Shown here one piece after another: positions 1 to 64,000 of a DNA stretch of 64,000 nucleotides (position 1 is its first letter; every line of letters begins with the position of its first letter). The stretch is from Sphingobacteriales bacterium (GTDB taxonomy: Bacteria > Bacteroidota > Bacteroidia > Chitinophagales > Chitinophagaceae), in the NCBI GenBank assembly GCA_900299255.1, contig OMJB01000064.1, positions 1-64,000 of the forward strand, given 5' to 3'. The notes under the pieces were generated by a model. The model was not told where the DNA came from. It did no database searches and worked only from the letters and a program-made list of their open reading frames with translations. The position numbers and the translations under genes were made by a program.

Positions 1-338
1 ATCACATTACGAATATCTGTTGCCGTGGTAGCTGCAAGGGAAGCGGAGATTGGCCACGTATTATAAGCACCAGCTGAACCCAGGTTAAATCCAAGGCATC
101 CGTTAGAGCCAATAATACACTGTGTATTGGCTGTGCCATAGAAATTATAGGTAAAGCCTATTGGAAAAACGCCTGACCATCCGTCATCAGAAGTAATACC
201 CGCTGAAGTGGGAATCACGCCACCCACTATTTCAGCATGCAGGGTATGATCCAGGCAGTGTGGGGTATCAATAATTGTTAGTTGCGCCCTGAGGGTAAAG
301 GAGAAAACTAAAGCAATTGCAGATAATAAATATTTCAT
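1..338 (-). CDS. Secreted protein, N-terminal part (cut by window start)
   Basis: A minus-strand reading frame opens with ATG at 336-338 and stays open to the window edge, giving about 112 residues of a longer protein. It starts with a clear signal peptide (MKYLLSAIALVFSFTLRAQ, cleavage after AQ). The mature part is rich in Gly, Thr and Ser, with Cys residues in DTPHCLDH, NTQCIIGSNG and GCLGFNLG. This composition is typical of large exported Bacteroidota surface proteins that carry a T9SS sorting domain at the far end, but that end is not visible here. No family can be named. Confidence is high that it is coding and low on function. Confidence 0.75.
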   Translation of the reverse strand, partial: MKYLLSAIALVFSFTLRAQLTIIDTPHCLDHTLHAEIVGGVIPTSAGITSDDGWSGVFPIGFTYNFYGTANTQCIIGSNGCLGFNLGSAGAYNTWPISASLAATTATDIRNV

Positions 339-588
339 AAAACCAATGTGTTATTACGCTGTAATAAAGTATATCATGCCCGGCATTTTCAAATACCTGA
401 AATAAGCAATCAATTGAATACAATATCCCGCTAAGTTATAAAATTTATCAGAATTAAAAGTAAGTATGTTAATATAATAATGTAGACGGCCTTAGGGGTT
501 CAAAGGTTGGGTTTTGAATCCAAGTTTGCTGGTGTGTTTGCTGCAATCGTTCTGCATTAAAATAATACTATATTTATACACGTTTTGA

Positions 589-603
589 GTTCGAAATTCG
601 AAC
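589..603. promoter_or_regulatory. Perfect 7-bp inverted repeat (GTTCGAA-A-TTCGAAC)
   Basis: In the 373-bp gap between two divergently transcribed secreted-protein genes lies a perfect palindrome: arms GTTCGAA and TTCGAAC around one A. It sits in an A+T-rich stretch about 110 bp before the NHL-protein start, so it could be an operator for either gene. The rest of the gap (339-711) shows no gene and no clear terminator. Confidence 0.35.
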
Positions 604-711
604 TATTGTATATATGAATATTTAATTTGTGCAGCTCGTTTGATTGCATGTGTTTTAACTCAATGTGTTCATATCGAAAACATCCCATAACTTAGTCGAA
701 AATTTATATTT

Positions 712-2622
712 CTGAAAAAGGCCTTATTATACTTCCTGCTTGGTGCAGTTTTATGCACTTCATCACGACTCAGAGCCCAATTAATTATTAATACGGTTGC
801 CGGAAACGGTGTGGCAGCCTTTGGCGGTGACGGCGGCCCCGCTACCCTTGCACGGCTGAATACCCCTTACGGTGTGGCAGTTGACAATATTGGAAACGTC
901 TATATAGCTGATAATGTCAATAACAGAATAAGAAAGATTGACACCTTTGGCAACATGCACACTATTGCGGGCATTGGATTGCCAGGATTCACCGGTGACT
1001 ATGGCCCTGCAACCGCTGCAACAATGAAGGGGCCACGAGGCATTGCTGTAGATAAGTTTGGCAACGTTTATTTTTCAGATTACAACAACAGTAGAATACG
1101 TAAAATAAGTACGTCAGGAATAATCACAACCATTGCAGGTAATGGGCTTGGCGGTTTTGGTGGTGATGGAGGGCCGGCGATTTCTTCAACAATTAACGGG
1201 GCATGGGGCATTGCGGTTGATACTGCAGGGAATATCATTTTTGCTGACCAGCTGAATTGCAGGGTGAGAAAAATCAATACTGCAGGCACTATCTCCACGA
1301 TTGCGGGTACTGGTATTTGCTTCAGCGGTGGCGATGGTGGCCCTGCTGTAAGCGCGCTTGTGCAATATCCCTATGGGGTTGCCTGCGATACTTTTGGCAA
1401 CATCTATATTGCAGATAATGGAAACAACAGGGTAAGGAAAATTGATGCCGCGGGTATCATTACAACAGTGGCTGGTGGGCCGGTATACGGTTTCACAGGA
1501 GATGGCGGGCCGTCTACTGCTGCCAAATTATATTATCCGGAAGCAATAGCGTGCGACCTAACAGGCAACGTTTATATTTCTGACTTGAATAACAACCGTA
1601 TCAGAATGATCAATACCGCTGGTATAATTAATACAATTGCCGGCACAGACTCAATGGGGTATTTTGGTGACGGTGGTTCTCCTTTATTTGCATGGCTCAA
1701 CAGATCAACCGGAATTGCAGTAGGTAGAACCGGCAAAATATACATTTCGGACAATGACAATAACCGTGTCAGAATCATTCATGTACCCACGCACAAACCT
1801 TATTTTGTAATGGGAAATATCCAGGCGATTGTTAGATGCCCTACGGAGGAAATCAGCCTCGATTCTGCTCTTACAATTTTTGACGTAGATACAGCTCAGA
1901 GTGAAAACTGGAGTATTGTGTTGCCACCTTCACACGGTTCGGCTATAGTTACATATAGTGCGCTCTCTACTGGTACTACAATAAGGCCAACAGCGTTGAA
2001 ATACATACCTGCATTGGGTTTTACCGGAAATGATACATTGAAAGTGCGGATTTTTGATGGGTTTTTCTCAGATACCGCTACCATCTGCATTACCATACTG
2101 CCTTTGCCGGATGCGGGTGTTATGTATGGAATTGACAGCCTCTGCCCGGGCGATACTGCTACTTTTACCGATACCACTTCGGGAGGTGTTTGGTCTATCG
2201 GGTCTGTTCCTGTAGCCACGGTAACGTCTTCGGGTTTTGTTACTGCTGTGCTGCCGGGTGTAACACAGGTGATATATACCGTAACGAACGCATGTGGCAG
2301 CGCCAGTGCCGTTCATCCTATAAAAGTTCGCACAATAGGGTGCCCCAGCAGTACAGGCAATGTAACTGCGCAACAAAACGGACTGTTGCTGATAAGCCCG
2401 AACCCCGGAAATGGCCGGTTTACGATTGGTTTGAATACCGCAGAAACAGAAGAGGTACAGTTTGTCATCAATGATATAATGGGTCATCAGGTGCTGGAAT
2501 TTACCTCACAGACCAATAAGCAACAGGAGTTATTACTGCAGCAGTATAGGCAGGGTATTTACTTCGTTTCTGCTTCAACTGCCCATGGGAAATGGGTTGG
2601 TAAAATAATCCTGATGAATTAA
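712..2622 (+). CDS. NHL-repeat secreted protein with T9SS type A sorting domain
   Basis: A secreted protein of about 636 aa. After the signal peptide come about six NHL-type repeats of roughly 55 residues, recognisable by GGDGGPA, GVAVD..GNVYIAD and NNRIRKI. Such repeats normally fold into a beta-propeller. Two Ig/cadherin-like segments follow (FTGNDTLKVRIFDG; DTTSGGVWSIG), then a C-terminal sorting domain with ISPNPGNGRF and GIYFVSAS that would target it to the T9SS and the cell surface. The first ATG/GTG candidate (GTG 811) lies inside the first repeat and would remove the signal peptide. Reading upstream in frame gives a textbook signal peptide beginning CTG AAA AAG at 712 (KKALLYFLLGAVLCTSS...AQ), with a stop at 688. 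The start therefore appears to be CTG, or ATG mutated or miscalled. Ligand unknown. Confidence 0.85.
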   Translation: MKKALLYFLLGAVLCTSSRLRAQLIINTVAGNGVAAFGGDGGPATLARLNTPYGVAVDNIGNVYIADNVNNRIRKIDTFGNMHTIAGIGLPGFTGDYGPATAATMKGPRGIAVDKFGNVYFSDYNNSRIRKISTSGIITTIAGNGLGGFGGDGGPAISSTINGAWGIAVDTAGNIIFADQLNCRVRKINTAGTISTIAGTGICFSGGDGGPAVSALVQYPYGVACDTFGNIYIADNGNNRVRKIDAAGIITTVAGGPVYGFTGDGGPSTAAKLYYPEAIACDLTGNVYISDLNNNRIRMINTAGIINTIAGTDSMGYFGDGGSPLFAWLNRSTGIAVGRTGKIYISDNDNNRVRIIHVPTHKPYFVMGNIQAIVRCPTEEISLDSALTIFDVDTAQSENWSIVLPPSHGSAIVTYSALSTGTTIRPTALKYIPALGFTGNDTLKVRIFDGFFSDTATICITILPLPDAGVMYGIDSLCPGDTATFTDTTSGGVWSIGSVPVATVTSSGFVTAVLPGVTQVIYTVTNACGSASAVHPIKVRTIGCPSSTGNVTAQQNGLLLISPNPGNGRFTIGLNTAETEEVQFVINDIMGHQVLEFTSQTNKQQELLLQQYRQGIYFVSASTAHGKWVGKIILMN

Positions 2623-2690
2623 TGACAATTTATTTCCGGATGATTGGTGTTGCACACTTACCTTGTTTACATGGTAAGAAATAAATTCCT

Positions 2691-2721
2691 TTTGCCTGTA
2701 ACAGACACTTCCGTACTTTAG
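2691..2721 (+). promoter_or_regulatory. Bacteroidota-type promoter for the arginase-family gene
   Basis: TTTG at 2691-2694, a 19-bp spacer, then TACTTTAG at 2714-2721. This matches the -33 TTTG / -7 TAnnTTTG pattern of the phylum's primary sigma factor with one mismatch. It lies 20 bp before the ATG at 2742. Confidence 0.5.
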
Positions 2722-2741
2722 CTAAACATTACATAGTATAC

Positions 2742-3875
2742 ATGCAGGATCTGAGGTCTTTTTTTGAAACAGTTCATTTTATTGAGTCACCTGATGCGGG
2801 AAATTATCATCCGCTGCAGTGGGGTGGGAATATTGTTTGTGCTACGTCAAAGTCATTTGACTGGGAAGAAGCAGATATAATAATTGTAGGATGCGGAGAG
2901 TGGCGGGGCGCTGATCCTAAAGCGGGATACAGCAACAGTCCCGATCAGATAAGGGCTGAGCTGTATAAGATGTATCACTGGCACACAGGCATTAAGATAG
3001 CTGATGCAGGTAATATAAGGCAGGGGGCAACACTCGGTGATACCCGAGCAGCACTGCAGGAGGTACTGCACGAAATTCACAGCGCTGGCAAAATAGCCCT
3101 GGTATTAGGGGGCTCGCACGATCTTACACTGCAGCAGTACGAAGTGTTCAAAAGGGCAGAAGAAATGGCAGTGGCATCAGTAGCCGATATGCTGATAGAC
3201 CTTGATGAAGTGGATGAAATAAATTCCGGCAGTTTTCTGATGGACATGCTCACGGGTACCCCGAATTTCATGTCACATTACAGCCATATAGCATTTCAGA
3301 GTTACTATGCGCATCCCAGAATGCTGGAGACGCTCGACAAGCTACGGTTTGATTTTTACAGGCTGGGTAAGGTAAAAGAGCAGATAGAAGATATGGAGCC
3401 GGTACTCCGGACCAGCAACCTTTTTAGCTTCGATATGTCGGTTGTCAGATACAGCGATGCTCCGGCAAATGTAAACGGGTCACCGAATGGGCTGAATGGC
3501 GAAGAAGCCTGCCAGCTAACCAGATATGCCGGAATGAGTGGCGTGCTCACATCGATGGGCATTTACGGATACGATCATACGTACGATGTAAACGGAATGA
3601 CGGCAAAACTGATCTCACAGATGATCTGGTATTTTGTGGATGGATGCCTGGTGCGGAAAACAGAAGCTAAGCTCACTGAGCGTGACGAATTTAATGTGTT
3701 CAACATAACATTTACAGATAACGATACCGTATTTCTTAAAAGCAAGCGCACCAACAGATGGTGGATGAAACTGCCTGACCAGTCTTTTGTTCCCTGCTCT
3801 TACAACGATTATCTTGTAGCCAGCAACGACCAGATACCTGAAAGGTGGCTGAGGGAGCAAGAGCGGTTGTTGTGA
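2742..3875 (+). CDS. Arginase/formimidoylglutamase-family protein with degenerate metal site
   Basis: This 377-aa protein belongs by overall layout to the arginase/agmatinase/formimidoylglutamase (ureohydrolase) superfamily, whose members hydrolyse guanidino compounds using two Mn ions. The first metal motif is intact as GGSHD (residues 123-127). The second motif, normally DAHxD, reads as IDLDEVDE (about 152-159) and has no histidine. The third, normally SxDxDxxDP, reads as SFDMSVVRYSDAP (from 229). NGLNGEEACQLTRYAG further on is typical of the Bacteroidota branch of the family. Family membership is secure. Catalysis on the classical substrates is doubtful because several ligands are missing; it may bind differently or be non-catalytic. 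It is a single gene with its own promoter, and hflX follows 90 bp later. Confidence 0.8.
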   Translation: MQDLRSFFETVHFIESPDAGNYHPLQWGGNIVCATSKSFDWEEADIIIVGCGEWRGADPKAGYSNSPDQIRAELYKMYHWHTGIKIADAGNIRQGATLGDTRAALQEVLHEIHSAGKIALVLGGSHDLTLQQYEVFKRAEEMAVASVADMLIDLDEVDEINSGSFLMDMLTGTPNFMSHYSHIAFQSYYAHPRMLETLDKLRFDFYRLGKVKEQIEDMEPVLRTSNLFSFDMSVVRYSDAPANVNGSPNGLNGEEACQLTRYAGMSGVLTSMGIYGYDHTYDVNGMTAKLISQMIWYFVDGCLVRKTEAKLTERDEFNVFNITFTDNDTVFLKSKRTNRWWMKLPDQSFVPCSYNDYLVASNDQIPERWLREQERLL

Positions 3876-3965
3876 CCTGGCCTGATTTGCTGGAATGACA
3901 CAGCGGAACAGGAGCATGCCAGGCATGCATTAATTTGAATTGATTGTTACTTTTTATTTCATCAG

Positions 3966-5153
3966 GTGCTCGATAAGAATAATAAAATACAGACAGAAGA
4001 GAAGGCAGTGCTAGTAGGGCTTATTTACAAAGAGCAGACCGAATCGCATGTTAACGAATATCTTACAGAGTTAGCGTTTCTTGCTGAAACTGCCGGTGCT
4101 GTAACGCTGAAGAATTTTATACAGAAGTTACCTCATCCTGACAGTAAGACCTTTGTGGGCAAAGGAAAGCTGGCAGAGATTAAAGAATATGTAAAGGCAA
4201 AGGGCACTACAATTGTAATCTTTGACGATGAGCTCACCGGCTCGCAGATTGGCAATATAACTGATGAGCTGGGAGTAAAAGTGATTGACAGAAGTGACCT
4301 GATTCTGGATATTTTTGCCAGCCGGGCAAAGACTGCACAGGCCAAGGTGCAGGTGGAACTTGCGCAGTATCAGTACATTTTGCCCCGGCTGAAAGGTATG
4401 TGGAAACATCTGGAACGCCAGGGTGGTGGTATCGGAAGCAGAGGCCCCGGTGAAACGGAAATTGAAACAGACCGCCGTATCGTTAAAGATAAAATTTCCC
4501 TGCTGCGGAAGCGGCTGGGTGAAATAGACAAACAGGCGATTACCCAGCGAAAGGAAAGAGGTGAATATATACGCGTGGCACTGGTAGGTTATACCAATGT
4601 GGGTAAGAGTACGCTGATGAACGTATTGAGCAAGGCTGAAGTTTTTGCTGAAAATAAATTGTTTGCTACGCTCGAAACTACAACGCGAAAAGTTGTGTTT
4701 GAGCAAACGCCCTTCTTGCTAAGTGATACAGTTGGATTCATCAGGAAGCTGCCGCACCATCTTGTAGAGAGTTTTAAGAGTACGCTCGATGAAGTGCGCG
4801 AAGCAGATTGCCTGCTACATGTAGTTGATATTTCACATCCCGGTTATGAAGACCAAATGGGTGTGGTGAACAAAACGCTCCAGGAACTGGGCGCATTTGA
4901 CAAGCCGATGATTACCATTTTTAATAAAATGGATCTGTACGAACAGACAGTTTTTGATGAGTGGCTGGATGAAGAGGTGAAACACGAAATGCTGGCTCAG
5001 CTTGAATCACGCTGGCAACAGGCAACAGGCAACTCGGCAATATTTGTATCAGCAACAGAGCGCAAAAATCTGGATGGGTTGCGGAACACAATTTTAAGCC
5101 GGGTGAAAAAACTTTATCAGGAGCGTTATCCCTACCTGACAAAATTTTACTGA
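3966..5153 (+). CDS. hflX: GTPase HflX
   Basis: HflX is a ribosome-associated GTPase that splits stalled or stressed 70S ribosomes. The 395-aa length fits. The N-terminal HflX domain includes KTFVGKGKLAEI and the glycine-rich linker GGGIGSRGPGETEIETDRR (about 153-171). The G domain has P-loop GYTNVGKST (208-216), G3 DTVGFIRKLPHHLV, G4 NKMD and G5 VSA. The start is GTG at 3966. An in-frame stop lies a short way upstream and no ATG lies between. It could share a transcript with the upstream arginase-family gene, but the 90-bp gap allows a separate promoter. Confidence 0.93.
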   Translation: MLDKNNKIQTEEKAVLVGLIYKEQTESHVNEYLTELAFLAETAGAVTLKNFIQKLPHPDSKTFVGKGKLAEIKEYVKAKGTTIVIFDDELTGSQIGNITDELGVKVIDRSDLILDIFASRAKTAQAKVQVELAQYQYILPRLKGMWKHLERQGGGIGSRGPGETEIETDRRIVKDKISLLRKRLGEIDKQAITQRKERGEYIRVALVGYTNVGKSTLMNVLSKAEVFAENKLFATLETTTRKVVFEQTPFLLSDTVGFIRKLPHHLVESFKSTLDEVREADCLLHVVDISHPGYEDQMGVVNKTLQELGAFDKPMITIFNKMDLYEQTVFDEWLDEEVKHEMLAQLESRWQQATGNSAIFVSATERKNLDGLRNTILSRVKKLYQERYPYLTKFY

Positions 5154-5308
5154 TGCTTCGATTTGGTAAGTAAATTTGCCGGGCTTCATATTGTCAAAAG
5201 ATCATTCGTTCAGGATAGATTTATTCACATTTGCTTTTTTGGTATTCCCCGAATTGAAAAATTCTTTACCTTTCCGATGTATAGGTGAATATTTATAAAC
5301 TTTCATTT

Positions 5309-5557
5309 ATGAAATCCCAGGTTCGTGAGTTGCTTGTTACTGCAAAGTTTGCCCAGAGCTGGCACGGCCAGTTCAATGAAAAAGTAGAAGAACTGATGGG
5401 GATAGTAAATAAAATAGACACAGACAAGCAGATACTGGGAGCCGGTGAACTGCTGGATGTTTACAACAAGAAAAAACAAAAGCCTGCGAAGCTCAGAAAG
5501 AAAAAAACTTCAGACTGCTGTGATAAACCTTTTGAGTTTATGATTTTCTGCAACTAA
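5309..5557 (+). CDS. Small basic hypothetical protein (82 aa)
   Basis: I do not recognise this protein. I start it at ATG 5309 (MKSQVRELLVTAKFAQSWHG) rather than at GTG 5285, because the intervening residues look like leader sequence. It is mostly helical, with a Lys-rich stretch (YNKKKQKPAKLRKKK) and a Cys pair (SDCCDKP) near the C-terminus. It has no signal peptide or membrane segment. It lies alone between hflX and a convergent DUF2461 gene whose 3' end is 5 bp away. Confidence 0.5.
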   Translation: MKSQVRELLVTAKFAQSWHGQFNEKVEELMGIVNKIDTDKQILGAGELLDVYNKKKQKPAKLRKKKTSDCCDKPFEFMIFCN

Positions 5558-5562
5558 GGTGT

Positions 5563-6222
5563 TTAGTCCAGAGATCTGTTCAGGAAATCAACAAATGGCT
5601 TCATCGTTTCAAAAACCTCCGAAATTTTTCTCGTAAAATTTTTACTGGCTATGTCAGCATCACTGATGCCGTGACTGACAGTGATGCTTTTCATTTTAAG
5701 AAATGCCGCTGCTGGGTTGTCATCGGTATAGCCGGCAGGTAATTTTTTTAGTTGTTCCCCCTGAACCTCGCCAAAGAGTTTTGTGAACTTCCTGTCTCCG
5801 GTAATTTTTTTGAATTCCGCAAAGTTATAGTCAATTTCCTGCCGCACACTTTTGAGCAGAGGTGGTTCGGGCATCCACAGTCCGCCACCTGCAAAACTTT
5901 TGCCACCCGGTTCTATATGCAGATAATAACCCGCACCCGGAAATTTGCGCCCACCTTTACTGAAAAAGGCACCGAAATTTGGTTTGTAGGGTGTTTTGTC
6001 TTTTGAGAAGCGCACATCTCTGAAAATGCGGAATATGCAATCCTTTGCCAGTTGCTCTTTAAAAACAGGCTCTGTGGATGCAAGTGCATGCAGCAGTTCT
6101 GTAACCTGATTTTCAAAATCAGCCTTTGCATCAGCGTAGCTGTCCCTGTTCTTATCAAACCAAGGTTTGTTATTGTTTCGGGCAAGTTGGTGTAAAAAGG
6201 CGATGGTGTCCTGGTGCAGCAT
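5563..6222 (-). CDS. DUF2461 (TIGR02453) family protein
   Basis: A 219-aa cytoplasmic protein of the DUF2461 family. The characteristic blocks are present: FLHQLARNNNKPWFDKNR at the start, then FRIFRDVRFSKDKTPYK, GAFFSKGGRKFPGAGYYLHI, and FAGGGLWMPEPPLLKSVRQEI. The biochemical function of the family is not established. It is a single gene, convergent with the small protein to its left and divergent from the ParA-like gene to its right. A TAnnTTTG element lies 29 bp upstream. Confidence 0.85.
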   Translation of the reverse strand: MLHQDTIAFLHQLARNNNKPWFDKNRDSYADAKADFENQVTELLHALASTEPVFKEQLAKDCIFRIFRDVRFSKDKTPYKPNFGAFFSKGGRKFPGAGYYLHIEPGGKSFAGGGLWMPEPPLLKSVRQEIDYNFAEFKKITGDRKFTKLFGEVQGEQLKKLPAGYTDDNPAAAFLKMKSITVSHGISDADIASKNFTRKISEVFETMKPFVDFLNRSLD

Positions 6223-6251
6223 TCTGTGTTTATTTGAGGAGTTTAACTATC

Positions 6252-6259
6252 CAAAATTA
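6252..6259 (-). promoter_or_regulatory. -7 element (TAATTTTG) for the DUF2461 gene
   Basis: On the minus strand TAATTTTG matches TAnnTTTG exactly. TTTC, one base off TTTG, lies 19 bp further upstream. The start codon is 29 bp downstream. Confidence 0.45.
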
Positions 6260-6335
6260 GGGCAACGTTTTTTCTACTGAAAATAAAAATTTCTGTAGCT
6301 TTAAGCTCTCGTCATACCATGTAAAAATACAAATT

Positions 6336-7079
6336 ATGTTTGTTTGTTCAATGTATAACCTAAAAGGCGGTGTTGGTAAGACTGCCTCCAGCGTCAATTT
6401 TGCTTATCTGGCTGCCAGTGAGGGGTATAAAACTCTTTTATGGGATTTTGACCCGCAGGGGGCATCCAGTTTTTACTTTAAAGCTACAGCTATAAAGCCA
6501 GATAATCAAAGTAAGGAAATGGACGCTGATGTAGCATTATCGGCCGCCATAGTATGCACGGAGTATGAAGGGTTGGACATCATTCCTGCAGATCATTCTG
6601 CGGGTAATCAGGATTTTCTGCATGATGGCAAGTATGGCTCTAAAGAGGAATTTAAGAAACTGCTAGAGGAGGTGTTATACGTTTATGACTTTGTTTTTTT
6701 TGATTGCCCGCCAGGGTTTTCTACTATTGCGGACAACGTATTTTCCACTTCAGATATGGTTTTGATGTCCGTTATTCCTACAACATTATCGGTCAGGACT
6801 TATGAGCAGGTAATCAACCATTTCAATAACAAGCATATCCCGCTTGAAAAACTACGCTGCTTTTTTTCGATGGTAGACAGCAGGAAAGCCATGCACAAAA
6901 GCACCATGAAAAACCTGGATTCAGATAACCGTTTTTTCAATTACTACATACCTTACCTTTCTGATATCGAAAAAATGGGCCTGAAGAATGCGCCGGTTAC
7001 GGCATACTCGCCATCCGGTTATGCCTCGGTTTGTTACAGGGCGTTATGGGATGAGATAAAATCATCTACGGGTACCTAA
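6336..7079 (+). CDS. ParA/MinD-type ATPase
   Basis: A 247-aa P-loop ATPase of the ParA/Soj family. It has the deviant Walker A KGGVGKTASS (residues 10-19), the A' motif LLWDFDPQGASS (about 34-45) and Walker B FVFFDCPPGFS. The ATG at 6336 supplies the first beta strand (FVCSMYN) before the P-loop, so I keep it. No parB gene and no parS-like repeats are beside it. It is therefore either an orphan ParA acting in positioning of a cell component, or the chromosomal ParA with its partner elsewhere. The following gene is 125 bp away and unrelated. Confidence 0.85.
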   Translation: MFVCSMYNLKGGVGKTASSVNFAYLAASEGYKTLLWDFDPQGASSFYFKATAIKPDNQSKEMDADVALSAAIVCTEYEGLDIIPADHSAGNQDFLHDGKYGSKEEFKKLLEEVLYVYDFVFFDCPPGFSTIADNVFSTSDMVLMSVIPTTLSVRTYEQVINHFNNKHIPLEKLRCFFSMVDSRKAMHKSTMKNLDSDNRFFNYYIPYLSDIEKMGLKNAPVTAYSPSGYASVCYRALWDEIKSSTGT

Positions 7080-7204
7080 GCAGTCATTTCGTACTTTTTG
7101 GCAATGCGGGCATATTTTTAGATTTCGGTTAAGCAGATTTCCTTTTCTTTGTCCTTAGAACAGGCGCGTTTGAGAGGCAAGTGCCGGAAACAAAATCAAA
7201 AGTT

Positions 7205-9010
7205 ATGCTGCAATTAAGTACAACCAACAATTTGTCGAAGTATACCTATGTGTTTTGCACTGTACTGATGTGTTATGCGTCTTTTTTCTTTTATCCGCGT
7301 TGGAAAAATGCCGGTACTGAGGCTACAATATCCTGGGATGTTTCGGGCTACTACTGGTACCTTCCGTCTATATTTATTTATGAGGACCTGAAACACCAGT
7401 CGTTTAAAGACAACATCCTTCAGAAGTACGGGCCTACAAATATGGACTTCCAGCAGGCGGTTCGTTTGCAAAACGGAGATTATGCAATGAAGTATTCCTC
7501 TGGAATGGCAGTAATGTACCTGCCGTTTTTTTCTATAGCAAATGCGCTGGCCGATCCACTCGACTTTCAGCAGGATGGATTCTCTCCGCCGTACCAGTTT
7601 GCAATTCAGGCCGGTGGCCTGCTGGTTGCGCTTTTGGGCCTCTGGTATTTCAGAAAACTACTGCTTAATTTCTATTCAGACAGGGTAGTGGCTGCATCTA
7701 TGGCCATACTTGTACTGGGTACAAACTACCTCAATTATTCTTCCATTGAGTGTGGCATGTCACACAGTTGGTTGTTCACAGTGTATGTGTTCCTTCTGCT
7801 CAATACGCATTACTTCTACAAGGAGTTCAAAACAAAGTACGCAGTAAGAATAGGGCTGCTGGTGGGGCTGGCCACATTAACCCGGCCCACTGATGTGATT
7901 TCGTGCCTGATACCACTTTTGTGGGGTATGGAAAGCCTGTCTATGAGTGCTGTTAAAAAGCAGATTGGGTTGTATATTGCTCATTACAGGCCGTTGCTGC
8001 TGGCAGGCATTGCAGCAGCCTGTGTTATTTCTATTCAGCTTTTTTACTGGAAGTACGCCACAGGGCATTGGATTTTCTATTCTTATCAGGACCAGCACCT
8101 GTATTTCAGGTCGCCCAATTTTTCAGATTATACCTTCAGTTACCGCAGTGGCTGGCTTATTTATTCTCCTATGATGGTACTGGCGTTTATTGGTATAGTG
8201 CCTTTTATGATGAAAGGGAAAAACAAGCTTGCTATACTGGTATTTTTTATACTCAATTACTACATTGTTTGCTCCTGGAATATCTGGTGGTATGGCGGCC
8301 GTGCCATGATACAGAGTTATCCGGTATTGTTTTTTACGGTTGCAGCTCTGGTTGATACACTGTTCAGTAAAAAAGTATTGCTTTGGATATGTACGCCTGT
8401 GATACTGGTGTTGTTCTACTATAATTTCTGGATAACCTACATTTACCACAAGGGTAATATCTATGACAATGATTGTATGACAGAAGCCTACTTCAGGAAA
8501 GTGGTGGGCAAGTGGAGTACCCCGTTGAACACTTTAGTACTCAAAGACAACCCGGACTTGTATGAAGGTAGTCCGAAGAATCTCCGTCAGGTATACAGTA
8601 ATGATTTTGCAGCAGGCAGCGGCCCATTCTTTGTGGCACATACGGATGATAGTGCGAAGTCATTGTACCTGAATAAAGAACAGCAGGTCAGTCCGATATA
8701 CAAATTCGCATTTGCAGATAAAAATGCTGCATGGCTGCGGGCATCTGCATCTTTCCGTTGTTCACAGAAAGAGTGGGAGGGCTGGAAGATGACTCAGTTT
8801 ATATTGCGGCTGACGAATAAAGGCACCATCGTAAAAGAGAATATGCAGCGAGTACACAGATTGCTCAACGATAACAGTAATAAGGTTATTGCGTTGGATA
8901 TGAAACTTCCCAAGGCTGAATACGACAGTGTGCAGGTGCTGTTCTGGAATGGTGCCAGTGACAAGCCTATCTGGATAGACAGGCTAAATGTTGCGTCTTT
9001 TAATGAGTAA
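7205..9010 (+). CDS. Multi-pass membrane protein, possible glycosyltransferase, with soluble C-terminal domain
   Basis: About 601 aa from ATG 7205 (GTG 7181 is possible but adds only eight residues). The N-terminal two thirds carry about ten hydrophobic segments and a periplasmic loop (GTEATISWDVSGYYWYLPS). This resembles GT39/ArnT-like lipid-linked sugar transferases common near Bacteroidota polysaccharide genes. The last 170 residues are hydrophilic and beta-rich (SKSLYLNKEQQVSPIYKFA; SVQVLFWNGASDKPIWI), reminiscent of a carbohydrate-binding-like fold. The fold class is inferred from layout only. A GSCFA gene starts 33 bp downstream on its own -7 element, so the pair may act together on a surface glycan. 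Confidence 0.6.
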   Translation: MLQLSTTNNLSKYTYVFCTVLMCYASFFFYPRWKNAGTEATISWDVSGYYWYLPSIFIYEDLKHQSFKDNILQKYGPTNMDFQQAVRLQNGDYAMKYSSGMAVMYLPFFSIANALADPLDFQQDGFSPPYQFAIQAGGLLVALLGLWYFRKLLLNFYSDRVVAASMAILVLGTNYLNYSSIECGMSHSWLFTVYVFLLLNTHYFYKEFKTKYAVRIGLLVGLATLTRPTDVISCLIPLLWGMESLSMSAVKKQIGLYIAHYRPLLLAGIAAACVISIQLFYWKYATGHWIFYSYQDQHLYFRSPNFSDYTFSYRSGWLIYSPMMVLAFIGIVPFMMKGKNKLAILVFFILNYYIVCSWNIWWYGGRAMIQSYPVLFFTVAALVDTLFSKKVLLWICTPVILVLFYYNFWITYIYHKGNIYDNDCMTEAYFRKVVGKWSTPLNTLVLKDNPDLYEGSPKNLRQVYSNDFAAGSGPFFVAHTDDSAKSLYLNKEQQVSPIYKFAFADKNAAWLRASASFRCSQKEWEGWKMTQFILRLTNKGTIVKENMQRVHRLLNDNSNKVIALDMKLPKAEYDSVQVLFWNGASDKPIWIDRLNVASFNE

Positions 9011-9031
9011 AGCCCGGGTATAAACTCTGAT

Positions 9032-9039
9032 TAACTTTG
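9032..9039 (+). promoter_or_regulatory. -7 element (TAACTTTG) for the GSCFA gene; leaderless start predicted
   Basis: TAACTTTG is an exact TAnnTTTG match and only 4 bases separate it from the ATG at 9044. If transcription starts the usual few bases downstream of the element, the mRNA begins at or next to the start codon. Confidence 0.5.
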
Positions 9040-9043
9040 TGCT

Positions 9044-10018
9044 ATGCAAACAATGCTCTCGATTGAAATACCTCAGCTGCCACGGCCCATTACCTATACC
9101 GATAAGGTATTGCTGGCAGGCTCTTGTTTTACCGAGCATATTTCAGACAGGTTGCTGCAGCATAAATTCAATGTGTTGTCAAATCCCAACGGTATTCTGT
9201 TCAACCCGCTTAGTGTGGTATCGGCAATTGATGGATATTTATCCGGCAGGCAGTACAGCAAAAACGAACTCTTTTATCTTAATGAACTCTGGAACAGCTG
9301 GGATCATCATACACGCTTTTCAGACATAGATGCAGATGCAGCATTGAATGGAATAAACGCATCACAATCTCGTGCGGCTGATTTTATTAGTTCGGCTGAC
9401 TGGGTGGTAATTACACTTGGTTCAGCCTTTCAATACTATCTGAAGGAGACTGGGCAGCCTGTATCGAACAATCACCGTGCGCCAGCACAATGGTTCGAGA
9501 AACGCTTACTGGCAATAGATGAAATTATCAGGGCAACAGCAATGGTTCTGGAAAAATTATTCAGTGTAAACCCGGCTGCGAATGTGCTCTTCACCATAAG
9601 CCCAGTGAGGCATATAAGAGATGGTGTAACTGAAAATAATCGAAGCAAGGCCCGGCTGATTGAAGCGGTGCATTGCCTCTGTGATCAGTTTGAGAAAGCA
9701 TGGTATTTTCCGGCCTATGAGATCGTCATTGATGTGCTCAGAGATTACCGGTACTATGATATTGATTTTGTTCACCCCAACTATCCGGCAACAGCATATG
9801 TATGGGAGCGATTTGTGAACAGCTGCATATCACCTGAAACCACAGCAATAATGAAACAGGTGCAGGAAATAACCACAGCAAAGGCACACCGCCCGAGGTT
9901 TCCGCAAACGGAAGCACACAGAAAATTCAGGGAAGGCTATGCAGGGAAAGTGAAAGCACTCTCGCAAAATTATCCTTTTCTGGATCTGAGCGCAGAAGCA
10001 GCATTTTTTGCTGGCTGA
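9044..10018 (+). CDS. GSCFA domain protein
   Basis: A 324-aa member of the GSCFA family, named for the motif seen here as AGSCFTEH (about residues 26-33). Further family blocks are NPNGILFNPLS, WVVITLGSAFQYY, NVLFTISPVRHIRDG and DFVHPNYPATAYVWERF. The Ser in GSCF and the late Asp/His in DFVHP recall the SGNH-hydrolase layout, so an esterase role on a cell-surface glycan or lipid is plausible but unproven. The ATG at 9044 is directly after a -7 element; ATG 9053 is an alternative that leaves a short leader. It lies next to a membrane protein of glycosyltransferase type. Confidence 0.8.
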   Translation: MQTMLSIEIPQLPRPITYTDKVLLAGSCFTEHISDRLLQHKFNVLSNPNGILFNPLSVVSAIDGYLSGRQYSKNELFYLNELWNSWDHHTRFSDIDADAALNGINASQSRAADFISSADWVVITLGSAFQYYLKETGQPVSNNHRAPAQWFEKRLLAIDEIIRATAMVLEKLFSVNPAANVLFTISPVRHIRDGVTENNRSKARLIEAVHCLCDQFEKAWYFPAYEIVIDVLRDYRYYDIDFVHPNYPATAYVWERFVNSCISPETTAIMKQVQEITTAKAHRPRFPQTEAHRKFREGYAGKVKALSQNYPFLDLSAEAAFFAG

Positions 10019-10039
10019 TAACGCTGTATCAGAGGGGTT

Positions 10040-11497
10040 TTAGGCCAGAGGCGTACCCGGAGCAAGTTCTTGCTCGTCTTTTATTTTCTTGTCGAGGATG
10101 ATGAGCATTGCCAGTGGGATGTAAAACAACGCGGCCACTTTATGTGTTTCTATCAGTTCAGAAAAAAAGTTGTTGATAAATCCAACCGCCAGGGTCATTG
10201 TTAGGCCGATGGTAACGATACGGTAGAATCGGTCCTTGAAACGATGGTACATTTTCTGTGCCTTGGCAAAAATAACAACAATCAGCAGTGCATACAGCAA
10301 CATCGCCGGCCAGCCCTGTTCCACCAGCATGTACAGAAAGTAATTGTGTGTGGTGGAATGTTCGGGGTTGCGGCTTACATACGTCTGAAAAGCGGTAACA
10401 GCATAGGGTTTGTAATAGTAGTAAAATGCCCTGGGCCCGTAGCCGGTGATGGGGCGGTCATTGCTCATACGCACAGCAGCGATCCAGCGGTACAGGCGCT
10501 CCATGGATGACATATCCTTGCCACGGAATGTTGCAATCAGGTGATCGGTAAAGTTTTTGTGCATATAGGTTTTGTTGTAATCGGGCCGGAACTCAATATA
10601 CTTGTTGTTAGGCACCATGTAGCAAAACAGCAATATGATCATGCCGTAAAATGCAGGCATAATGAAATTAACCAGCCGCATTCTGATAGCCAGGCCAACC
10701 ACAACTGCAAATCCAATACCAATTACCGCGGCACGGGCATAAGAAAAAATGATGCCCGCAATAAAAATGAGAATTACAATAGACAGGACAAATTTCACAA
10801 AAAAGCCTTTCCCCCTCGAAAGCGGCCAGGCTATCAGCAGCAGAGGAAAGAACATGGATATCACCGTTGAATAATCCACATGATTGTAATAGAGCCCGCT
10901 CATGGATTTCTGCACCTTATCAAAGCTGAAATGCAGCATGGAATGGTGGATGAGAATTACAATAATGGTGATTAGCATCGGTACCAGCAACACATAGAAG
11001 CCCTTAATAAAATCTTTCTTCTCTCTGAATATCCATACCGGCATTACGAAAAAGCATGCCAGCAGCCAGCTCTTGGCCAGCAGGAACTTGAATGAGAAGA
11101 ACATCATCTTTGAGAAGATGACGGCTACTATGGTCCAGATGAACTGCAGTACCACAATAAAATTTAGTTTATCTTCCCACCACCACTTAGGCAGCGATGA
11201 CGGGTTGCGCGCAAATACCAGTACAGACAGCAGCAGGAAGATCCACATCAGCGGCTCATCGGGCAGCGTGATGGCCATTGTGTCGTTGGAAAAGTTAATC
11301 TGAATTGATGCCGGGATAGTAAAAAGAAAAACCCAGTATGCCAGCTGCCAGTTAACCCCTACCAGCACAAAATACAAATAGGCGACAGGTGCCAGCAGAA
11401 TGAAGTAATTGCCCGTATAGGTAAAAAGGATTACCGATGCGAATAACAACGCAAATGAAGCAAAATTGAACAGATTGTTTTTTATTGCAGCGATCAT
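10040..11497 (-). CDS. O-antigen ligase/polymerase-like membrane protein (Wzy_C family)
   Basis: A 485-aa integral membrane protein with roughly 11-12 hydrophobic segments. A large periplasmic loop near residues 300-390 contains RLYRWIAAVRMSNDRPITGYGPRAF and STTHNYFLYMLVEQG. The R..W..A..M....P..G.G....F..Y and late H-N-x-(F/Y)-L motifs are the signature of the O-antigen ligase/Wzy_C family, which transfers or polymerises lipid-linked glycans in the periplasm. Its ATG overlaps the stop of the upstream Wzz-like gene by 4 bp (ATGA), so they form one operon of polymerase/ligase and chain-length partners. Confidence 0.8.
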   Translation of the reverse strand: MIAAIKNNLFNFASFALLFASVILFTYTGNYFILLAPVAYLYFVLVGVNWQLAYWVFLFTIPASIQINFSNDTMAITLPDEPLMWIFLLLSVLVFARNPSSLPKWWWEDKLNFIVVLQFIWTIVAVIFSKMMFFSFKFLLAKSWLLACFFVMPVWIFREKKDFIKGFYVLLVPMLITIIVILIHHSMLHFSFDKVQKSMSGLYYNHVDYSTVISMFFPLLLIAWPLSRGKGFFVKFVLSIVILIFIAGIIFSYARAAVIGIGFAVVVGLAIRMRLVNFIMPAFYGMIILLFCYMVPNNKYIEFRPDYNKTYMHKNFTDHLIATFRGKDMSSMERLYRWIAAVRMSNDRPITGYGPRAFYYYYKPYAVTAFQTYVSRNPEHSTTHNYFLYMLVEQGWPAMLLYALLIVVIFAKAQKMYHRFKDRFYRIVTIGLTMTLAVGFINNFFSELIETHKVAALFYIPLAMLIILDKKIKDEQELAPGTPLA

Positions 11498-12468
11498 CCT
11501 TTCAGCGCTTCATTGAGCTTGCGGTAATATGCCATAAACAGCACAAATACTATTACGAAAAACAGGCCCACCGATCCGCACATTACAGAAGTCATTAATG
11601 CCGTTGGCCCCGTTGGCCCGGTTGGGGGTACGGCTCTGGTTATCACTTTAAGATAATCAATGGAATCGCTTATAGCAGCTGAATATTCATTCATCAGCGA
11701 AATATAATGCGCTCTGTCGCTTACCAGCTGGTCTTTTACAGATTCTACATTCTGAATTTCTTCTATTGCTTTTCCGTATCCTTTGCCTCCGCCCTTCACT
11801 TCTCCGCTCATCAGATTCTGACGGGCAGGGCTAATGATGTTATAAATGCCGTATTTGTCGCGTAGGTTAGCAAGGGTATCAGTAAGCGAGTTGATAGAGC
11901 TGTCCAGCTGTTTTACTTTCATGCTGATAGATATCCCCATTCCCTTCTTCATCGAAGTGTAGTAATGGCGGAATGTTTCTTCGAGCACTTTTACCGACAT
12001 GTTTACTACTCCGGCAGCGGTTATCGGGTCATATGCAATGTAGGATACAACTATGTCTTTGTATTCTGTCCTTTTCAGATTGAAGTTCTTGCTAAATACA
12101 TTCATGTACATAGCATGAGCGGTATCGTTGCTGATGCCTCCGAACTTATAAATTTTATCAAAGTCGCAGTTGCGTATAATGCGGTCACGCACGGTATCAG
12201 AATTGCCCAGTGCAGTCACACGGTCCAGGTCATCGTCGCCGCCAAAGTAATCAACATAGCGGGTTTCGTATGAACGGAACAGGGTATGGCGGTCTCCATA
12301 GAGAGGGTTATTCACCAGAAACCGGGCTTCAGCCCTGTACTTTTTCTTTTTGACCACCGAAAACAGGCAGCCAACTGCCGCTGCCAGCACTGTAATAATG
12401 ATGATCAGGCGTTTTTGTTTTTGTATCGCCCTGATAGATTCTATCAGGTCAAAGCTGGGTGCTGCCAT
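11494..12468 (-). CDS. Wzz-type polysaccharide chain-length/co-polymerase protein, copy 2
   Basis: This 324-aa protein has the Wzz layout: a short cytoplasmic N-terminus, a membrane helix at about residues 18-38, a large periplasmic helical domain (NNPLYGDRHTLFRSY; LDSSINSLTDTLANLRDKYGIYNIISPARQNLM), then a Pro-rich segment (AVPPTGPTGPTA) and a second membrane helix near 290-312. There is no cytoplasmic tyrosine kinase domain. It is clearly paralogous to the gene immediately upstream; both share SLINSLTD/SSINSLTD, NKYGIYDI/DKYGIYNI and SPAR. It is translationally coupled to the O-antigen ligase-like gene downstream. Its likely role is control of glycan chain length in the inner membrane. Confidence 0.8.
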   Translation of the reverse strand: MAAPSFDLIESIRAIQKQKRLIIIITVLAAAVGCLFSVVKKKKYRAEARFLVNNPLYGDRHTLFRSYETRYVDYFGGDDDLDRVTALGNSDTVRDRIIRNCDFDKIYKFGGISNDTAHAMYMNVFSKNFNLKRTEYKDIVVSYIAYDPITAAGVVNMSVKVLEETFRHYYTSMKKGMGISISMKVKQLDSSINSLTDTLANLRDKYGIYNIISPARQNLMSGEVKGGGKGYGKAIEEIQNVESVKDQLVSDRAHYISLMNEYSAAISDSIDYLKVITRAVPPTGPTGPTALMTSVMCGSVGLFFVIVFVLFMAYYRKLNEALKG

Positions 12469-12553
12469 TTATTTTTTCAGTTAGTATAATTCCAAAGTGT
12501 GTGTTTCTATAAAATGCACTGCTGTTACTGTAATATATGCTCCACCAATCTGA

Positions 12554-13516
12554 TTACTTCCGCTGCCTTTTCATGGCATCAGCAAATGCCATGATCAGTG
12601 TAGAGAAAAAGAAACCCAGAAAACCACATGCCAGCACCGTGTACAAACCTCCGATACCCTTAGGACTTACAGGTGGTCTGGCTACCGATACAACTTTTAT
12701 CAGTGGCATTTCATTCAGCTTCGTTCCTGTTTTGTACTGGTTCACCAATGTAGTTTGTTTGGCCCTGTTTGTAACAATTTCGTCCTTCATAGACTCAATG
12801 TTCTGAATCATTTCAATGCCACGGGCATATTCGCTATTCCCTGATTCCCTCATTTTACCTATCATCAGGTTGTAACGGGCCGGGCTCATGATGTCATAGA
12901 TACCGTATTTGTTGCGCAATGCCACCAGGCTGTCTGTAAGTGAATTAATAAGGCTGTCTTCCTCATTAATCCTTTCCGTTAGTGACTGCGCCATAGAGCG
13001 CCTCATCTCCTTATAGTACTCATTGTAAGAGTCTTCAAGTACACGCACACATTCGTTAGCTACATCTGCCGCACGCTCGGGTACTACGTCCACATACGAA
13101 ACAATAAGGCTTTTGTATTCGGTACGCGTAATATTGAAATTTTTACTGAACCTGCGTGATAGTTGCTGCTCCCCCTTTCGGTTGCCAGGATCAAGGCCGT
13201 ATGCCTCGGCTAATTTCATGTTTTTAATCACTTTGCTTTGTACAATATCTGCTTCGCACATCAGCATGGCGCGGTCTATATCGTCTTCATTGGCAAAGTA
13301 ATCTATGAGCTTTGTATCTGTATTATATATAAAGTTGCGGTCGGCATACATAGGGTTGCGTACCACAAATTCAGTTTTGCCTTCAAACTTTTTTGGACCG
13401 GCCAGGTAAAATACCGCACCTGCCACGGCAACGCCGAACGTGACCAGAATAATCACATTTCTGTGTTTACGGACACTATCAGCCACATCCGTTAATCTCA
13501 AACCTGCTTCAGACAT
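12554..13516 (-). CDS. Wzz-type polysaccharide chain-length/co-polymerase protein, copy 1
   Basis: 320 aa with the same layout as its downstream neighbour: membrane helix near residues 18-37, periplasmic domain (RNPMYADRNFIYNTDTKLID; EDSLINSLTDSLVALRNKYG), Pro-containing segment (VARPPVSPKG) and a second membrane helix near 288-310. Spacing to copy 2 is 85 bp. The pair appears to have arisen by duplication and diverged, because identity is confined to blocks. Two co-expressed copies could form a mixed oligomer, or set two chain lengths for the ligase/polymerase encoded at the end of the operon. Both roles are inferred. Confidence 0.8.
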   Translation of the reverse strand: MSEAGLRLTDVADSVRKHRNVIILVTFGVAVAGAVFYLAGPKKFEGKTEFVVRNPMYADRNFIYNTDTKLIDYFANEDDIDRAMLMCEADIVQSKVIKNMKLAEAYGLDPGNRKGEQQLSRRFSKNFNITRTEYKSLIVSYVDVVPERAADVANECVRVLEDSYNEYYKEMRRSMAQSLTERINEEDSLINSLTDSLVALRNKYGIYDIMSPARYNLMIGKMRESGNSEYARGIEMIQNIESMKDEIVTNRAKQTTLVNQYKTGTKLNEMPLIKVVSVARPPVSPKGIGGLYTVLACGFLGFFFSTLIMAFADAMKRQRK

Positions 13517-13587
13517 CTTGGTATTGGTCTTTTAAAACTTTAAACTTATGAAATTTATGGCAAACGTTTGTATAATAAATGTGATTA

Positions 13588-14673
13588 TTATATTACAGTT
13601 TCGCCAGCCTGCATTTTTTCCGCATTCTCAGCAAACTGCAGCGCATCTATCATTTCCTGAATATTGCCGTTCATGAAATCGTCCAGGTTATAATTGGTCA
13701 TGTTGATGCGGTGATCGGTAATACGCCCCTGCGGGTAGTTGTAGGTTCTGATCTTGGCAGAGCGGTCGCCGGTGCTTACCAGGCTCTTACGCCTGCGGCT
13801 TATCTCGTCCTCCTGCTTACGCACCTGCTCTTCATACAGGCGTGTACGCATCATATTCATTGCCTTTTCACGGTTGCCCAGCTGAGAGCGTTCTGTCTGG
13901 CACATCACCACCGTACCGGTAGGAATATGCGTTAATATTACTTTGGTTTCTACTTTGTTTACGTTCTGGCCACCTGCACCACCGCTTCGGGCAGTTTCCA
14001 TCTTCACATCGCTTTCTTTTAGCTCAAAATCAATCTCCTCGGCCTCAGGCATAACCGCCACCGTGGCTGCCGATGTGTGCACCCTTCCGCTGGCCTCAGT
14101 AGCGGGCACACGCTGCACGCGGTGAACGCCGCTTTCAAACTTAAGCGTGCCATACACGTCTTCACCAATTACTTCCAGTTGAACCTCTTTAAAACCACCA
14201 ACTGTACCTTCTGTTTCAGATACCAGCGATACCTTCCAGCCTTTGCGCTCACAGTAGCGGGTATACATACGCAGCAGGTCGCCTGCAAAAATACTGGCCT
14301 CGTCTCCGCCGGTGCCAGCACGAACTTCAATAATTGCATTCTTTTCGTCCTGCGGATCCTTAGGAATAAGCAAGTCTCTGATCTGTGTTTCCAGTTCTTC
14401 CTTCTGTAATTCCAGTTTTTCCATGTCATCCTTGGCCATGGAGCGCAGGCCTTCATCGCTTTCGGTTTCCAGCACTTCTTTGGCAAAATCCAGGCTGTCA
14501 AGGCAGTTGCGGTATAGCTTGTTTACCGCAACTATCTTTTCCATTTTACGGTACTCCTTGCTAATCTGTGAAAAACGTTTATTATCGCTTACTATCTCCG
14601 GATTGGTCAGGGCTACGCCCAGGTCGTCAAACCGGGCATTGATAGCCTCCAACTTTTCTACAATAGAACTCAT
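13588..14673 (-). CDS. prfA: Peptide chain release factor 1
   Basis: 361 aa, the normal length for RF1. It recognises UAA/UAG stop codons and triggers peptide release on the ribosome. The codon-recognition tripeptide PAT is at 190-192 within [19 protein letters not shown], and the catalytic GGQ is at 234-236 in [19 protein letters not shown] rather than SPF separates it from RF2. The gene has its own near-perfect promoter and a leader of about 45 bases. It is not co-directional with hemK/prmC in this window. Confidence 0.97.
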
Positions 14674-14720
14674 TTTAGCTTATAAAATATTAAAATAAAA
14701 CCCCAACTCATTCGGGCGGG

Positions 14721-14751
14721 CAAAGGTACGCCGATAAAACCTTTATTCAAA
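14721..14751 (-). promoter_or_regulatory. Consensus Bacteroidota promoter for prfA
   Basis: On the minus strand TTTG (plus 14748-14751), a 19-bp spacer and TACCTTTG (plus 14721-14728) match the phylum consensus TTTG-N19-TAnnTTTG exactly. This is the cleanest promoter in the window. Confidence 0.75.
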
Positions 14752-14859
14752 TTATTGGGCACGGTTGATGTTGTTGCGTGTTTGTGCCGGGCGTATGGCG
14801 TGGCGCTTTGTTAATCTAACTTAATAAGTTACCTTTATCTGAAATTTAAACCAGTAGGA

Positions 14860-15321
14860 ATGAAGCAATCTAGATTACTTTTAACCCTTGCCCTTGTGGC
14901 ACTTTTTGGTTTGTCGGGTTGTATAAAAAATATTATCACGTTAGCCAGTACTACAAACAGCTCTTATACAATGCTGGCATACGTAAATGGTGCTCCTGTT
15001 AGCCTGGATCTCTGTAACGCGGTTATTGTAGATGGGAAGCTGGTTATTTCGGGCTCAAGCTCTGGTAGTACCGAAGGTGCTCCGCATATTGCCTTAACAA
15101 TTTATGCCTGGAATGGCACTACCGGTAACACAGGGTTTACCATTCCTAACGGCACCAATGCTTATGCCGAGTACAGTGCTGGCATCGGATCGAATCAGGT
15201 ATCTTATTCAGGGTATGTATCAATAACAACTGTTACCAATACCGATGTTGTGGGCAACTTTACTTTTGACTGCGCTGGCGCATCGGTTACAGGTGGTACG
15301 TTTGCCGCCAAGCGAATGTAA
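14860..15321 (+). CDS. Hypothetical lipoprotein (153 aa)
   Basis: The N-terminus MKQSRLLLTLALVALFGLSGC is a lipoprotein signal peptide with lipobox LSGC (Cys 21), so the protein should be lipid-anchored. The rest is a Gly/Ser/Thr/Asn-rich, probably all-beta domain with two further Cys residues (SLDLCNAV and TFDCAGA) that could pair. I do not recognise the family. It is a single gene ending 22 bp before a strong hairpin terminator. Confidence 0.75.
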   Translation: MKQSRLLLTLALVALFGLSGCIKNIITLASTTNSSYTMLAYVNGAPVSLDLCNAVIVDGKLVISGSSSGSTEGAPHIALTIYAWNGTTGNTGFTIPNGTNAYAEYSAGIGSNQVSYSGYVSITTVTNTDVVGNFTFDCAGASVTGGTFAAKRM

Positions 15322-15343
15322 TTGATCAATATTCAATAGTAGT

Positions 15344-15371
15344 AATAAAGCCGCCTTTTGGCGGCTTTATT
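15344..15371. terminator. Intrinsic terminator, 12-bp perfect stem
   Basis: AATAAAGCCGCC and GGCGGCTTTATT pair perfectly around a TTTT loop, with T-rich and A-rich flanks. It ends the lipoprotein gene transcript and is symmetric enough to work in both directions. Confidence 0.85.
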
Positions 15372-15845
15372 GTATTTATGCGAGATACATTGTCTTACAA
15401 ATCCCCAATATTTAATCCACGATGTACTCGGTGCTAGTTAGTACATGCATTGCCCTGCATTATATCATTACGCCATTCAATATTAACTGGAATTGCTCGC
15501 GTAAAAAAAGAGAAAATGAGAATGAGGGAAAAAAAGCAACAAATTAATTAACACACTAAAAAATATCAATATGTATATCGGCTTTAATGTTTGGCATCAA
15601 ATCAATGTTCGAATAAATTGAATAGTCATGAACGGGTATATATTGCAAATAAAAAATGTGCAAATGATTGTGGTGATAAAACAAACAAGAATATTAATCT
15701 GATCATCAATAATCTCAGGAAATGGTCACAATTTGGTATACTAGCCTATTTATTACAATTTTCATTCACCACACTCACACTTCCAAAAAAATTTATGGAT
15801 TTGCGGGAATTACTATTATTTTTGTTCCGGAAATCTTAACATTCA
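15372..15845. other. A+T-rich intergenic stretch, no convincing gene
   Basis: This 474-bp gap is very A+T-rich. The only sizeable open frame (TTG 15591 to 15839) would give an 82-residue Asn/Lys-rich protein with no recognisable family and no good start, so I do not call it. A possible -7 element sits at its right end. Confidence 0.4.
15817..15824 (+). promoter_or_regulatory. -7 element (TATTTTTG) upstream of the small membrane protein
   Basis: TATTTTTG matches TAnnTTTG exactly and ends 21 bp before the ATG at 15846. No TTTG lies at the ideal -33 spacing, so the call rests on the -7 box alone. Confidence 0.35.
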
Positions 15846-16061
15846 ATGGATCAACATACTAACCACGAGATCGAAATAGATAATCCCGGAGATATTGAGC
15901 TGGATAAGCCCAGCAAATCGCGTTTCCTGTTTTTATTGAGTTTCTTCGGTTTTTTCATTTTCGCATGGGCTGGCTGTTACAATCTGCACGAGCATAAATA
16001 TCAGAAACCTGATACTACGCCCGTACCGGAAAACACCCTCTACGAACCCAAGTATAAATAA
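15846..16061 (+). CDS. Small single-span membrane protein (71 aa)
   Basis: The protein has an acidic N-terminus (MDQHTNHEIEIDNPGDIELD), one hydrophobic span of about 18 residues (FLFLLSFFGFFIFAWAG, near 27-44) and a short polar C-terminal tail rich in Pro (DTTPVPENTLYEPKYK). I do not recognise a family. It ends 21 bp before a family 2 glycosyltransferase on the same strand, so it may be a small partner or simply the first gene of the unit. Confidence 0.6.
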   Translation: MDQHTNHEIEIDNPGDIELDKPSKSRFLFLLSFFGFFIFAWAGCYNLHEHKYQKPDTTPVPENTLYEPKYK

Positions 16062-16082
16062 TCAGACAGCACATCCTCTGCT

Positions 16083-17129
16083 ATGATTGTATGCCAAAAG
16101 GATACGGCCGTTGTAATATTGAGTTACAATGGCACCAAATGGCATGAACTCTTTTTGCCCAAAATTGTTGAAGAAGCAAATACCGGCTACGACGTAATAC
16201 TCGCAGACAATGCTTCTACTGATGGCACGCTGGAGTATGTACAAAAAAACTTCCCCTCCGTTAAGACGCTACAGATACCCGTAAACCATGGCTTTGCCAA
16301 TGGCTACTACGAGGCGCTGAAGCAGATAAAGGCAAAGTATTTCGTTTTACTCAGTGCTGATTTTGAAGTAACGCAGGGTTGGTTTCCACCATTGCATGCA
16401 GCCATGGAGCGCGATGCAATGCTTGCGGCATGCCAGCCCAAAATTCGCTACTGGCGTGAGCGTGAGAGCTTTGAGTATGCAGGTGCCGGTGGTGCCTTTA
16501 TGGACAATTACGGATATCTCTTTTGCCGCGGCCGCATCTTCTTCGACCTGGAGAAAGACAACGGCCAGTATGACGACAATATAGAAGTATTCTGGGCATC
16601 GGGTGGCTGCTTCATGGTTCGTGCCGACCTATATGAGCAGGTAGGCGGACTGGATAATGAACTCTATGCACATATGGAGGAAGTGGACCTCTGCTGGCGG
16701 TTAAAAAATGCCGGTTACAAAATTGGTTATGTAGGCAAGAGTATGGTATACCATGTAGGCGGCAGCGTTATCAGTTACGGCAGCACACAAAAGCTGTATT
16801 ATAATTTCCGCAACAACCTCATCTTGCTGTTCAAGAACGAACGGAGTTCAAAGCTGCTGTGGCTATTCCCTCTCAGGCTAATACTCGATGGGGTAGCAGG
16901 GCTCAGGCTGCTGTTAACCGGCCAGTTCAGGCAAACTTACACGATAATTAAAGCGCATTTCCATTTTTATGGCAGCCTGGACAAGTGGCGCAAACGCCGC
17001 AGGGAAAACCAGAAGCTGATTACTGTGCGCAATGAAGAAGGTATTTACAGGCGCAGTATTATTAAAGACTATTTTCTTCTCGGCCGTAAAAAATTCTCAG
17101 ACCTAGGCTGGAAGCCCAAGCCCCTCTAA
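16083..17129 (+). CDS. Family 2 glycosyltransferase (rhamnosyltransferase-like)
   Basis: 348 aa with a GT-A fold. The nucleotide-binding N-terminus has VVILSYNG and LADNASTDGTLEYV, followed by the metal-site region LLSADFEV and the acceptor-side block GGLDNELYAHMEEVDLCWRLKNAGYKIGYV. The ED residues of the last motif are the usual catalytic-base region in this family. There is no multi-span membrane domain. It would transfer a sugar from a nucleotide donor onto a lipid-linked or surface glycan on the cytoplasmic face. Sugar and acceptor cannot be read from sequence. It follows the 71-aa membrane protein. Confidence 0.88.
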   Translation: MIVCQKDTAVVILSYNGTKWHELFLPKIVEEANTGYDVILADNASTDGTLEYVQKNFPSVKTLQIPVNHGFANGYYEALKQIKAKYFVLLSADFEVTQGWFPPLHAAMERDAMLAACQPKIRYWRERESFEYAGAGGAFMDNYGYLFCRGRIFFDLEKDNGQYDDNIEVFWASGGCFMVRADLYEQVGGLDNELYAHMEEVDLCWRLKNAGYKIGYVGKSMVYHVGGSVISYGSTQKLYYNFRNNLILLFKNERSSKLLWLFPLRLILDGVAGLRLLLTGQFRQTYTIIKAHFHFYGSLDKWRKRRRENQKLITVRNEEGIYRRSIIKDYFLLGRKKFSDLGWKPKPL

Positions 17130-17269
17130 TCTGATAATAAAACCTGTACTGAACAGCCGTTCAAAGCCATTCAGATTTTTTCATCATTTGGTTTATGCCG
17201 CGTGCAGCAATGATTTAATCACAAAACCCCATACCCTCCAAATAATAATATCAAACAAACCACCCAACT

Positions 17270-17309
17270 AATCAACCAATCAACCAATCAACCAATCAAC
17301 CAATCAACC
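17270..17309 (+). repeat. Tandem octamer array (AATCAACC)x5
   Basis: Five perfect head-to-tail copies of AATCAACC lie in the 213-bp gap between a glycosyltransferase and doxX, ending about 30 bp before the doxX start. The same octamer array, with matching flanks (CT before, ACCAA[A/T]CCCCTA after), occurs at 63308-63384. Confidence 0.9.
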
Positions 17310-17342
17310 AAACCCCTATCTTTATCATTCAATTATTAAACC

Positions 17343-17750
17343 ATGGCACTTTTCTCACAACTGGGTAACTATAAAAATTTCGGCCTGCTGGTAATGCGTG
17401 CTGGCCTTGGTATTATGATGTTTATGCACGGCCTGCCCAAGCTTACCGGAGGAATACCCAAATGGGAGGCATTGGGGCATGATATGAGTTACCTGCATAT
17501 TCACTTTATGCCTGCCTTCTGGGGGTTTATGTGCGCAGTAACTGAGTGTATTGGTGGGTTGTTTTGTGTGCTGGGTTTATGGTTCAGGTTTGTGTGTATA
17601 CTCATGTTTATTAATTTTGTGGTTGCTGTATTGTCTCACATGGCTGCGGGCGATGGTATCATGGGTGCCTCACATGCCATAGAGCTGGTTTTTGTTTTCT
17701 TCGGGCTTACTTTTGTAGGAGCAGGCACTTTGTCTATAGACAAAAGTTAA
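17343..17750 (+). CDS. DoxX family membrane protein
   Basis: 135 aa with four hydrophobic spans. The DoxX signature is present: LLVMRAGLGIMMFMHGLPKLTGG near the start and ECIGGLFCVLGLWFR in the middle. DoxX/DoxD proteins are small inner-membrane proteins, some linked to redox or thiol chemistry, but most members are uncharacterised. It is a single gene. The octamer repeat array lies immediately upstream, close to where a promoter would be; a TATCTTTA sequence between the array and the ATG is one base off a -7 element. Confidence 0.85.
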   Translation: MALFSQLGNYKNFGLLVMRAGLGIMMFMHGLPKLTGGIPKWEALGHDMSYLHIHFMPAFWGFMCAVTECIGGLFCVLGLWFRFVCILMFINFVVAVLSHMAAGDGIMGASHAIELVFVFFGLTFVGAGTLSIDKS

Positions 17751-17810
17751 AAAATACTTAGCCCCTGATAGTTTTTTATTTTCATCGTACCTTTAAAAAA
17801 ATTATTTTCA

Positions 17811-18317
17811 ATGAAAGCTTTCTTATTTGCATTAATGCTGGTACCTGTTGTTAGTTTTGCACAGGCTGATTCTAAAGACCGTAAAATTGACCCTACCGAA
17901 GTAAAGAGTGATGGTAAACTGGTTTTTGTACATGCCGCTAAAACAAAAACACAGCCAGCTGTAAGAAAAGAAGGAGACAAGAGAAAGCTGAAGGACGACG
18001 AAATTTATGTGGGAGATGTTACCTTCCATATTGGTGGTAATGACCTTAAGGCGGATAGTGCAATTATGTACACCAACGATGGCGTACTTTCTATGTATAA
18101 CTTTTCGATAACCAATCCGGTATCTTTTACATTCAAAGGAGATAATCTGATATTCACTAAAGAGACTGTTAAAGCGGTGCTTCAGTCGGGTATAAAAATC
18201 ACTACACTCAATGGCGATGTTGTGGGTACATCAGATAATATGGAAATTGATTTTGGGTACGAGATAGGAAAGGTAATAGGCGGAAGCATCACGCCACCCG
18301 ACCCTGAAAAGAAATAG
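17811..18317 (+). CDS. Secreted hypothetical protein, possibly OstA/LptA-like
   Basis: 168 aa with a signal peptide (MKAFLFALMLVPVVSFAQA). The mature region alternates hydrophobic and polar residues (DLKADSAIMYTNDGVLSMYNF, SFTFKGDNLIFTKETVKAV, TTLNGDVVGTSDNMEIDF). This recalls the beta-jellyroll repeats of OstA/LptA proteins that shuttle LPS through the periplasm. The likeness is one of pattern, not motif, so it is a suggestion only. It is co-directional with doxX (60-bp gap) and converges on a short secreted-protein gene. Confidence 0.6.
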   Translation: MKAFLFALMLVPVVSFAQADSKDRKIDPTEVKSDGKLVFVHAAKTKTQPAVRKEGDKRKLKDDEIYVGDVTFHIGGNDLKADSAIMYTNDGVLSMYNFSITNPVSFTFKGDNLIFTKETVKAVLQSGIKITTLNGDVVGTSDNMEIDFGYEIGKVIGGSITPPDPEKK

Positions 18318-18329
18318 CTGGCTTACAAT

Positions 18330-18713
18330 TTAGTGGTTGTACACCAGGTGAATATCCGGAGCCGTAGATTCACTGCCGCCGCATCTTACATGAATATTTG
18401 TAATATCCAGTTTCACATCTTCCGGGTCTGTTTCTTTTATTTTTTCATACACTTCTGTGTTAAAAAGTGTACCTGAAACTTTTACAGGTCCCCATGTTTT
18501 TCCGCCTGCTGTAATAGATACTTCAAATGAGGTGACATCACAGCCCATGGTTTGGGGAATGAGCCGCGGATGCCGTAGTATTTTCTCACGAGATGTTATT
18601 TTGCCAGTGATGGTACTGAGTGTTACGATTACTTTATTGTCGCTGGTTTGCGCACTGGTAATGCCGCCAGAAAGCAAGATTGCAATAAGCAGCAGTAAAT
18701 GGCTCAATTTCAT
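18330..18713 (-). CDS. Secreted protein resembling the GldM C-terminal domain (127 aa)
   Basis: A signal peptide (MKLSHLLLLIAILLSGGITSAQ) is followed by a single small domain: CDVTSFEVSITAGGKTWG, then GTLFNTEVYEKIKETDP and LDITNIHVRCGG. The order T-S-F-x-V-S-I..., F..E....I....P.....I.NI.V resembles the last periplasmic domain of GldM, the T9SS/gliding motor component. That is my own pattern comparison and has not been tested. Two Cys residues may pair. The gene is single and convergent with the preceding one (12-bp gap). Confidence 0.6.
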   Translation of the reverse strand: MKLSHLLLLIAILLSGGITSAQTSDNKVIVTLSTITGKITSREKILRHPRLIPQTMGCDVTSFEVSITAGGKTWGPVKVSGTLFNTEVYEKIKETDPEDVKLDITNIHVRCGGSESTAPDIHLVYNH

Positions 18714-18884
18714 AACACCGGATTTGCAGTTAAAAGTAGCTTTCTTGCATCAAAAAGCAATAGGCCTGGTATAGGCCGCTGTACTTCAGAAGTATAAACC
18801 AAAAAGAGGAGTGTGTGAAAACTAAGGCATGTAGGATATTCATATCGCCGTTACATGCCTGGCTTGGAAACCTATAGACTGCAG

Positions 18885-19133
18885 CTAAGAACCAGTGTTT
18901 ACCCAAATTTTCTCAGCATCTTTTTTACGGATGCTCAGGTAATAGCCTGCGACGAGGATTGCCATAGGGTCGCCCATAGGAGCAATCATTTCTATTTTTA
19001 TGGGTTCACCCGGAATGCACCCCATTTCCATTAACGTTAGCTGGAAGTCACTGTCGTCGTGGTGGTCAATCACAGCCTGTTTGCCTGCCGGTAATTCTGA
19101 CAGGCGTATCACGTTTTCTTTAACCACATTCAT
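18885..19133 (-). CDS. FeoA domain protein
   Basis: An 82-aa SH3-like FeoA protein with the usual blocks: LSELPAGKQAVIDHH, then LTLMEMGCIPGEPIKIEMIAPMGDP and a C-terminal AGYYLSIRKKDAEKI. FeoA is normally the cytoplasmic partner of the FeoB ferrous-iron permease. No feoB lies in this window, so it is a stand-alone copy. A TAnnTTTG element ends only five bases before the ATG, which predicts an almost leaderless transcript. Confidence 0.85.
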   Translation of the reverse strand: MNVVKENVIRLSELPAGKQAVIDHHDDSDFQLTLMEMGCIPGEPIKIEMIAPMGDPMAILVAGYYLSIRKKDAEKIWVNTGS

Positions 19134-19138
19134 TCTTA

Positions 19139-19146
19139 CAAAATTA
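19139..19146 (-). promoter_or_regulatory. -7 element (TAATTTTG) for feoA; leaderless start predicted
   Basis: Minus-strand TAATTTTG is an exact TAnnTTTG match with 5 bases to the feoA ATG. It faces away from a second exact match at 19192-19199. Confidence 0.5.
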
Positions 19147-19191
19147 CCTGTAAATTATCACATAGTCAAACGGGCGGATAGTTATAAAGTT

Positions 19192-19199
19192 TAATTTTG
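19192..19199 (+). promoter_or_regulatory. -7 element (TAATTTTG) for adenine deaminase
   Basis: An exact TAnnTTTG match lying 36 bp before ATG 19236. It overlaps the TTG at 19197, which argues against using that TTG as the start of the deaminase. Confidence 0.45.
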
Positions 19200-19235
19200 A
19201 CAGTACTAACGTATACTTTTTTTAAATTCCGCCCA

Positions 19236-20879
19236 ATGAGCTCATTCACTATATCTGGTCAGCTGACAGACCTTTTTCAGAGACGTATATACCCGGCAAT
19301 AATAACCGTCAAGAACGGATACATTGCAGCTATCGAAGAGGTAGCATCGGCACCGAGCAAGTATATACTGCCGGGTTTTGTTGATGCCCATATACATATA
19401 GAAAGCTCCATGCTGGTGCCTTCTGCGTTTGCGCATATGGCGGTGGTGCATGGCACAGTAGCTACAGTCTCAGACCCACATGAGATTGCGAATGTGATGG
19501 GCATGGAGGGCGTGCAGTTTATGATTGACAACAGCAAGCAATCGCCTTTTAAGTTTTTTTTTGGGGCACCATCATGCGTGCCGGCAACCGGTTTTGAGAC
19601 CGCCGGGTATACATTGGATGCGGACGCGGTTAAAGAGCTGCTGAACAATGATGATATATGGTATCTGTCGGAAGTGATGAATTACCCGGGTGTGCTGCAC
19701 GGCGATGCACAAGTAGCGGCTAAAATAGCCGCTGCCCGGGCTGCTGGCAAGCCAGTAGACGGCCATGCGCCCGGAATGAGAGGTGCTGATGTTGTAAAAT
19801 ATGCCGCTGCCGGAATAACCACTGACCATGAGTGCTTTAAGCTGGACGAGGCGCTGGACAAAATAGCGGCAGGCATGAGTATTCTGATTAGGGAGGGGAG
19901 TGCTGCAAAAAATTTTGAGGCGCTTTGTGAACTGATACAACTGCACCCGGACAAAGTAATGTTCTGTAGTGACGACAAGCATCCCGATGAGCTGGTGCTG
20001 CACCACATCAATGCACTTGTAGAGCGGGCAGTTAAGAAAGGCTATGATCTTTTTGATGTGCTGCGGGCAGCCTGCGTAAACCCGGTTTATCATTACGACC
20101 TGCCAGTAGGCTTGTTGCAGGTACACCATCCTGCAGATTTTATTGTGGTTAAAGACCTGGAGCATTTTGGTGTTTTGCAGGCATTTATAGGAGGTAACAT
20201 GGTAGCCAGAAACGGCAAGTCGCTGATGGATGAAGTACCTTTTTTGCCCATCAATAATTTCAAAGCAGAAAAGAGAACTGCAATTGATTTCAGGATAAAG
20301 GCCCGTTCTGAAACACCTGTAATCAGGGTTATTGAGGCTATTGAAGGACAACTGGTTACCAATGGCACAGAGGCGAAAGGCAAAGTTGAGAACGGGTATC
20401 TGGTAAGTGACACAGAGCAGGACATTCTAAAGATTGCGGTGGTTAACAGATACGAGCCATCAGCGCCTGCCGCAGTAGCCTTTGTGAAAAACTTTGGGTT
20501 GAAAATCGGAGCGATAGCCTCAACCGTAGCACACGACAGCCACAACATAATAGCAGTGGGTACAAATGATGACTCGATATGTGCAGCTGTGAACAGGCTG
20601 GTGGAATGTAAGGGAGGGATAGCTGTAGCAGCAGATGGCAATACGGTGAGCAGCATGCCGCTTGAAGTAGCCGGCCTGATGTCGGTAAAAGGTGGCAGGG
20701 AAGTGGCTGCTGACTACAGCCAGCTGGATGCCGCTGCCAAAAAACTAGGTTGCCGGTTGCATGCTCCTTTTATGACATTGTCGTTTATGGCACTGCTTGT
20801 AATCCCTGCGCTGAAACTAAGCGACAAAGGCCTTTTTGATGGAGCGAGGTTTGAGTTTACCCATGTTGAGGTGGGCTGA
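19236..20879 (+). CDS. ade: Adenine deaminase
   Basis: About 547 aa from ATG 19236. It converts adenine to hypoxanthine and ammonia in purine salvage. Amidohydrolase features are the metal ligands in GFVDAHIHIESSM, HGTVATVSDPHEIANV with SDDKHPDE further on, and VDGHAPG. The C-terminal adenine-deaminase domain has IASTVAHDSHNIIAVGTND and the closing LSFMALLVIPALKLSDKGLFD. The in-frame TTG at 19197 coincides with a -7 promoter element and is unlikely to be used. The gene is divergent from feoA and apparently monocistronic. Confidence 0.93.
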   Translation: MSSFTISGQLTDLFQRRIYPAIITVKNGYIAAIEEVASAPSKYILPGFVDAHIHIESSMLVPSAFAHMAVVHGTVATVSDPHEIANVMGMEGVQFMIDNSKQSPFKFFFGAPSCVPATGFETAGYTLDADAVKELLNNDDIWYLSEVMNYPGVLHGDAQVAAKIAAARAAGKPVDGHAPGMRGADVVKYAAAGITTDHECFKLDEALDKIAAGMSILIREGSAAKNFEALCELIQLHPDKVMFCSDDKHPDELVLHHINALVERAVKKGYDLFDVLRAACVNPVYHYDLPVGLLQVHHPADFIVVKDLEHFGVLQAFIGGNMVARNGKSLMDEVPFLPINNFKAEKRTAIDFRIKARSETPVIRVIEAIEGQLVTNGTEAKGKVENGYLVSDTEQDILKIAVVNRYEPSAPAAVAFVKNFGLKIGAIASTVAHDSHNIIAVGTNDDSICAAVNRLVECKGGIAVAADGNTVSSMPLEVAGLMSVKGGREVAADYSQLDAAAKKLGCRLHAPFMTLSFMALLVIPALKLSDKGLFDGARFEFTHVEVG

Positions 20880-21016
20880 AAAACAGGTTCAACGTGAACG
20901 ATTTCGAAAATAAAGTAGGAATATCTGCAAAAATGTAAAATCTGGCACGGAATTTTCTTTACATCAGTTATAAGGGGAGTGCAATTACGCACTGCCTGAT
21001 ATAAACCGCAAAGATT

Positions 21017-21163
21017 ATGATAGCTGTAATTTTGATTTTCGCTGTTATGATGTCATTGATCATTCAGGCCGCAGAAAGAATGATCTCAGGGCTCAACAAA
21101 GAAGTGATTGCCGAGAACGAAAAAATAAACGCCCTGATTGCCGGGGAACCGGATCAGGGCTGA
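21017..21163 (+). CDS. Small single-span membrane protein (48 aa)
   Basis: An open frame from ATG 21017 encodes 48 residues: a hydrophobic N-terminal helix (MIAVILIFAVMMSLIIQA) followed by a charged helix (ERMISGLNKEVIAENEKINAL) that could form a short coiled coil, then GEPDQG. The layout matches small membrane-anchored accessory proteins. It sits in the gap between ade and secG, converging on secG with 19 bp between. No family is recognised. Composition and the sharp membrane/helix pattern support coding. Confidence 0.5.
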   Translation: MIAVILIFAVMMSLIIQAAERMISGLNKEVIAENEKINALIAGEPDQG

Positions 21164-21182
21164 AATTTAAAAGGTAAAAGTA

Positions 21183-21479
21183 TTATTTGCCTTTCTTGGC
21201 TGGAGCAGATTTTTGCTGAGAGGCTTTGCTGGTATTGTCAGCAGCACCCTGCGGTTTCTGGAAGAACATTACTGAAATTATACATAGGCCACCGATTACG
21301 CTGATCAATGTCCATGTACCTTTCTCCATAACATCGCTTGACTGTTTTACGCCCATCACTGCTGAGCTCATGCTGCCAAAAGTGCCACTCAGGCCGCCTC
21401 CTTTAGGATTCTGGATTAGAATGAAGAACGCAAGTATAACGCAGGCGAGTAATATTATAACTGTGAGAAATGGTATCAT
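21183..21479 (-). CDS. secG: Preprotein translocase subunit SecG
   Basis: 98 aa with two membrane helices (residues 2-21 and about 52-72) joined by the conserved SecG loop IQNPKGGGLSGTFGSMSSAVMGVKQ, and a Lys/Ala/Ser-rich tail. SecG assists the SecYE channel in moving proteins across the inner membrane. Its ATG overlaps the stop of the upstream TPR gene by 4 bp. It is the last gene of the leftward unit sigma-54 activator / lptE / TPR / secG. The groES-groEL pair often found beyond this point in the phylum is absent. Confidence 0.93.
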   Translation of the reverse strand: MIPFLTVIILLACVILAFFILIQNPKGGGLSGTFGSMSSAVMGVKQSSDVMEKGTWTLISVIGGLCIISVMFFQKPQGAADNTSKASQQKSAPAKKGK

Positions 21480-23332
21480 GATTGTTTTTCCTTTAAAGTT
21501 TCCTCTATTTTGCCGGCAAAGTAAGCACTTTTTTGAGGATTTCGCAAACTTAATTTGCGGTACATCTCAATCGCTTTATCGTATTTGCCCTGTTTTATAT
21601 GTATTTCTGCTAATGTTTCGCTTATAAGCCCTTCTTCTTTACTGATGGAGTTTACCGCCATCTCGAAGACATTCTCGGGTATTTCTTCGTTTTCTTCTTC
21701 AATTGCCGCTGCCAGTTTTTCTTTTTGCCACATTGTTTTTAGTGCCCTCTGGTCTTTGGATTCTTCTCTCTGCTTTTCAGAGGTACTCTTAAAGTGGAGT
21801 AGCCATTCAGAAAAACTCATAACAACCATTAGTGATTTTTCATCATCATCGGTGGTGCCGGGTTCTCTCAATTCATTGATTTCGAGCGGTATTTCTTCTG
21901 AAACCTTTTCCCCCTGCTGCAGGAAGTAATCTCTGGTGTATATAGGGAATATTAAAGTATCCTCGCTGGCTGTTGTTTCGGCACCGGGATCTGGTTGTAA
22001 TGTGTTGCCACTTACAATTTCTATGGCCCCACCCATATCGGCGGTGGCAACAGGTGCTTCTGCAATCCGTTTTTCTTCTTCGGCCCATGCCTGAGCGAAA
22101 GCTGATTTTTCGACAACCTGTACAGACGGATTAATAGTTTCTGCAGCGATCGGTACTTCCGGTACTGCCGGAGCTGCCTCTGTAATCTGCACCAGAACGG
22201 GCTGCACGTGAATACCAGAACCGGTCTCAGCAAAAACGGGCATCGGCTGGGCTACTGGTTGTACTTCCGGTTGCGTAGCAGTAATAATTGGTTCGGCCGC
22301 AGCAGCAGGCACATCTTCCACCACAAAAGCAACAGGCAGGTCGTGAACAGAGATCTCGCTTACTGAGGCAGCTATTGCAGGCACGGCAACAGGCGGTTCG
22401 CTGATGGTAACAGGCATTTCGGTTGCATGCACCTCAGGAACAGCTATTTCAGATAACAGAGGTATAGCCAATTCAGCTGGTACAGCTGTCGTTACCAGTG
22501 CATCAACGTTTTCCTTATTTATAATCGGTGGTTCAGGTTGAATTACAGAATCAGCAAACTGCACGTTGGCAGTGAGCAATTGCGGAGGCTCATTCACCAT
22601 TTCGTTTGCAGCAGGTAATTCTGCAGCCTGCTGTGGTTGTATCACTTCTGTAATCAACTGTGGTATGGCATCGCCAGCAGTAATTGGTGCAGGTACTTCT
22701 GATTCAGGCTCTGCGGGCTGATTGATTTTGCCAACTGCGATTGAAACGATCTCTGGTATGATGGCCGCAGGGCTTACTACCTCAGGAACCGGAATTGCTA
22801 CAGGTATTTCTTCAGGTGCCGGGGTTACAGGTGGTTCTGGCTCTGGTGCCGGTGTAACAGGTGGCACAATTTCGGGCTGTGGAACTGCAGGAGGCACAAT
22901 CTCTGGTACCGGAGTAGCCGGAGGAGTAACCTCAGGCACTATTGCCGCAACCGGCACAGGTTCATGTATTGGAGCCGCAGCAGTCGGAACTGGTGCAGCC
23001 TCAGGCTCAGCAGGCTGGCCTACTTTTTTCTTATCAACAACTTTATTTATTGCAGACAGCTGCTCTCCCAGTTCACGGTTACCTGCTTCGAGGAAATCGC
23101 AAAACAGAACCCAGTTGCCTATATAAGGCTGAATGCCGGAGAGCATCTGCGGAGAATATGCTTTTTTCTTATGATTTTCGAGCGCTACAAGGTAACGGCC
23201 AGGTATAAAGTAGGGATAGGTTTGCCTGAATAAAGCAATACTGTTCTGGTCGCCCTCAGTAATTGTGTTGGGGTTTTCCAGCAAGGCAGAAATGTACTTT
23301 ATAGACGTCTGGTTATTCATTTGTTCACTCAA
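21476..23332 (-). CDS. Pro/Ala/Val-rich protein with C-terminal TPR
   Basis: 618 aa with three parts. The N-terminal 100 residues form a helical domain (SIALFRQTYPYFIPGRYLVALE). Residues about 105-450 are low-complexity and rich in Pro, Val, Ala and Glu, with imperfect repeats of the type PEIVPPxxPxPE. The last 60 residues hold a TPR-like helical pair (EGLISETLAEIHIKQGKYDKAIEMYRKL). There is no signal peptide, so it is likely cytoplasmic. It lies between lptE and secG with 5-bp spacing and a 4-bp overlap, so it is probably an envelope-biogenesis accessory protein. The role is unknown. Confidence 0.8.
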   Translation of the reverse strand: MSEQMNNQTSIKYISALLENPNTITEGDQNSIALFRQTYPYFIPGRYLVALENHKKKAYSPQMLSGIQPYIGNWVLFCDFLEAGNRELGEQLSAINKVVDKKKVGQPAEPEAAPVPTAAAPIHEPVPVAAIVPEVTPPATPVPEIVPPAVPQPEIVPPVTPAPEPEPPVTPAPEEIPVAIPVPEVVSPAAIIPEIVSIAVGKINQPAEPESEVPAPITAGDAIPQLITEVIQPQQAAELPAANEMVNEPPQLLTANVQFADSVIQPEPPIINKENVDALVTTAVPAELAIPLLSEIAVPEVHATEMPVTISEPPVAVPAIAASVSEISVHDLPVAFVVEDVPAAAAEPIITATQPEVQPVAQPMPVFAETGSGIHVQPVLVQITEAAPAVPEVPIAAETINPSVQVVEKSAFAQAWAEEEKRIAEAPVATADMGGAIEIVSGNTLQPDPGAETTASEDTLIFPIYTRDYFLQQGEKVSEEIPLEINELREPGTTDDDEKSLMVVMSFSEWLLHFKSTSEKQREESKDQRALKTMWQKEKLAAAIEEENEEIPENVFEMAVNSISKEEGLISETLAEIHIKQGKYDKAIEMYRKLSLRNPQKSAYFAGKIEETLKEKQS

Positions 23333-23337
23333 TCAGG

Positions 23338-23844
23338 CTACCAATTTACGAAAGCTTTATTAAAAATATCATCTGCCAGCTGGTTACCGATGTCTTCAAT
23401 CAGTTTTCCTTCCACAGATTGCAATAGTTGAGATGCATCAAAGTCGGCAAAGCGCGTAAAAGTCTGGCTGAAATTTGATTTTTCGTTGATTCTGTTTTTG
23501 AATGTCACCAGAACACTTATTGTTAAACGGTTCTTTGAGGCGGTCTGGACGCCGGTGGCTCCGGTTACTGATACGGCGTATGTAGTAATAGAGCCAGTCA
23601 TGTCGTAATCGGCATCATCTTTTGTGACAGGTGACAGACCGGTCTGAGACAATATCCGGCTCCTGAGTTTCTCTGTTAAAGTAGAACTGAGGCTGGGTAC
23701 AATGTTAGGTGATTTATTCTCCAGCTGATGAATGTGAATGTTTTTACCCTCAATAGTGGCACCCGAGAAACTATAAATACCGCAGCCTGCCAGCGAAAAC
23801 AGCAGGAATGGGAGCAGTAAGTAAACTCGTTTTAGTTGCAGCAT
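23338..23844 (-). CDS. lptE: LPS assembly lipoprotein LptE-like
   Basis: About 168 aa from ATG 23844 (MLQLKRVYLLLPFLLFSLAGC), which gives a proper lipoprotein signal with lipobox SLAGC. An upstream in-frame start at 23889 would overlap the activator gene's stop but would bury the signal. The mature part begins GIYSFSGATIEGKNIHIHQLEN and continues LSSTLTEKLRSRILSQTGL, the layout of the LptE/RlpB-like family. LptE plugs the LptD barrel and helps insert LPS in the outer membrane. It is in an operon with the sigma-54 activator upstream and the TPR/secG genes downstream. Confidence 0.8.
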   Translation of the reverse strand: MLQLKRVYLLLPFLLFSLAGCGIYSFSGATIEGKNIHIHQLENKSPNIVPSLSSTLTEKLRSRILSQTGLSPVTKDDADYDMTGSITTYAVSVTGATGVQTASKNRLTISVLVTFKNRINEKSNFSQTFTRFADFDASQLLQSVEGKLIEDIGNQLADDIFNKAFVNW

Positions 23845-23885
23845 GTATGAGTAAATATATGGTAAAAGCGCTGTATTGAATACAA

Positions 23886-25136
23886 TCATTCCTGTATGTC
23901 GTATTCTTTGATTTTACGGTAAAGCGTTCGTTCGGAAATGCCCAGTTCAGTGGCTGCATCCCTGCGCCTGCTTTTGTGTTTTTTGAGTGCTTTGGTTATG
24001 AATTCCTTTTCCCTGTCTGCCAGCGACAATGTTTCTTCTATGTCTTCGTGATGGTGGTCGTGGGTATCAAGCAAAATAGGGGTATTGGTATTGTATACCG
24101 GACTGAAGGCTGCTGTGGCACTGGTTTCTTTTTCGGTGTACACAGGCATAATACTACCCGTGGCAGAGGGGTCGACAGGTGTGTAGCCCTGATGGTGTGC
24201 CACGTCGAAGATCATCTGCTTCAGGTCATTCATGTCTTTTTTCAGATCAAAAATGATCTTATACAGAATGTCCCGGTCTGATTTGAAATCAGATGAGGCA
24301 CCAGGTGACATTGCGGTTGATGATTGCGGTAGCAATGCCAGGCTCTGATTATTGTTGCGCTGCGGCAGGAAACTGTTCAGGGCCTCTGCGGTAATATTCT
24401 TGTCCTGCGAGAGTACAGAAATCTGCTCGGCAATGTTTTTCAGTTCCCTCACATTACCCGGCCAGTAATAGTTGACCAGCATCTGCAGTGCTGCCGGGTC
24501 GAGTACAACTGAAAGCGTTTTATAGCGTTCGGCAAAATCAGCGGCAAACTTTCTGAACAGCAGCGGAATATCTTCTTTACGATCGCGCAGAGCAGGGACT
24601 CTTATAGGTACTGTGCTCAGGCGGTAATAGAGATCCTGGCGGAAATCGCCCTGGGTGGTATATTCAAGCAGATCGCGGTTGGTAGCGGCGATAACACGCA
24701 CATCAGTTTTCTGTACCTTGGATGAACCCACACGGATGAATTCGCCGGTCTCCAGAACACGGAGCAGGCGAGCCTGTGTGCCCAGCGGCATTTCACCAAT
24801 CTCGTCCAGAAATATAGTACCTCCGTTTACTGTTTCGAAATAGCCTTTGCGGTGATCTACCGCACCTGTGAAGGATCCTTTTTCGTGCCCGAACAGTTCA
24901 CTGTCTATGGTGCCCTCTGGTATGGCACCGCAGTTGACCGCGATAAAAGGATTGTGCTTACGGGGAGATAGTGCATGTATGATCATGGAAAATACCTCCT
25001 TGCCCACTCCGCTCTCACCTACGATCAGCACAGAAAGGTCGGTATTGGCTACCTGCACGGCAGTACTCAGCGCATGGTTGAGTGCCGGCGAATTACCAAT
25101 AATGCCAAATCTGTTTTTTATGCTTTGCGTATCCAT
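23886..25136 (-). CDS. Sigma-54-interacting transcriptional activator without receiver domain
   Basis: 416 aa. The AAA+ domain begins almost at the N-terminus: Walker A GESGVGKE (40-47), a sigma-54 contact loop reading GSFTGA (87-92) instead of the usual GAFTGA, and Walker B GGTIFLDEIGEMP. A linker of about 100 residues with no clear domain follows. The last 45 residues are a Fis-type HTH (RRRDAATELGISERTLYRKIKEYDI). There is no N-terminal receiver or GAF domain, so its activity must be controlled otherwise. It is the first gene of the unit leading into lptE and secG. Targets cannot be read from this window. Confidence 0.92.
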   Translation of the reverse strand: MDTQSIKNRFGIIGNSPALNHALSTAVQVANTDLSVLIVGESGVGKEVFSMIIHALSPRKHNPFIAVNCGAIPEGTIDSELFGHEKGSFTGAVDHRKGYFETVNGGTIFLDEIGEMPLGTQARLLRVLETGEFIRVGSSKVQKTDVRVIAATNRDLLEYTTQGDFRQDLYYRLSTVPIRVPALRDRKEDIPLLFRKFAADFAERYKTLSVVLDPAALQMLVNYYWPGNVRELKNIAEQISVLSQDKNITAEALNSFLPQRNNNQSLALLPQSSTAMSPGASSDFKSDRDILYKIIFDLKKDMNDLKQMIFDVAHHQGYTPVDPSATGSIMPVYTEKETSATAAFSPVYNTNTPILLDTHDHHHEDIEETLSLADREKEFITKALKKHKSRRRDAATELGISERTLYRKIKEYDIQE

Positions 25137-25203
25137 CTAAACTCTAAATAATTTATACCACGAAAACCAAGTATCATTAACTTAAGCACTCATACATTTC
25201 ATT

Positions 25204-25273
25204 CAACCCCTCCAGGGTTGATCCAACTTTTTATTTTCTCCGCCGGCTATTGATATTCAAGCCTTTCAGGCTT
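25204..25273. repeat. Paired small palindromes, dispersed-repeat-like
   Basis: In the gap between miaB and the activator gene, CAACCC-N5-GGGTTG (25204-25220) and AAGCCT-TTC-AGGCTT (25259-25273) are two short hairpins about 40 bp apart. Paired palindromes of this kind resemble dispersed intergenic repeats seen in Bacteroidota. They could also act as miaB 3' structures. Only one copy is present in this window. Confidence 0.45.
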
Positions 25274-25326
25274 TCTTAAGTGTATGATCCACCGGTTGCC
25301 CGAAAGCGATCAACAATCTTTATTTT

Positions 25327-26739
25327 CTAAACCATTTCTCCAATAAGTGTAGCAGAAGTGGCTGTATTTACTTTTACGTGTACATAGTCACCTTTTTTCA
25401 GGTTGCGTTTTCCTTTGGGAAACACGATCACCTTGTTTTGTGAGTTGCGCCCGCTCCAGTCGTTTTCGCTTCTTTTGCTGGTTGCCTCAATCAGCACCTC
25501 GAAGGTTTTGCCTATATCGCCCTGATAGTTTTCGCGGGAGATATTGTTTTGTAGTTTTATTATTTCTTCCAGCCTTCTTTTCTTTACTGCCTCAGGTATA
25601 TCGTCTTCATACCTGCGCTCGGCCAGCGTACCAGGGCGCTCGCTGTAAGAGAACATATAAGACATATCGAAACGGCACAACTCCATTACAGAAAGAGTAT
25701 CCTGATGTTCTTCTTCGGTTTCGGTACAGAAGCCTGATATTACATCGGTACTGAGGCCGCAGTCGGGCATGATCTCTTTGATTCGCTTTACTTTATTCAG
25801 GTACCACTCGCGTGTGTAGGTGCGGTTCATCATCTGCAGAATGCGGGTGTTGCCGCTCTGCACAGGCAGGTGAATGTACTTGCAAATATTGTTGTAACGT
25901 GCCATGGTATGCAGAACATCATCGGTAATGTCTTTGGGGTGCGAGGTACTGAACCTTATTCTGAGCAATGGCGATACCAGTGCAACTTTTTCCAGCAGTT
26001 GTGCAAAGTCAATAGGCTGGCCGCCATCCGGGCTGTAATAATAACTGTCTACGTTTTGCCCCAGCAGTGTTACCTCGCGGAAGCCACGGTTGAACAGGTC
26101 GGTACACTCATTGACGATACTTTCGGCATCGCGGCTGCGCTCGCGGCCACGCGTGAAGGGTACTACGCAGAATGTGCACATATTGTTGCAGCCGCGCATG
26201 ATGCTCACAAAGGCGGTAACTCCGTTACTGTCCAGGCGCACCGGTGAAATATCGGCATAGGTTTCTTCCCTGCTCAGCAATACATTCACGCTTTTCTGTC
26301 CGCCTTCGGCTTCCGTAATCAGGCCCGGCAATGTGCGGTATGCATCGGGGCCCACAACAATATCTACCAGTTTTTCTTCTTCCAGGAATTTAGCCTTGAG
26401 CCGCTCTGCCATACATCCCAGAACGCCGATTAACATGCCGGGTTTTTTATCCTTGATCTTGCGGAATGCCTGAAGCCGGTTACGGACAGTTTGCTCTGCT
26501 TTCTCCCTGATGGAGCAGGTGTTCAGTAAGACCAGATCAGCGTCCTCAAAATTGCGGGTGGCACCAAAGCCCTGATCGTGCAGAATGGATGCGACAATTT
26601 CACTGTCGCTGAAATTCATCTGGCAACCGTAGCTCTCAATATAGAATCTTTTATTAAATACGTTAGGGTCGCCTGCGAAAGGTGCATACGCTTCTCCCTG
26701 CCTGTTCTCCTCAATTACTTTTTGCAGTAACTCTGCCAT
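25327..26739 (-). CDS. miaB: tRNA-2-methylthio-N6-dimethylallyladenosine synthase
   Basis: About 470 aa from ATG 26739 ([20 protein letters not shown]). A longer frame to 26820 exists, but it runs through a -7 promoter element, so I reject it. MiaB is a radical-SAM enzyme that methylthiolates i6A37 in tRNAs. The UPF0004 domain starts [17 protein letters not shown]. The radical-SAM cluster is [18 protein letters not shown] (Cys-x3-Cys-x2-Cys). A C-terminal TRAM-like domain ([26 protein letters not shown]) closes the protein. It lies 190 bp upstream of the sigma-54 activator gene. Confidence 0.95.
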
Positions 26740-26758
26740 AATTTCCGATTTCTGACTG

Positions 26759-26766
26759 CAAAGGTA
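26759..26766 (-). promoter_or_regulatory. -7 element (TACCTTTG) for miaB
   Basis: Minus-strand TACCTTTG matches TAnnTTTG exactly, 19 bases before ATG 26739. It fixes the start choice for miaB. Confidence 0.5.
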
Positions 26767-26958
26767 CATAATAATAGCTGAGGGCGGCATGAAGCATTGA
26801 CGGGTATTTAAAATCTTCACATTTATTTCAAGGATGCGGGTTTTAGTTATATGGTATGTTTAAGAACGGCTCGGGTATCTGCTCTGAGCCTGGAAAGTAA
26901 CTTCACAATCGCCTGGTAACTCATGTTTCTGCAAGCGTAGCTGCATATATTTTAAAAT

Positions 26959-27089
26959 AAACTACTAAGTTCGCTGTTGTTTATGTTTACAGATAAACCA
27001 CTAGGTTCACCAAGGTTTTACAAGGCTCACAGTTGTATATGTATATATAAACCACTAAGTCCACTAAGGTTTCACAAGGTTCACAAAGT
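26959..27089 (+). repeat. Imperfect direct repeats of an ATAAACCACTAAGT...AAGG unit
   Basis: Three related stretches begin near 26959, 26993 and 27046 with ATAAACnACTAnGT. The last two continue with CCA[AC]..AAGGTTT.ACAAGG.TCAC. They are divergent, so this is an old array. Confidence 0.6.
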
Positions 27090-27107
27090 ACTGATAGAAA
27101 TAATGCT

Positions 27108-27150
27108 CACCGGAAGCAAATTGCGGGATTACTTCCGGTTGCTTCCGGTG
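27108..27150. repeat. Perfect 12-bp inverted repeat (CACCGGAAGCAA / TTGCTTCCGGTG)
   Basis: Arms at 27108-27119 and 27139-27150 pair perfectly around a 19-bp loop that itself contains another TTCCGG. There is no T-run, so it is not an obvious terminator. The sequence CAAATTGCGGGATT overlapping the left arm recurs at 27201-27214. Confidence 0.6.
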
Positions 27151-27497
27151 CCGGAAAAACCAGAAGCGAACTAATTGATTGATTATCACTTATTTGCAAA
27201 CAAATTGCGGGATTTACCGATTTTTCTGCAACCCGCAGTTTCGCCTGTAGAAAATAAGGTGCAGCACTTTTGTAAATATCGGTTATTGATTTCAATTGGC
27301 AAAATTGAAAATATATCATGGGGCGTATACGGCCTATGTTGGGACGGTGGGGGCCTGTGATGGAAAATAATTTGGGGTAGGGTGTGATTGGTATAATTGG
27401 CAAGTGGAAAACACTTGCTGGATTTTGGACACAAGCGAATAACACTTGCGCCAAACGAGGAGACGTCAACGGCGAAGTTTTGTTTCCTGCTCCTGCA

Positions 27498-27806
27498 CTA
27501 TGCGGCGTTTTTCTTACCTCGGGAAATAATACGCACTTTGTCGAGATCTACATGTTTTCGGGCATTCCATAGGTCGTAATCTTTTTGCATATTAATCCAG
27601 ATATCGCCGGTAGTGCCAAAAGCTTTAGAGAGACGCAGCGCCATTTCAGCACTTATTCCCTGATGGCCATTCACCAGCGCTGAAACGGTTTTTGGAGTAA
27701 CATCCAGATACTGTGCTGTCTCTTTAATACCTAAACCTAAAGATTCCATAAACAGGGTTTTTAATATTTCGCCGGGATGTACCGGAGGCATTTCACGTTT
27801 TAGCAT
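27498..27806 (-). CDS. higA: HigA-family antitoxin (orphan)
   Basis: 102 aa. The N-terminus MLKREMPPVHPGEILKTLFMESLGL is the hallmark of HigA/VapI antitoxins. An XRE-type helix-turn-helix follows (GIKETAQYLDVTPKTVSALVNGHQGISAEMALRLSKAFGT), then DIWINMQKDYDLWNAR. In intact modules higB lies directly upstream and is neutralised by HigA, which also represses the operon. Here only the last residues of higB remain upstream, so HigA is an orphan regulator or a decaying remnant. Its frame is intact. No palindromic operator is obvious directly upstream. Confidence 0.88.
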   Translation of the reverse strand: MLKREMPPVHPGEILKTLFMESLGLGIKETAQYLDVTPKTVSALVNGHQGISAEMALRLSKAFGTTGDIWINMQKDYDLWNARKHVDLDKVRIISRGKKNAA

Positions 27807-27818
27807 AGTTGTTGCATT

Positions 27819-27898
27819 TTAATGATAATCAAGGTAATCGACCAGATAGGCATCACCGTCTCTGAATTCAAATATTAAATTGTTCGGGGCAGCATCAA
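27819..27898 (-). pseudogene. higB: HigB toxin, C-terminal stub
   Basis: Between the T9SS gene stop (27899-27901) and higA, the minus strand reads in frame NNLIFEFRDGDAYLVDYLDYH and then TAA (27819-27821), 12 bp before the higA ATG. F.F.(D/E)GDAY.V...DYH is the C-terminal signature of HigB/RelE-type toxins, and the spacing is that of a higBA operon. Only about 25 residues survive against roughly 90 in a full toxin. No start codon belongs to it. The upstream part has been replaced by the neighbouring secreted-protein gene. Confidence 0.65.
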
Positions 27899-29386
27899 TT
27901 ACTCTTTCAAAAATTTCCGAACAGTAGTGCCATTTATCCTAACAAAATAGATACCGGATTGGAAGTTGGTGAGGTTGAGGTCTGCTGTGAGTGAGTTGTA
28001 ATTGTTGTTGTACAGTATCTGTCCGAGCGCATTTGAGAGAGTGATGCTGGTTATTTTGTTGCTTGATTCGATTGTTACAGAATTTGTGGCGGGGTTTGGA
28101 TGGAGGGAGATGGTTGCTGAGGGTTCAGGATTTTTTACTGACACAGGAAAAGGCGTTCCGCAACCAATGCCGCCGATATTAAAGTAATCCAGTTGATCTG
28201 TTTCATAGGTAGGTTCTCCATCGGCGTATTGAAAAAAGGTTTTGCCAACCCCCAACGTGTATTTTTCAATTGAATAATGCCAGCCGAGCCCATGGTAAAG
28301 ATTAATTGGAATTAAAGTATAAGATGGACCGAAAGAGCAATACGTAGCATCGTGGGGATAATAAAAAGTGTTTACTCCGGTAAAGTGAGATTCTTCGGGC
28401 ATACGGAATGTATCGAGGATAGGAAAAATTTCGTCGGAAAAAGTATAGGTGCCCGATTTACAAATTGGGGCGCATGGGTAGAAATTATATGGGTAGGGGC
28501 AATTGAGCGTTGTACCGCTAACTGTGTAAGTGACGTAATGTCCGGATACGGTTTTGTTTACTACCGTGTCGTATAATTTGGTAGTAACTACAGGGCCAAT
28601 CATCATGTTCCCTAGCATGTTCTCACTTTCAATAATATCTCCCACATTCCAGGCATGAAGCTGCTGTTGGTAAGGGTTAATGAAATCAACCAACTTGAAT
28701 AGGCACCTATTTGGAGAAAGTTCTAATCCCCAAGGATAAACATTAATTGCCGCCGGGGTAGCCATGGAGTTGTCTAAGAAAAAATCTAATCCAGGTCGGT
28801 AGGAAGAATCTGGCTTGTGGTAGGGGAAAGTGTACAGGTCGCAGGATTGGACAAAACCAAAATTTTTACTGAGTATAATGGTGAAGCCATTTACAGAGTC
28901 GCTGGATACTATACCGGATGCATTACGAGCGTTGATGGTTATTGTTTTAACAGAATCAAGTGCAGATAAAACGGTCATTGTATCTACTGCAGTTACAGAA
29001 GCAGTGTAATAAACGCTGCCTGAATCGGAATAAAAAACCCAGGAATCGCCAAGGTGTGATTGCGTTTTAATAATCACTGAATCGTTCCAGTAACTATCAA
29101 AAATCAAGGTGCCATCGCTTTGCTGAATTACTCGTTTGCCGAGCCAGCTACCGCTGTTTGAATCCAGTACCAAATAGGTAGTCGTATCTGTGTAGCTGCC
29201 TCTTGGAGTGTGAAAAGGGTAGTAAATAACATCACTACCGGCAGACTGAACAGAGTCAATTCTGACGCCGCGTAAGTAACCGTTGCCGTTAATAAAATAA
29301 TGCTTAACGCCGCTTTGCAGGCACTGCCAGTTTTGTGCAGGGCAACTACCGTAAACTAAAAGCAGTAAAAAGAGTAATTTTTTCAT
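27899..29386 (-). CDS. Secreted protein with T9SS type A sorting domain (495 aa)
   Basis: A signal peptide (MKKLLFLLLLVYGSCPAQ) is followed by about 390 residues of unrecognised, probably beta-rich sequence with many Tyr, Ser and Thr and scattered Cys (CPYPYNFYPCAPICKSG; GGIGCGTPFP). The last 80 residues are a typical sorting domain: ISLHPNPATNSVTI, TLSNALGQILY, FQSGIYFVRI, and the basic end VRKFLKE. It should be exported by the T9SS. It ends exactly where the higB remnant begins, which suggests a recombination endpoint. Function unknown. Confidence 0.85.
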   Translation of the reverse strand: MKKLLFLLLLVYGSCPAQNWQCLQSGVKHYFINGNGYLRGVRIDSVQSAGSDVIYYPFHTPRGSYTDTTTYLVLDSNSGSWLGKRVIQQSDGTLIFDSYWNDSVIIKTQSHLGDSWVFYSDSGSVYYTASVTAVDTMTVLSALDSVKTITINARNASGIVSSDSVNGFTIILSKNFGFVQSCDLYTFPYHKPDSSYRPGLDFFLDNSMATPAAINVYPWGLELSPNRCLFKLVDFINPYQQQLHAWNVGDIIESENMLGNMMIGPVVTTKLYDTVVNKTVSGHYVTYTVSGTTLNCPYPYNFYPCAPICKSGTYTFSDEIFPILDTFRMPEESHFTGVNTFYYPHDATYCSFGPSYTLIPINLYHGLGWHYSIEKYTLGVGKTFFQYADGEPTYETDQLDYFNIGGIGCGTPFPVSVKNPEPSATISLHPNPATNSVTIESSNKITSITLSNALGQILYNNNYNSLTADLNLTNFQSGIYFVRINGTTVRKFLKE

Positions 29387-29500
29387 AAGATAAGTTATAT
29401 GTTAAAGATAGGTAATTAATTTGGGAATGGGATGGCTGGAATGACGTTAGTCATTAAATAATGGGGCTAATTGTTGGAATTTGTGCCACTGTTACTATTA

Positions 29501-30400
29501 ATGTTGAGTAGTGCGATATGTATATTGTTGTTGCTGATAGCCTGTAATACTGCAGGCGGGCAGGAAATTACTTTGTACGTAATACCGCCACCCGTGGCTA
29601 TGAACTGGCGTTCGCCTCAGGCATTGCTAGTGAGTTACTTTAAGGGCCTCACAGCGCGAAACAATTACGTAAAACGCCGACACCCGATGGGGCATGTAGT
29701 AGTGGAGCTACACGACAGCATCCACTCATCAATAGCAGGAATTGTGGCGGAATCCAAAGCAGATATGGCATACAGGGTTTATGCTAAGGGGTATGGCCTG
29801 GGAATTCTTTTTACGCCACTGCCGGGCAAAATGGAGGAGGGGAGCATCAATACCAGAGAATTAGCAGAAAGGCAGAAAAGGGGGGATGTGGCTTATATCA
29901 GGTTCCGCATCAGTGGTGCGGCATTTAGCAGGCTCTGGCAATATCTGAGCGAATACAAAGAACTTGGCTATGACAGAATTTATAATGGAGCCAATAAACC
30001 CCGTGAGGGAAAAGGAGCAGGGTGTAGTTCGTTCGGGTTGAGTTTTATAGAAATAGCCCGATTGTTGCCACCCGAGGAAACGGATAAATGGAAAGTAACG
30101 GTTAATGTTCCAGAAAAACTTATAGGAGGCCCAGAGCGGGGTAACAAATGGGTGGGGCTGCACAGGGTTCTTTTTAAGCGGAAATGGGCAGATACGAGCC
30201 GGCAGGCCTTCAGAAAGATAACCTATTATGATCCGGCGTTTATGTATAATTGGATTGCTGCTACATGGGCAGACAGTAATAGTGTGAATAAAGTACGTTT
30301 TGTAAAAGAGCGGCGCCAAAATGCTATGGGGCTGTTGATAGACTGTACCGGGTGTGTACTGCCTAAAGAAGAAATATGGCTGTGGGGTGGTAGGAAATAA
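29501..30400 (+). CDS. Lipoprotein with possible permuted papain-like (NlpC/P60-type) fold
   Basis: I start this at ATG 29501, giving 299 aa with a lipoprotein signal (MLSSAICILLLLIAC). TTG 29471 in frame would add ten more hydrophobic residues. The mature domain contains HPMGHVVVEL (His about 65) and, about 110 residues later, GAGCSSFGLSFIEIA (Cys about 175). A His in a G-H-V-x-V-E strand preceding a Cys at a helix start is the order seen in circularly permuted NlpC/P60 (YiiX/LRAT-like) hydrolases. That is my inference from motif order. A late CTGC (near 288) is a further Cys pair. It is a single gene, divergent from the T9SS gene. Confidence 0.6.
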   Translation: MLSSAICILLLLIACNTAGGQEITLYVIPPPVAMNWRSPQALLVSYFKGLTARNNYVKRRHPMGHVVVELHDSIHSSIAGIVAESKADMAYRVYAKGYGLGILFTPLPGKMEEGSINTRELAERQKRGDVAYIRFRISGAAFSRLWQYLSEYKELGYDRIYNGANKPREGKGAGCSSFGLSFIEIARLLPPEETDKWKVTVNVPEKLIGGPERGNKWVGLHRVLFKRKWADTSRQAFRKITYYDPAFMYNWIAATWADSNSVNKVRFVKERRQNAMGLLIDCTGCVLPKEEIWLWGGRK

Positions 30401-30534
30401 TACGTACGCTAATGACCAAATGCGGTAGGTGGTTTTTAGTTGATTGAGAAAACGGACTACCCTTGCAGCCTATCCTGTGGGCTGAAATAGCAGAACTGAT
30501 TCCTTTTCCTTTTAGGAATTGCCAATAATAGCCG

Positions 30535-30542
30535 TAAATTTG
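30535..30542 (+). promoter_or_regulatory. -7 element (TAAATTTG) upstream of the glycan operon
   Basis: An exact TAnnTTTG match 65 bp before the first gene of the 30.6-36.9 kb polysaccharide operon. TTTA, one base off TTTG, sits at 30511-30514, 20 bp upstream. Confidence 0.35.
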
Positions 30543-30607
30543 ATTTTTTCCAACCTAAAACCTCCGATAATCAGGTACAACCAAAGCAGGCATGAATTTT
30601 ATTATTG

Positions 30608-31786
30608 ATGGAGATGAGGAATAAAAAAATATTATTACTTACGTTGGTCCATCCTGATTTTCTGCCACCCGTATATTCTACCGGACAGGTTTTAAGGGAT
30701 CTTGGTTTTGATATTCATATTCTGACATTTGATTCATTTGTGCCCGCAGAGCTGGACCTTGGCGAGCGCATTACTGTGGAGACGCTGGGCAGCCATTACA
30801 ATGCCGGGCTTAAAGAACGCATGAGCCTGCGCAGGAAATTTACGCGCAGGGCAAAGGAACTGGTGAGTGAACATCCTGCCGCTATCATTTCATTTTGCCC
30901 CTTTTCGTATACATGCGGGCTGAATATCAAAAAGAAAGTGCCACTGGTGTACCTGGTGCTGGAAATAGCAGATTTTATTCTGCCTATATTTTTCAATTCG
31001 CCATTGTCGAATCTGAGGAACCTGCAGGCGCTGAAAAGTATTTACAAAGCTGATTTTGTGGCTACACCTTCTGTTCAGAGGTCGGCATGGCTGGCGGGGA
31101 GATGCCACCTTACATTTATGCCGCACACTATACTGAACACGGCATATGTACCTAAGGCTGAAGCATCGACCGACTACGAGACCTACAGGAATATAGTGCC
31201 GGCTGATTTTCTGAATAAGAAAGTTGTACTGTATACTGGTGCTGTTAATGATGAGCACTGCCTGCTGGAACTGGTAAGGGCATTTGACCTGGTGCATGAC
31301 GAAGGCAGTGCACTCGTAATCACCGGGATTAAAGACAATGAATACTGTGACAGGATTAGAAAGGTGGTGAGCAGAACGGACTGCAGTAACAGGATACTGC
31401 TGCTGCCGTATGTAACGAGGGCGCAGATGCTGGCACTGCAGGCAAATGCCAATGTTGGCGTATGCCTGTCGAGGGAGGAGCAGGAGAATGTGAAAACGAA
31501 AATGATTGCACCCAATAAAATGGGTGAGTACCTGTACAAGAAGCTGTTTATACTGGGGCTGAAAAGTGAATACCTTAAGCCTATAGAAATGAAGGGCCTG
31601 GCAGCGCTTGCAGAAACGAGTACGCCGGTGGAGATCAGCAAGGCATTGCGGAGGGCGCTGGCGGCGGTACATGATGCAGGCCTGAAGCAGAGGATCAGCA
31701 CATTTGTACAGGAGGACTATTGTATGCAGCAGCAGTTGAAGCCGCTGATATACTTTCTGAATGAAAGGATAAGCATCGAACAGTAA
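30608..31786 (+). CDS. Glycosyltransferase (GT-B fold, GT4-like)
   Basis: About 392 aa from ATG 30608 (TTG 30605 directly precedes it). The N-terminal Rossmann-like half begins KKILLLTLVHPDFLPPVYSTG; the C-terminal half has VVLYTGAVNDEHCLLELVRAF and KMIAPNKMGEYLYKKLFILGL. This is the GT-B arrangement with the donor site in the second half. The usual E-x7-E motif is not clear. It is the first gene of a tight rightward operon with an AsnB-type amidotransferase (48-bp gap), FkbM methyltransferase, polymerase-like protein and CgeB-like transferase. It probably builds a modified surface glycan. Confidence 0.78.
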   Translation: MEMRNKKILLLTLVHPDFLPPVYSTGQVLRDLGFDIHILTFDSFVPAELDLGERITVETLGSHYNAGLKERMSLRRKFTRRAKELVSEHPAAIISFCPFSYTCGLNIKKKVPLVYLVLEIADFILPIFFNSPLSNLRNLQALKSIYKADFVATPSVQRSAWLAGRCHLTFMPHTILNTAYVPKAEASTDYETYRNIVPADFLNKKVVLYTGAVNDEHCLLELVRAFDLVHDEGSALVITGIKDNEYCDRIRKVVSRTDCSNRILLLPYVTRAQMLALQANANVGVCLSREEQENVKTKMIAPNKMGEYLYKKLFILGLKSEYLKPIEMKGLAALAETSTPVEISKALRRALAAVHDAGLKQRISTFVQEDYCMQQQLKPLIYFLNERISIEQ

Positions 31787-31834
31787 TAAAAGGATAAAGA
31801 AAGTAAGGAAGAACAAAAAGGTGTAGCATAACGT

Positions 31835-33679
31835 ATGTGCGGGATAGCTGGATATTTAGGGAAAAATAAGGAAGCGGCGGCACTCTTCAGCGAGCGGTCA
31901 CGGACTTTGTTGCAACACAGAGGCCCGGATGACAGCGGTATCTATGAAGATGAGCATGTAGCCCTTACCCAAACGCGCTTGTCTATACTAGAGTTATCTG
32001 CACTGGGGCACCAGCCAATGTACTCGTCGTGTGGCAGGTATGTAACTGTGTTCAATGGGGAGATTTACAATCACCTGGAGTTAAGAAAAAGATTTTTACC
32101 CAACTATCAGTTCAAGGGGCATTCTGATACTGAAACACTTGTAGAACTGTTCAGAATACAGCGGGAACAGATGCTGCGGGAAATGGTGGGCATGTGGTCG
32201 CTGCTGATATGGGATAAGCGGGAGCAGCGGTTGTTTATGTCGAGATCAAGGCTGGGGCAGAAGCCGCTGTATATGCGGCAGAAAGGGGATGCATGGATGG
32301 TGGCTAGTGAAGTAAGGCCGCTGCTGGGAGAAAATGAAAGGACGGATTACGATACAACAGCAGTAGTTGAATACCTGGCGCTTGGCAACTACGGCCATCT
32401 GGGTAATCATACATTCTTTAAAGATATCCGGCTGTTTCCGGAAGGGTCGTATGCGTGGGTAGGTGCAGGTGAATCTGAAATAAATTTTGTACGTTACTGG
32501 GAACTGCCAGATGTTGATCCGAAAGATAAGATACCATTTGATGAAAGCGCCCGCAATAAACTTCATGACCTGGTGGTGGATGCGGTATTGTCAGTAACGC
32601 TGGCTGATGTGCCGATAGGGCTTACGCTCTCAGGAGGCGTAGACTCCTCAATCATAGCTGGTATCCTGGCGAGTTACTACGACAAAGATATTCATGTTTT
32701 TACGGCACAGTCGCCGCAAAGCAAGTTTGATGAGACCAGGTATGTAGATGCTGTAATCAATAAATACCCCGGCAGCAATATGATTGTTCATAGAAAGAAT
32801 CTCAATAAGGTTTCGGTTAAGGATTCGCTGGAGAAATACATAAGGATACAGGAAGAGCCGTTTGGTGACCCTTCGATAATAGCACATGGTTTCCTGATGG
32901 ATATTGCGTCTAGTACGGGCATCAAGGTTATACTTAACGGGCAGGGTGCCGATGAGCTGTTTCACGGCTATAACAATATGGCGCAGGCTATTTTGTCTTA
33001 TCAGTTCAGGTCGGTGCAACTGAACAGGTTCCTACGGAACCTGAATGAGATGAAGCTGGGTATAGGGTACACAATGAGAACGATGCTCAAAACTTTTTTT
33101 CCATCGTTCGAATTTTACCTGAGGAAACAATCGAGGCTGAACCGCAGGGAGATCATAGAGCCTGCATTGCTGAAGGATGTGCAGAACGAGCTGGTGCAGT
33201 TGTATAAATACAACAGTATATACAATGTATGGCGGGAATCATTGTATGGTGTGCACCTGCCTCATTTGGTGCATTATGATGACCGGAATGCTATGGCAAA
33301 AAGCATAGAAGGGCGAATACCTTTCCTTGACCACAGAATAGTGGAATTTGTAGCCAGCATCAGGGCCGATGACCTGCTGAAAAGAGGCATGAGAAAGTTC
33401 ATTCTGAGAGAATCGTGCAAGCAGTATATACCCAGGATTGTGTATGAAAGAAAAGACAAAATCGGTTTTTATACACCGCTGATCAGTATGCTGGCGAAGG
33501 ATAAGGATTGGGTGACAGACAAAATGAAAGGCAACCGGATACTCACGGAAAAATGTGCCAGTGGGCTGATAACAAAACTGGGTGCTGGGAGCCTGAATGT
33601 GAATGAAGCATTGCAGATATGGAGAAGCATCTCTGTAAGTATCTGGAAAAAGGAATTTAACATCAACAGCAAGTCGTAA
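31835..33679 (+). CDS. asnB: Asparagine synthase (glutamine-hydrolysing) family, surface-glycan type
   Basis: 614 aa, full length. The N-terminal class II glutaminase begins MCGIAGYLG with catalytic Cys 2, and has RGPDDSG and FNGEIYNH. The synthetase domain has the PP-loop LSGGVDSSI (about 265-273) and GQGADELFHGY. It makes amides from glutamine-derived ammonia and an adenylated carboxylate. Its place between glycosyltransferase and FkbM genes suggests amidation of a uronic-acid sugar in the polysaccharide rather than, or besides, asparagine synthesis; that is inference from context. The FkbM gene starts 3 bp after its stop. Confidence 0.9.
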   Translation: MCGIAGYLGKNKEAAALFSERSRTLLQHRGPDDSGIYEDEHVALTQTRLSILELSALGHQPMYSSCGRYVTVFNGEIYNHLELRKRFLPNYQFKGHSDTETLVELFRIQREQMLREMVGMWSLLIWDKREQRLFMSRSRLGQKPLYMRQKGDAWMVASEVRPLLGENERTDYDTTAVVEYLALGNYGHLGNHTFFKDIRLFPEGSYAWVGAGESEINFVRYWELPDVDPKDKIPFDESARNKLHDLVVDAVLSVTLADVPIGLTLSGGVDSSIIAGILASYYDKDIHVFTAQSPQSKFDETRYVDAVINKYPGSNMIVHRKNLNKVSVKDSLEKYIRIQEEPFGDPSIIAHGFLMDIASSTGIKVILNGQGADELFHGYNNMAQAILSYQFRSVQLNRFLRNLNEMKLGIGYTMRTMLKTFFPSFEFYLRKQSRLNRREIIEPALLKDVQNELVQLYKYNSIYNVWRESLYGVHLPHLVHYDDRNAMAKSIEGRIPFLDHRIVEFVASIRADDLLKRGMRKFILRESCKQYIPRIVYERKDKIGFYTPLISMLAKDKDWVTDKMKGNRILTEKCASGLITKLGAGSLNVNEALQIWRSISVSIWKKEFNINSKS

Positions 33680-33682
33680 ATT

Positions 33683-34540
33683 ATGGCGGAGCAATTCCAG
33701 AAAGAAATTGTGGCACTTGTCAGAGCCAAAAGGTTGGTGTCCCTGCTGCCGCAGCGGCTGCGCTTCAGGGCGGCAAAGGCTTTGTATAACTATGAGTCGG
33801 AGCAGATAAACGGGGTGGACCTTGTGGTGCCGCTGCAAAATAATGGGTTGTTGTGTTTCGTGAGTACAAAGGACCTGATAGGGTGGAAGATATTTTTTTT
33901 CGGGGAGTATGAAGCCGACACCAACCGCGTGCTGGCGAAATACATAAAGCCGGGAGATACTGTAATTGAGGCCGGCGCAAATATTGGCAGTGAAACGTTG
34001 CTGATTTCTAAGCTAATTGGCAGTGGTAAATTATTTGCTTTTGAGCCCAATCCGTATACGTTTGAACGGATGAAAATGAACCTGCAGATCAATGAGCTGA
34101 CGAATGTTGAGGCGTGCGATATTGCACTGGGAGAACAGGATGGTGTGATTCATTTTAATATTTATCCGAAGAATTTCTGCAATTCGGGGATGTCCAGTAA
34201 GTATATGGAGACCTCCAGGACGCGTAAAATTGACATAGTGCAGCAAAAGCTGGACAGTTTTGTGCAGCAACACGGGATAGCAAAAGTGGATTTTATCAAG
34301 ATGGATATTCAGGGCGCGGAAATGGATATGATATCGGGCGGGCTTGAAACGATCAGGAGGGATAAGCCAAGTATCTTCACAGAGGCGTGCGAGCCTTACA
34401 ACGATACTAAATTATTATACCGAACTTTGAAGGATTGCGGGTATAACATTTACCTGATTGGGGCACATGATACGATACTGATGGAAAATGAGGCTTCGGT
34501 AAAAGATGGTAACTGGCTGGCGATGCCGGCTCAGGGATAA
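33683..34540 (+). CDS. FkbM family methyltransferase
   Basis: 285 aa. The SAM-binding region reads DTVIEAGANIGSETLLISKLIG (about 92-113), followed by FAFEPNPYTFERMKMNLQIN and the FkbM-specific block VDFIKMDIQGAEMDMISGG. FkbM-type enzymes O-methylate sugars or polyketides, and in polysaccharide clusters they usually methylate a sugar hydroxyl. It starts 3 bp after the asnB stop and is followed by the polymerase-like gene after 23 bp, so it belongs to the same operon. Confidence 0.88.
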   Translation: MAEQFQKEIVALVRAKRLVSLLPQRLRFRAAKALYNYESEQINGVDLVVPLQNNGLLCFVSTKDLIGWKIFFFGEYEADTNRVLAKYIKPGDTVIEAGANIGSETLLISKLIGSGKLFAFEPNPYTFERMKMNLQINELTNVEACDIALGEQDGVIHFNIYPKNFCNSGMSSKYMETSRTRKIDIVQQKLDSFVQQHGIAKVDFIKMDIQGAEMDMISGGLETIRRDKPSIFTEACEPYNDTKLLYRTLKDCGYNIYLIGAHDTILMENEASVKDGNWLAMPAQG

Positions 34541-34563
34541 AGGAAGAGAAGTACGATATATAC

Positions 34564-35904
34564 ATGCTGAACGCAGTTTTTTTAGTTATCTATGCAATTT
34601 CAGCCGGTTTTTTTACCGGCTCGGAAATGCTTATTCTCCTAACTATACATTTTGGAATTGCGGTTATCAGTCATCTGAGGCAAAAGACTATTCTTATTAC
34701 CCCATTGCTTCTGTTTTATATAGGTGTAATCATTGTGAATATAGCCAACCTCAACCTGATCAGCCAGGTAGAGGCACGGGATGTGCGGACATACACCTAT
34801 ATCATTCCAAAGTACATAGACCAGGCAGTGCTGATATGGTGCATATCCAGCACATTGTGTGCCCTGGGTTATCAGCTGGCGGGCAAGCGGGGGCTTGCCA
34901 GGATTGATTTTGAGCTGAACAAAGATGTTATCATCACCTATCTATTCTGGATACTGCTGATAGCTAATGCGCTTTCGATACTGGGATATGGTGCCAGTAT
35001 GAAGGGAAATCAGATCGCCAAGATATATGGCCTTGTCAATACCATTGGTATTTTGTTTTTTGCCAGGTTATGGGCAAAGCACGATAGCAAGACATATAGA
35101 GCTTATGCGCTCAGCCTTTTTGTTATTGAAACCTATACTGCGCTTATTTCATCGTACCTCAGGTTTGAGCTCATATTGCCTACATTTTACCTTTCACTAG
35201 GGTACTTTATTGGTATGGGCAATATGAAGTTCCTGTTCAGCTACAGGGTATTTCCCTTTTTGATGATTTTGCTGGTGTATGCAAGTGTTTTCCCTTCCTT
35301 GCAGAATAACCGGTCGAACTTTATTTCGGTGTTTACCGGTGAAAATAATGCTGAAGAGCGCCCTAGTGACAATGCAAGGGGCGGGCTTATGGACCGCAGT
35401 GCCAATCTGGCTCAGATAACCAACGTAGTAAATCTTGTGGAACGGAATGGTTTTTATGACGGTACAGCATCTGCTCCGATCATAACAGCGCTAATACCGC
35501 GTGTGCTTTGGCCCGACAAACCGCTGATTCAGCTGGGTGCGTGGTTTGCACTGGAAATAGGAGTGGGCTCAAAGACGGCACTTGGTACTGCCAACAACTC
35601 TATCAACATGACCGTGGCCGGGGAACTGTACCTGGATTTTGGATGGATAGGCGTTGTTGTGGGGAGCTTGTTTTTTGGGTTTTTCCTGGCGTTGCTGTGG
35701 AATGCGGCAAATTTTTACGGCTCTGAGTACAATCTTGTAGGAACTATTTTCGGAGGCTACCTGTTTATCCTCTCAATAGGCAGCTATGCCGACCTGCAGG
35801 TTGTGGTAACACTTTTGTCTACGTACCTGATATTTTATCTGATAAAGAAAATTGCAGACCATTATGCGAATACTGGCTATAGGGCCTCTGTGGCGGGGAA
35901 GTAA
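34564..35904 (+). CDS. Oligosaccharide repeat-unit polymerase-like membrane protein
   Basis: 446 aa with about ten or more membrane spans (for example LITYLFWILLIANALSILGYGA type segments) and a hydrophilic loop near residues 250-320 that contains RSNFISVFTGENNAEERP, GGLMDRSANLAQITN and PRVLWPDKPLI. The layout matches the Wzy/EpsG-like repeat-unit polymerases, which lack strong sequence motifs. It lies in the middle of the glycan operon. Its 3' end overlaps the next gene by 41 bp, a strong sign of co-translation. No flippase (Wzx) gene is present in the operon. Confidence 0.75.
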   Translation: MLNAVFLVIYAISAGFFTGSEMLILLTIHFGIAVISHLRQKTILITPLLLFYIGVIIVNIANLNLISQVEARDVRTYTYIIPKYIDQAVLIWCISSTLCALGYQLAGKRGLARIDFELNKDVIITYLFWILLIANALSILGYGASMKGNQIAKIYGLVNTIGILFFARLWAKHDSKTYRAYALSLFVIETYTALISSYLRFELILPTFYLSLGYFIGMGNMKFLFSYRVFPFLMILLVYASVFPSLQNNRSNFISVFTGENNAEERPSDNARGGLMDRSANLAQITNVVNLVERNGFYDGTASAPIITALIPRVLWPDKPLIQLGAWFALEIGVGSKTALGTANNSINMTVAGELYLDFGWIGVVVGSLFFGFFLALLWNAANFYGSEYNLVGTIFGGYLFILSIGSYADLQVVVTLLSTYLIFYLIKKIADHYANTGYRASVAGK

Positions 35905-36907
35905 TGCCGGAGGGCTGTTCAGGGCGTTCAGCAGGCTCGGCTGCCTGATAGAAGTGATGGACGAGTTTTACTATATCAGCCTGCTGACCAAAACAAAATC
36001 AACCAAGGTGCTGGAACGGCTAATCAGGCCGCTGCAGGAAGAAGAGTTCAATATTGCCATCAGGAATAAGATAGAACTGTTTTCGCCGGATGTGGTATTT
36101 GTGTATAAAGGTGCGTTTGTAAGGCCTGAGACGCTGGAGTTTGCCAGAAGCAAAGGGTGCAGGCTGGCATTGTTTTATCCGGATGTGAGCATGACATTTC
36201 ACGGTAAAAACATACCGGCATGCATACCATTGTATGAGCTCATTTTCACAACCAAAACTTTTGGTGTTAAGGACCTTGAGGAAAGATTTGGGGTAACGAA
36301 TGCCTATTTTATTCCGCATGGCTTTGATCCGGAGATTCACAGAAAAATGGAGGTCTCAGCAACAGACCTGCAACGGTTTGGCTGCGATGTGTCATTTATC
36401 GGTACATGGTCGCCAAAGAAGGAGATGTGGCTGTCTGTGCTCAAACAAAAGCTACCCGATGCGGACCTGAGGATATGGGGTGAGCAGTGGTTTAAAGCAG
36501 GTACTGATATTTTAAAGAGCAGTATCCAGTACACCGGCGTAGTTGGCGACCTGTATGCAACAGCTATTCAGTGTTCTAAAGTGAATCTGGGGATTTTATC
36601 AGAGAAAGTAGCGGGCGCATCATCCGGAGACCTGATTACATCAAGAACGTTTCATATTCCCGGTTCATCTGGCTTTATGTTGCACGAGCGCAATAAGGAA
36701 TCAGTGCTGTATTTTAAAGAAGGGACAGAGGCCGGTTTTTTTGGTGATGCGGAAGAAATGGCGAAACAGGTACAATATTACCTGGAGCATGAACAGGAGC
36801 GGCTTGCCTTAAAAGAAGCAGGCTATCAGCGGGCACTTAAAGAACACTCACTGGACGAAAGAGCCCGTGTGGTTGTACATCAGCTTCAAAAATTGGGTGC
36901 TGCGTAA
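35864..36907 (+). CDS. CgeB-like glycosyltransferase
   Basis: About 347 aa from ATG 35864 (MRILAIGPLWRGSNAGGLFRAF), inside the end of the polymerase gene. TTG 35852 is less likely. Features of the CgeB/spore-type GT-B family are FSPDVVFVYKGAFVRPET, LALFYPDVSMTFHG, YFIPHGFDPEIHR, CDVSFIGTWSPKKE and the donor-site block SGDLITSRTFHIPGSSGFMLHERN. The S-R-T-F-x-(I/L)-P-x-S-G-F pattern is characteristic. It is the last gene of the polysaccharide operon and probably adds a sugar to the repeat unit or the finished chain. Confidence 0.82.
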   Translation: MRILAIGPLWRGSNAGGLFRAFSRLGCLIEVMDEFYYISLLTKTKSTKVLERLIRPLQEEEFNIAIRNKIELFSPDVVFVYKGAFVRPETLEFARSKGCRLALFYPDVSMTFHGKNIPACIPLYELIFTTKTFGVKDLEERFGVTNAYFIPHGFDPEIHRKMEVSATDLQRFGCDVSFIGTWSPKKEMWLSVLKQKLPDADLRIWGEQWFKAGTDILKSSIQYTGVVGDLYATAIQCSKVNLGILSEKVAGASSGDLITSRTFHIPGSSGFMLHERNKESVLYFKEGTEAGFFGDAEEMAKQVQYYLEHEQERLALKEAGYQRALKEHSLDERARVVVHQLQKLGAA

Positions 36908-36911
36908 AAAA

Positions 36912-37529
36912 TTACTTCAGATTCATTACAATAGCCATCCCCGCACCATTTGCATAAGGTACGGGCAAGACGTGCATGGATATATCGCGGGAGATATCAA
37001 AGTTCTTCAGGTGTGCTGAAGTTATGGCGTCAATCACCTGCAGTGCATAACCTATACTGCTGAACAGCACGGTCATATCTAGGTACTTCTTGTAGTCGTT
37101 CTGCAGCGTCTGCAGCTGATCGGTAGAGTAGACGTTTACATATTTATCGGTAGGGTAAGGGTTGTTGATGCGCCCGATATAGGCTTTGCGGTATGACTGG
37201 TAATAATCGTTGTTGCGAAAGAAAAAATACCCTGCCACACCTATGCCGGCATACACCAAAGGGATCTTCAGGTATTGCCGGTTATATAACTGGCCAAGGC
37301 CAGGGACGATAGCGGAATACAATCCAGCTTTTTTGGGATTGGGCTGAAACTTCTTTGGTTTGACCGGAATGAAAGCAGTATCGCTGGTGGCTGAAGTTCC
37401 GGGCCTGTTATTCAGGACAGAGGCAGGCCGGAGGGAGTCGGCCTGATTTTGTGCAGCGCACCGGGTACCCGCAGACAAAAGAATGCCTGCCAACATAATA
37501 AATACGATTTTACTAAATGCCCTGCCCAA
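36912..37529 (-). CDS. DUF5683 domain protein
   Basis: 205 aa with an N-terminal signal/anchor (IVFIMLAGILLSAGTRCAAQ). The DUF5683 core is KPNPKKAGLYSAIVPGLGQLYNRQYLKIPLVYAG-like, with a second membrane segment, then YQSYRKAY and LDMTVLFSSIGYALQVIDAITSAHL. The family is found almost only in Bacteroidota and has no defined function; homologues often sit beside par genes, which is not the case here. It converges on the glycan operon with a gap of only 4 bp. Confidence 0.85.
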   Translation of the reverse strand: MGRAFSKIVFIMLAGILLSAGTRCAAQNQADSLRPASVLNNRPGTSATSDTAFIPVKPKKFQPNPKKAGLYSAIVPGLGQLYNRQYLKIPLVYAGIGVAGYFFFRNNDYYQSYRKAYIGRINNPYPTDKYVNVYSTDQLQTLQNDYKKYLDMTVLFSSIGYALQVIDAITSAHLKNFDISRDISMHVLPVPYANGAGMAIVMNLK

Positions 37530-37630
37530 AAAATGAAGATGTTTAAAAGTGTAAAGTTATGAAACGATCAAAACAAGGCGTGACTTTATTTTGGCATTTT
37601 TCTTTACTTTCGAAGCCTTAATAATTTTTT

Positions 37631-38059
37631 ATGAGTACACAGTTAGGAATAGGGTCAAGGGTGGAGCACGGGCATTTTGGCAAAGGTGTGATAGTTGATA
37701 CAGCTTCTGAATTTTACATAATCTGGTTTAAATCCCAACAGGGAACGAAGAGCATCAGCCGGGATTATGCCGACCTGAAAACGATTGAAGAGGTGCCGGC
37801 AGGCGAAAGCAGTGCCGGAATAACAATAGCTGATATTGAACAGGCGCTGGGCAATATACTGGATCAGCGGCTGCATGAGATGCAAATGGTGCCCATAGGC
37901 CCCAAGTGGAAAAGAGGCAATCTGATACTGAAGCCGGGGGATCCGGCCATGCAACCGAAAGAGGTGCCTATTGAAACATTCTTCCATAAAATAGTAATGG
38001 TGAGGGACAGGCTGCGGGTTATGGAACAAAAAAATCAATGCACACAAGGTGATGACTGA
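37631..38059 (+). CDS. Hypothetical protein with UvrD-C-like tudor motif (142 aa)
   Basis: The first 55 residues ([18 protein letters not shown], then [23 protein letters not shown]) look like the small tudor/SH3-like domain at the C-terminus of UvrD/PcrA helicases, where G.RV.H..FG.G.V is the core pattern. The rest is helical ([21 protein letters not shown]) and ends basic/polar. That domain contacts RNA polymerase in UvrD, so a nucleic-acid or polymerase-linked role is possible but unproven. A 41-aa frame overlaps its end by 8 bp. Confidence 0.65.
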
Positions 38060-38177
38060 TGATGAGAAAGTGGACCTGCAACAGTACATAACAGCGATAT
38101 ATGGCTCGCTGACCACTTTTAATGTGTTGTTTAAAGAAACACACCATCAGTTTAAAGGTATGAGTACCAAAGATTAG
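38052..38177 (+). CDS. Small overlapping protein (41 aa)
   Basis: ATG 38052 opens a 41-residue frame ([20 protein letters not shown], then [16 protein letters not shown]) that overlaps the preceding gene's last 8 bp in another frame and ends at TAG 38175. It looks like one amphipathic helical unit. The coupled arrangement argues that it is translated with its neighbour, perhaps as a partner. No family is recognised. Confidence 0.5.
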
Positions 38178-38303
38178 TAAAAATGCCGCTGTTGGGGTTA
38201 GCCTGATGGGCTACTAGTAAAGTCTTCGGCGGGTATCTTTACAGCGGTGTTCATTTAGAGCCGAAGATTTATTGATTTACCAGTTAAACATTTGTTTCCC
38301 GAT

Positions 38304-39668
38304 ATGAAAAAACGCTTACTCACATTGTGTGCGCTGGGACTAGCCACGGCATCATTTGGCCAGGATTCGCTGGTCTTCAGGAAGATTGCCAATGAGATAA
38401 TGCTGCATGGCACGTGTTACAATAACCTTAGGGTGTTGTGTAAAACAGTTGGGCACAGGATCAGCGGGTCGCCGGCTGCTGCCAAGGCTGTGGAGTGGGG
38501 AGAGAAGGCTATGCGAGATGCAGGAGCAGATAAAGTATGGCTGCAGCCCTGTGATGTGCCATACTGGTACAGGGGAAAGGAAAGCCTGTACCTGAAGATG
38601 GGCAATGAATTTGAAGAGGTAAGGGCATTGTCGCTGGGCAACAGCCAGGGGACAGGAGGGAAAACGCTGGAGGCTTCTGTTGTGATGGTACATAACTACG
38701 ATGAGTTCAAGGCATTGCCTGAGAACATGGTTAAGGGAAAAATTGTGTTTTTCAATTACCGTTTCAGGCAGGATTTCATTTTTACTTTTAACGGCTATGG
38801 CGATGCGGTGAAATACCGTGGCGGAAGCCCGAGCGTAGCCGTTGAAAAAGGTGCAGTGGGTGTTATCATCAGATCAATGTCTACAGGAGAAGATGATTAC
38901 CCGCACACAGGCGGGATGTACTACAAAGACAGTACCAAAAAGATACCAGAAATGGCACTGGGCAATTATACTGCCGACAAGCTTGCGGATGCCTGCCTGA
39001 AGGGAGGTGTGGTTGCCAGGATGACCTCTGAGTGCCACATGATGCCGGATCCTGTGCGGTCTTACAATGTTATAGGTGAGATAAAAGGAACTGAGAAGCC
39101 GGAACGCATCATTACAATAGGCGGGCACCTGGATTCATGGGACGTAGGAGAGGGAGCTCAGGATGACGGGGCCGGCTGTGTTCAGTCTATAGAAGTGATC
39201 AGGGCGTTCAAGGCATTAGGCATTAAGCCGAAGTGCACAATCAGGGCGGTACTGTTTATGAACGAAGAGAACGGGCAGAAGGGTGGCCAGGCTTATGCAG
39301 ATTCTGCAATGAAAAAGCATGAACAGCATGTGATAGCGCTGGAAACCGATGCAGGCGGGTTCACGCCAAGGGGCATAGGCATGGAAGTAAAGCCAGCGCA
39401 GCGTGAGCATATCAAAAAGTACAAAAACCTTTTTCTGCCTTATGGCGTATATGATTTTGACCACGATGAGGGTGGGTCTGATATATCGCCGCTGCATGAC
39501 AAACTGGGTGTACCGCTGGGAGGACTGTTGCCTGACTCACAACGTTATTTCGATCTGCACCATACAGACAACGATGTATTTGAAAACGTAAACCACAGGG
39601 AATTAAAACTGGGTGCAGCAGTACTTACTCAGTTTATCTGGCTGGTAAGTGAGTATGGCCTGAATTAA
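38304..39668 (+). CDS. M28 family zinc aminopeptidase with PA domain
   Basis: About 454 aa from ATG 38304 (MKKRLLTLCALGLATASFGQ, a signal peptide; TTG 38292 would extend it needlessly). A PA-like insert spans roughly residues 125-225. The di-zinc catalytic domain shows GGHLDSWDVGEGAQDDGAG (His 275, Asp 277 and Asp 287), the general-base pair NEEN (Glu 321-322), ETDAGG, and the last ligand His in DLHHTDNDV. It is an exported exopeptidase acting in the periplasm or outside the cell. No sorting domain is present. The gene is single. Confidence 0.92.
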   Translation: MKKRLLTLCALGLATASFGQDSLVFRKIANEIMLHGTCYNNLRVLCKTVGHRISGSPAAAKAVEWGEKAMRDAGADKVWLQPCDVPYWYRGKESLYLKMGNEFEEVRALSLGNSQGTGGKTLEASVVMVHNYDEFKALPENMVKGKIVFFNYRFRQDFIFTFNGYGDAVKYRGGSPSVAVEKGAVGVIIRSMSTGEDDYPHTGGMYYKDSTKKIPEMALGNYTADKLADACLKGGVVARMTSECHMMPDPVRSYNVIGEIKGTEKPERIITIGGHLDSWDVGEGAQDDGAGCVQSIEVIRAFKALGIKPKCTIRAVLFMNEENGQKGGQAYADSAMKKHEQHVIALETDAGGFTPRGIGMEVKPAQREHIKKYKNLFLPYGVYDFDHDEGGSDISPLHDKLGVPLGGLLPDSQRYFDLHHTDNDVFENVNHRELKLGAAVLTQFIWLVSEYGLN

Positions 39669-39700
39669 TGCCGTGCCTTTGCGGGCACTAAGTAACTAAA

Positions 39701-40366
39701 CTAATAATCGTTTTTGTAGTATTCTTTCTGGCGGCGGAAATCCCCTCTTTTCCACGCTTCAAAAAACTCGCCCCAGGCAAGCGGGTTCAAGATGTTCATG
39801 GGTTTCTGCATGCCGTAATAAACAGCATCGTTGGCCATCTGCTGCTGCATTCTTGACTGTGCATTGTGCCCGTCTATAGGCAGAGTATAAGCTAATACAC
39901 GCAGCAAATAGGCATCTGTGTTTTTGCGGGCTATTTCGTATTTGTCGTTGGGTATATTCCAGTACCGGAAAGCGTAGTCGAACCCTTCTTTGGAAGGCAG
40001 TGGTCTGATAATGGTTTCAGGCAGGTAAAAAGTATCCTGCACCATCAGCTGAATCAGTGAAAAATACTGGCCTTCCAGGTTTTTGGAAACAATAAATTCT
40101 TTTGAACGGAACCCCAGGCTGCTGAACTGTAGTGTGTCGCCTTTATAACATACAAGTGAGAATACGCCGTTAAAACCTGACTCTACGCCTCTGTTCTTGT
40201 TTTTTACGGTAATAGTAACGTCTGGTACTGCCCGCAGGCTGTCAGCAGTCATGGTTACACCGTTTATCTGGATGATATTTTCGAATCCGTTTTGTGCGGT
40301 GGCAATACCTGCCCCAAAGAAGCAACAAAATATAATAACGAAAAGCTGAAAGTGCCTTGTAACCAT
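39701..40366 (-). CDS. Secreted protein with carboxypeptidase-like regulatory domain
   Basis: 221 aa with a signal peptide (VIIFCCFFGAGIATAQ). A CarboxypepD_reg-type beta-sandwich follows (INGVTMTADSLRAVPDVTITVKNKNRG, then GFNGVFSLVCYKGDTLQFSSLGFRSKEF). This domain is common in Bacteroidota, often before TonB-dependent receptors. Here the second half is helical (NIPNDKYEIARKNTDAYL; MQQQMANDAVYYG) and no barrel is attached. A -7 element lies five bases before the ATG, giving a predicted near-leaderless mRNA. Role unknown. Confidence 0.82.
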   Translation of the reverse strand: MVTRHFQLFVIIFCCFFGAGIATAQNGFENIIQINGVTMTADSLRAVPDVTITVKNKNRGVESGFNGVFSLVCYKGDTLQFSSLGFRSKEFIVSKNLEGQYFSLIQLMVQDTFYLPETIIRPLPSKEGFDYAFRYWNIPNDKYEIARKNTDAYLLRVLAYTLPIDGHNAQSRMQQQMANDAVYYGMQKPMNILNPLAWGEFFEAWKRGDFRRQKEYYKNDY

Positions 40367-40371
40367 ATGTA

Positions 40372-40379
40372 CAAAGTTA
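40372..40379 (-). promoter_or_regulatory. -7 element (TAACTTTG); leaderless start predicted
   Basis: Minus-strand TAACTTTG is an exact TAnnTTTG match with five bases between it and the ATG at 40366. Confidence 0.5.
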
Positions 40380-40657
40380 GACTGTTTTATGAGTAAATTT
40401 TATGACAAATGTTATAAAAGGTGTAATGTTTTAAGTCGGCGCGATCAAGGAATTTCTAGCAATACCCATAACATAATCGTGTTGCTGGCAATTGCAGCAT
40501 GTTTTTTGAGAAAAACCTGATGAAATTATTTTTTTTGAGGAATCTCTGTTATTTTGGTAGCCGGCAAGAATGCGAAAATTTATCAGGTGTTCATCTGAAA
40601 GCAATTGATTTTCAAATTCCTTCGAATATTAAAATCATACACCTTAAAACAATTAAA

Positions 40658-41710
40658 ATGAAAAAGCTGCTATTGAGTACAATAATGCTGGTATGTGTTT
40701 CGACCATGGCTAATGCGCAGGCGATAACAGTGTATTGGGATGCAAATTATTCCGGTGCCACGAAGCAATTCTCCGAATCTGTGTCTTGGATTGGGAATGA
40801 ATGGAATGATAAAATCAGCTCAATCAAAGTACCTCGCGGATGGAAGATAGAGGTGTTTCAGGACGCAAATTACGGCGGTGCATCTAAAATTATTGAGTCA
40901 GATTGGACAGTAACTAATTACGACCTTAGCTGGAACGACAAGATATCGTCTATCAAAATACTACGTAAAGAAGAGGTAAATAATGGTATTACAGTGTACT
41001 GGGATGCCAACTTTTCCGGTGCCACAAAACAATTTTCGGAATCGGTGCCGTGGGTTGGCAATGACTGGAATGATAAAATCAGTTCGATAAGAATACCATA
41101 TGGATGGAAGATACAGGTGTTTCAGGATGCAAATTACGGTGGTGCGTCCAAGTATCTGGAATCTGACTGGACTGTGACAGGGTATGACAGAGAGTGGAAT
41201 GATAAAATATCTTCCATAAAAATAATCGCAGCTCCAGGGCATAACCGCTCACATATTGAGGACCCCAGGCATGCGGTGCCGCCGCCAAATGTGTCGGAGC
41301 CACAAAGACAGCCGGCGAATGAACCAGGCCGAGACAAGCCTATGCTGAATAGCAGCCATGCAGACAATCTGTATCAAAACAGCCGTCCGCAGGCGGATAA
41401 CCAGTCAAACGGGCGCGGTGGCAATGATGCAGTCAGGCCAACTGAAGCAAAGCGCATCATATACACCGGTGGCAATGTACGGGGTGCTTTCACGCACAAA
41501 AACGGCGGCGACTGGTATAATTCCAGCAATGAAGGCACAGAAGATTATTTTGAAATCAAAAGGGACGAGTGGTCAATTTATCTGAAATCGAATAGCGGGA
41601 AGACCTATCAGTTAGACCTTTTTCAGAAAAAAGTTTATCTCGATCCTTTTGGCAGAAACAGAAGAGAGGTGTATACGATAGCTGAGGTAGAGAAACAACT
41701 ACGCCGCTAA
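40658..41710 (+). CDS. Secreted beta/gamma-crystallin protein with four motifs
   Basis: About 350 aa from ATG 40658 (MKKLLLSTIMLVCVSTMANAQ). The longer frame to 40499 has no use for a signal peptide and is rejected. Two crystallin domains, each of two Greek-key motifs, are present. The Ca-binding signature N-D-K-I-S-S occurs four times (about residues 50, 93, 138 and 181), preceded by ITVYWDAN(Y/F)SGATKQF or VFQDANYGGASK. The two domains are near copies about 88 residues apart, so the gene duplicated internally. A Pro/Asn/Gln-rich linker (about 195-265) leads to an unrecognised C-terminal domain (YTGGNVRGAFTHKNGGDWYN). Likely a Ca-stabilised extracellular protein. Confidence 0.85.
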   Translation: MKKLLLSTIMLVCVSTMANAQAITVYWDANYSGATKQFSESVSWIGNEWNDKISSIKVPRGWKIEVFQDANYGGASKIIESDWTVTNYDLSWNDKISSIKILRKEEVNNGITVYWDANFSGATKQFSESVPWVGNDWNDKISSIRIPYGWKIQVFQDANYGGASKYLESDWTVTGYDREWNDKISSIKIIAAPGHNRSHIEDPRHAVPPPNVSEPQRQPANEPGRDKPMLNSSHADNLYQNSRPQADNQSNGRGGNDAVRPTEAKRIIYTGGNVRGAFTHKNGGDWYNSSNEGTEDYFEIKRDEWSIYLKSNSGKTYQLDLFQKKVYLDPFGRNRREVYTIAEVEKQLRR

Positions 41711-42189
41711 GCCTTTATTCGGACCGGTATCCACACTTCTTCTTCGGAGGCGCGATGTTCATTTTTGTATTTGTCTCCAAGTACTTCGAAGTGAGGCCTG
41801 TTATCAAGTTCGTACTCCGAACCGGGAATCCATGTGCCATATATATACTGAAAGAATGTAGCCCCAGCGCTGGCTAGCCCTTTGTAATTGAACACAGCAT
41901 ACAAGCCTGCCGGAATTGTCAGGATTTCCATACCAGTTGGCACGGGAGCATGATCGCTGACAAGTACAGCGGCCCATTTATCGAATTCGGTAAGCGGATT
42001 GAAGACTGAAAAATATCCGGCATCAAATACGCTTATGGAAAACAGCTCTTGCCCGGCAGCATTGATTATTTCGCCCCTGTGTGGCATAAAACTCTTCCAG
42101 AGTTCTGCCGTACGGTTGTGGGCAAGAGATGTTCGCAGCCGTTTGCCCACAAGCTTTTTTTCGGGTATGGATTCTATGCGTGGTTGCAT
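41707..42189 (-). CDS. GyrI-like / AraC effector-binding domain protein
   Basis: 160 aa. The start (PRIESIPEKKLVGKRLRTSL, then RTAELWKSFMPHRGEI) and the later blocks WAAVLVSDHAPVPTGMEILTIPAGLYAVFNYKG and YGTWIPGSEYELDNRPHFEVLGDKY match the stand-alone GyrI-like/effector-binding fold. These proteins bind small hydrophobic or cationic ligands. No DNA-binding domain is attached. Its stop codon overlaps that of the convergent crystallin gene by 4 bp. Confidence 0.85.
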   Translation of the reverse strand: MQPRIESIPEKKLVGKRLRTSLAHNRTAELWKSFMPHRGEIINAAGQELFSISVFDAGYFSVFNPLTEFDKWAAVLVSDHAPVPTGMEILTIPAGLYAVFNYKGLASAGATFFQYIYGTWIPGSEYELDNRPHFEVLGDKYKNEHRASEEEVWIPVRIKA

Positions 42190-42385
42190 ATGGATACATG
42201 CTGTCTGTATGGAAAACTACATAAAATATACCGGATGCAAAAAGAGTCCTCATTGTGGCACTGCGCTGGAAGGAAAATGAAAGGTTTAGCAACAACTATG
42301 ATATGCGGAGCGTGAGGCGGATTTAAACCGGCAGAAGGGAAGGCTGTTCAAATTGGCCGAATTAATGCCGTATTTTGCAGCAGGA

Positions 42386-43516
42386 ATGAAATTAGCTTTT
42401 GTTCAAGACTGGTTTAATGCAAACGGAGGTGCTGAGAAAGTGGCGGGTGCCATTATTGCGCTGTACGAAAAAGAGGAAATGGACATCTATGGCCTCTTTG
42501 ACAAATTTCCGCAAGATGCCAGAGCCGATATACTCAAAGGCAAGCCGGTGAAAACATCAGTGCTGCAGTATGTGCCACTTATTTCGAAATTGTACCGGTA
42601 CTTCCTTCCGGTGATGCCCTGGCTCATGAAGAGGTTTAATCTGCGTGGTTATGATCTTATTCTTTCTACCTCGCATGCTGTTGCCAAGGGATTCAGGAGT
42701 ACCCCTGATACGCTGAATATCTGTTACTGCCACACACCGCTACGCCCCATATGGGATATGTATGACGATTATGCCAAAGGGCACTGGCTGGGAAGAACAG
42801 GATTTTACAGGTGGTATGTGCAGTACCTGAGGCGATGGGATGCGGCTACGGCAAATAATGTGCACTATTTTATTGCCAATTCAGAGCACATACGGCAGCG
42901 CATCATGCGCAGTTATGGCAGGGAGTCGAAAGTAATCTATCCGCCAGTGCGGACAGATAAGTTCTTGCTCAGTACAGCCCCCCGACAGGATTATTATCTA
43001 TGTGTGGGCAGGGTAGTACCGTACAAGAAGATGTATATGATAGCAAGGGCGTTTAAGCATATGCCGGACAGGCAGCTGAAACTGATAGGCGAGGGTTGGG
43101 GTGCCAGGGAATTTGATGAATTTAAAGATTGTGCCAACATTGAATGGCTGGGGTATCAGCCCGACGAGACAATGATCAGGTATGTGCAGCAGGCCAAAGC
43201 CTGTATCTTTGGTGCAAAGGAGGATTTTGGGATTATGTGTGTGGAAGTGCAAGCCTGTGGCACGCCGGTAATAGCACTCGACTATGGCGGGTACAGGGAA
43301 ACTGTTATTGACGGCACAACCGGTTATTTGTATCCTGAGCAGACGGAAGAAGGAGTGGCCGCAGCTGTGCTGAAATTTGAACAGCAGCCATTGGGCAACC
43401 ATCTTGAGATCAGAGAAAACGCTATGCGGTTTTCGGAGGAGCGGTTTAACCTGGAGTTTACCGGATTTGTGGATGAGGCGAGGCGGGAATTTGCAAAAAG
43501 CAGAAGTAAAAAATGA
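42386..43516 (+). CDS. Family 4 (group 1) glycosyltransferase
   Basis: About 376 aa from ATG 42386 (MKLAFVQDWFNANGGAEKV); TTG 42353 is unlikely. It is a GT-B fold enzyme. The N-terminal half has the glycine-rich acceptor loop NGGAEK and ICYCHTPLRPIWDMYDDY; the C-terminal half has LCVGRVVPYKKMYMIARAFK and the donor motif EDFGIMCVEVQACGTPVIALDYGG, in which the two Glu residues form E-x7-E. It resembles mannosyltransferases of the WbaZ type. Its stop overlaps the start of the O-antigen ligase gene by 4 bp (ATGA), so they are coupled. Confidence 0.88.
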   Translation: MKLAFVQDWFNANGGAEKVAGAIIALYEKEEMDIYGLFDKFPQDARADILKGKPVKTSVLQYVPLISKLYRYFLPVMPWLMKRFNLRGYDLILSTSHAVAKGFRSTPDTLNICYCHTPLRPIWDMYDDYAKGHWLGRTGFYRWYVQYLRRWDAATANNVHYFIANSEHIRQRIMRSYGRESKVIYPPVRTDKFLLSTAPRQDYYLCVGRVVPYKKMYMIARAFKHMPDRQLKLIGEGWGAREFDEFKDCANIEWLGYQPDETMIRYVQQAKACIFGAKEDFGIMCVEVQACGTPVIALDYGGYRETVIDGTTGYLYPEQTEEGVAAAVLKFEQQPLGNHLEIRENAMRFSEERFNLEFTGFVDEARREFAKSRSKK

Positions 43517-44751
43517 CTGCTATAAATAACATTGACCGGTACCTGACGAGGCTGCTGTTGCTGACCTTTTTCCTGCCTATGAAGTTGCAGGTATGGGTGA
43601 CTATGGCAGTAAGCGTTTATTTTCTGGTGCGTACGGTTAATAGCTATGGCAGGCTTACAAAGGGGAATGCAGTAAATGCTGCCGTCATCTCAGCCGGTTT
43701 TTTTCTTTTTCTGTTGGCTATACCGTTTACGCCGCATGAGTACATGCACAGGCTGATGACACTGATAGGCCAGCGCGTTTCTTATTTGTTTATGCCTTTT
43801 CTGTTTGCATTTATTGCACCGGCTTTTGCAAAACTGATCATTGAAGAGCTACTGTATTTTGTATACGGGTGCCTGGCCACCTGCCTGATAGCCAATGCCG
43901 GGGTGGCTTACCATTATTTTGCTTTAAATGATCCCGGGGTTATGACACATGTTGCCTACAGGGGTATGGTGCATCACTTCACTGATATTCATCCTACCTA
44001 CCTGTCCATGTATCTTGGGTTTGTGATTTTTATATTGCTGTATGCTGCGGAACGAGGCATACGGCTGAGCCAGTTGCGCGTAAACCTGCTCCTGTTTCTT
44101 TCGTTTGTGTTTCTGCTGGCATTAGGCGCCAAGACACCTATGCTGGCAACTTCGGCAGTTGTTGTGCTGTTCTTTATTTCTAAAAAAGGCAAATTCAAAG
44201 AATTCAAATGGCTGCTGGCAGGCTTAACCCTGACTACAGTATGTGCCTGGCTATTTGTGCCGTTTATTGCTCAGCGCATAAATGAAATGGTTCAGTTTTT
44301 CAGTGCAGAAAAACAGACACTTACCAACGATAATTCTGTATATGCCCGGCAGCTAATATGGAATATGGATATGAACCTGCTACAGCATTACTGGATTACA
44401 GGTGTGGGGCCAGGCCGAGTGTACACGGTGATGCAGCTGCAGTCTTTTGTTCGTATGCTGCATCATCCATTGCCTGACCTTTACCATGACCCGCACAATG
44501 AGTATATCTATGAGTGGCTTTGTTTTGGTGTGGCAGGTATTATACTGTTAGCTGGCACCTTTGTATGGCACTTAAGACGGAGCCTGACAACGAAAAATCA
44601 ATTGTATTTGTGCCTGATGGTTTTGATAGCGGCAACGTGTTTTACAGAGTGTATTCTATCGCAACAAAGAGGTATCATGTTTTATTCCTTCTTCACAGCA
44701 TTGTTTTTCTTTGTGCCGAAAGAAAGCGATGCTACTGTTTCACCATCCTGA
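43513..44751 (+). CDS. O-antigen ligase family membrane protein
   Basis: 412 aa, about ten to twelve membrane spans, with the large periplasmic loop characteristic of WaaL/Wzy_C proteins near residues 275-335: YARQLIWNMDMNLLQHYWITGVGPG, then HHPLPDLYHDPHNEYIYEWLCFG. The Arg of ARQ, the G-x-G-P-G turn and the H-N-E-Y-I motif are the conserved points. It would transfer or polymerise an undecaprenyl-linked glycan. It is coupled to the preceding glycosyltransferase, and its 3' end overlaps that of a convergent protease gene by 20 bp. Confidence 0.83.
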   Translation: MTAINNIDRYLTRLLLLTFFLPMKLQVWVTMAVSVYFLVRTVNSYGRLTKGNAVNAAVISAGFFLFLLAIPFTPHEYMHRLMTLIGQRVSYLFMPFLFAFIAPAFAKLIIEELLYFVYGCLATCLIANAGVAYHYFALNDPGVMTHVAYRGMVHHFTDIHPTYLSMYLGFVIFILLYAAERGIRLSQLRVNLLLFLSFVFLLALGAKTPMLATSAVVVLFFISKKGKFKEFKWLLAGLTLTTVCAWLFVPFIAQRINEMVQFFSAEKQTLTNDNSVYARQLIWNMDMNLLQHYWITGVGPGRVYTVMQLQSFVRMLHHPLPDLYHDPHNEYIYEWLCFGVAGIILLAGTFVWHLRRSLTTKNQLYLCLMVLIAATCFTECILSQQRGIMFYSFFTALFFFVPKESDATVSPS

Positions 44752-46420
44752 TTACCTGCTGCCGGGATGAGGATATGGCCTTCAGGAAATAAATGCCGTC
44801 CGGCAGGTTCTCAACCGGTAATGTAAATAAAGGATTGTAACCTTTGAACAGGAATGTTGTCATAGTGGTAATACTTTTGCCGGTTACATCCAGCAAACGG
44901 AATTCAACATCGCTGTTGGTATCGGGATAGGCGGAGATGCGTAAGTCGCCATGAAACGGATTTGGAATAACAGCAACCCAGCTACCTGGAAGATACGGGG
45001 GCGGTGTATTGGATACATTCAGCAGTTGCTCTGTGCAGTTGAAGTTAGGTACGCCATACCCTATGTGATTGGTTGGTGCGCTATAATGACTTGCGCAGCG
45101 GATAATAGCCTGCCTGATCTGGTAAGGAGTAGCATATGGGTTAGCCTGCCATAAACAAGCAGCCCAGCCTGCCATCTGTGGAGTAGAAAGGGAAGTGCCA
45201 TCCTGATAACCCAGACCTCCGCCAATAGTAAAGACAGCGGCAAAGTGTCCCAGTCCGCAAACATCCGGTTTGATCTGCCCTGCAGCATTAGGCCCATATC
45301 CGCTTGTGCCCCATGCCGATCCAGCGGCATCAACTGAACCCACTGTAAGCGCGCTGTCGGCATCGCCAGGAGTAAGGATCATGTTCCAGCCGTTGCCACC
45401 CTCATTGCCGGCTGAAGCAACAAACAGCATGCCCTTTTTGGTGGCGGCGTTTGCGCCACGCGAGCATATAGTGGTTTTGCCGTCCAGGTCAGTTGCGAAA
45501 TTCAGATCGAGCGAATGGTCGGTGAAAGTATTGTAACCCAACGAAGATGTGACGATATCAGCACCAATACTGTCGGCGCGTTCGGTTGCCAGTTCGAGGT
45601 TGTACAGTTCAATAGGCTGCTCAGAAGCGCCATCTTCTGTGACATACAATGCGTATGACGCAAGGGGGGCAGAGCCTATATAATTATTGGGCGGATTATT
45701 GGGTATGTAACCCGCAATTGTTGACAGCACTGTAGCGCCGTGCGTATCGAAACTAAAAATAGTGTTATCGTTATACACAAAGTCGTGTGTGTCGAGAATT
45801 CTTCCGGAATTGCGGAGGCTGTCGAAGCCAGTGTGCAGGTCTGCGCCTGTAAAGCCGGCATCAATAACCGCTATCAGCTTACCGGTACCTTTGAAGCCAT
45901 TATTGTGCAGATAGTTGCCGTTTACAATCTGCGTCTGATCCCAAGTCCAGCCATAGTAGGATGCGTCTGTTGTTGTTTTTTTTGCCGGCTTGAACGTAGG
46001 TACTGCGCTGCCTGTTGTATTGGATGCTTTGTGATGCAGGAAAGTAGCGTAAACGCCCACCAGTTTTGTGCTGCTGATAAATGACTTGCCGGATAAGGCG
46101 TGTATAAAAGAGGTGTCTGATACGAGGATGATACAAAAATTAAACCAGCGGGATGATCCGTGAAAGATACCTCCGGTCAGTGCCAACGTACTGTCGATGT
46201 ATTTATTTACTACAGGAAGATCTGTGCTATCTACAGGAATGCCCTGTGCTGTGCGGCGGGCAATGGCCCTTGCAGACAGATATGAAGATGGTGAAGAAAG
46301 ACTGTAGGGTGTATTATTCTTATCGGTGAATGAAACAACGTATGCAAATTGCTGTGCCAACGATTTTTCACAACAAAAAATCAACAACACCAACCAAGTC
46401 AGAATGACTTTTCTGCACAT
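44732..46420 (-). CDS. Subtilisin-like (S8) serine protease with T9SS sorting domain
   Basis: About 562 aa from ATG 46420 (MCRKVILTWLVLLIFCCEKSLAQ). An upstream in-frame start at 46489 would overlap the preceding gene and is rejected. The catalytic triad is visible: Asp 187 in AVIDAGF, His 227 in DTHGATV and Ser 410 in DGTSLSTPQMAG, with the oxyanion Asn in SAGNEGG (339). The N-terminal region before the catalytic domain looks like a propeptide. A C-terminal sorting domain (VIPNPFHGDLRIS; LPDGIYFLKAIS) directs it to the T9SS. It lies 4 bp after a lipoprotein gene in the same operon. Confidence 0.92.
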   Translation of the reverse strand: MCRKVILTWLVLLIFCCEKSLAQQFAYVVSFTDKNNTPYSLSSPSSYLSARAIARRTAQGIPVDSTDLPVVNKYIDSTLALTGGIFHGSSRWFNFCIILVSDTSFIHALSGKSFISSTKLVGVYATFLHHKASNTTGSAVPTFKPAKKTTTDASYYGWTWDQTQIVNGNYLHNNGFKGTGKLIAVIDAGFTGADLHTGFDSLRNSGRILDTHDFVYNDNTIFSFDTHGATVLSTIAGYIPNNPPNNYIGSAPLASYALYVTEDGASEQPIELYNLELATERADSIGADIVTSSLGYNTFTDHSLDLNFATDLDGKTTICSRGANAATKKGMLFVASAGNEGGNGWNMILTPGDADSALTVGSVDAAGSAWGTSGYGPNAAGQIKPDVCGLGHFAAVFTIGGGLGYQDGTSLSTPQMAGWAACLWQANPYATPYQIRQAIIRCASHYSAPTNHIGYGVPNFNCTEQLLNVSNTPPPYLPGSWVAVIPNPFHGDLRISAYPDTNSDVEFRLLDVTGKSITTMTTFLFKGYNPLFTLPVENLPDGIYFLKAISSSRQQVIRMVKQ

Positions 46421-46424
46421 AAAA

Positions 46425-47159
46425 TCAATTATGGTCCAGCGCCCGCATGATAACGGTATATCCGGTCCTGTTCTGGGTGGTATCAGCACCGCCCCAGCTA
46501 TAGTGCGTCCACTCTTTGTAAATCATACCCACGTTCCAAGCATACACTTCTTTGGCGTATGTTCTGTGGCCATAAACAGTAGAGTCAACGTTCTGGTAAT
46601 TGAAGTTCTCATCATTTTCCAGCACAGTAACTGTGTTGTCGAATGATACGAATCCATTGAAGTAAGGCTGATGGTATTTCTGATATACATAATTCCAGCC
46701 ACTGAGGTAGCTGAATAATGAATCCTGCACTTGCGCATACTGATTGCCCTGCCAAGTAGTACCTTCTGTAATAGGGAAAGTAAGTTTTACATACTGGGTG
46801 CCATCCTGAGTATACAGCAGATTTGACGTAGTTGGGGTAATTAGAATTACGCGGCTCGGAACCCAGTCGGCACCTTCGTACGGACGGTAATACACGTCCA
46901 TGATGTAGGAAACCCTTTTTTTCTTATCCGTAAAGGTATCAGTTACAGCATATTTCAGCTGGCACCTGGTCTCAGTTTTTGTGCCTTCGGCGGAATTGTA
47001 ATATATAGAATCTACAGCATAGGTGATGTACCTCCCGAATTGCAGCGGAAAATAATTACGGGTAGGGTCTGTAAGCGGATTTGTAGCTTTTTTACAAGAA
47101 AAAAACGCAAAGCCCAATGCAGCTACCAATAAAAAACCATTAAAAATCTTCCTTATCAT
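46425..47159 (-). CDS. Hypothetical lipoprotein (244 aa)
   Basis: The lipoprotein signal MIRKIFNGFLLVAALGFAFFSC has the lipobox FFSC. The mature region is beta-rich and aromatic (NYFPLQFGRYITYAVDSIYYN; WQGNQYAQVQDSLFSYLSG; VYAWNVGMIYKEWTHYSWGG). The last of these is reminiscent of a repeated pattern in Bacteroidota surface lipoproteins in which a G(Y/R)(Y)ITY.VDSI motif follows the anchor. No function is known. It is the first gene of a two-gene unit with the subtilisin-like protease, which suggests a related surface role. Confidence 0.78.
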   Translation of the reverse strand: MIRKIFNGFLLVAALGFAFFSCKKATNPLTDPTRNYFPLQFGRYITYAVDSIYYNSAEGTKTETRCQLKYAVTDTFTDKKKRVSYIMDVYYRPYEGADWVPSRVILITPTTSNLLYTQDGTQYVKLTFPITEGTTWQGNQYAQVQDSLFSYLSGWNYVYQKYHQPYFNGFVSFDNTVTVLENDENFNYQNVDSTVYGHRTYAKEVYAWNVGMIYKEWTHYSWGGADTTQNRTGYTVIMRALDHN

Positions 47160-47183
47160 AAGATTCTGAATTCCGTTTATTCA

Positions 47184-47191
47184 CAAATATA
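47184..47191 (-). promoter_or_regulatory. -7 element (TATATTTG) for the lipoprotein-protease unit
   Basis: Minus-strand TATATTTG is an exact TAnnTTTG match, 24 bases before the lipoprotein ATG. Confidence 0.45.
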
Positions 47192-47241
47192 ATTAAAGAA
47201 ACGAAAATAGCTAAAAAATAGTTGGTGAAGCGTCGGTGATA

Positions 47242-48339
47242 TTAATTTATTTCTTTTTGTATGATGCCGCCAGCCACTACATCGTCTCCCTCATATATCA
47301 CTGCCGACTGTCCGGGAGCGATGCTACTTACAGAATGGTTGAAGCTAACGTGCAGTCCGCCGGCAACATTTGTTAGAACACTTTCTGTGCCGGGATCGCG
47401 GTAGCGAATTTTAGTAACGGCTTCCATACCATCCGGGATGGTTTCGTACTTAACCATGTTTAGGCCTTTCACCAGCATTTCATTTTTCTGGAGCTCGTGT
47501 GCTTCACCAATTACAACGGTGTTGCTTTCGGGCAGTATGTTGGTTACAAATATGGGTTTGCCCATAGCAATATCCAGACCCTTGCGCTGGCCTATGGTGT
47601 AGAAAGGATACCCCTGGTGTTTGCCAACCACGGTGCCATCAGACAAAACAAAATTGCCGCCCTTAACACGTTCTTCGAGGCCGGCTACATTTCTTTTCAG
47701 AAAGCCGCGGTAGTCATTATCGGGCACAAAGCAAATTTCATAGCTTTCGGCTTTCTTTGAAAGTTCTTTATAGCCCATATCCCAGGCTAACTGCCTGACT
47801 TCTGTTTTCAGCATGTCGCCCAGCGGGTAAATGCTGCGTGAAAGGCAATCCTGTCCCAGGCCCCATAGCACATAGCTCTGATCTTTGGTGAGGTCTTTGG
47901 CTCTTGAAAGCACAAAGCGGCTGTTTTCTTCACGCACCTTTACGTAGTGTCCTGTTGCTATGAAATCGCAGTTAAGCGCATCGGCTCTCTTGAGCAGTGC
48001 AGCCCATTTGATATGGGTGTTGCACAGCACACATGGGTTGGGTGTGCGTCCGGCAATATATTCTTCAACAAAATTGTTAATAACGTGGTCGCCGAACTCA
48101 TCACGTATGTCCAGCACATAGTGGGGGAACCCATGCTCTACTGCTGCTGCGCGGGCGTCGTTAAACGAATCGAGGTTGCAGCAGCCTGTCTCTTTTTTTC
48201 CACCACCGGCTGAGGCATAGTCCCATGTTTTCATGGTGATACCCACCACCTCGTATCCCTGATCGTGGAGCATCAAAGCACTGACGGTACTATCTATACC
48301 GCCGCTCATAGCCACCAAAACCTTTCCTTTCCTGCTCAT
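47242..48339 (-). CDS. mnmA: tRNA-specific 2-thiouridylase MnmA
   Basis: 365 aa. It thiolates the wobble uridine of Lys, Glu and Gln tRNAs. The ATP-pyrophosphatase P-loop is SGGIDSTVSAL (about 14-24). The catalytic Cys pair is in NPCVLCN (about 101-107, the catalytic residue being the second Cys of the family motif) and the persulfide-bearing Cys in SYEICFVPDNDYRGFL (about 205). Central and C-terminal beta domains follow (GKHQGYPFYTIGQRKGL; PGQSAVIYEGDDVVAGG). Own -7 element 11 bases upstream. Confidence 0.96.
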   Translation of the reverse strand: MSRKGKVLVAMSGGIDSTVSALMLHDQGYEVVGITMKTWDYASAGGGKKETGCCNLDSFNDARAAAVEHGFPHYVLDIRDEFGDHVINNFVEEYIAGRTPNPCVLCNTHIKWAALLKRADALNCDFIATGHYVKVREENSRFVLSRAKDLTKDQSYVLWGLGQDCLSRSIYPLGDMLKTEVRQLAWDMGYKELSKKAESYEICFVPDNDYRGFLKRNVAGLEERVKGGNFVLSDGTVVGKHQGYPFYTIGQRKGLDIAMGKPIFVTNILPESNTVVIGEAHELQKNEMLVKGLNMVKYETIPDGMEAVTKIRYRDPGTESVLTNVAGGLHVSFNHSVSSIAPGQSAVIYEGDDVVAGGIIQKEIN

Positions 48340-48350
48340 AATAAGATGTG

Positions 48351-48358
48351 CAAAGTTA
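48351..48358 (-). promoter_or_regulatory. -7 element (TAACTTTG) for mnmA
   Basis: Minus-strand TAACTTTG is an exact TAnnTTTG match, 11 bases before the mnmA ATG. Confidence 0.45.
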
Positions 48359-48444
48359 TGAATATTGCCGCTAAGGCACGTCTATACGGGTAACTGAATA
48401 GCAATACGGGAATAGAGGCAATTGATGAATAAGGGTTAAGTGGC

Positions 48445-49698
48445 TTAATTCAGCCATTTTTCAGCACGGATGCGGTCCATTATGGTGCTGGTGGCACCGG
48501 TATTTTGCTGCATAAAAGTGCGGATGGACCGGTTGAGTTCTTTGCGGGAATTGTTGTCGTTTATGAGCCGGTCCAATACAGATATTGCTTCGGTGGCATC
48601 ATTTACCGGGAAAGCAAAACCCTGCTGCACCAGCCGTTTTGCTTCGACAAATTTATGATATACCGGCCCCATTATTACCGGCAGACCAAAGACAGCAGGC
48701 TCCAGGGTGTTGTGAATTCCGCCTTTTTGAAATCCGCCACCGATGAAAGCGATATCTCCGTATGCAAATAAGCGGGAAAGCATACCGATGTTGTCAATGA
48801 TGAGAATTCTTTTGCCGTTGGCGTTGGAACCTCCCAATAATTCAGAGTATAGTACAGGCTGGTTATCAAAAAGCTGTCTGATCTTACGGATATGAGCGTC
48901 ATCTATCTCGTGCGGTGCAATTACCAGTTTCCAGTCATCCGGAAGGGAGGAGAGGCAATCTCTGAGTATGGCTTCATCGCCGGGCCAAGTGCTGCCGGCA
49001 ATGAGCAGTTTGCTGTTGTCTTTAAATGCGTCTATGAAAGGGATAGGCTTTACATCTGAGGCTATGGCAGTTACCCGGTCGAAACGGGTATCGCCGGAAA
49101 TGACAACATTCTTGTCGATGCCTATGGATTGCAGCATTTGCCTGGAAATTTCGTCCTGCAAAAAAAAGTAGCTGAAGCTGTGCAGCATTTTGCGGAACAG
49201 GCCTCCATACCACTTGAAAAAAGGCTGTCCCTGCCTGAATGCGCCTGAAACCAGAATGACCGGTATCTGCTTTGCATTCAGGTGGGAGAGGTAATGGTAC
49301 CAGAATTCGTACTTTATAAATACGGCCAGAACAGGTTCTGTAAGCGCTATGAACTCCTGAGCATTGCGGTGAGTATCGTGCGGCAGATAAAAAATATAAT
49401 CCGGCAGGTTGTTTTTTTTGCATGCTTCGTAGCCAGATGGCGAAAAAAAAGTTGCCACTGTTTTATATGTCGGGTACTGGTTTTTCAGTGCTTCAATTAC
49501 CGGTCGGGCCTGTTCAAACTCGCCCAGCGAGGAACAATGTATCCATATTCTGCGTTCGCCTTTTTGCAGTGTGTTACCTATATGCTGCTGCCAGTTCTTT
49601 CTGCCATCGATCCAGCGTTTTGCCTTTTCATTGAACAATGAAAATATCCGGATAACCAGATGGTACAGCGCCAGAAGAAAGTTATAGAAGAACAGCAT
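48445..49698 (-). CDS. waaA: 3-deoxy-D-manno-octulosonic acid transferase (WaaA/KdtA)
   Basis: 417 aa. It attaches Kdo to lipid A precursor at the inner-membrane cytoplasmic face. An N-terminal hydrophobic anchor (FFYNFLLALYHLVIRIFSLF) is followed by the acceptor domain: IWIHCSSLGEFEQARPVIEAL, in which Glu of GEF is the family's catalytic base, then FFSPSGYE and LPHDTHRNAQEF. The donor domain has LIAGSTWPGDEAIL, FIGGGFQKGGIHNTLEPAVFGLPVIMGP. This is a normal family layout. It follows the DarA-like gene by 61 bp on the same strand and may share its transcript. Confidence 0.94.
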   Translation of the reverse strand: MLFFYNFLLALYHLVIRIFSLFNEKAKRWIDGRKNWQQHIGNTLQKGERRIWIHCSSLGEFEQARPVIEALKNQYPTYKTVATFFSPSGYEACKKNNLPDYIFYLPHDTHRNAQEFIALTEPVLAVFIKYEFWYHYLSHLNAKQIPVILVSGAFRQGQPFFKWYGGLFRKMLHSFSYFFLQDEISRQMLQSIGIDKNVVISGDTRFDRVTAIASDVKPIPFIDAFKDNSKLLIAGSTWPGDEAILRDCLSSLPDDWKLVIAPHEIDDAHIRKIRQLFDNQPVLYSELLGGSNANGKRILIIDNIGMLSRLFAYGDIAFIGGGFQKGGIHNTLEPAVFGLPVIMGPVYHKFVEAKRLVQQGFAFPVNDATEAISVLDRLINDNNSRKELNRSIRTFMQQNTGATSTIMDRIRAEKWLN

Positions 49699-49759
49699 AC
49701 TGATTGCCCGGTAATTGTTTGAATTTCGAAAGTGGTTGGGTAGTTGGTTTATACACTTC

Positions 49760-50686
49760 TTATATCCTGTTTTTTTCGAACTGAACCTGCTTGAAATATT
49801 CTACATCCTGCAGCAAGGATTTTCGTTTGATGAACTGTTTGATTTTTGCGGTTAGCGCAGAAATGGGAGACAGTATAAAAATGCCCACGAGCAGCAGATT
49901 CTTGAACAGCAGCACTCTGCCGGCTCTTTCAGGTGCGCCAGGTCCTCCTTTTTCACGGATAAATTTAGCCCAGTACCGGAAGTTCTTTATGCCTCTCTGC
50001 TCCAGTATTACAAGACCCGGTCTTAACTGCACCGCCTGCTGATTCAGCAGGTCTGTCTGCAGGCTGCCCAAGGAATTCTCAGACAGGTGCTTGAATATAA
50101 TATGCCCAAACCGGCTGGCGGCGGCAATATCAGCATCCTGAACACCTGCTGCAGGCAGCAGGCCAGAAGCTTCTTTCTGACCCTTGAACGACCAACGGAT
50201 AACTGTGAGCAGCGAAATGAGATTGGGGCTGCTGTCTGTAAGTACAATGTTGCCAACCAGATTTGCCTTCGCAGCAGAGAGGTATTCTTTAACCTTCTCC
50301 TGTGCATGCAGCCACATGTTGCGGCAGCCAACAACGGTAACCACATTTTTGTTGTTGAGCAGCCCTGCGAATTCGCTTTGCAGCAACGCAGTTGTGGGCT
50401 GGGAAGGATTGAGGAACCACGGCTGATAGCCCAGAATCACGAGGTCGTAGTTTTTTTCTTTGACGGACGAGTTCAAAGGTTTTATGGCGCAGGGGAGCTG
50501 CACGACAGTTTCCGGCATTGTGTCGAAAAAATGGAGTGCATTCCATGGGAAAGGGAATGGTTTTACCGGCTCAACAGGACAGAAGTCTATCTCAGCTTTA
50601 TCAGCTAGAGGAGAAAGGATGCTGTCGAGAATCTGACGTAACTGCCCGGTTTGTGTATAGTAAACTACCAGTATTTTTGGTTTCAT
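49760..50686 (-). CDS. DarA-like dialkylresorcinol condensing/cyclising enzyme (flavodoxin-like fold)
   Basis: 308 aa. The N-terminus KILVVYYTQTGQLRQILDSIL looks like a flavodoxin-type phosphate-binding loop, and NYDLVILGYQPWFLNPSQPTTALLQ and VVTVVGCRNMWLHAQEKVKEYL continue that fold. The C-terminal part has a hydrophobic stretch (FKNLLLVGIFILSPISALTAKI) that may attach it to the membrane. This matches the protein named DarA in dialkylresorcinol/flexirubin clusters, as I remember the family; there it acts with a KAS III (DarB) to join two acyl chains into a resorcinol. Two KAS III genes lie directly upstream, 11 bp away, which supports the call. Confidence 0.65.
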   Translation of the reverse strand: MKPKILVVYYTQTGQLRQILDSILSPLADKAEIDFCPVEPVKPFPFPWNALHFFDTMPETVVQLPCAIKPLNSSVKEKNYDLVILGYQPWFLNPSQPTTALLQSEFAGLLNNKNVVTVVGCRNMWLHAQEKVKEYLSAAKANLVGNIVLTDSSPNLISLLTVIRWSFKGQKEASGLLPAAGVQDADIAAASRFGHIIFKHLSENSLGSLQTDLLNQQAVQLRPGLVILEQRGIKNFRYWAKFIREKGGPGAPERAGRVLLFKNLLLVGIFILSPISALTAKIKQFIKRKSLLQDVEYFKQVQFEKNRI

Positions 50687-50697
50687 TGATGTGTTGG

Positions 50698-51831
50698 TTA
50701 AACTACTGTGAGGTACATATAGCCATATGTGAATCGGGCGCTTTCAGGAACCATGACCAGAATACGATCACCCTGCCTGAGCCTGCCACTGTTGAATAAT
50801 TCGTGGAGCATAGCATATGCCGATGCGCTGCCTATATTGCCCACTTTAGTGAGGTTATAAAACCATTTTTCAGGTGGCAGATCGAGTCCGATCTTCTTAA
50901 GCCAGGTGATCATTTCATTTTTAAAATATTCGCTGGAAAGGTGCGGCAGAAAATAGTCTATCTTATCTTCAGAAATACCGTGTTTGTCCATCAGTTCACG
51001 CAGGTATTCGCCGCCTTTTGCAATAATGTTTCCGCCCAGCAGTTTTGTATCCTGCTTGAAAGAAAATACACTTTTTTCTGTCCAGTCCTGCACGCTGAGT
51101 TCGTTCCAGCCGGTGAGCGTGGCATCTGCGTTTTTTACGGCACCTGCATACATGCTGGTTTCCAGTTCGTTGGCATACGAGCGGATATCAATCCATTCTA
51201 TTTTGAGTGAAATGCCGGTTTCGTTCGGTTTGCTTTGCAGCAGGGCAGCACCTGCACCATCGCAGAGCATGAACCGCAGGAAATCTTTTTCAAAGGCGAT
51301 GATCGGTTCGGCCTGTAGGCGCTCCAGATTTTCCGCTTCGGTTTGAAAACGTGATGCGCGCATCCAAGTGGATACTTTTTCAGATTTGCAGCAGGCTGCA
51401 ACTCCGGCATTGTCGGTACCTACAGCCATGAAGCCGTATTTCAATGCCTGAATTCCGGTGCAGCAGGCGCCGGTAGAGGTGACAATCTCAACATTTTTTT
51501 TGCCCATGAGGCCATGCACCATAGAGGCATGAGAAGGCAACAACTGCTCAGGCGATGATGTGGAAAGCGACAGCAAATCGAGCTGGTCAACAGGCAACTG
51601 CTCATCAAAGAGACTATTAATGGCAGTAACAGCCAGCTGCGCACTTGAGTGCGTGCTCTTGCCATTGCGAAAGGCGTAGTAACGCGTTTTTATACCATTG
51701 TTTCTGAGCACAGCCATCTGTGCTTTAGAAGTACGGTCACTAACGCGGCCCAGAATTCCTTCCATTTCTTCGTTCGACACAGGGTCGTTCGGCAGAAAAA
51801 CGGATAGTCTGGTTATAAATACTGGCCTCAT
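50698..51831 (-). CDS. KAS III (FabH/DarB-like) ketosynthase, copy 2
   Basis: 377 aa if started at the second ATG (51831), which matches its paralogue exactly in length; ATG 51834 is also possible. Thiolase-fold ketosynthase. The active-site Cys is in STGACCTGIQALKYG (Cys pair near 123-124), the His in FLPHLSSEYF (about 297) and the Asn in VGNIGSASAYAM (about 332), so the Cys-His-Asn triad of KAS III enzymes is complete. It would join acyl-thioesters. An 11-bp gap to the DarA-like gene and a 146-bp gap from copy 1 suggest an operon or two coupled units. A perfect inverted repeat lies just upstream (51841-51860). Confidence 0.85.
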   Translation of the reverse strand: MRPVFITRLSVFLPNDPVSNEEMEGILGRVSDRTSKAQMAVLRNNGIKTRYYAFRNGKSTHSSAQLAVTAINSLFDEQLPVDQLDLLSLSTSSPEQLLPSHASMVHGLMGKKNVEIVTSTGACCTGIQALKYGFMAVGTDNAGVAACCKSEKVSTWMRASRFQTEAENLERLQAEPIIAFEKDFLRFMLCDGAGAALLQSKPNETGISLKIEWIDIRSYANELETSMYAGAVKNADATLTGWNELSVQDWTEKSVFSFKQDTKLLGGNIIAKGGEYLRELMDKHGISEDKIDYFLPHLSSEYFKNEMITWLKKIGLDLPPEKWFYNLTKVGNIGSASAYAMLHELFNSGRLRQGDRILVMVPESARFTYGYMYLTVV

Positions 51832-51840
51832 CAATTAAAT

Positions 51841-51860
51841 TTAGTGTAAAAATACACTAA
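51841..51860. promoter_or_regulatory. Perfect 8-bp inverted repeat upstream of KAS III copy 2
   Basis: Arms TTAGTGTA and TACACTAA face each other across AAAA, ending 10 bp before the start codon region. The spacer and size suit a dimeric repressor site. It includes TATTTTTA on the minus strand, close to a -7 box, so a bound protein would block transcription. Confidence 0.45.
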
Positions 51861-51977
51861 CTGAAGCTAATGCTATAACATAAGACGGCAGTCTGCGTTA
51901 AGAAACAGTGAAATGCAATTCCGGTGCGGTTAATTAAATCCGGTGTATGTACTTTGATTATGCAGCCGATTGTATGA

Positions 51978-53111
51978 CTAAACAACTGTCAGATACAGGT
52001 AGGCATAGGTGAAACGAGCGCTCTCAGGTATCATTACGAGAATTTTCTCGCCTTTTTTCAGCCTGCCGCTGTTTAACAGTTCCTCCATCATAATATATGC
52101 TGATGCACTGCCTACATTGCCTACAGCAGGCAGGTTGTAAAACCACTTCTCATAAGGCATTTCCAGGCCTATTGACGCCATAGTGGCATACATTTCTTTT
52201 TTGAAGAACTCGCTGGACATATGCGGTAGGAAGTAATCAACCTGATCGGCAGTAAGGCCGTTGGTTTTCATGAGCTTGCTCAGGAACTCGCCTCCTTTTT
52301 TGATGATGTTCTCCGCCAGCAATTTCGTATCCTGTTTCAGGGAGAATACGCTTTCGTTTGCCCAGCGGGCCACTTCCATATCATTCCAGCCTGTAAGCGA
52401 TGCATCGGGGTTCTTAACGGCACCTGAATACATGCAGGTTTCCAGTTCGTTGGCGTAAGAACTGATCTCCAGCCATTCAATCTTCAGCGATATACTGTCT
52501 GCATTAGGCGTACCCTGCATCAGCGCTGCGCCTGCGCCATCGCTGAGCATCCAGCGGAGGAAATCTTTTTCAAAAGCTATGTATGGATTCTTGTCTATTT
52601 CCTGCCAACTGTCTGCTTCCGACTGAAAGCGGGATGCCATGAGCCAGGTAGACATACGCTCAGAACCGCAGCTGGCGGCCACTTCAGTGAGGCCGGCACC
52701 CACAGACATATAGGCGTATTTTAAAGCCTGAATACTGCTGCAGCAGGAACCTGCAACACTGACAATTTCTATGTTTTTTGCGCCCAGTTCGCCATGTACC
52801 ATAGATGCATGAGATGGCAGCAGTTGTTCGGGTGAAGTAGTGCCGGCAGCCAGCAATTCGAGTTTTTCCAGTGGCAGTTTTTCATCAAACAGCATGCCAA
52901 CGGCTTTAGCAGCCAGTTGGGTATTGGTATGGGTAAACTGCCCGTCTTTTATGGCGTAGTACCTTGTTTTGATACCGTTATTGTTCAGCACAATTCGCCT
53001 TGCCCTGGAGGGTTTCCCGTTAATCATACCCAGAACCCCTTCCATCTGATCGTTAGAAACAGGTTCGTTTGGCAAAAATTTTGAAAGCCTGGTTATATAT
53101 ACTGACCGCAC
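51978..53111 (-). CDS. KAS III (FabH/DarB-like) ketosynthase, copy 1
   Basis: I start this at GTG 53111 (VRSVYITRLSKFLPNEPVSN), which gives 377 aa and aligns residue for residue with copy 2. The longer TTG frame to 53141 runs through a -7 element. The triad is again complete: Cys in VAGSCCSSIQALKYA, His in FLPHMSSEFF and Asn in AVGNVGSASAYIM. The residue after the active-site Cys pair differs (SS here, TG in copy 2), so substrate or partner roles may have split. The pair are clear tandem duplicates with long identical blocks (LLPSHASMVHG, AFEKDFLR, SYANELET). Confidence 0.83.
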   Translation of the reverse strand: MRSVYITRLSKFLPNEPVSNDQMEGVLGMINGKPSRARRIVLNNNGIKTRYYAIKDGQFTHTNTQLAAKAVGMLFDEKLPLEKLELLAAGTTSPEQLLPSHASMVHGELGAKNIEIVSVAGSCCSSIQALKYAYMSVGAGLTEVAASCGSERMSTWLMASRFQSEADSWQEIDKNPYIAFEKDFLRWMLSDGAGAALMQGTPNADSISLKIEWLEISSYANELETCMYSGAVKNPDASLTGWNDMEVARWANESVFSLKQDTKLLAENIIKKGGEFLSKLMKTNGLTADQVDYFLPHMSSEFFKKEMYATMASIGLEMPYEKWFYNLPAVGNVGSASAYIMMEELLNSGRLKKGEKILVMIPESARFTYAYLYLTVV

Positions 53112-53130
53112 TAATGTTATTTTGGGAGTG

Positions 53131-53138
53131 CAAAAGTA
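53131..53138 (-). promoter_or_regulatory. -7 element (TACTTTTG) for KAS III copy 1
   Basis: Minus-strand TACTTTTG matches TAnnTTTG exactly, 19 bases before the GTG at 53111. It marks the probable promoter of the ketosynthase/DarA/WaaA unit. Confidence 0.5.
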
Positions 53139-53270
53139 CAATAATTTGGGTTTATTCTAGCTTTGTATAGATGCCATTATTGAAATCAGTGCATACTCCT
53201 CTGTTCCTATCAAAATATTCTGTAATTAATGTATACATATCGTAATAAAATAAAAATTTCGTCGTTTTTA

Positions 53271-53324
53271 ACTAAAAAATTAGTTTTAAAACTAAATACT
53301 TAGTAATTTTACTAAATAATTAGT
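53271..53324 (+). promoter_or_regulatory. Three BlaI-type operator dyads at 20-bp period
   Basis: Three 14-bp palindromes of the form ACTAA-N4-TTAGT lie at 53271-53284, 53291-53304 and 53311-53324, each starting exactly 20 bp after the last. They end 13 bp before the ATG of a BlaI-family repressor. BlaI/MecI proteins bind short dyads as dimers and repress their own operon, so this is almost certainly their operator. Confidence 0.75.
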
Positions 53325-53337
53325 TTACGCAGGATTT

Positions 53338-53709
53338 ATGAAGACACAATTTAAACCGCTTACTAAGGCAGAAGAAGAGATAATGCAGGTGCTATGGAGG
53401 CTGGATAAGGCTTTTGTAAAAGATATAGTTGATGATATGCCGGAGCCAAAGCCGCACTACAACACGGTTAGCACCATCATTAAAATACTGGGCGACAAAG
53501 GATTTGTGGCGTACGAGTCGTTCGGTAAATCGAACCGGTACTATGCGCTGGTGAAAAAGGATGATTACACCAGGCGATCTATGAAGCAATTTGTGAAGGG
53601 CTACTTTGAGGGGTCTTATACCAATATGCTTTCGTTTTTTGCCAAAGAAAAGAACATCAGTATCGAAGAACTTGAAAGCATTTTGAAGGAAATGAAGAGT
53701 AATAAATAG
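53338..53709 (+). CDS. BlaI/MecI/CopY-family transcriptional repressor
   Basis: 123 aa. The N-terminal winged helix (KPLTKAEEEIMQVLWRLDKAFVKDIVDDM, then HYNTVSTIIKILGDKGFVAYESFGKSNRYYALV) is typical of the family, followed by a dimerisation region (SMKQFVKGYFEGSYTNMLSFFAKEKNISIEELESIL). Such repressors are cleaved by, or released through, a partner M56 sensor protease, and that gene follows 24 bp downstream. The three dyads upstream are its likely binding sites. Confidence 0.93.
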   Translation: MKTQFKPLTKAEEEIMQVLWRLDKAFVKDIVDDMPEPKPHYNTVSTIIKILGDKGFVAYESFGKSNRYYALVKKDDYTRRSMKQFVKGYFEGSYTNMLSFFAKEKNISIEELESILKEMKSNK

Positions 53710-53733
53710 GATCGAACAATAATCTTTACAATT

Positions 53734-54927
53734 ATGAGCTACTTATTTCTGGTGTTGTTTTACACTGCCATTATGATACTGATCTACCGGGTATCGCTAA
53801 AGGATAAACCGATGCATGGTTTCAGCAGGGTTTATCTGATAGCCTGCGCAATACTTCCGCTGCTGATCCCTTTTTTGCGATTGCCGGAATTTGTACAGAA
53901 GAATATGCCATTGGCGGAGGGCTTCGAAATCGGACTTCAGGAGATGATCGTTAAAGCTACACCGGAAACCATAGGTCAGGTGCCTGGGTTGGGTAAGTGG
54001 CTATGGTTGGGATATGGTTTAGTGTCGGGGTGCTTGATTGCATTGACATTACGAAAAATTGTGAAGTTACTCGGGCTGGTGCGGGGCAGCAATAAAGTTG
54101 ACAGGGGGGGCTACATTCTTGTCACCGATTGCGGTTTCGGGCCGGGCAGTTTTGGCCGGTATATTTTGATTCCGGGTGCAGAAACTGATCCGGTGATCAT
54201 AGAACATGAACTGGCGCATATACAGCACAAACATACCTTCGACATTTTATTCATCAATCTGGTTCAGGCGCTTTGCTGGCCGAATTTGCTTCTATTGTGG
54301 ATCAAAAAAGAGCTGCAGGCGGTGCATGAATTTCAAGCTGATAGTAAAGTGACTGTATCAAAGGTGGCATATTCACATTTGCTGTTGTCTACTGTGTTTA
54401 ATACAAATTGTTTACCTGTTATGCATTCATTTATTATTCATCCCATAAAACGCCGAATCGTTATGTTACAAAAGAGAGAAAAAACCAGCCCTGCAAAAAC
54501 CGCACTGATCTTGGGTAGTGCCATTTGTCTTTTCCTGTCCACTGCTGTTGTGTTGCAAAGCAATGCCCAGAATGCCCGTAAGGGAAGCAAGGCGGCAGAT
54601 AAGACTACTCAGGATGAAAAACCTATTGATGGAAAGATAGACCAGATGCCGGACTGCAAGTACGACCTGCCTAAATTTCTAGGTGATAACATTAAGTACC
54701 CCGATGGCGCCCGTGCAAAGGGGATAGAAGGCAAAGTAATAGTGCGGTTTGTTGTGAACAAGACTGGCAAAATTGTTGATCCGGTAATCCTCAGGTCGCC
54801 CGACACGACACTGTCGGCAGAAGCCCTGAGGGTAGTGAATATGATGCCGCCATGGGTGCCGGGTAAAAGCAAGGGTAAGAAGGTGTCGGTATACTTTACA
54901 TTGCCAATCTCGTTTAAGCTGAAATAA
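53734..54927 (+). CDS. M56 (BlaR1-like) sensor protease fused to a TonB C-terminal domain
   Basis: 397 aa. Four N-terminal membrane spans surround the cytosolic metalloprotease loop, with the zinc motif EHELAHIQHKH (158-167) and ELQAVHEFQADSKV carrying the third ligand region. A further membrane span (ALILGSAICLFLSTAVVL, about 258-275) is followed by a linker and, from about residue 310, a TonB C-terminal domain (YPDGARAKGIEGKVIVRFVVNKTGKIVDP). Thus the periplasmic sensor domain of classic BlaR1 (penicillin-binding) is replaced by TonB-like sequence. With the BlaI partner it forms a signal-dependent derepression pair. The inducing signal is unknown. Confidence 0.9.
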   Translation: MSYLFLVLFYTAIMILIYRVSLKDKPMHGFSRVYLIACAILPLLIPFLRLPEFVQKNMPLAEGFEIGLQEMIVKATPETIGQVPGLGKWLWLGYGLVSGCLIALTLRKIVKLLGLVRGSNKVDRGGYILVTDCGFGPGSFGRYILIPGAETDPVIIEHELAHIQHKHTFDILFINLVQALCWPNLLLLWIKKELQAVHEFQADSKVTVSKVAYSHLLLSTVFNTNCLPVMHSFIIHPIKRRIVMLQKREKTSPAKTALILGSAICLFLSTAVVLQSNAQNARKGSKAADKTTQDEKPIDGKIDQMPDCKYDLPKFLGDNIKYPDGARAKGIEGKVIVRFVVNKTGKIVDPVILRSPDTTLSAEALRVVNMMPPWVPGKSKGKKVSVYFTLPISFKLK

Positions 54928-55036
54928 TTGTGAAAATAGACGAGAATGAGGTGGAGAGATTCATATTAGGTCGCATCGTTATCGGTGCGGCCTTTTGCAT
55001 TACGGCAATAGCAACAATATTTTATCAACTAGCCAT

Positions 55037-55044
55037 TATCTTTG
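55037..55044 (+). promoter_or_regulatory. -7 element (TATCTTTG) for trpS; leaderless start predicted
   Basis: An exact TAnnTTTG match with four bases to ATG 55049. It also excludes the longer in-frame start at 54995 because that frame runs through the element. Confidence 0.5.
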
Positions 55045-55048
55045 CCAC

Positions 55049-56047
55049 ATGAGCAAAGAAATTGTTGTAAGCGGAATACGCTCAACGGGGTATCTGCACC
55101 TGGGTAACTACTTTGGGGCAATACAGAATTATGTGTTGATGCAGGAAAACTATGAATGCTACTTTTTTGTGGCAGATTACCACGCATTAACTACACATCC
55201 CGATCCTAAGGAACTTAAATCAAATGTATTCAGGGTGGCGGCTGAGAATATAGCCAGTGGCCTTGACCCGAATAAAGTGGCGCTTTTTGCGCAAAGTGAT
55301 ATTCCGGAAATACCTGAACTATACCTGATGCTGAATATGCTTGCCTATAAAGGTGAACTGGAAAAGGTGCCGACATTTAAGGAAAAAGTAAGGAACCACA
55401 CTGATAATGTGAATGCGGGCCTGCTTACCTATCCGGTGCTGATGGCCGCCGATATTCTGGTGCACAGAGCCGCCAAAGTGCCGGTAGGCAAGGATCAGGA
55501 ACAGCATCTGGAGATGGCGCGGAATTTTGCTGAAAGGTTTAATAACCGTTATGGCGATTTCTTTCCGGAGCCGCAGGTGTTCAGGTTTAACAATGATGCG
55601 GTGAAGATCATGAGCCTGGACGGGAATGGCAAGATGAGCAAGAGCGAGAATGTAAATGCCACCATCTTCCTGAGCGATGATGATAATACCATCAGGAAGA
55701 AAATCATGAAGGCTAAGACAGATGCAGGCCCTACTGAACACAACTCTGAAATGCCTGATTACATTCAGAACCTGTTTTTGCTGATGCAGCTTACCTCCAG
55801 GCCCGAGGTGACAGAGTCTTTCAAGAACAGCTTTAATACCTGCACTGTACGATATGGCGATATGAAAAAGCAACTGGCGGAAGATATGGTTGCCTTTTTG
55901 CGCCCCATTAGGGAAAAGGCTGCCGAACTGCAAAAAGACGAAGATGCATTGCGGCGTATACTGAAAGAAGGTGCCGATAGGGGAAGGGCCAGTTCATCGA
56001 AAACGATAGCAGGTGCCAGAAAGCTGATGGGAATGAACTATTATTGA
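55049..56047 (+). CDS. trpS: Tryptophanyl-tRNA synthetase
   Basis: About 332 aa from ATG 55049 (MSKEIVVSGIRSTGYLHLGN), the normal length for bacterial TrpRS. It charges tRNA-Trp with tryptophan. The class I signature HIGH appears as HLGN, and KMSKS is present exactly as GKMSKSEN (about 192). FFVADYHALTTHPDP and YPVLMAADILVHRAAKVPVGKDQEQHLEMAR are also typical. The gene is monocistronic and is followed 76 bp later by a deoxynucleoside kinase gene. Confidence 0.96.
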   Translation: MSKEIVVSGIRSTGYLHLGNYFGAIQNYVLMQENYECYFFVADYHALTTHPDPKELKSNVFRVAAENIASGLDPNKVALFAQSDIPEIPELYLMLNMLAYKGELEKVPTFKEKVRNHTDNVNAGLLTYPVLMAADILVHRAAKVPVGKDQEQHLEMARNFAERFNNRYGDFFPEPQVFRFNNDAVKIMSLDGNGKMSKSENVNATIFLSDDDNTIRKKIMKAKTDAGPTEHNSEMPDYIQNLFLLMQLTSRPEVTESFKNSFNTCTVRYGDMKKQLAEDMVAFLRPIREKAAELQKDEDALRRILKEGADRGRASSSKTIAGARKLMGMNYY

Positions 56048-56123
56048 TATTTAACGATTTTACGCAACAATTTTAATTTGTTGAAATTGGTTACTATATT
56101 GTGTAGCTGCAACATTCATTAAC

Positions 56124-56768
56124 ATGCCTCCAAAAATTACTACAAAGCACATAGCCATAGCGGGCAATATCGGCTCGGGCAAGACAACTCTGGCCGGAAT
56201 GCTCGCAAAACACTATAAATGGCAGCCCCATTTTGAAGATATTGAGCATAATCCGTACCTGGTGGATTTTTATGAAGACATGCCAAGATGGGCGTTTAAC
56301 CTGCAGATATACTTTCTGAATACGCGTATCAAGAACCTTATTGACATACGTTCTGGAAATGAAACCGTGATACAGGACCGCACAATTTATGAGGATGCTT
56401 ACATATTTGCACCTAACCTGTTTGATATGGGGTTGATGACTAAGCGTGATTTTGAAAACTATACCTCATTTTTCCAGAACCTGAAAGCCCTGATTCAGCC
56501 ACCTGACCTGCTTATTTACCTGCGGGCATCTATACCGGCACTAGTTGACCAGATTCAGAAACGCGGCAGGGAGTATGAGGAAAACATCAGGCTGGATTAT
56601 CTGAAAAGGCTGAACGGGTTTTACAACAAGTGGATTGATAAATATACAGATGGCCCGTTGCTGATCATTGATGTAGATAACTGCAATTTTGCTGATAAGG
56701 AAGACGACCTGGCAGATGTGGTGCGGAAAATAGACGCCCAACTGCATGGCCTGTTCAGTAAAAAGTAG
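56124..56768 (+). CDS. Deoxynucleoside kinase
   Basis: 214 aa. It phosphorylates deoxynucleosides in nucleotide salvage. The P-loop is AGNIGSGKTTL (about 13-23), followed by the substrate loop FEDIEHNPYLVDFYED and the DRS-like motif QDRTIYEDAYIF (about 86-97). A LID-type arginine block is in QKRGREYEENIRLDYLKRLN. The layout is that of the dNK/dGK/dAK group. Specificity (dA/dG/dC) cannot be read off safely. It is co-directional with trpS upstream and the large outer-membrane protein gene downstream. Confidence 0.92.
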   Translation: MPPKITTKHIAIAGNIGSGKTTLAGMLAKHYKWQPHFEDIEHNPYLVDFYEDMPRWAFNLQIYFLNTRIKNLIDIRSGNETVIQDRTIYEDAYIFAPNLFDMGLMTKRDFENYTSFFQNLKALIQPPDLLIYLRASIPALVDQIQKRGREYEENIRLDYLKRLNGFYNKWIDKYTDGPLLIIDVDNCNFADKEDDLADVVRKIDAQLHGLFSKK

Positions 56769-56812
56769 CAGGGTTTTCAATTCTATTTCTGAACAGATAT
56801 ATCCGAAATCCT

Positions 56813-59362
56813 ATGAAGATATGGCGCTGTTTTACATTATTCTTACTGTGCAGCTTTTTATACACCGGGGTATCTGCCGGGGTTTTTAAAGGCAAGGTTA
56901 CTGATGAGCAGGGAGTTAGCCTGCCCTATGCAACTATTTATCTGGAGGGAACTACCACCGGTACCAATGCCAATGGCAACGGTGATTACGAACTGGCCGT
57001 GCCACCCGGATTGTACAAGGTTGTCTGCCAGTATGTTGGGTACAAGCAGAGCTCATTTAATGCCACCGTTACAGGGAGCGAAACAATAGAGCATAATTTT
57101 GTGCTGAAAGACATGAGCCTCGAAATGAAGGAGGTGGTGGTGCACTCAAATGCGGAAGACCCTGCCTATGAGATCATCAGGAATGCGATCAGCAAGAGGG
57201 AATTTCATCTTGGCCAGATCAAATCATTTCAGACAGGAATCTATTTTAAAGGGGTGATCCGATCCCGCAGGATGCCAAAGAAATTTTTGGGTAAGGAAGT
57301 GCTTGATGAAACTGATGCTGTGGACAGCGCAGGCAAGGGCGTTTTATACCTTGCCGAGGAAAACGCAGACTATTACAGTGCCGGAAGCAAAAGCAAAACG
57401 GTGATACACTCGGTACATGAAAGCGGCAATGCCGGCGGGTTGGGATTTTCGCAGTTTCCGCCGGTAATTACTTTTTACGAGAATAATATCAATGTGATGG
57501 GTAAAGACTCGCGCGGTTTTATTTCGCCGATCAGTGATAATGCCCTTTTTTACTACAAATACAAACTGCTTGGACAGGTTAATGAAGGAGGGCATACCGT
57601 ATATAAAATTGGCGTTACCCAAAAGCGTCTTTATGAACCCTGTTTCAACGGCACCATTTACATTGCGGATGATGAGTGGGCAATACACAGCCTGAATATG
57701 ACATTGGTAAAACAGTCGGGCATTGATATGGTGGATACACTCACTATAGACCAGTTGTACCTGCCATACGAAAAAGGCAGCTGGGTGATAAAAAGCCAGG
57801 TGATGTATTTTGCGCTGAAGATTTTTGTGTTTGACGTTACCGGTTCATTTGTATCAGTGTACAATGGGCAAAAGGTGAATCAGCCGATAGCTGACAGCGT
57901 ATTTGCTGATAAGGTTGTCAGCAGGTATGATAAACAGGCAACAAAAATGGATACGTCCTATTGGAATGTTGCCAGGCCTATACCCTTGCAAAAGGACGAG
58001 CGCGAAAATTTTACAGCAAAAGACAGCCTTGCCCGGCGCTACTCAACCCCGGGCTACCTTGACTCTGCCCGGCGAAAAGAAAACAAGCTAAAGCCGTTGG
58101 CGTTACTGGCCAGTGGATATACCTACCACTCCAAAAAGTACAAAGATAATTTTACTACCAACCAACTGTTGCTGGGGCCAGACAATATGGTGAATTATAA
58201 CACGGTAGAGGGATTTAATGCAGCTGCCAAGCTACACTGGCGGCATTTTGTTGACACGGGTAAGAATTTGCACGGCGATCTGGCAGTGCGGTACGGCTTC
58301 TCCAATGAACACCTGAATGTTGCAGGTAGGCTATACTATACCTATCAGGACAAAGCTTTTCTGAACAGGGCTTGGACCTATGGCCTGGAGGGAGGCAAGT
58401 ACGTTTTTCAGTACAATGGTATGAATCCGGTGTCAGAATGGCTGAACTCTTACTCTGCACTTTTTTACCGGGAGAATGACCTGAAAATATATGAGTGCTG
58501 GGAGGGGGCGCTTTATCTGGCCCACAACCATGGTACAGGTTTACGTTGGCATCTGAAGGCATCCTACCAGCAAAGGCTGCCTTTGGAGAATACATCTACA
58601 TACAGTTTTATAGATGGAGGTAAGGAAGGCTTTAAAGCCAATGCTCCATTATATCTGACCAGCAAGGCCTCGGCATGGCAAAAAAATGATGCCGCATTGG
58701 TGGAAACTGTGCTTTCGTATCAGCCGGGTTACACCTATTTAATATTGCCGGATCGTAAAGCTGCGAGCGGCAGTAACTGGCCTGTGTTTACGCTGGCCTA
58801 TAAGAAAGGTATTCCCGGTATCTCAGGCAGCGTAAGTGATTTTGACAAATGGCGGTTTTCAGTAAAAGATGATTTTCATTTGCGCCTGCTGGGCAATCTG
58901 AGTTATAACGTTGCTATTGGCGGTTTTATTAACAGTAAATATGTGTCTGTACCAGACCTGATGCATTTGTATGGCAACCGTGGAATTGGCGTGGCGGCAC
59001 CATACCTGGAGAGTTTTCAGATGGCACCATTTTACGAATTCAGCAATACGGAACCGTTTTACGGAGAGGCGCACATAGAATATCACATGCGCGGGATGCT
59101 TAGCAATAAGCTGCCGGTTTTCAGGCAACTGAGGTGGTTTTTTCTGCTTGGCGGGAATGCGTTTTATGCCGGAGAGAATGATTATTACACTGAGGCGTTT
59201 GCCGGAGTTGATAATATTGGTTATAAGGCGGCAAGAGTAGTAAGGGTTGATTTTGTACAGTCGTGGGACAGCAGGATGGGGCATAATTCGGGCGTAAGGG
59301 CATCTATTAACCTGTCATTTGCCAAAACAACCAAAACGTACCCGCTGAACGGGGAGTGGTAG
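56813..59362 (+). CDS. DUF5686 outer-membrane protein with carboxypeptidase-like domain
   Basis: 849 aa with a signal peptide (FTLFLLCSFLYTGVSAGVFKG). The N-terminal carboxypeptidase-like domain reads GKVTDEQGVSLPYATIYLEGTTTGT, then NGDYELAVPPGLYKVVCQYVGY (about 25-110). The DUF5686 region follows (SAEDPAYEIIRNAISKREFHLGQIKSFQTGIYFKG-like). The long C-terminal half alternates aromatic and polar strands and ends with a terminal Trp (GEW), as in outer-membrane beta barrels. The family is widespread in Bacteroidota; function unknown. It is probably a surface-exposed barrel without a TonB plug. It ends 10 bp before a convergent antiporter gene. Confidence 0.88.
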   Translation: MKIWRCFTLFLLCSFLYTGVSAGVFKGKVTDEQGVSLPYATIYLEGTTTGTNANGNGDYELAVPPGLYKVVCQYVGYKQSSFNATVTGSETIEHNFVLKDMSLEMKEVVVHSNAEDPAYEIIRNAISKREFHLGQIKSFQTGIYFKGVIRSRRMPKKFLGKEVLDETDAVDSAGKGVLYLAEENADYYSAGSKSKTVIHSVHESGNAGGLGFSQFPPVITFYENNINVMGKDSRGFISPISDNALFYYKYKLLGQVNEGGHTVYKIGVTQKRLYEPCFNGTIYIADDEWAIHSLNMTLVKQSGIDMVDTLTIDQLYLPYEKGSWVIKSQVMYFALKIFVFDVTGSFVSVYNGQKVNQPIADSVFADKVVSRYDKQATKMDTSYWNVARPIPLQKDERENFTAKDSLARRYSTPGYLDSARRKENKLKPLALLASGYTYHSKKYKDNFTTNQLLLGPDNMVNYNTVEGFNAAAKLHWRHFVDTGKNLHGDLAVRYGFSNEHLNVAGRLYYTYQDKAFLNRAWTYGLEGGKYVFQYNGMNPVSEWLNSYSALFYRENDLKIYECWEGALYLAHNHGTGLRWHLKASYQQRLPLENTSTYSFIDGGKEGFKANAPLYLTSKASAWQKNDAALVETVLSYQPGYTYLILPDRKAASGSNWPVFTLAYKKGIPGISGSVSDFDKWRFSVKDDFHLRLLGNLSYNVAIGGFINSKYVSVPDLMHLYGNRGIGVAAPYLESFQMAPFYEFSNTEPFYGEAHIEYHMRGMLSNKLPVFRQLRWFFLLGGNAFYAGENDYYTEAFAGVDNIGYKAARVVRVDFVQSWDSRMGHNSGVRASINLSFAKTTKTYPLNGEW

Positions 59363-59372
59363 CCATCAGCCA

Positions 59373-60767
59373 TCAGTAATCAGGTTCTTTAAATAATTTG
59401 TTGATAAGGTTTAGTAAGGGGTTGGTCATGAGTGTGGTAAAAAGTGCCATAATCACCATCATTGCAAATAGCTGCGGGGTAATGATTTTCAGGTCATAGC
59501 CTATATTCAGCACTACCAGTTCCACCAGCCCGCGCGTGTTCATCAGCGCGCCTATTGAAAGGCTGTTTTTTGATGTTTCACCGGTGCTTCTCGCGGCGAA
59601 TGCGCTTCCGGCAAATTTGCCTGTTACAGCCACTGCTGTTATCAGAGCGCAGGTTACCCATTGTGAGGATTCGTTTATGAGCCCAATTTGAGTGCGCAGC
59701 CCTGTAAAAACAAAAAACAGTGGCAGGAGTAGTACAAGGGCAACATCTTCAATTTTGTCAATCAGCAGTTTGCGGAAGTTCCATTCGGAGGGCATAATGA
59801 CACCTGCCAGAAATGCGCCGAACAGCGCATGAATGCCTATTACTTCGCAGCAATAGCTGCTAACCAGCAATACCACAAATATGACTGCCATTGAAGATCT
59901 TTTCAATGATCCCTGCCCACTATGCAGGCCCGCGAGTTTTTTGAGCAGTGGTTTCACACCAGTTAGCATAATGGCTACATAAACTACGGCCGCTATTATT
60001 GTATAGAGAGATGAGTTGACGGATCCGGCTTTTACGATGGCAACGATAAAAGCGAGTATACACCAGGCGGCAACATCGCCGGCGGCTGCAGCCGTGATGG
60101 CAATAAGCCCCAGTCGCGTACCGGATAAGTTTCGCTCTCTGATGATACGAGCCAGTACTGGAAAAGCTGTGATACTGAGAGCAATGCCTGTAAACAGGGC
60201 AAACGCGTAGAAAGGAATGCCCTTTGGGGCGTAGTCCGTATAAAGCAGCCACGACAGCCCTATTCCCAGAATAAAAGGGACAATGATGCTCATGAAGCTG
60301 ATAAAGATGGCTGATCCTGCTTTCTGCTTCAGGGTTTGGGTGTCCAGTTCCATACCTATTACAAACATGAACAGTATAAGCCCGACCTGGCTGAGCATCT
60401 GGAGGTTGCCAAGGGAAGCAGCAGGGAAGACAAATGCACTGAATGCCGGCAGCAGTGAGCCCATGAGTGATGGGCCAAGAAAAATACCGGCAGCAATCTC
60501 GCCCATAACAGCAGGTTGCCCTATTTTTTTAAACAGGTATCCGCATATCTGCGACACAAGGATAATGAGCGTCAGCTGCAAAATAAAAATAGCAAGCGGA
60601 TGGCTGAAAGCTTCAGTGATTTCGGCTACCAGTTGTTTCTGTGCAGGGAGTGTATGCACAGTGGCTTCTTTTTCAATTGCCTTCCCGGCATTGAATACCC
60701 ACCATATAACCCATATCAGGAGGCTGATGGTACTTATATATAAAATAGGAAGCCGTTTGCGTTTCAA
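59373..60767 (-). CDS. CPA2-family cation:proton antiporter
   Basis: 464 aa with about 12-13 membrane spans. The transport core shows the family blocks ICGYLFKKIGQPAVMGEIAAGIFLGPSLMG, VGLILFMFVIGMELDTQTL and ALSITAFPVLARIIRERNLSGTRLGLIAITAAAAGDVAAW. The Asp of AGDVAAW and the neighbouring T-A-F-P-V-L-A-R motif form the ion-binding site of Na+/H+ or K+/H+ exchangers of the KefB/NapA type. No regulatory TrkA domain is attached. It is a single gene in the inner membrane. Ion specificity is not resolved. Confidence 0.92.
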   Translation of the reverse strand: MKRKRLPILYISTISLLIWVIWWVFNAGKAIEKEATVHTLPAQKQLVAEITEAFSHPLAIFILQLTLIILVSQICGYLFKKIGQPAVMGEIAAGIFLGPSLMGSLLPAFSAFVFPAASLGNLQMLSQVGLILFMFVIGMELDTQTLKQKAGSAIFISFMSIIVPFILGIGLSWLLYTDYAPKGIPFYAFALFTGIALSITAFPVLARIIRERNLSGTRLGLIAITAAAAGDVAAWCILAFIVAIVKAGSVNSSLYTIIAAVVYVAIMLTGVKPLLKKLAGLHSGQGSLKRSSMAVIFVVLLVSSYCCEVIGIHALFGAFLAGVIMPSEWNFRKLLIDKIEDVALVLLLPLFFVFTGLRTQIGLINESSQWVTCALITAVAVTGKFAGSAFAARSTGETSKNSLSIGALMNTRGLVELVVLNIGYDLKIITPQLFAMMVIMALFTTLMTNPLLNLINKLFKEPDY

Positions 60768-60911
60768 TTGCGCAGATTAAGTGTGCAAATTAAACATTTG
60801 ATGCTGTTTTTCACTCAGCGGCGATTCGAATGTTAAAACGGCTGTTTTCAATTAATTTATTTCCGTACATTTATATTGAATAAATTAAACTGGTTTCTAA
60901 AAATCAATAAC

Positions 60912-61445
60912 GTGAAGGGTTTTCTATTTTTATTAGCTATTAGCGTTGCATCTCTTGCAAATGCGCAGGATTACTGCAAGCAGATAAAGAAGGATATGTC
61001 GCCGGACAAGAAATTGGTTGATTATGCTTCGCCGGCTGATGCACAGGAGATAACCAGTATCAAAGTAACACGATCGCTGAACCTGGATCCCGATTATGAA
61101 TCTGATTTGTTTCTGATGACTTTTCAGTTAGTAGGCGATCTGGAAGGTATATACTCAAAATCGCCTGACGGTGTGCAGGAAGAAAAAGACGAGTGGAAAT
61201 TGCTGGTGGAATTTGAAGATAAGTCTAAGTGGGTTGATGATACTATAAAGCTTAGCCATGACGTAACCAGTGATAAAATGCAGGCAGTGAGGATAGTTTT
61301 TCTTAACCTTACTGAGCCGAGCATCAAGGAGTTTAGTACCAAACGTATTACCCGTTACACACTTGCTGGCTATGAAAAAACAGTTACGCCCGAATACGGC
61401 AATGCGATTATGCATTATGTGCAATGCATGAAGGGCATGAAGTGA
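60912..61445 (+). CDS. Secreted hypothetical protein (177 aa)
   Basis: Started at GTG 60912, the protein opens with a clean signal peptide (KGFLFLLAISVASLANAQDYC). TTG 60876 in frame would put twelve polar residues before it. The mature part is mixed alpha/beta and acidic, with a Cys near each end (DYCKQIKKDMSP; MHYVQCMKGMK) that could pair. I do not recognise a family. It is a single gene ending before a strong bidirectional terminator. Confidence 0.6.
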   Translation: MKGFLFLLAISVASLANAQDYCKQIKKDMSPDKKLVDYASPADAQEITSIKVTRSLNLDPDYESDLFLMTFQLVGDLEGIYSKSPDGVQEEKDEWKLLVEFEDKSKWVDDTIKLSHDVTSDKMQAVRIVFLNLTEPSIKEFSTKRITRYTLAGYEKTVTPEYGNAIMHYVQCMKGMK

Positions 61446-61524
61446 AAAGTGTATTTTTGTGCCAATTGTATCCGCATTGCAGGGTTAATTTTTCTTGTTC
61501 ATTCCGGGCATTTATTTTGCTAAC

Positions 61525-61555
61525 AAAGAAGCCCATTCGTTGAATGGGCTTCTTT
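61525..61555. terminator. Intrinsic terminator, 13-bp perfect stem
   Basis: AAAGAAGCCCATT and AATGGGCTTCTTT pair perfectly around CGTTG, with a T-run on the right and an A-run on the left. It lies between two convergent genes and should stop transcription from both. Confidence 0.85.
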
Positions 61556-61588
61556 GAGACGTTTTGCGCAATTTGCCAATGTGGTACG

Positions 61589-62500
61589 CTATTTATACGC
61601 TATGGCAGCACTAGACGGGCCTGCCAGCGGTAACAATTCAGTGTTGCTGAATCCGGTAATTTTTGCCCACTTATTAAAGTCAGCAAATGTGTAGTCAAAA
61701 CCTCTGCCGGTTTCTATGAGCATATTCAGGCTCATTAACATCCCGAATACATTCTGGTTTCTGTTGTCATCTATAATACCCTCAATAGCTACAAAAGCAC
61801 CACCATCAGGCAGAGCATTGTATGCCGCCTTCATTAGTGTTATTTTTCTTTCTTCATCCCAGTCGTGCAGAATATTTCCCATTACAACGACATCAGCTTT
61901 TGGGAGTGCATCAACGAAAAAGTCTCCAGAAGCGGTTTTTACCACATCATTCAATCCCGCCCTGTTGATGTTTTCCTGAGCGACGGCAGCAACAGGTGGT
62001 AGGTCGAAACTGACGCAGCTCATACCCGGCTGATGCCTGGCGACCATAATTGAAAGTATTGCGCCAGATCCACCTACATCAACCAGTGTTTTGTATTTTG
62101 TGAAATTGAATTTCTGGGCGAACATCATAAAATTGCCCATCTGTACTCCACTCATGGCGTTAATGAATTCATGAAGTTTTTCAGGGGTCTTATATAATTC
62201 TGCAAACGGATGTTCCTAACCATGTTTGATTTCGTTTTGAGGTAGGCCTGTCATTAACCCCTCCTCAAGATTACCCCAGAAACCATACAGTCGGTTATTC
62301 GCCATTTCCAGTATGCCACCAATATATGATGGTTTGGTTTTGTCGAGGAATATGTCAGCGTCCAGCCCGTTTGAATAAACCGCTGATTCCAGCAATCCTT
62401 CTCGTGTCAGGAAGCCAAAACAAGTGAGCGTATCCAGAAAATCAAAAACATGCCTGTCTGTACTTTTGAATCCCAAAGCCAACAACAGCCATGCGGGCAC
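61589..62500 (-). pseudogene. SAM-dependent O-methyltransferase, broken
   Basis: Two pieces in the same frame together make most of a hydroxyneurosporene-type O-methyltransferase. The upstream piece has a dimerisation-domain end ([46 protein letters not shown]). The downstream piece has the SAM domain (TLVDVGGSGAILSIMVARHQPG, VVMGNILHDWDEERK). They are separated by a TAG at 62216-62218: the frame reads NEIKHG, stop, EHPFAELYKTPEKL. Internal ATG 62155 could still give the SAM domain alone. The N-terminus also lacks its first helices, where a lipoprotein leader overlaps. Hence a decayed gene, unless the TAG is a sequencing error. Confidence 0.78.
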
Positions 62501-62585
62501 TCAGCGGAACATCGTTGCACTTAACCCCTAGTCGGCATGATGACGCCAGAATAAGAGAAATAGAAATAAAGAGTAAGGGTTTCAT
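62442..62585 (-). CDS. Truncated lipoprotein leader ORF (47 aa)
   Basis: On the minus strand ATG 62585 opens [17 protein letters not shown], a standard lipoprotein signal with lipobox ASSC, continuing [21 protein letters not shown] and stopping after 47 residues at 62442. It runs out of frame into the methyltransferase fragment. This is best read as the 5' end of a lipoprotein gene joined to the methyltransferase body by a deletion or recombination. It could still be expressed as a small lipoprotein. Confidence 0.45.
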
Positions 62586-62667
62586 TTGTTAATCAGGTGT
62601 ACGTGCAAAAATTGGAAACAAGTAACACCACTAAATTAACTAAAAATCCGATTGGACGCTACTTCAC

Positions 62668-62850
62668 TTAAGCCTCCAGGTTTTTGATCATAGCAAATAG
62701 CATTTTGGAGATTTCTTCAAAGCCATTCCGCAACTCGATATGTAAGTTGGTTGGAATTTCTTGTACCGCAGCCAAAAAAGACAATATGGTTAGCTCCCTC
62801 AACCGGGTTGTTGGCGGTGACGCCAACAACGGCGGGAAACTTCAAGGTTT
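62668..62850 (-). pseudogene. Possible decayed coding remnant
   Basis: The minus strand contains a protein-like C-terminal stretch ending at TAA 62668-62670 (EIPTNLHIELRNGFEEISKM, LFAMIKNLEA). In another frame just upstream it reads VVGVTANNPVEGANHIVFFG. The two would join only through a frameshift. No start codon fits. I cannot name the family; it may be chance. Confidence 0.25.
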
Positions 62851-62918
62851 TCGTAAGGGAACATATCTTTCTTTTACCAAAGACAGTTGAAGTGCATATT
62901 GAAGGGATGAGCGCGAAA

Positions 62919-62942
62919 CAGAGCGAAGCCTACTTCGCTCTG
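62919..62942. repeat. Perfect 10-bp hairpin (CAGAGCGAAG / CTTCGCTCTG)
   Basis: Arms pair perfectly around CCTA. The same GAGCG/CGCTC words recur in the loop and stem of the larger tRNA terminator hairpin directly to the right, so the two may be related copies or alternative foldings. Confidence 0.6.
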
Positions 62943-62965
62943 TAGCCACGGCAGCTGAAAGAGAG

Positions 62966-63024
62966 AAAAATGAGAGCGGAGGCCAACATCGCTCTTCGCT
63001 CTGTCGCTCTCCGCTCTCATTTTT
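62966..63024 (-). terminator. Large hairpin terminator after tRNA-Leu
   Basis: AAAAATGAGAGCGGAG (62966-62981) and CTCCGCTCTCATTTTT (63009-63024) form a perfect 16-bp stem with a 27-base loop. Read leftward from the tRNA it ends in a T-run, fitting intrinsic termination one base after the tRNA 3' end. Confidence 0.7.
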
Positions 63025-63025
63025 G

Positions 63026-63109
63026 TGCCCAGGAATGGATTCGAACCATCACACCCTTGCAGGCGCTGCGACCTGAACACAGTGCGTCTACCAATTTCGC
63101 CACCTGGGC
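63026..63109 (-). tRNA. tRNA-Leu (anticodon CAG)
   Basis: An 84-base class II tRNA. The acceptor stem is GCCCAGG/CCTGGGC with discriminator A. The D arm reads GCGAAATTGGTAGACGC. The anticodon stem CTGTG/CGCAG holds loop TTCAGGT, giving anticodon CAG for CUG codons. A long variable arm (GCCTGCAAGGGTG region) marks it as Leu, and the T arm contains GGTTCGAATCC. The 3' CCA is not encoded. A TACCTTTG promoter box lies about 31 bases upstream and a hairpin terminator follows. Confidence 0.95.
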
Positions 63110-63140
63110 AGGTGATTTATTTGTTCGTATTCAGGGGGTG

Positions 63141-63148
63141 CAAAGGTA
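63141..63148 (-). promoter_or_regulatory. -7 element (TACCTTTG) for tRNA-Leu
   Basis: Minus-strand TACCTTTG is an exact TAnnTTTG match about 31 bases before the mature tRNA 5' end. Confidence 0.55.
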
Positions 63149-63179
63149 ATTATTTATTTGGAATTAGAAAACGAATTTT

Positions 63180-63291
63180 TTGGGAATGGGGGATTAGGAA
63201 TTGGGAATTAGGAATTGGGGATTGGGAATTAGGAATTGGGAATTAGGGATTGGGAATTAGGGATTGGGAATTAGGGATTGGGAATTAGGGA
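63180..63291 (+). repeat. G-rich heptad array (GGRATTR)n
   Basis: About 110 bp built from a 7-bp unit of the form GG(A/G)ATT(A/G), with the right half settling into a 14-bp period (GGGATTGGGAATTA). Runs of GGG separated by 3-5 bases occur repeatedly on the plus strand, which fits the G-quadruplex pattern. It is non-coding. Confidence 0.9.
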
Positions 63292-63307
63292 ACTTATCAA
63301 CACATCT

Positions 63308-63384
63308 AATCAACCAATCAACCAATCAACCAATCAACCAATCAACAAGTCGACTAATCAACTAATCAACTAATCAACCAATCC
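63308..63384 (+). repeat. Tandem octamer array (AATCAACC)n with variants
   Basis: Four perfect AATCAACC copies (63308-63339), a fifth ending in A, then variant units (TAATCAAC). The array stops one base before the stop codon of the acyltransferase gene. It is a second copy of the array at 17270-17309. Confidence 0.9.
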
Positions 63385-63385
63385 C

Positions 63386-64000
63386 CTACACTGCCATCAG
63401 GCTGCAACCGCGGAGGGCGCTGTGATCGAGCCGGCCGAGTACCTCAAATGTACCATCGGGGGCTATGGTGCCTATATCTTCTGTGGCAATGAACGAACAG
63501 GAGTTCATGTTGGCAAGATCTATAATATTGAGTGCGCCGGTGCCGTTAGTGGCAACCGAGAGCGGGTCATTGATGTCGCGAACGTATACCCGCATGGTGT
63601 GCGTGGCACTGAAGATGCCGTTTGCGCGCGCATATGCCTGCGAGAGCAGTTCTGTCATGCCATACTCGGCATGTATGGCATCCAGATGCCATTGTTTTTT
63701 GAGAATATCATGTACTGCCGTACGGGTCATTTCTTCTTTTCTTCCTTTCATGCCGCCGGTTTCCATTACAATGGCGTTGTGCAAGGGCATGGGGCAGGCG
63801 GCTGCAAAGTCGAGCAGGGCAAATGTGACACCCAGCAGCAGGGCCTTGCGGTTGTTCTGAGTGGCTTTAGCAAGTGCAGCACGCAGCTGATCCCACTCGT
63901 TGATATAAAACCCGCTTTCGGGATGGCCGCCTTTCTCCATCAGTGTTTTGGCCATATAAACCAGTGAGGCGTTCTGCCGCTCGAGATAGGAAGGCAGCAG
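63386..64000 (-). CDS. LuxE-like acyl-protein synthetase/acyltransferase, C-terminal part (cut by window end)
   Basis: The frame is open to the window edge; ATG 63955 is internal, because in-frame sequence upstream (LLPSYLERQNASLVYMAKTL) continues the protein. About 204 residues are visible. Blocks typical of the LuxE/AMP-binding-like acyltransferases of Bacteroidota are ETGGMKGRKEEMTRTAVHDIL, HAEYGMTELLSQAYA and EDIGTIAPDGTFEVLGRLDHSALRGCSLM. YGMTELLSQAY corresponds to the A5-like adenylate motif. It probably activates an acyl or aryl acid. In this phylum such genes sit in surface-polymer or pigment loci, but the neighbourhood is cut off. Confidence 0.8.
   Translation of the reverse strand: MLPSYLERQNASLVYMAKTLMEKGGHPESGFYINEWDQLRAALAKATQNNRKALLLGVTFALLDFAAACPMPLHNAIVMETGGMKGRKEEMTRTAVHDILKKQWHLDAIHAEYGMTELLSQAYARANGIFSATHTMRVYVRDINDPLSVATNGTGALNIIDLANMNSCSFIATEDIGTIAPDGTFEVLGRLDHSALRGCSLMAV

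Follow-up and report, generated by a model that had tools for sequence, protein, structure and literature searches.

A tandemly duplicated darB in a dialkylresorcinol module that probably belongs to a dispersed flexirubin pathway

Three neighbouring genes of a Sphingobacteriales bacterium (GTDB family Chitinophagaceae) most likely supply the resorcinol half of flexirubin, an orange pigment common in bacteria. These genes, darB1, darB2 and darA, reside in the 64,000-nucleotide stretch of DNA that was analysed (hereafter called the window). Our preferred reading, to which we assign a probability of roughly 0.88, is that they constitute an ordinary dialkylresorcinol (DAR) module of a dispersed flexirubin pathway, and that darB2 is a lineage-specific, dispensable paralogue. 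Because the other genes for flexirubin lie elsewhere in the genome, the cassette is ordinary apart from its duplicated enzyme gene, and this tandem DarB is the uncommon feature of the locus. The gene identities, their co-occurrence, their scattering over contigs, the copy-number distribution and the remnant of DarB2 in a relative are observations.

The minus-strand open reading frames (ORFs) were listed as 51978-53141, 50698-51834 and 49760-50686, followed by the Kdo transferase gene waaA (48445-49698; PF04413), a neighbour outside the DAR module. This is the order given in the first-pass annotation, which described two tandem KAS III genes, a DarA-like protein and then waaA. Its extent to 53141 holds in that the first ORF reaches a TTG codon at that position, but the GTG at 53111 is the likelier start of darB1, because the TTG is located upstream of a candidate -7 promoter element, TACTTTTG (53131-53138, minus strand). 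We read this element as a promoter on the assumption that TAnnTTTG is the Bacteroidota -7 motif, and the same string also precedes DarB1 in sister locus L002. With starts at GTG 53111 for darB1 (51978 to 53111) and ATG 51831 for darB2 (50698 to 51831), both ketosynthases are 377 amino acids long, and the three genes plausibly form a darB1-darB2-darA operon. A profile search of nine window ORFs between 44732 and 54927 revealed no BtrH-like or ABC-transporter gene.

Two divergent plus-strand neighbours outside the module encode a BlaI-like repressor (53338-53709; PF03965) and an M56/TonB-C protein (53734-54927; PF05569 and PF03544). The intergenic region between darB1 and blaI carries two palindromes of the form TTAGT-N6-ACTAA, spaced 20 bp apart (53280 to 53315), which are probable BlaI operators. 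Such a pair likewise occurs in loci L002, L004 and L123, against an expectation of 0.03 per interval searched, and locus L010 carries one copy together with blaI, although blaI is far from darB1 there. Separately, a perfect dyad lies ahead of darB2 (51841-51860), and it was not found in the sequence preceding DarB2 of L003 or L010.

Both ketosynthases belong to the DarB/StlD family, as had been proposed, and both exceed the cut-offs of two NCBIfam models. DarB1, a DarB/StlD-type ketosynthase (DAR cyclase), scores 567.1 bits with NF053539 (DarB; cut-off 550) and 566.4 bits with NF005293 (StlD/DarB; cut-off 450), and its tandem paralogue DarB2 scores 550.9 bits, only 0.9 above the cut-off, and 532.6 bits with the same models. 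Each aligns over its full length with StlD, a stilbene ketosynthase of Photorhabdus origin (PDB 5gk0; E = 6e-117 for DarB1 and 6.4e-106 for DarB2), and the catalytic Cys and the His replaced in 5gk2 are in register. The two copies are 63% identical to each other, and DarB2 deviates at 8 of 94 conserved DarB columns. The full Cys-His-Asn triad claimed for the two 377-residue proteins is indeed present in both, as it is in all 70 DarB proteins compared. The stretch of four residues that starts at the catalytic Cys also differs as described (CCSS in DarB1 versus CCTG in DarB2), but both patterns are ordinary among the 70 proteins, where CCSS occurs 23 times (four of them DarB1), CCAG 22 times, CAAG 12 times and CCTG seven times (three of them DarB2). 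Because both also occur in other DarB proteins, we rejected a special meaning for these residues.

The third gene, darA (49760 to 50686, minus strand), encodes a 308-amino-acid protein that matched neither Pfam nor NCBIfam profiles at E ≤ 0.001. The possibility that this protein belongs to a different, unrelated family was checked, and it was placed in no other family. Its AlphaFold model is flavodoxin-like (pLDDT 92.0, pTM 0.91), in agreement with the fold first suggested for it in the first-pass annotation, from which the use of this fold as a mark of DarA is also taken. The best PDB match in a Foldseek search was WrbA (E = 4.4e-6), with other FMN flavoproteins ranked lower. The same search also returned receptor crystal structures, which were set aside; one entry names a flavodoxin fusion, and the other receptor entries presumably contain a fusion partner as well. 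Residues Q12, G14 and Q15 of the first loop are invariant in 32 of 32 homologues, and the C-terminal helix looks hydrophobic. The protein may use FMN and may associate with the membrane. It is 45% identical to the homologue at locus L031, a metagenome-assembled genome whose Chitinophaga pinensis label is doubtful. DarB adjoins a darA homologue in 31 of the 32 loci of relatives (the exception is L033), and we propose DarA as a candidate FMN-dependent aromatase of the DarB product.

If the same DAR and flexirubin chemistry operates in this organism, DarB1 would condense and cyclize two fatty-acid-derived thioesters to yield a carboxylated 2,5-dialkylcyclohexane-1,3-dione, and DarB2 probably would carry out the same reaction. 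DarA would then aromatize the dione to a 2,5-dialkylresorcinol, which would be esterified with an aryl-polyene acid that FlxA, FlxB, an ACP-ketosynthase module, a dehydratase-ketosynthase pair and other proteins encoded elsewhere would produce from tyrosine. These assignments follow excerpts of published work in which the DarB product is such a carboxylated dione (PMC5515871) and a table lists DarB as DAR-cyclase and DarA as DAR-aromatase (PMC3949708). The pigment itself can be recognized by a colour shift with KOH, according to part of another report (PMC11237725).

A single DarB is the rule among relatives. With four candidates scored per genome in the family and phylum searches (limits of 1e-100 and 1e-130), so that copy numbers are lower bounds, one DarB exceeds the cut-off in 125 of the 128 family genomes that have any and in 31 of the 32 such genomes of the phylum sample (both at up to four candidates per genome). 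Two exceed it in only 3 of 394 family genomes, again at up to four candidates each, and all three belong to this genus. A DarB is also encoded by Taibaiella soli. Among the literature matches listed, only unrelated work was found and no description of a duplicated darB in flexirubin producers. The second copy is intact in three genomes, and a deletion remnant of it is present in a sister genome, G414, the nearest relative found, which keeps DarB1 and DarA beside the remnant. Because this relative has lost darB2 through an internal deletion, the gene is most likely a lineage-specific, dispensable DarB paralogue, apparently constrained where it is kept and presumably redundant with DarB1.

DarB2 could instead have taken on a new role, either as the obligate heterodimeric partner of DarB1 or as an enzyme with another acyl specificity that gives rise to a second resorcinol or flexirubin congener, and we consider this rather unlikely. 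The three intact proteins form one clade with support of 100/100, retain the triad and share a Trp-to-Phe change at one conserved column (two by residue number and the third at the corresponding place). In addition, NG86 dN/dS is 0.085 for the only two DarB2 sequences between which dS is defined (2.06, close to saturation), although the ratio is not conclusive because most pairs have a dS that is either undefined or close to saturation. However, CCTG is found in seven of the 70 DarB proteins, four of which are not DarB2, and the prevalence of lone DarB proteins suggests that two subunits are not generally required. An obligate heterodimer is also not to be expected in G414, because DarB1 and DarA are kept there with only a remnant of DarB2.

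Several further genes that the dispersed flexirubin pathway would require are present on other contigs. In line with the first-pass annotation, no match to PF00109 (ketoacyl-synthase) or PF00221 (aromatic-lyase) was reported on the contig of the window, C64, but FlxA, FlxB, an ACP and ketosynthases are encoded on C90, C78 and C140. The proposal that the cassette is minimal and suffices by itself to make a distinct lipid is therefore not sustained, since polyene genes exist elsewhere in the genome. On C90, an FlxA lyase (NF053541, 793.2 bits, cut-off 700) adjoins FlxB (NF053542, 386.7 bits, cut-off 340). FlxA lies within 1 kb of the contig start, such that its distance to other flx genes cannot be read from C90; in G103, FlxA lies in mid-contig. 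C78 encodes an ACP, a ketosynthase and a second ketosynthase-like protein, and C140 encodes a ketosynthase and a dehydratase-like protein of 140 amino acids. The latter matches no Pfam family at E ≤ 0.1 and falls far below FabZ cut-offs (26.5 versus 113 bits and 21.5 versus 155.15 bits), and is 47% identical to a protein located between FlxB and a ketosynthase in a compact cluster of G337, a genome of the same genus. Identities to this cluster are 63% for the ACP, 47% for the C78 ketosynthase, 34% for the second ketosynthase-like protein and 45% for the C140 ketosynthase. The stretches of the own genome that were compared with G337 contained no counterpart of its AMP-ligase-like gene. Of the PF00109 matches, the strongest, on C49, is presumed to be FabF, and C24:19614 was rejected as a flexirubin ketosynthase because by eye it looks like an acetyl-CoA acetyltransferase. 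The search for a flexirubin cluster elsewhere thus recovered FlxA, FlxB and polyene genes, but no second, dedicated DarA/DarB set: one DarA and two DarB proteins, the latter over the cut-off, were found in the genome, all in the window.

A further alternative, which we judge improbable, is that the products are free dialkylresorcinols or cyclohexanediones that serve as signals or antibiotics, independently of flexirubin. Photorhabdus provides a case for dialkylresorcinol-type compounds as signals. According to an excerpt of PMC6403133, Pseudomonas chlororaphis PCL1606 owes its antifungal to this class, the compound being a dialkylresorcinol, and a signalling role is considered possible for such molecules; moreover, the polyene genes that were found lie on contigs other than that of the dar genes. 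Against this, FlxA-type lyases (at least 641 bits) occur in exactly the 17 of 35 genus genomes that have DarB, and the best lyase in the other 18 reaches at most 289 bits, although these are not 35 independent trials because the genomes are related, and several fall short of completeness (some at 57-87%). A C78-type ketosynthase is found in 16 of the 17 and in none of the 18; the genome without a match, G422 (85% complete, 760 contigs), has DarB and FlxA. G403 (59% complete) is without DarB, yet one of its frames, 376 amino acids long, gives a weaker ketosynthase match (164.8 bits) and could be a C140-type ketosynthase. The dar genes are also tied to the polyene pathway by the clustered form in G337, where FlxA, FlxB, DarB, DarA and the counterparts of the C78 and C140 genes fall inside the same 20 kb. 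A BtrH-like gene is located beside dar in G337 and in G418, also of this genus, together with ABC-transporter-like genes identified by eye.

Because waaA comes next, on the same strand as darA after a gap of 61 bp, the dar genes had also been suggested to produce a lipid associated with lipid A. This idea is rejected as very nearly without likelihood, because this adjacency is not conserved (of 30 loci assessable by having at least 1300 bp after DarA, only 6 have waaA next to it), searches did not find DarB in 18 of the 35 genus genomes, unlike what would be expected of a lipid-A function, and the ketosynthases match the DAR family.

The arrangement resembles known systems to different degrees. 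Chitinophaga pinensis is already known from the literature to keep its dar and flx loci apart: in an excerpt of PMC3992019, dar (darB Cpin_6850 and darA Cpin_6851, which yielded a DAR in a heterologous host) is apart from a single flx cluster (flxA-flxY, Cpin_1853-1877). The present genome shares a DarB and DarA locus apart from its polyene genes, as well as FlxA and FlxB, but the polyene genes found are on at least three further contigs and its darB is duplicated in tandem. Flavobacterium johnsoniae also has DarB and DarA, and Fjoh_1102 darB is required for flexirubin there, but the excerpt places dar within a 37-kb cluster (PMC3992019), whereas here the contig that carries dar yielded no polyene gene. 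Azoarcus sp. BH72 (arcuflavin) likewise combines a DarB cyclase and a DarA aromatase, with a product predicted to be esterified to a polyene and polyene loci physically unlinked to each other, but is described in the relevant part of PMC3949708 with extra dar genes (ACP, ABC transporter and BtrH-like). StlD differs in its substrates, joining isovaleryl-derived and 5-phenyl-2,4-pentadienoyl units according to an extract of PMC5515871.

Thus, a chemotaxonomic pigment pathway can be recognized by co-occurrence despite the scattering of its genes, of which cluster-based genome mining probably would see only fragments here. The tandem DarB also offers a small natural experiment on the keeping or losing of a DAR cyclase paralogue. 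Should DarB2, against the odds, have been neofunctionalized, steering a second acyl combination alone or with DarB1, a few species would, with a single DarA, produce a pair of dialkylresorcinols or a pair of flexirubin series.

Two tandem ketosynthase genes of the DarB/StlD type, darB1 (51978-53111, GTG start) and darB2 (50698-51831), precede darA (49760-50686), which encodes a candidate flavodoxin-fold dialkylresorcinol (DAR) aromatase, and waaA (48445-49698); all lie on the minus strand, with gaps of 146, 11 and 61 bp, respectively. The two ketosynthases share 63% identity, can be aligned over their full length with StlD, a stilbene ketosynthase, and exceed NCBIfam's curated thresholds for both StlD/DarB and DarB (NF005293 and NF053539), DarB2 barely. 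The full Cys-His-Asn triad noticed in the first-pass annotation is present in both, as in all 70 of the 70 DarB proteins compared. The residues following the active-site Cys also differ as described (from the catalytic Cys onward, CCSS in DarB1 and CCTG in DarB2), yet both patterns are known in other DarB proteins: CCSS is found in 23 of the 70, including four DarB1, and CCTG in seven, including three DarB2.

DarA matches no Pfam or NCBIfam model at E ≤ 0.001. Relatives were found at 32 loci, and DarB adjoins in 31 of these (the exception is L033). A structural model built from an alignment of 32 proteins (the window protein and 31 of its 32 relatives; L028, cut off at a contig end, was omitted) is confident (pLDDT 92.0, pTM 0.91), and Foldseek searches with it return WrbA as the top match (E 4.4e-6), followed by other FMN flavoproteins. 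DarA would be expected to use FMN. Its long C-terminal helix (residues 252-286) looks hydrophobic by eye, which suggests membrane association. A table in PMC3949708 labels DarA as a DAR-aromatase and DarB as a DAR-cyclase.

The proposal that flexirubin genes are absent does not hold at the genome level. The organism's genome (3.47 Mb, 146 contigs, 97.9% complete; window on contig C64) carries on contig C90 a tyrosine ammonia-lyase (793.2 bits against FlxA, cut-off 700) and an adjoining reductase (386.7 bits against FlxB, cut-off 340), a pair located within about 1 kb of the contig start. The one other aromatic lyase is encoded on C112 and scores as HutH (640.0 bits; cut-off 524). Polyene-type genes reside on two further contigs. 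C78 encodes an acyl carrier protein (ACP) together with a ketosynthase and a further ketosynthase-like protein, flanked by odhA-like and ribosomal-protein genes as judged by eye, and C140 encodes a ketosynthase and a 140-aa dehydratase-like protein that scores far under the FabZ cut-offs and has no match in a Pfam scan. All five have counterparts on contig C61 of a genome from the same genus, G337, which within 20 kb encodes FlxA, FlxB, an AMP-ligase-like protein, ketosynthases, ACP, DarB, DarA and a BtrH_N protein; identities are 63%, 47% and 34% for the three C78 proteins in the order listed, and 47% and 45% for the C140 dehydratase-like protein and ketosynthase. Another ketosynthase, on C38, may mark an additional flexirubin locus, because its 81% identical counterpart in G377 (L205 15415-16647, contig C18) lies about 10 kb from FlxA, with FlxA and FlxB on the same 20-kb stretch. 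No dedicated second DarA or DarB was found elsewhere in the genome: there is one DarA at E ≤ 0.001, and the only two DarB proteins above the cut-off are those in the window.

Among 35 genomes of the genus, DarB is present above the cut-off in 17 and has no match at E ≤ 1e-30 in the other 18. FlxA-type lyases (641 to 1175 bits) occur in precisely the same 17, and the top lyase match in each DarB-less genome is at HutH level (≤289 bits). The probability of this co-occurrence (17/17 versus 0/18) is 2.2e-10 if genomes are treated as independent, an overstatement because they are related. The C78-type ketosynthase is present in 16 of the 17 DarB-bearing genomes (at ≥68% identity in 13, 47% in G337, 44% in G418 and as a fragment in G416; not found in G422) and in none of the 18 DarB-less genomes, where top matches reach 179 bits. 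A match in G403 (164.8 bits, 376-aa frame; genome 59% complete) may be a C140-type ketosynthase. The self-contained minimal cassette first envisaged is therefore not borne out, since polyene genes of the flexirubin type are on other contigs and DarB and FlxA occur in the same 17 of 35 genomes.

DarB, FlxA and the C78-type ketosynthase lie on three separate contigs in 14 of the 16 genomes that carry all three. In G337 all three share C61, and in G418 DarB and the ketosynthase share C71; the dar genes of these two (L201 and L203) cluster with polyene genes, and a gene for a BtrH-like protein (BtrH_N/DUF4872) accompanies them. FlxA and FlxB sit side by side mid-contig in G103 (L204), and, a DUF3108 neighbour aside, the surrounding 20-kb stretch gives matches to none of the other query proteins (18 in all), so scattering is not solely a contig-end effect.

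Duplication of darB is uncommon. With up to four candidates scored per genome, copy numbers thus being lower bounds, two DarB matches above the cut-off were found in three of 394 family genomes (any in 128) and one of 394 in a phylum sample, our own (any in 32). The three (G000, our own; G103, locus L003; G316, locus L010) all belong to this genus and are the same three of its 35 genomes; loci were paired with genomes by identical contig positions, as was L002 with G414. No relevant report of duplicated darB was among the literature matches listed, a weak indication that none exists. The three DarB2 proteins group as one clade (100/100) in a 70-row tree, as do DarB1 of G000, G414 and G103 (100/99); both clades fall within a 20-row group (92/96) containing genus members, and the branching between them is unsettled. 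G414, the nearest relative found (DarA 89%, DarB1 94-95% identical), retains at L002 9762-9986 a darB2 remnant with the first and last codons kept, a single short open frame and the middle gone, and DarB2 is therefore dispensable there. A short NNG/NSG-like similarity is visible by eye at the joint. Across 94 columns conserved in 63 other DarB proteins, DarB2 departs at 8 (window), 5 (L003) and 4 (L010) positions, the four DarB1 proteins at 0, 0, 0 and 5, and each of the other 63 at no more than 7. The DarB2 dN/dS between L003 and L010 is 0.085, with dS near saturation. DarB2 may be redundant or mildly specialised.

Open reading frames of 626-639 aa with a DarB-like ketosynthase under the cut-off were also encountered (L118 7372-9249 in G279, L119, L121 and L122). 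In L118, the sole one of the four scanned, the ketosynthase and a haem-oxygenase-like domain (PF14518) form one fusion protein. Frames of this length occur in seven of the 394 family genomes and in G697, which is more distant (up to four candidates per genome scored), and no DarA-like frame was found in the four stretches examined.

A lipid-A-associated product, also suggested originally, is not indicated, because, of the 30 loci whose sequence extends 1300 bp or more past DarA (two of the 32 were too short), waaA follows darA in only six (L002, L003, L004, L008, L010 and L015). Elsewhere in the window, a subtilase carrying a C-terminal type IX secretion signal is encoded at 44732-46489, downstream of mnmA. 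In the darB1/blaI intergenic region, a pair of TTAGT-N6-ACTAA palindromes 20 bp apart (53280-53315) lies upstream of blaI. The pair recurs in L002, L004 and L123, a single copy is near blaI in L010, and none is present in L003, L008, L015 or L028. The palindrome stays with blaI in L010, where darB1 is elsewhere (one case), so these are probably operators for BlaI and not sites that control dar. Immediately before darB2 is a perfect dyad, TTAGTGT-N6-ACACTAA (51841-51860; with as many as two mismatches allowed, 0.30 would be expected in each window), which is nearly kept in L002 and was not seen before DarB2 of L003 or L010.

Published accounts describe DarB products as carboxylated 2,5-dialkylcyclohexane-1,3-diones (PMC5515871), DAR production by Chitinophaga pinensis darB plus darA in a heterologous host, and loss of flexirubin in a Flavobacterium johnsoniae darB mutant (both PMC3992019). 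Separate dar and polyene loci are likewise already published, with dar and flx apart in C. pinensis in the same source (PMC3992019), and our genome resembles that arrangement. If DarB and DarA chemistry is the same here, the resulting DAR would be esterified with a polyene made by the scattered genes. With a probability of roughly 0.88, darB1, darB2 and darA are the ordinary DAR half of a flexirubin pathway, in which the polyene genes are scattered and the tandem DarB is the uncommon element.
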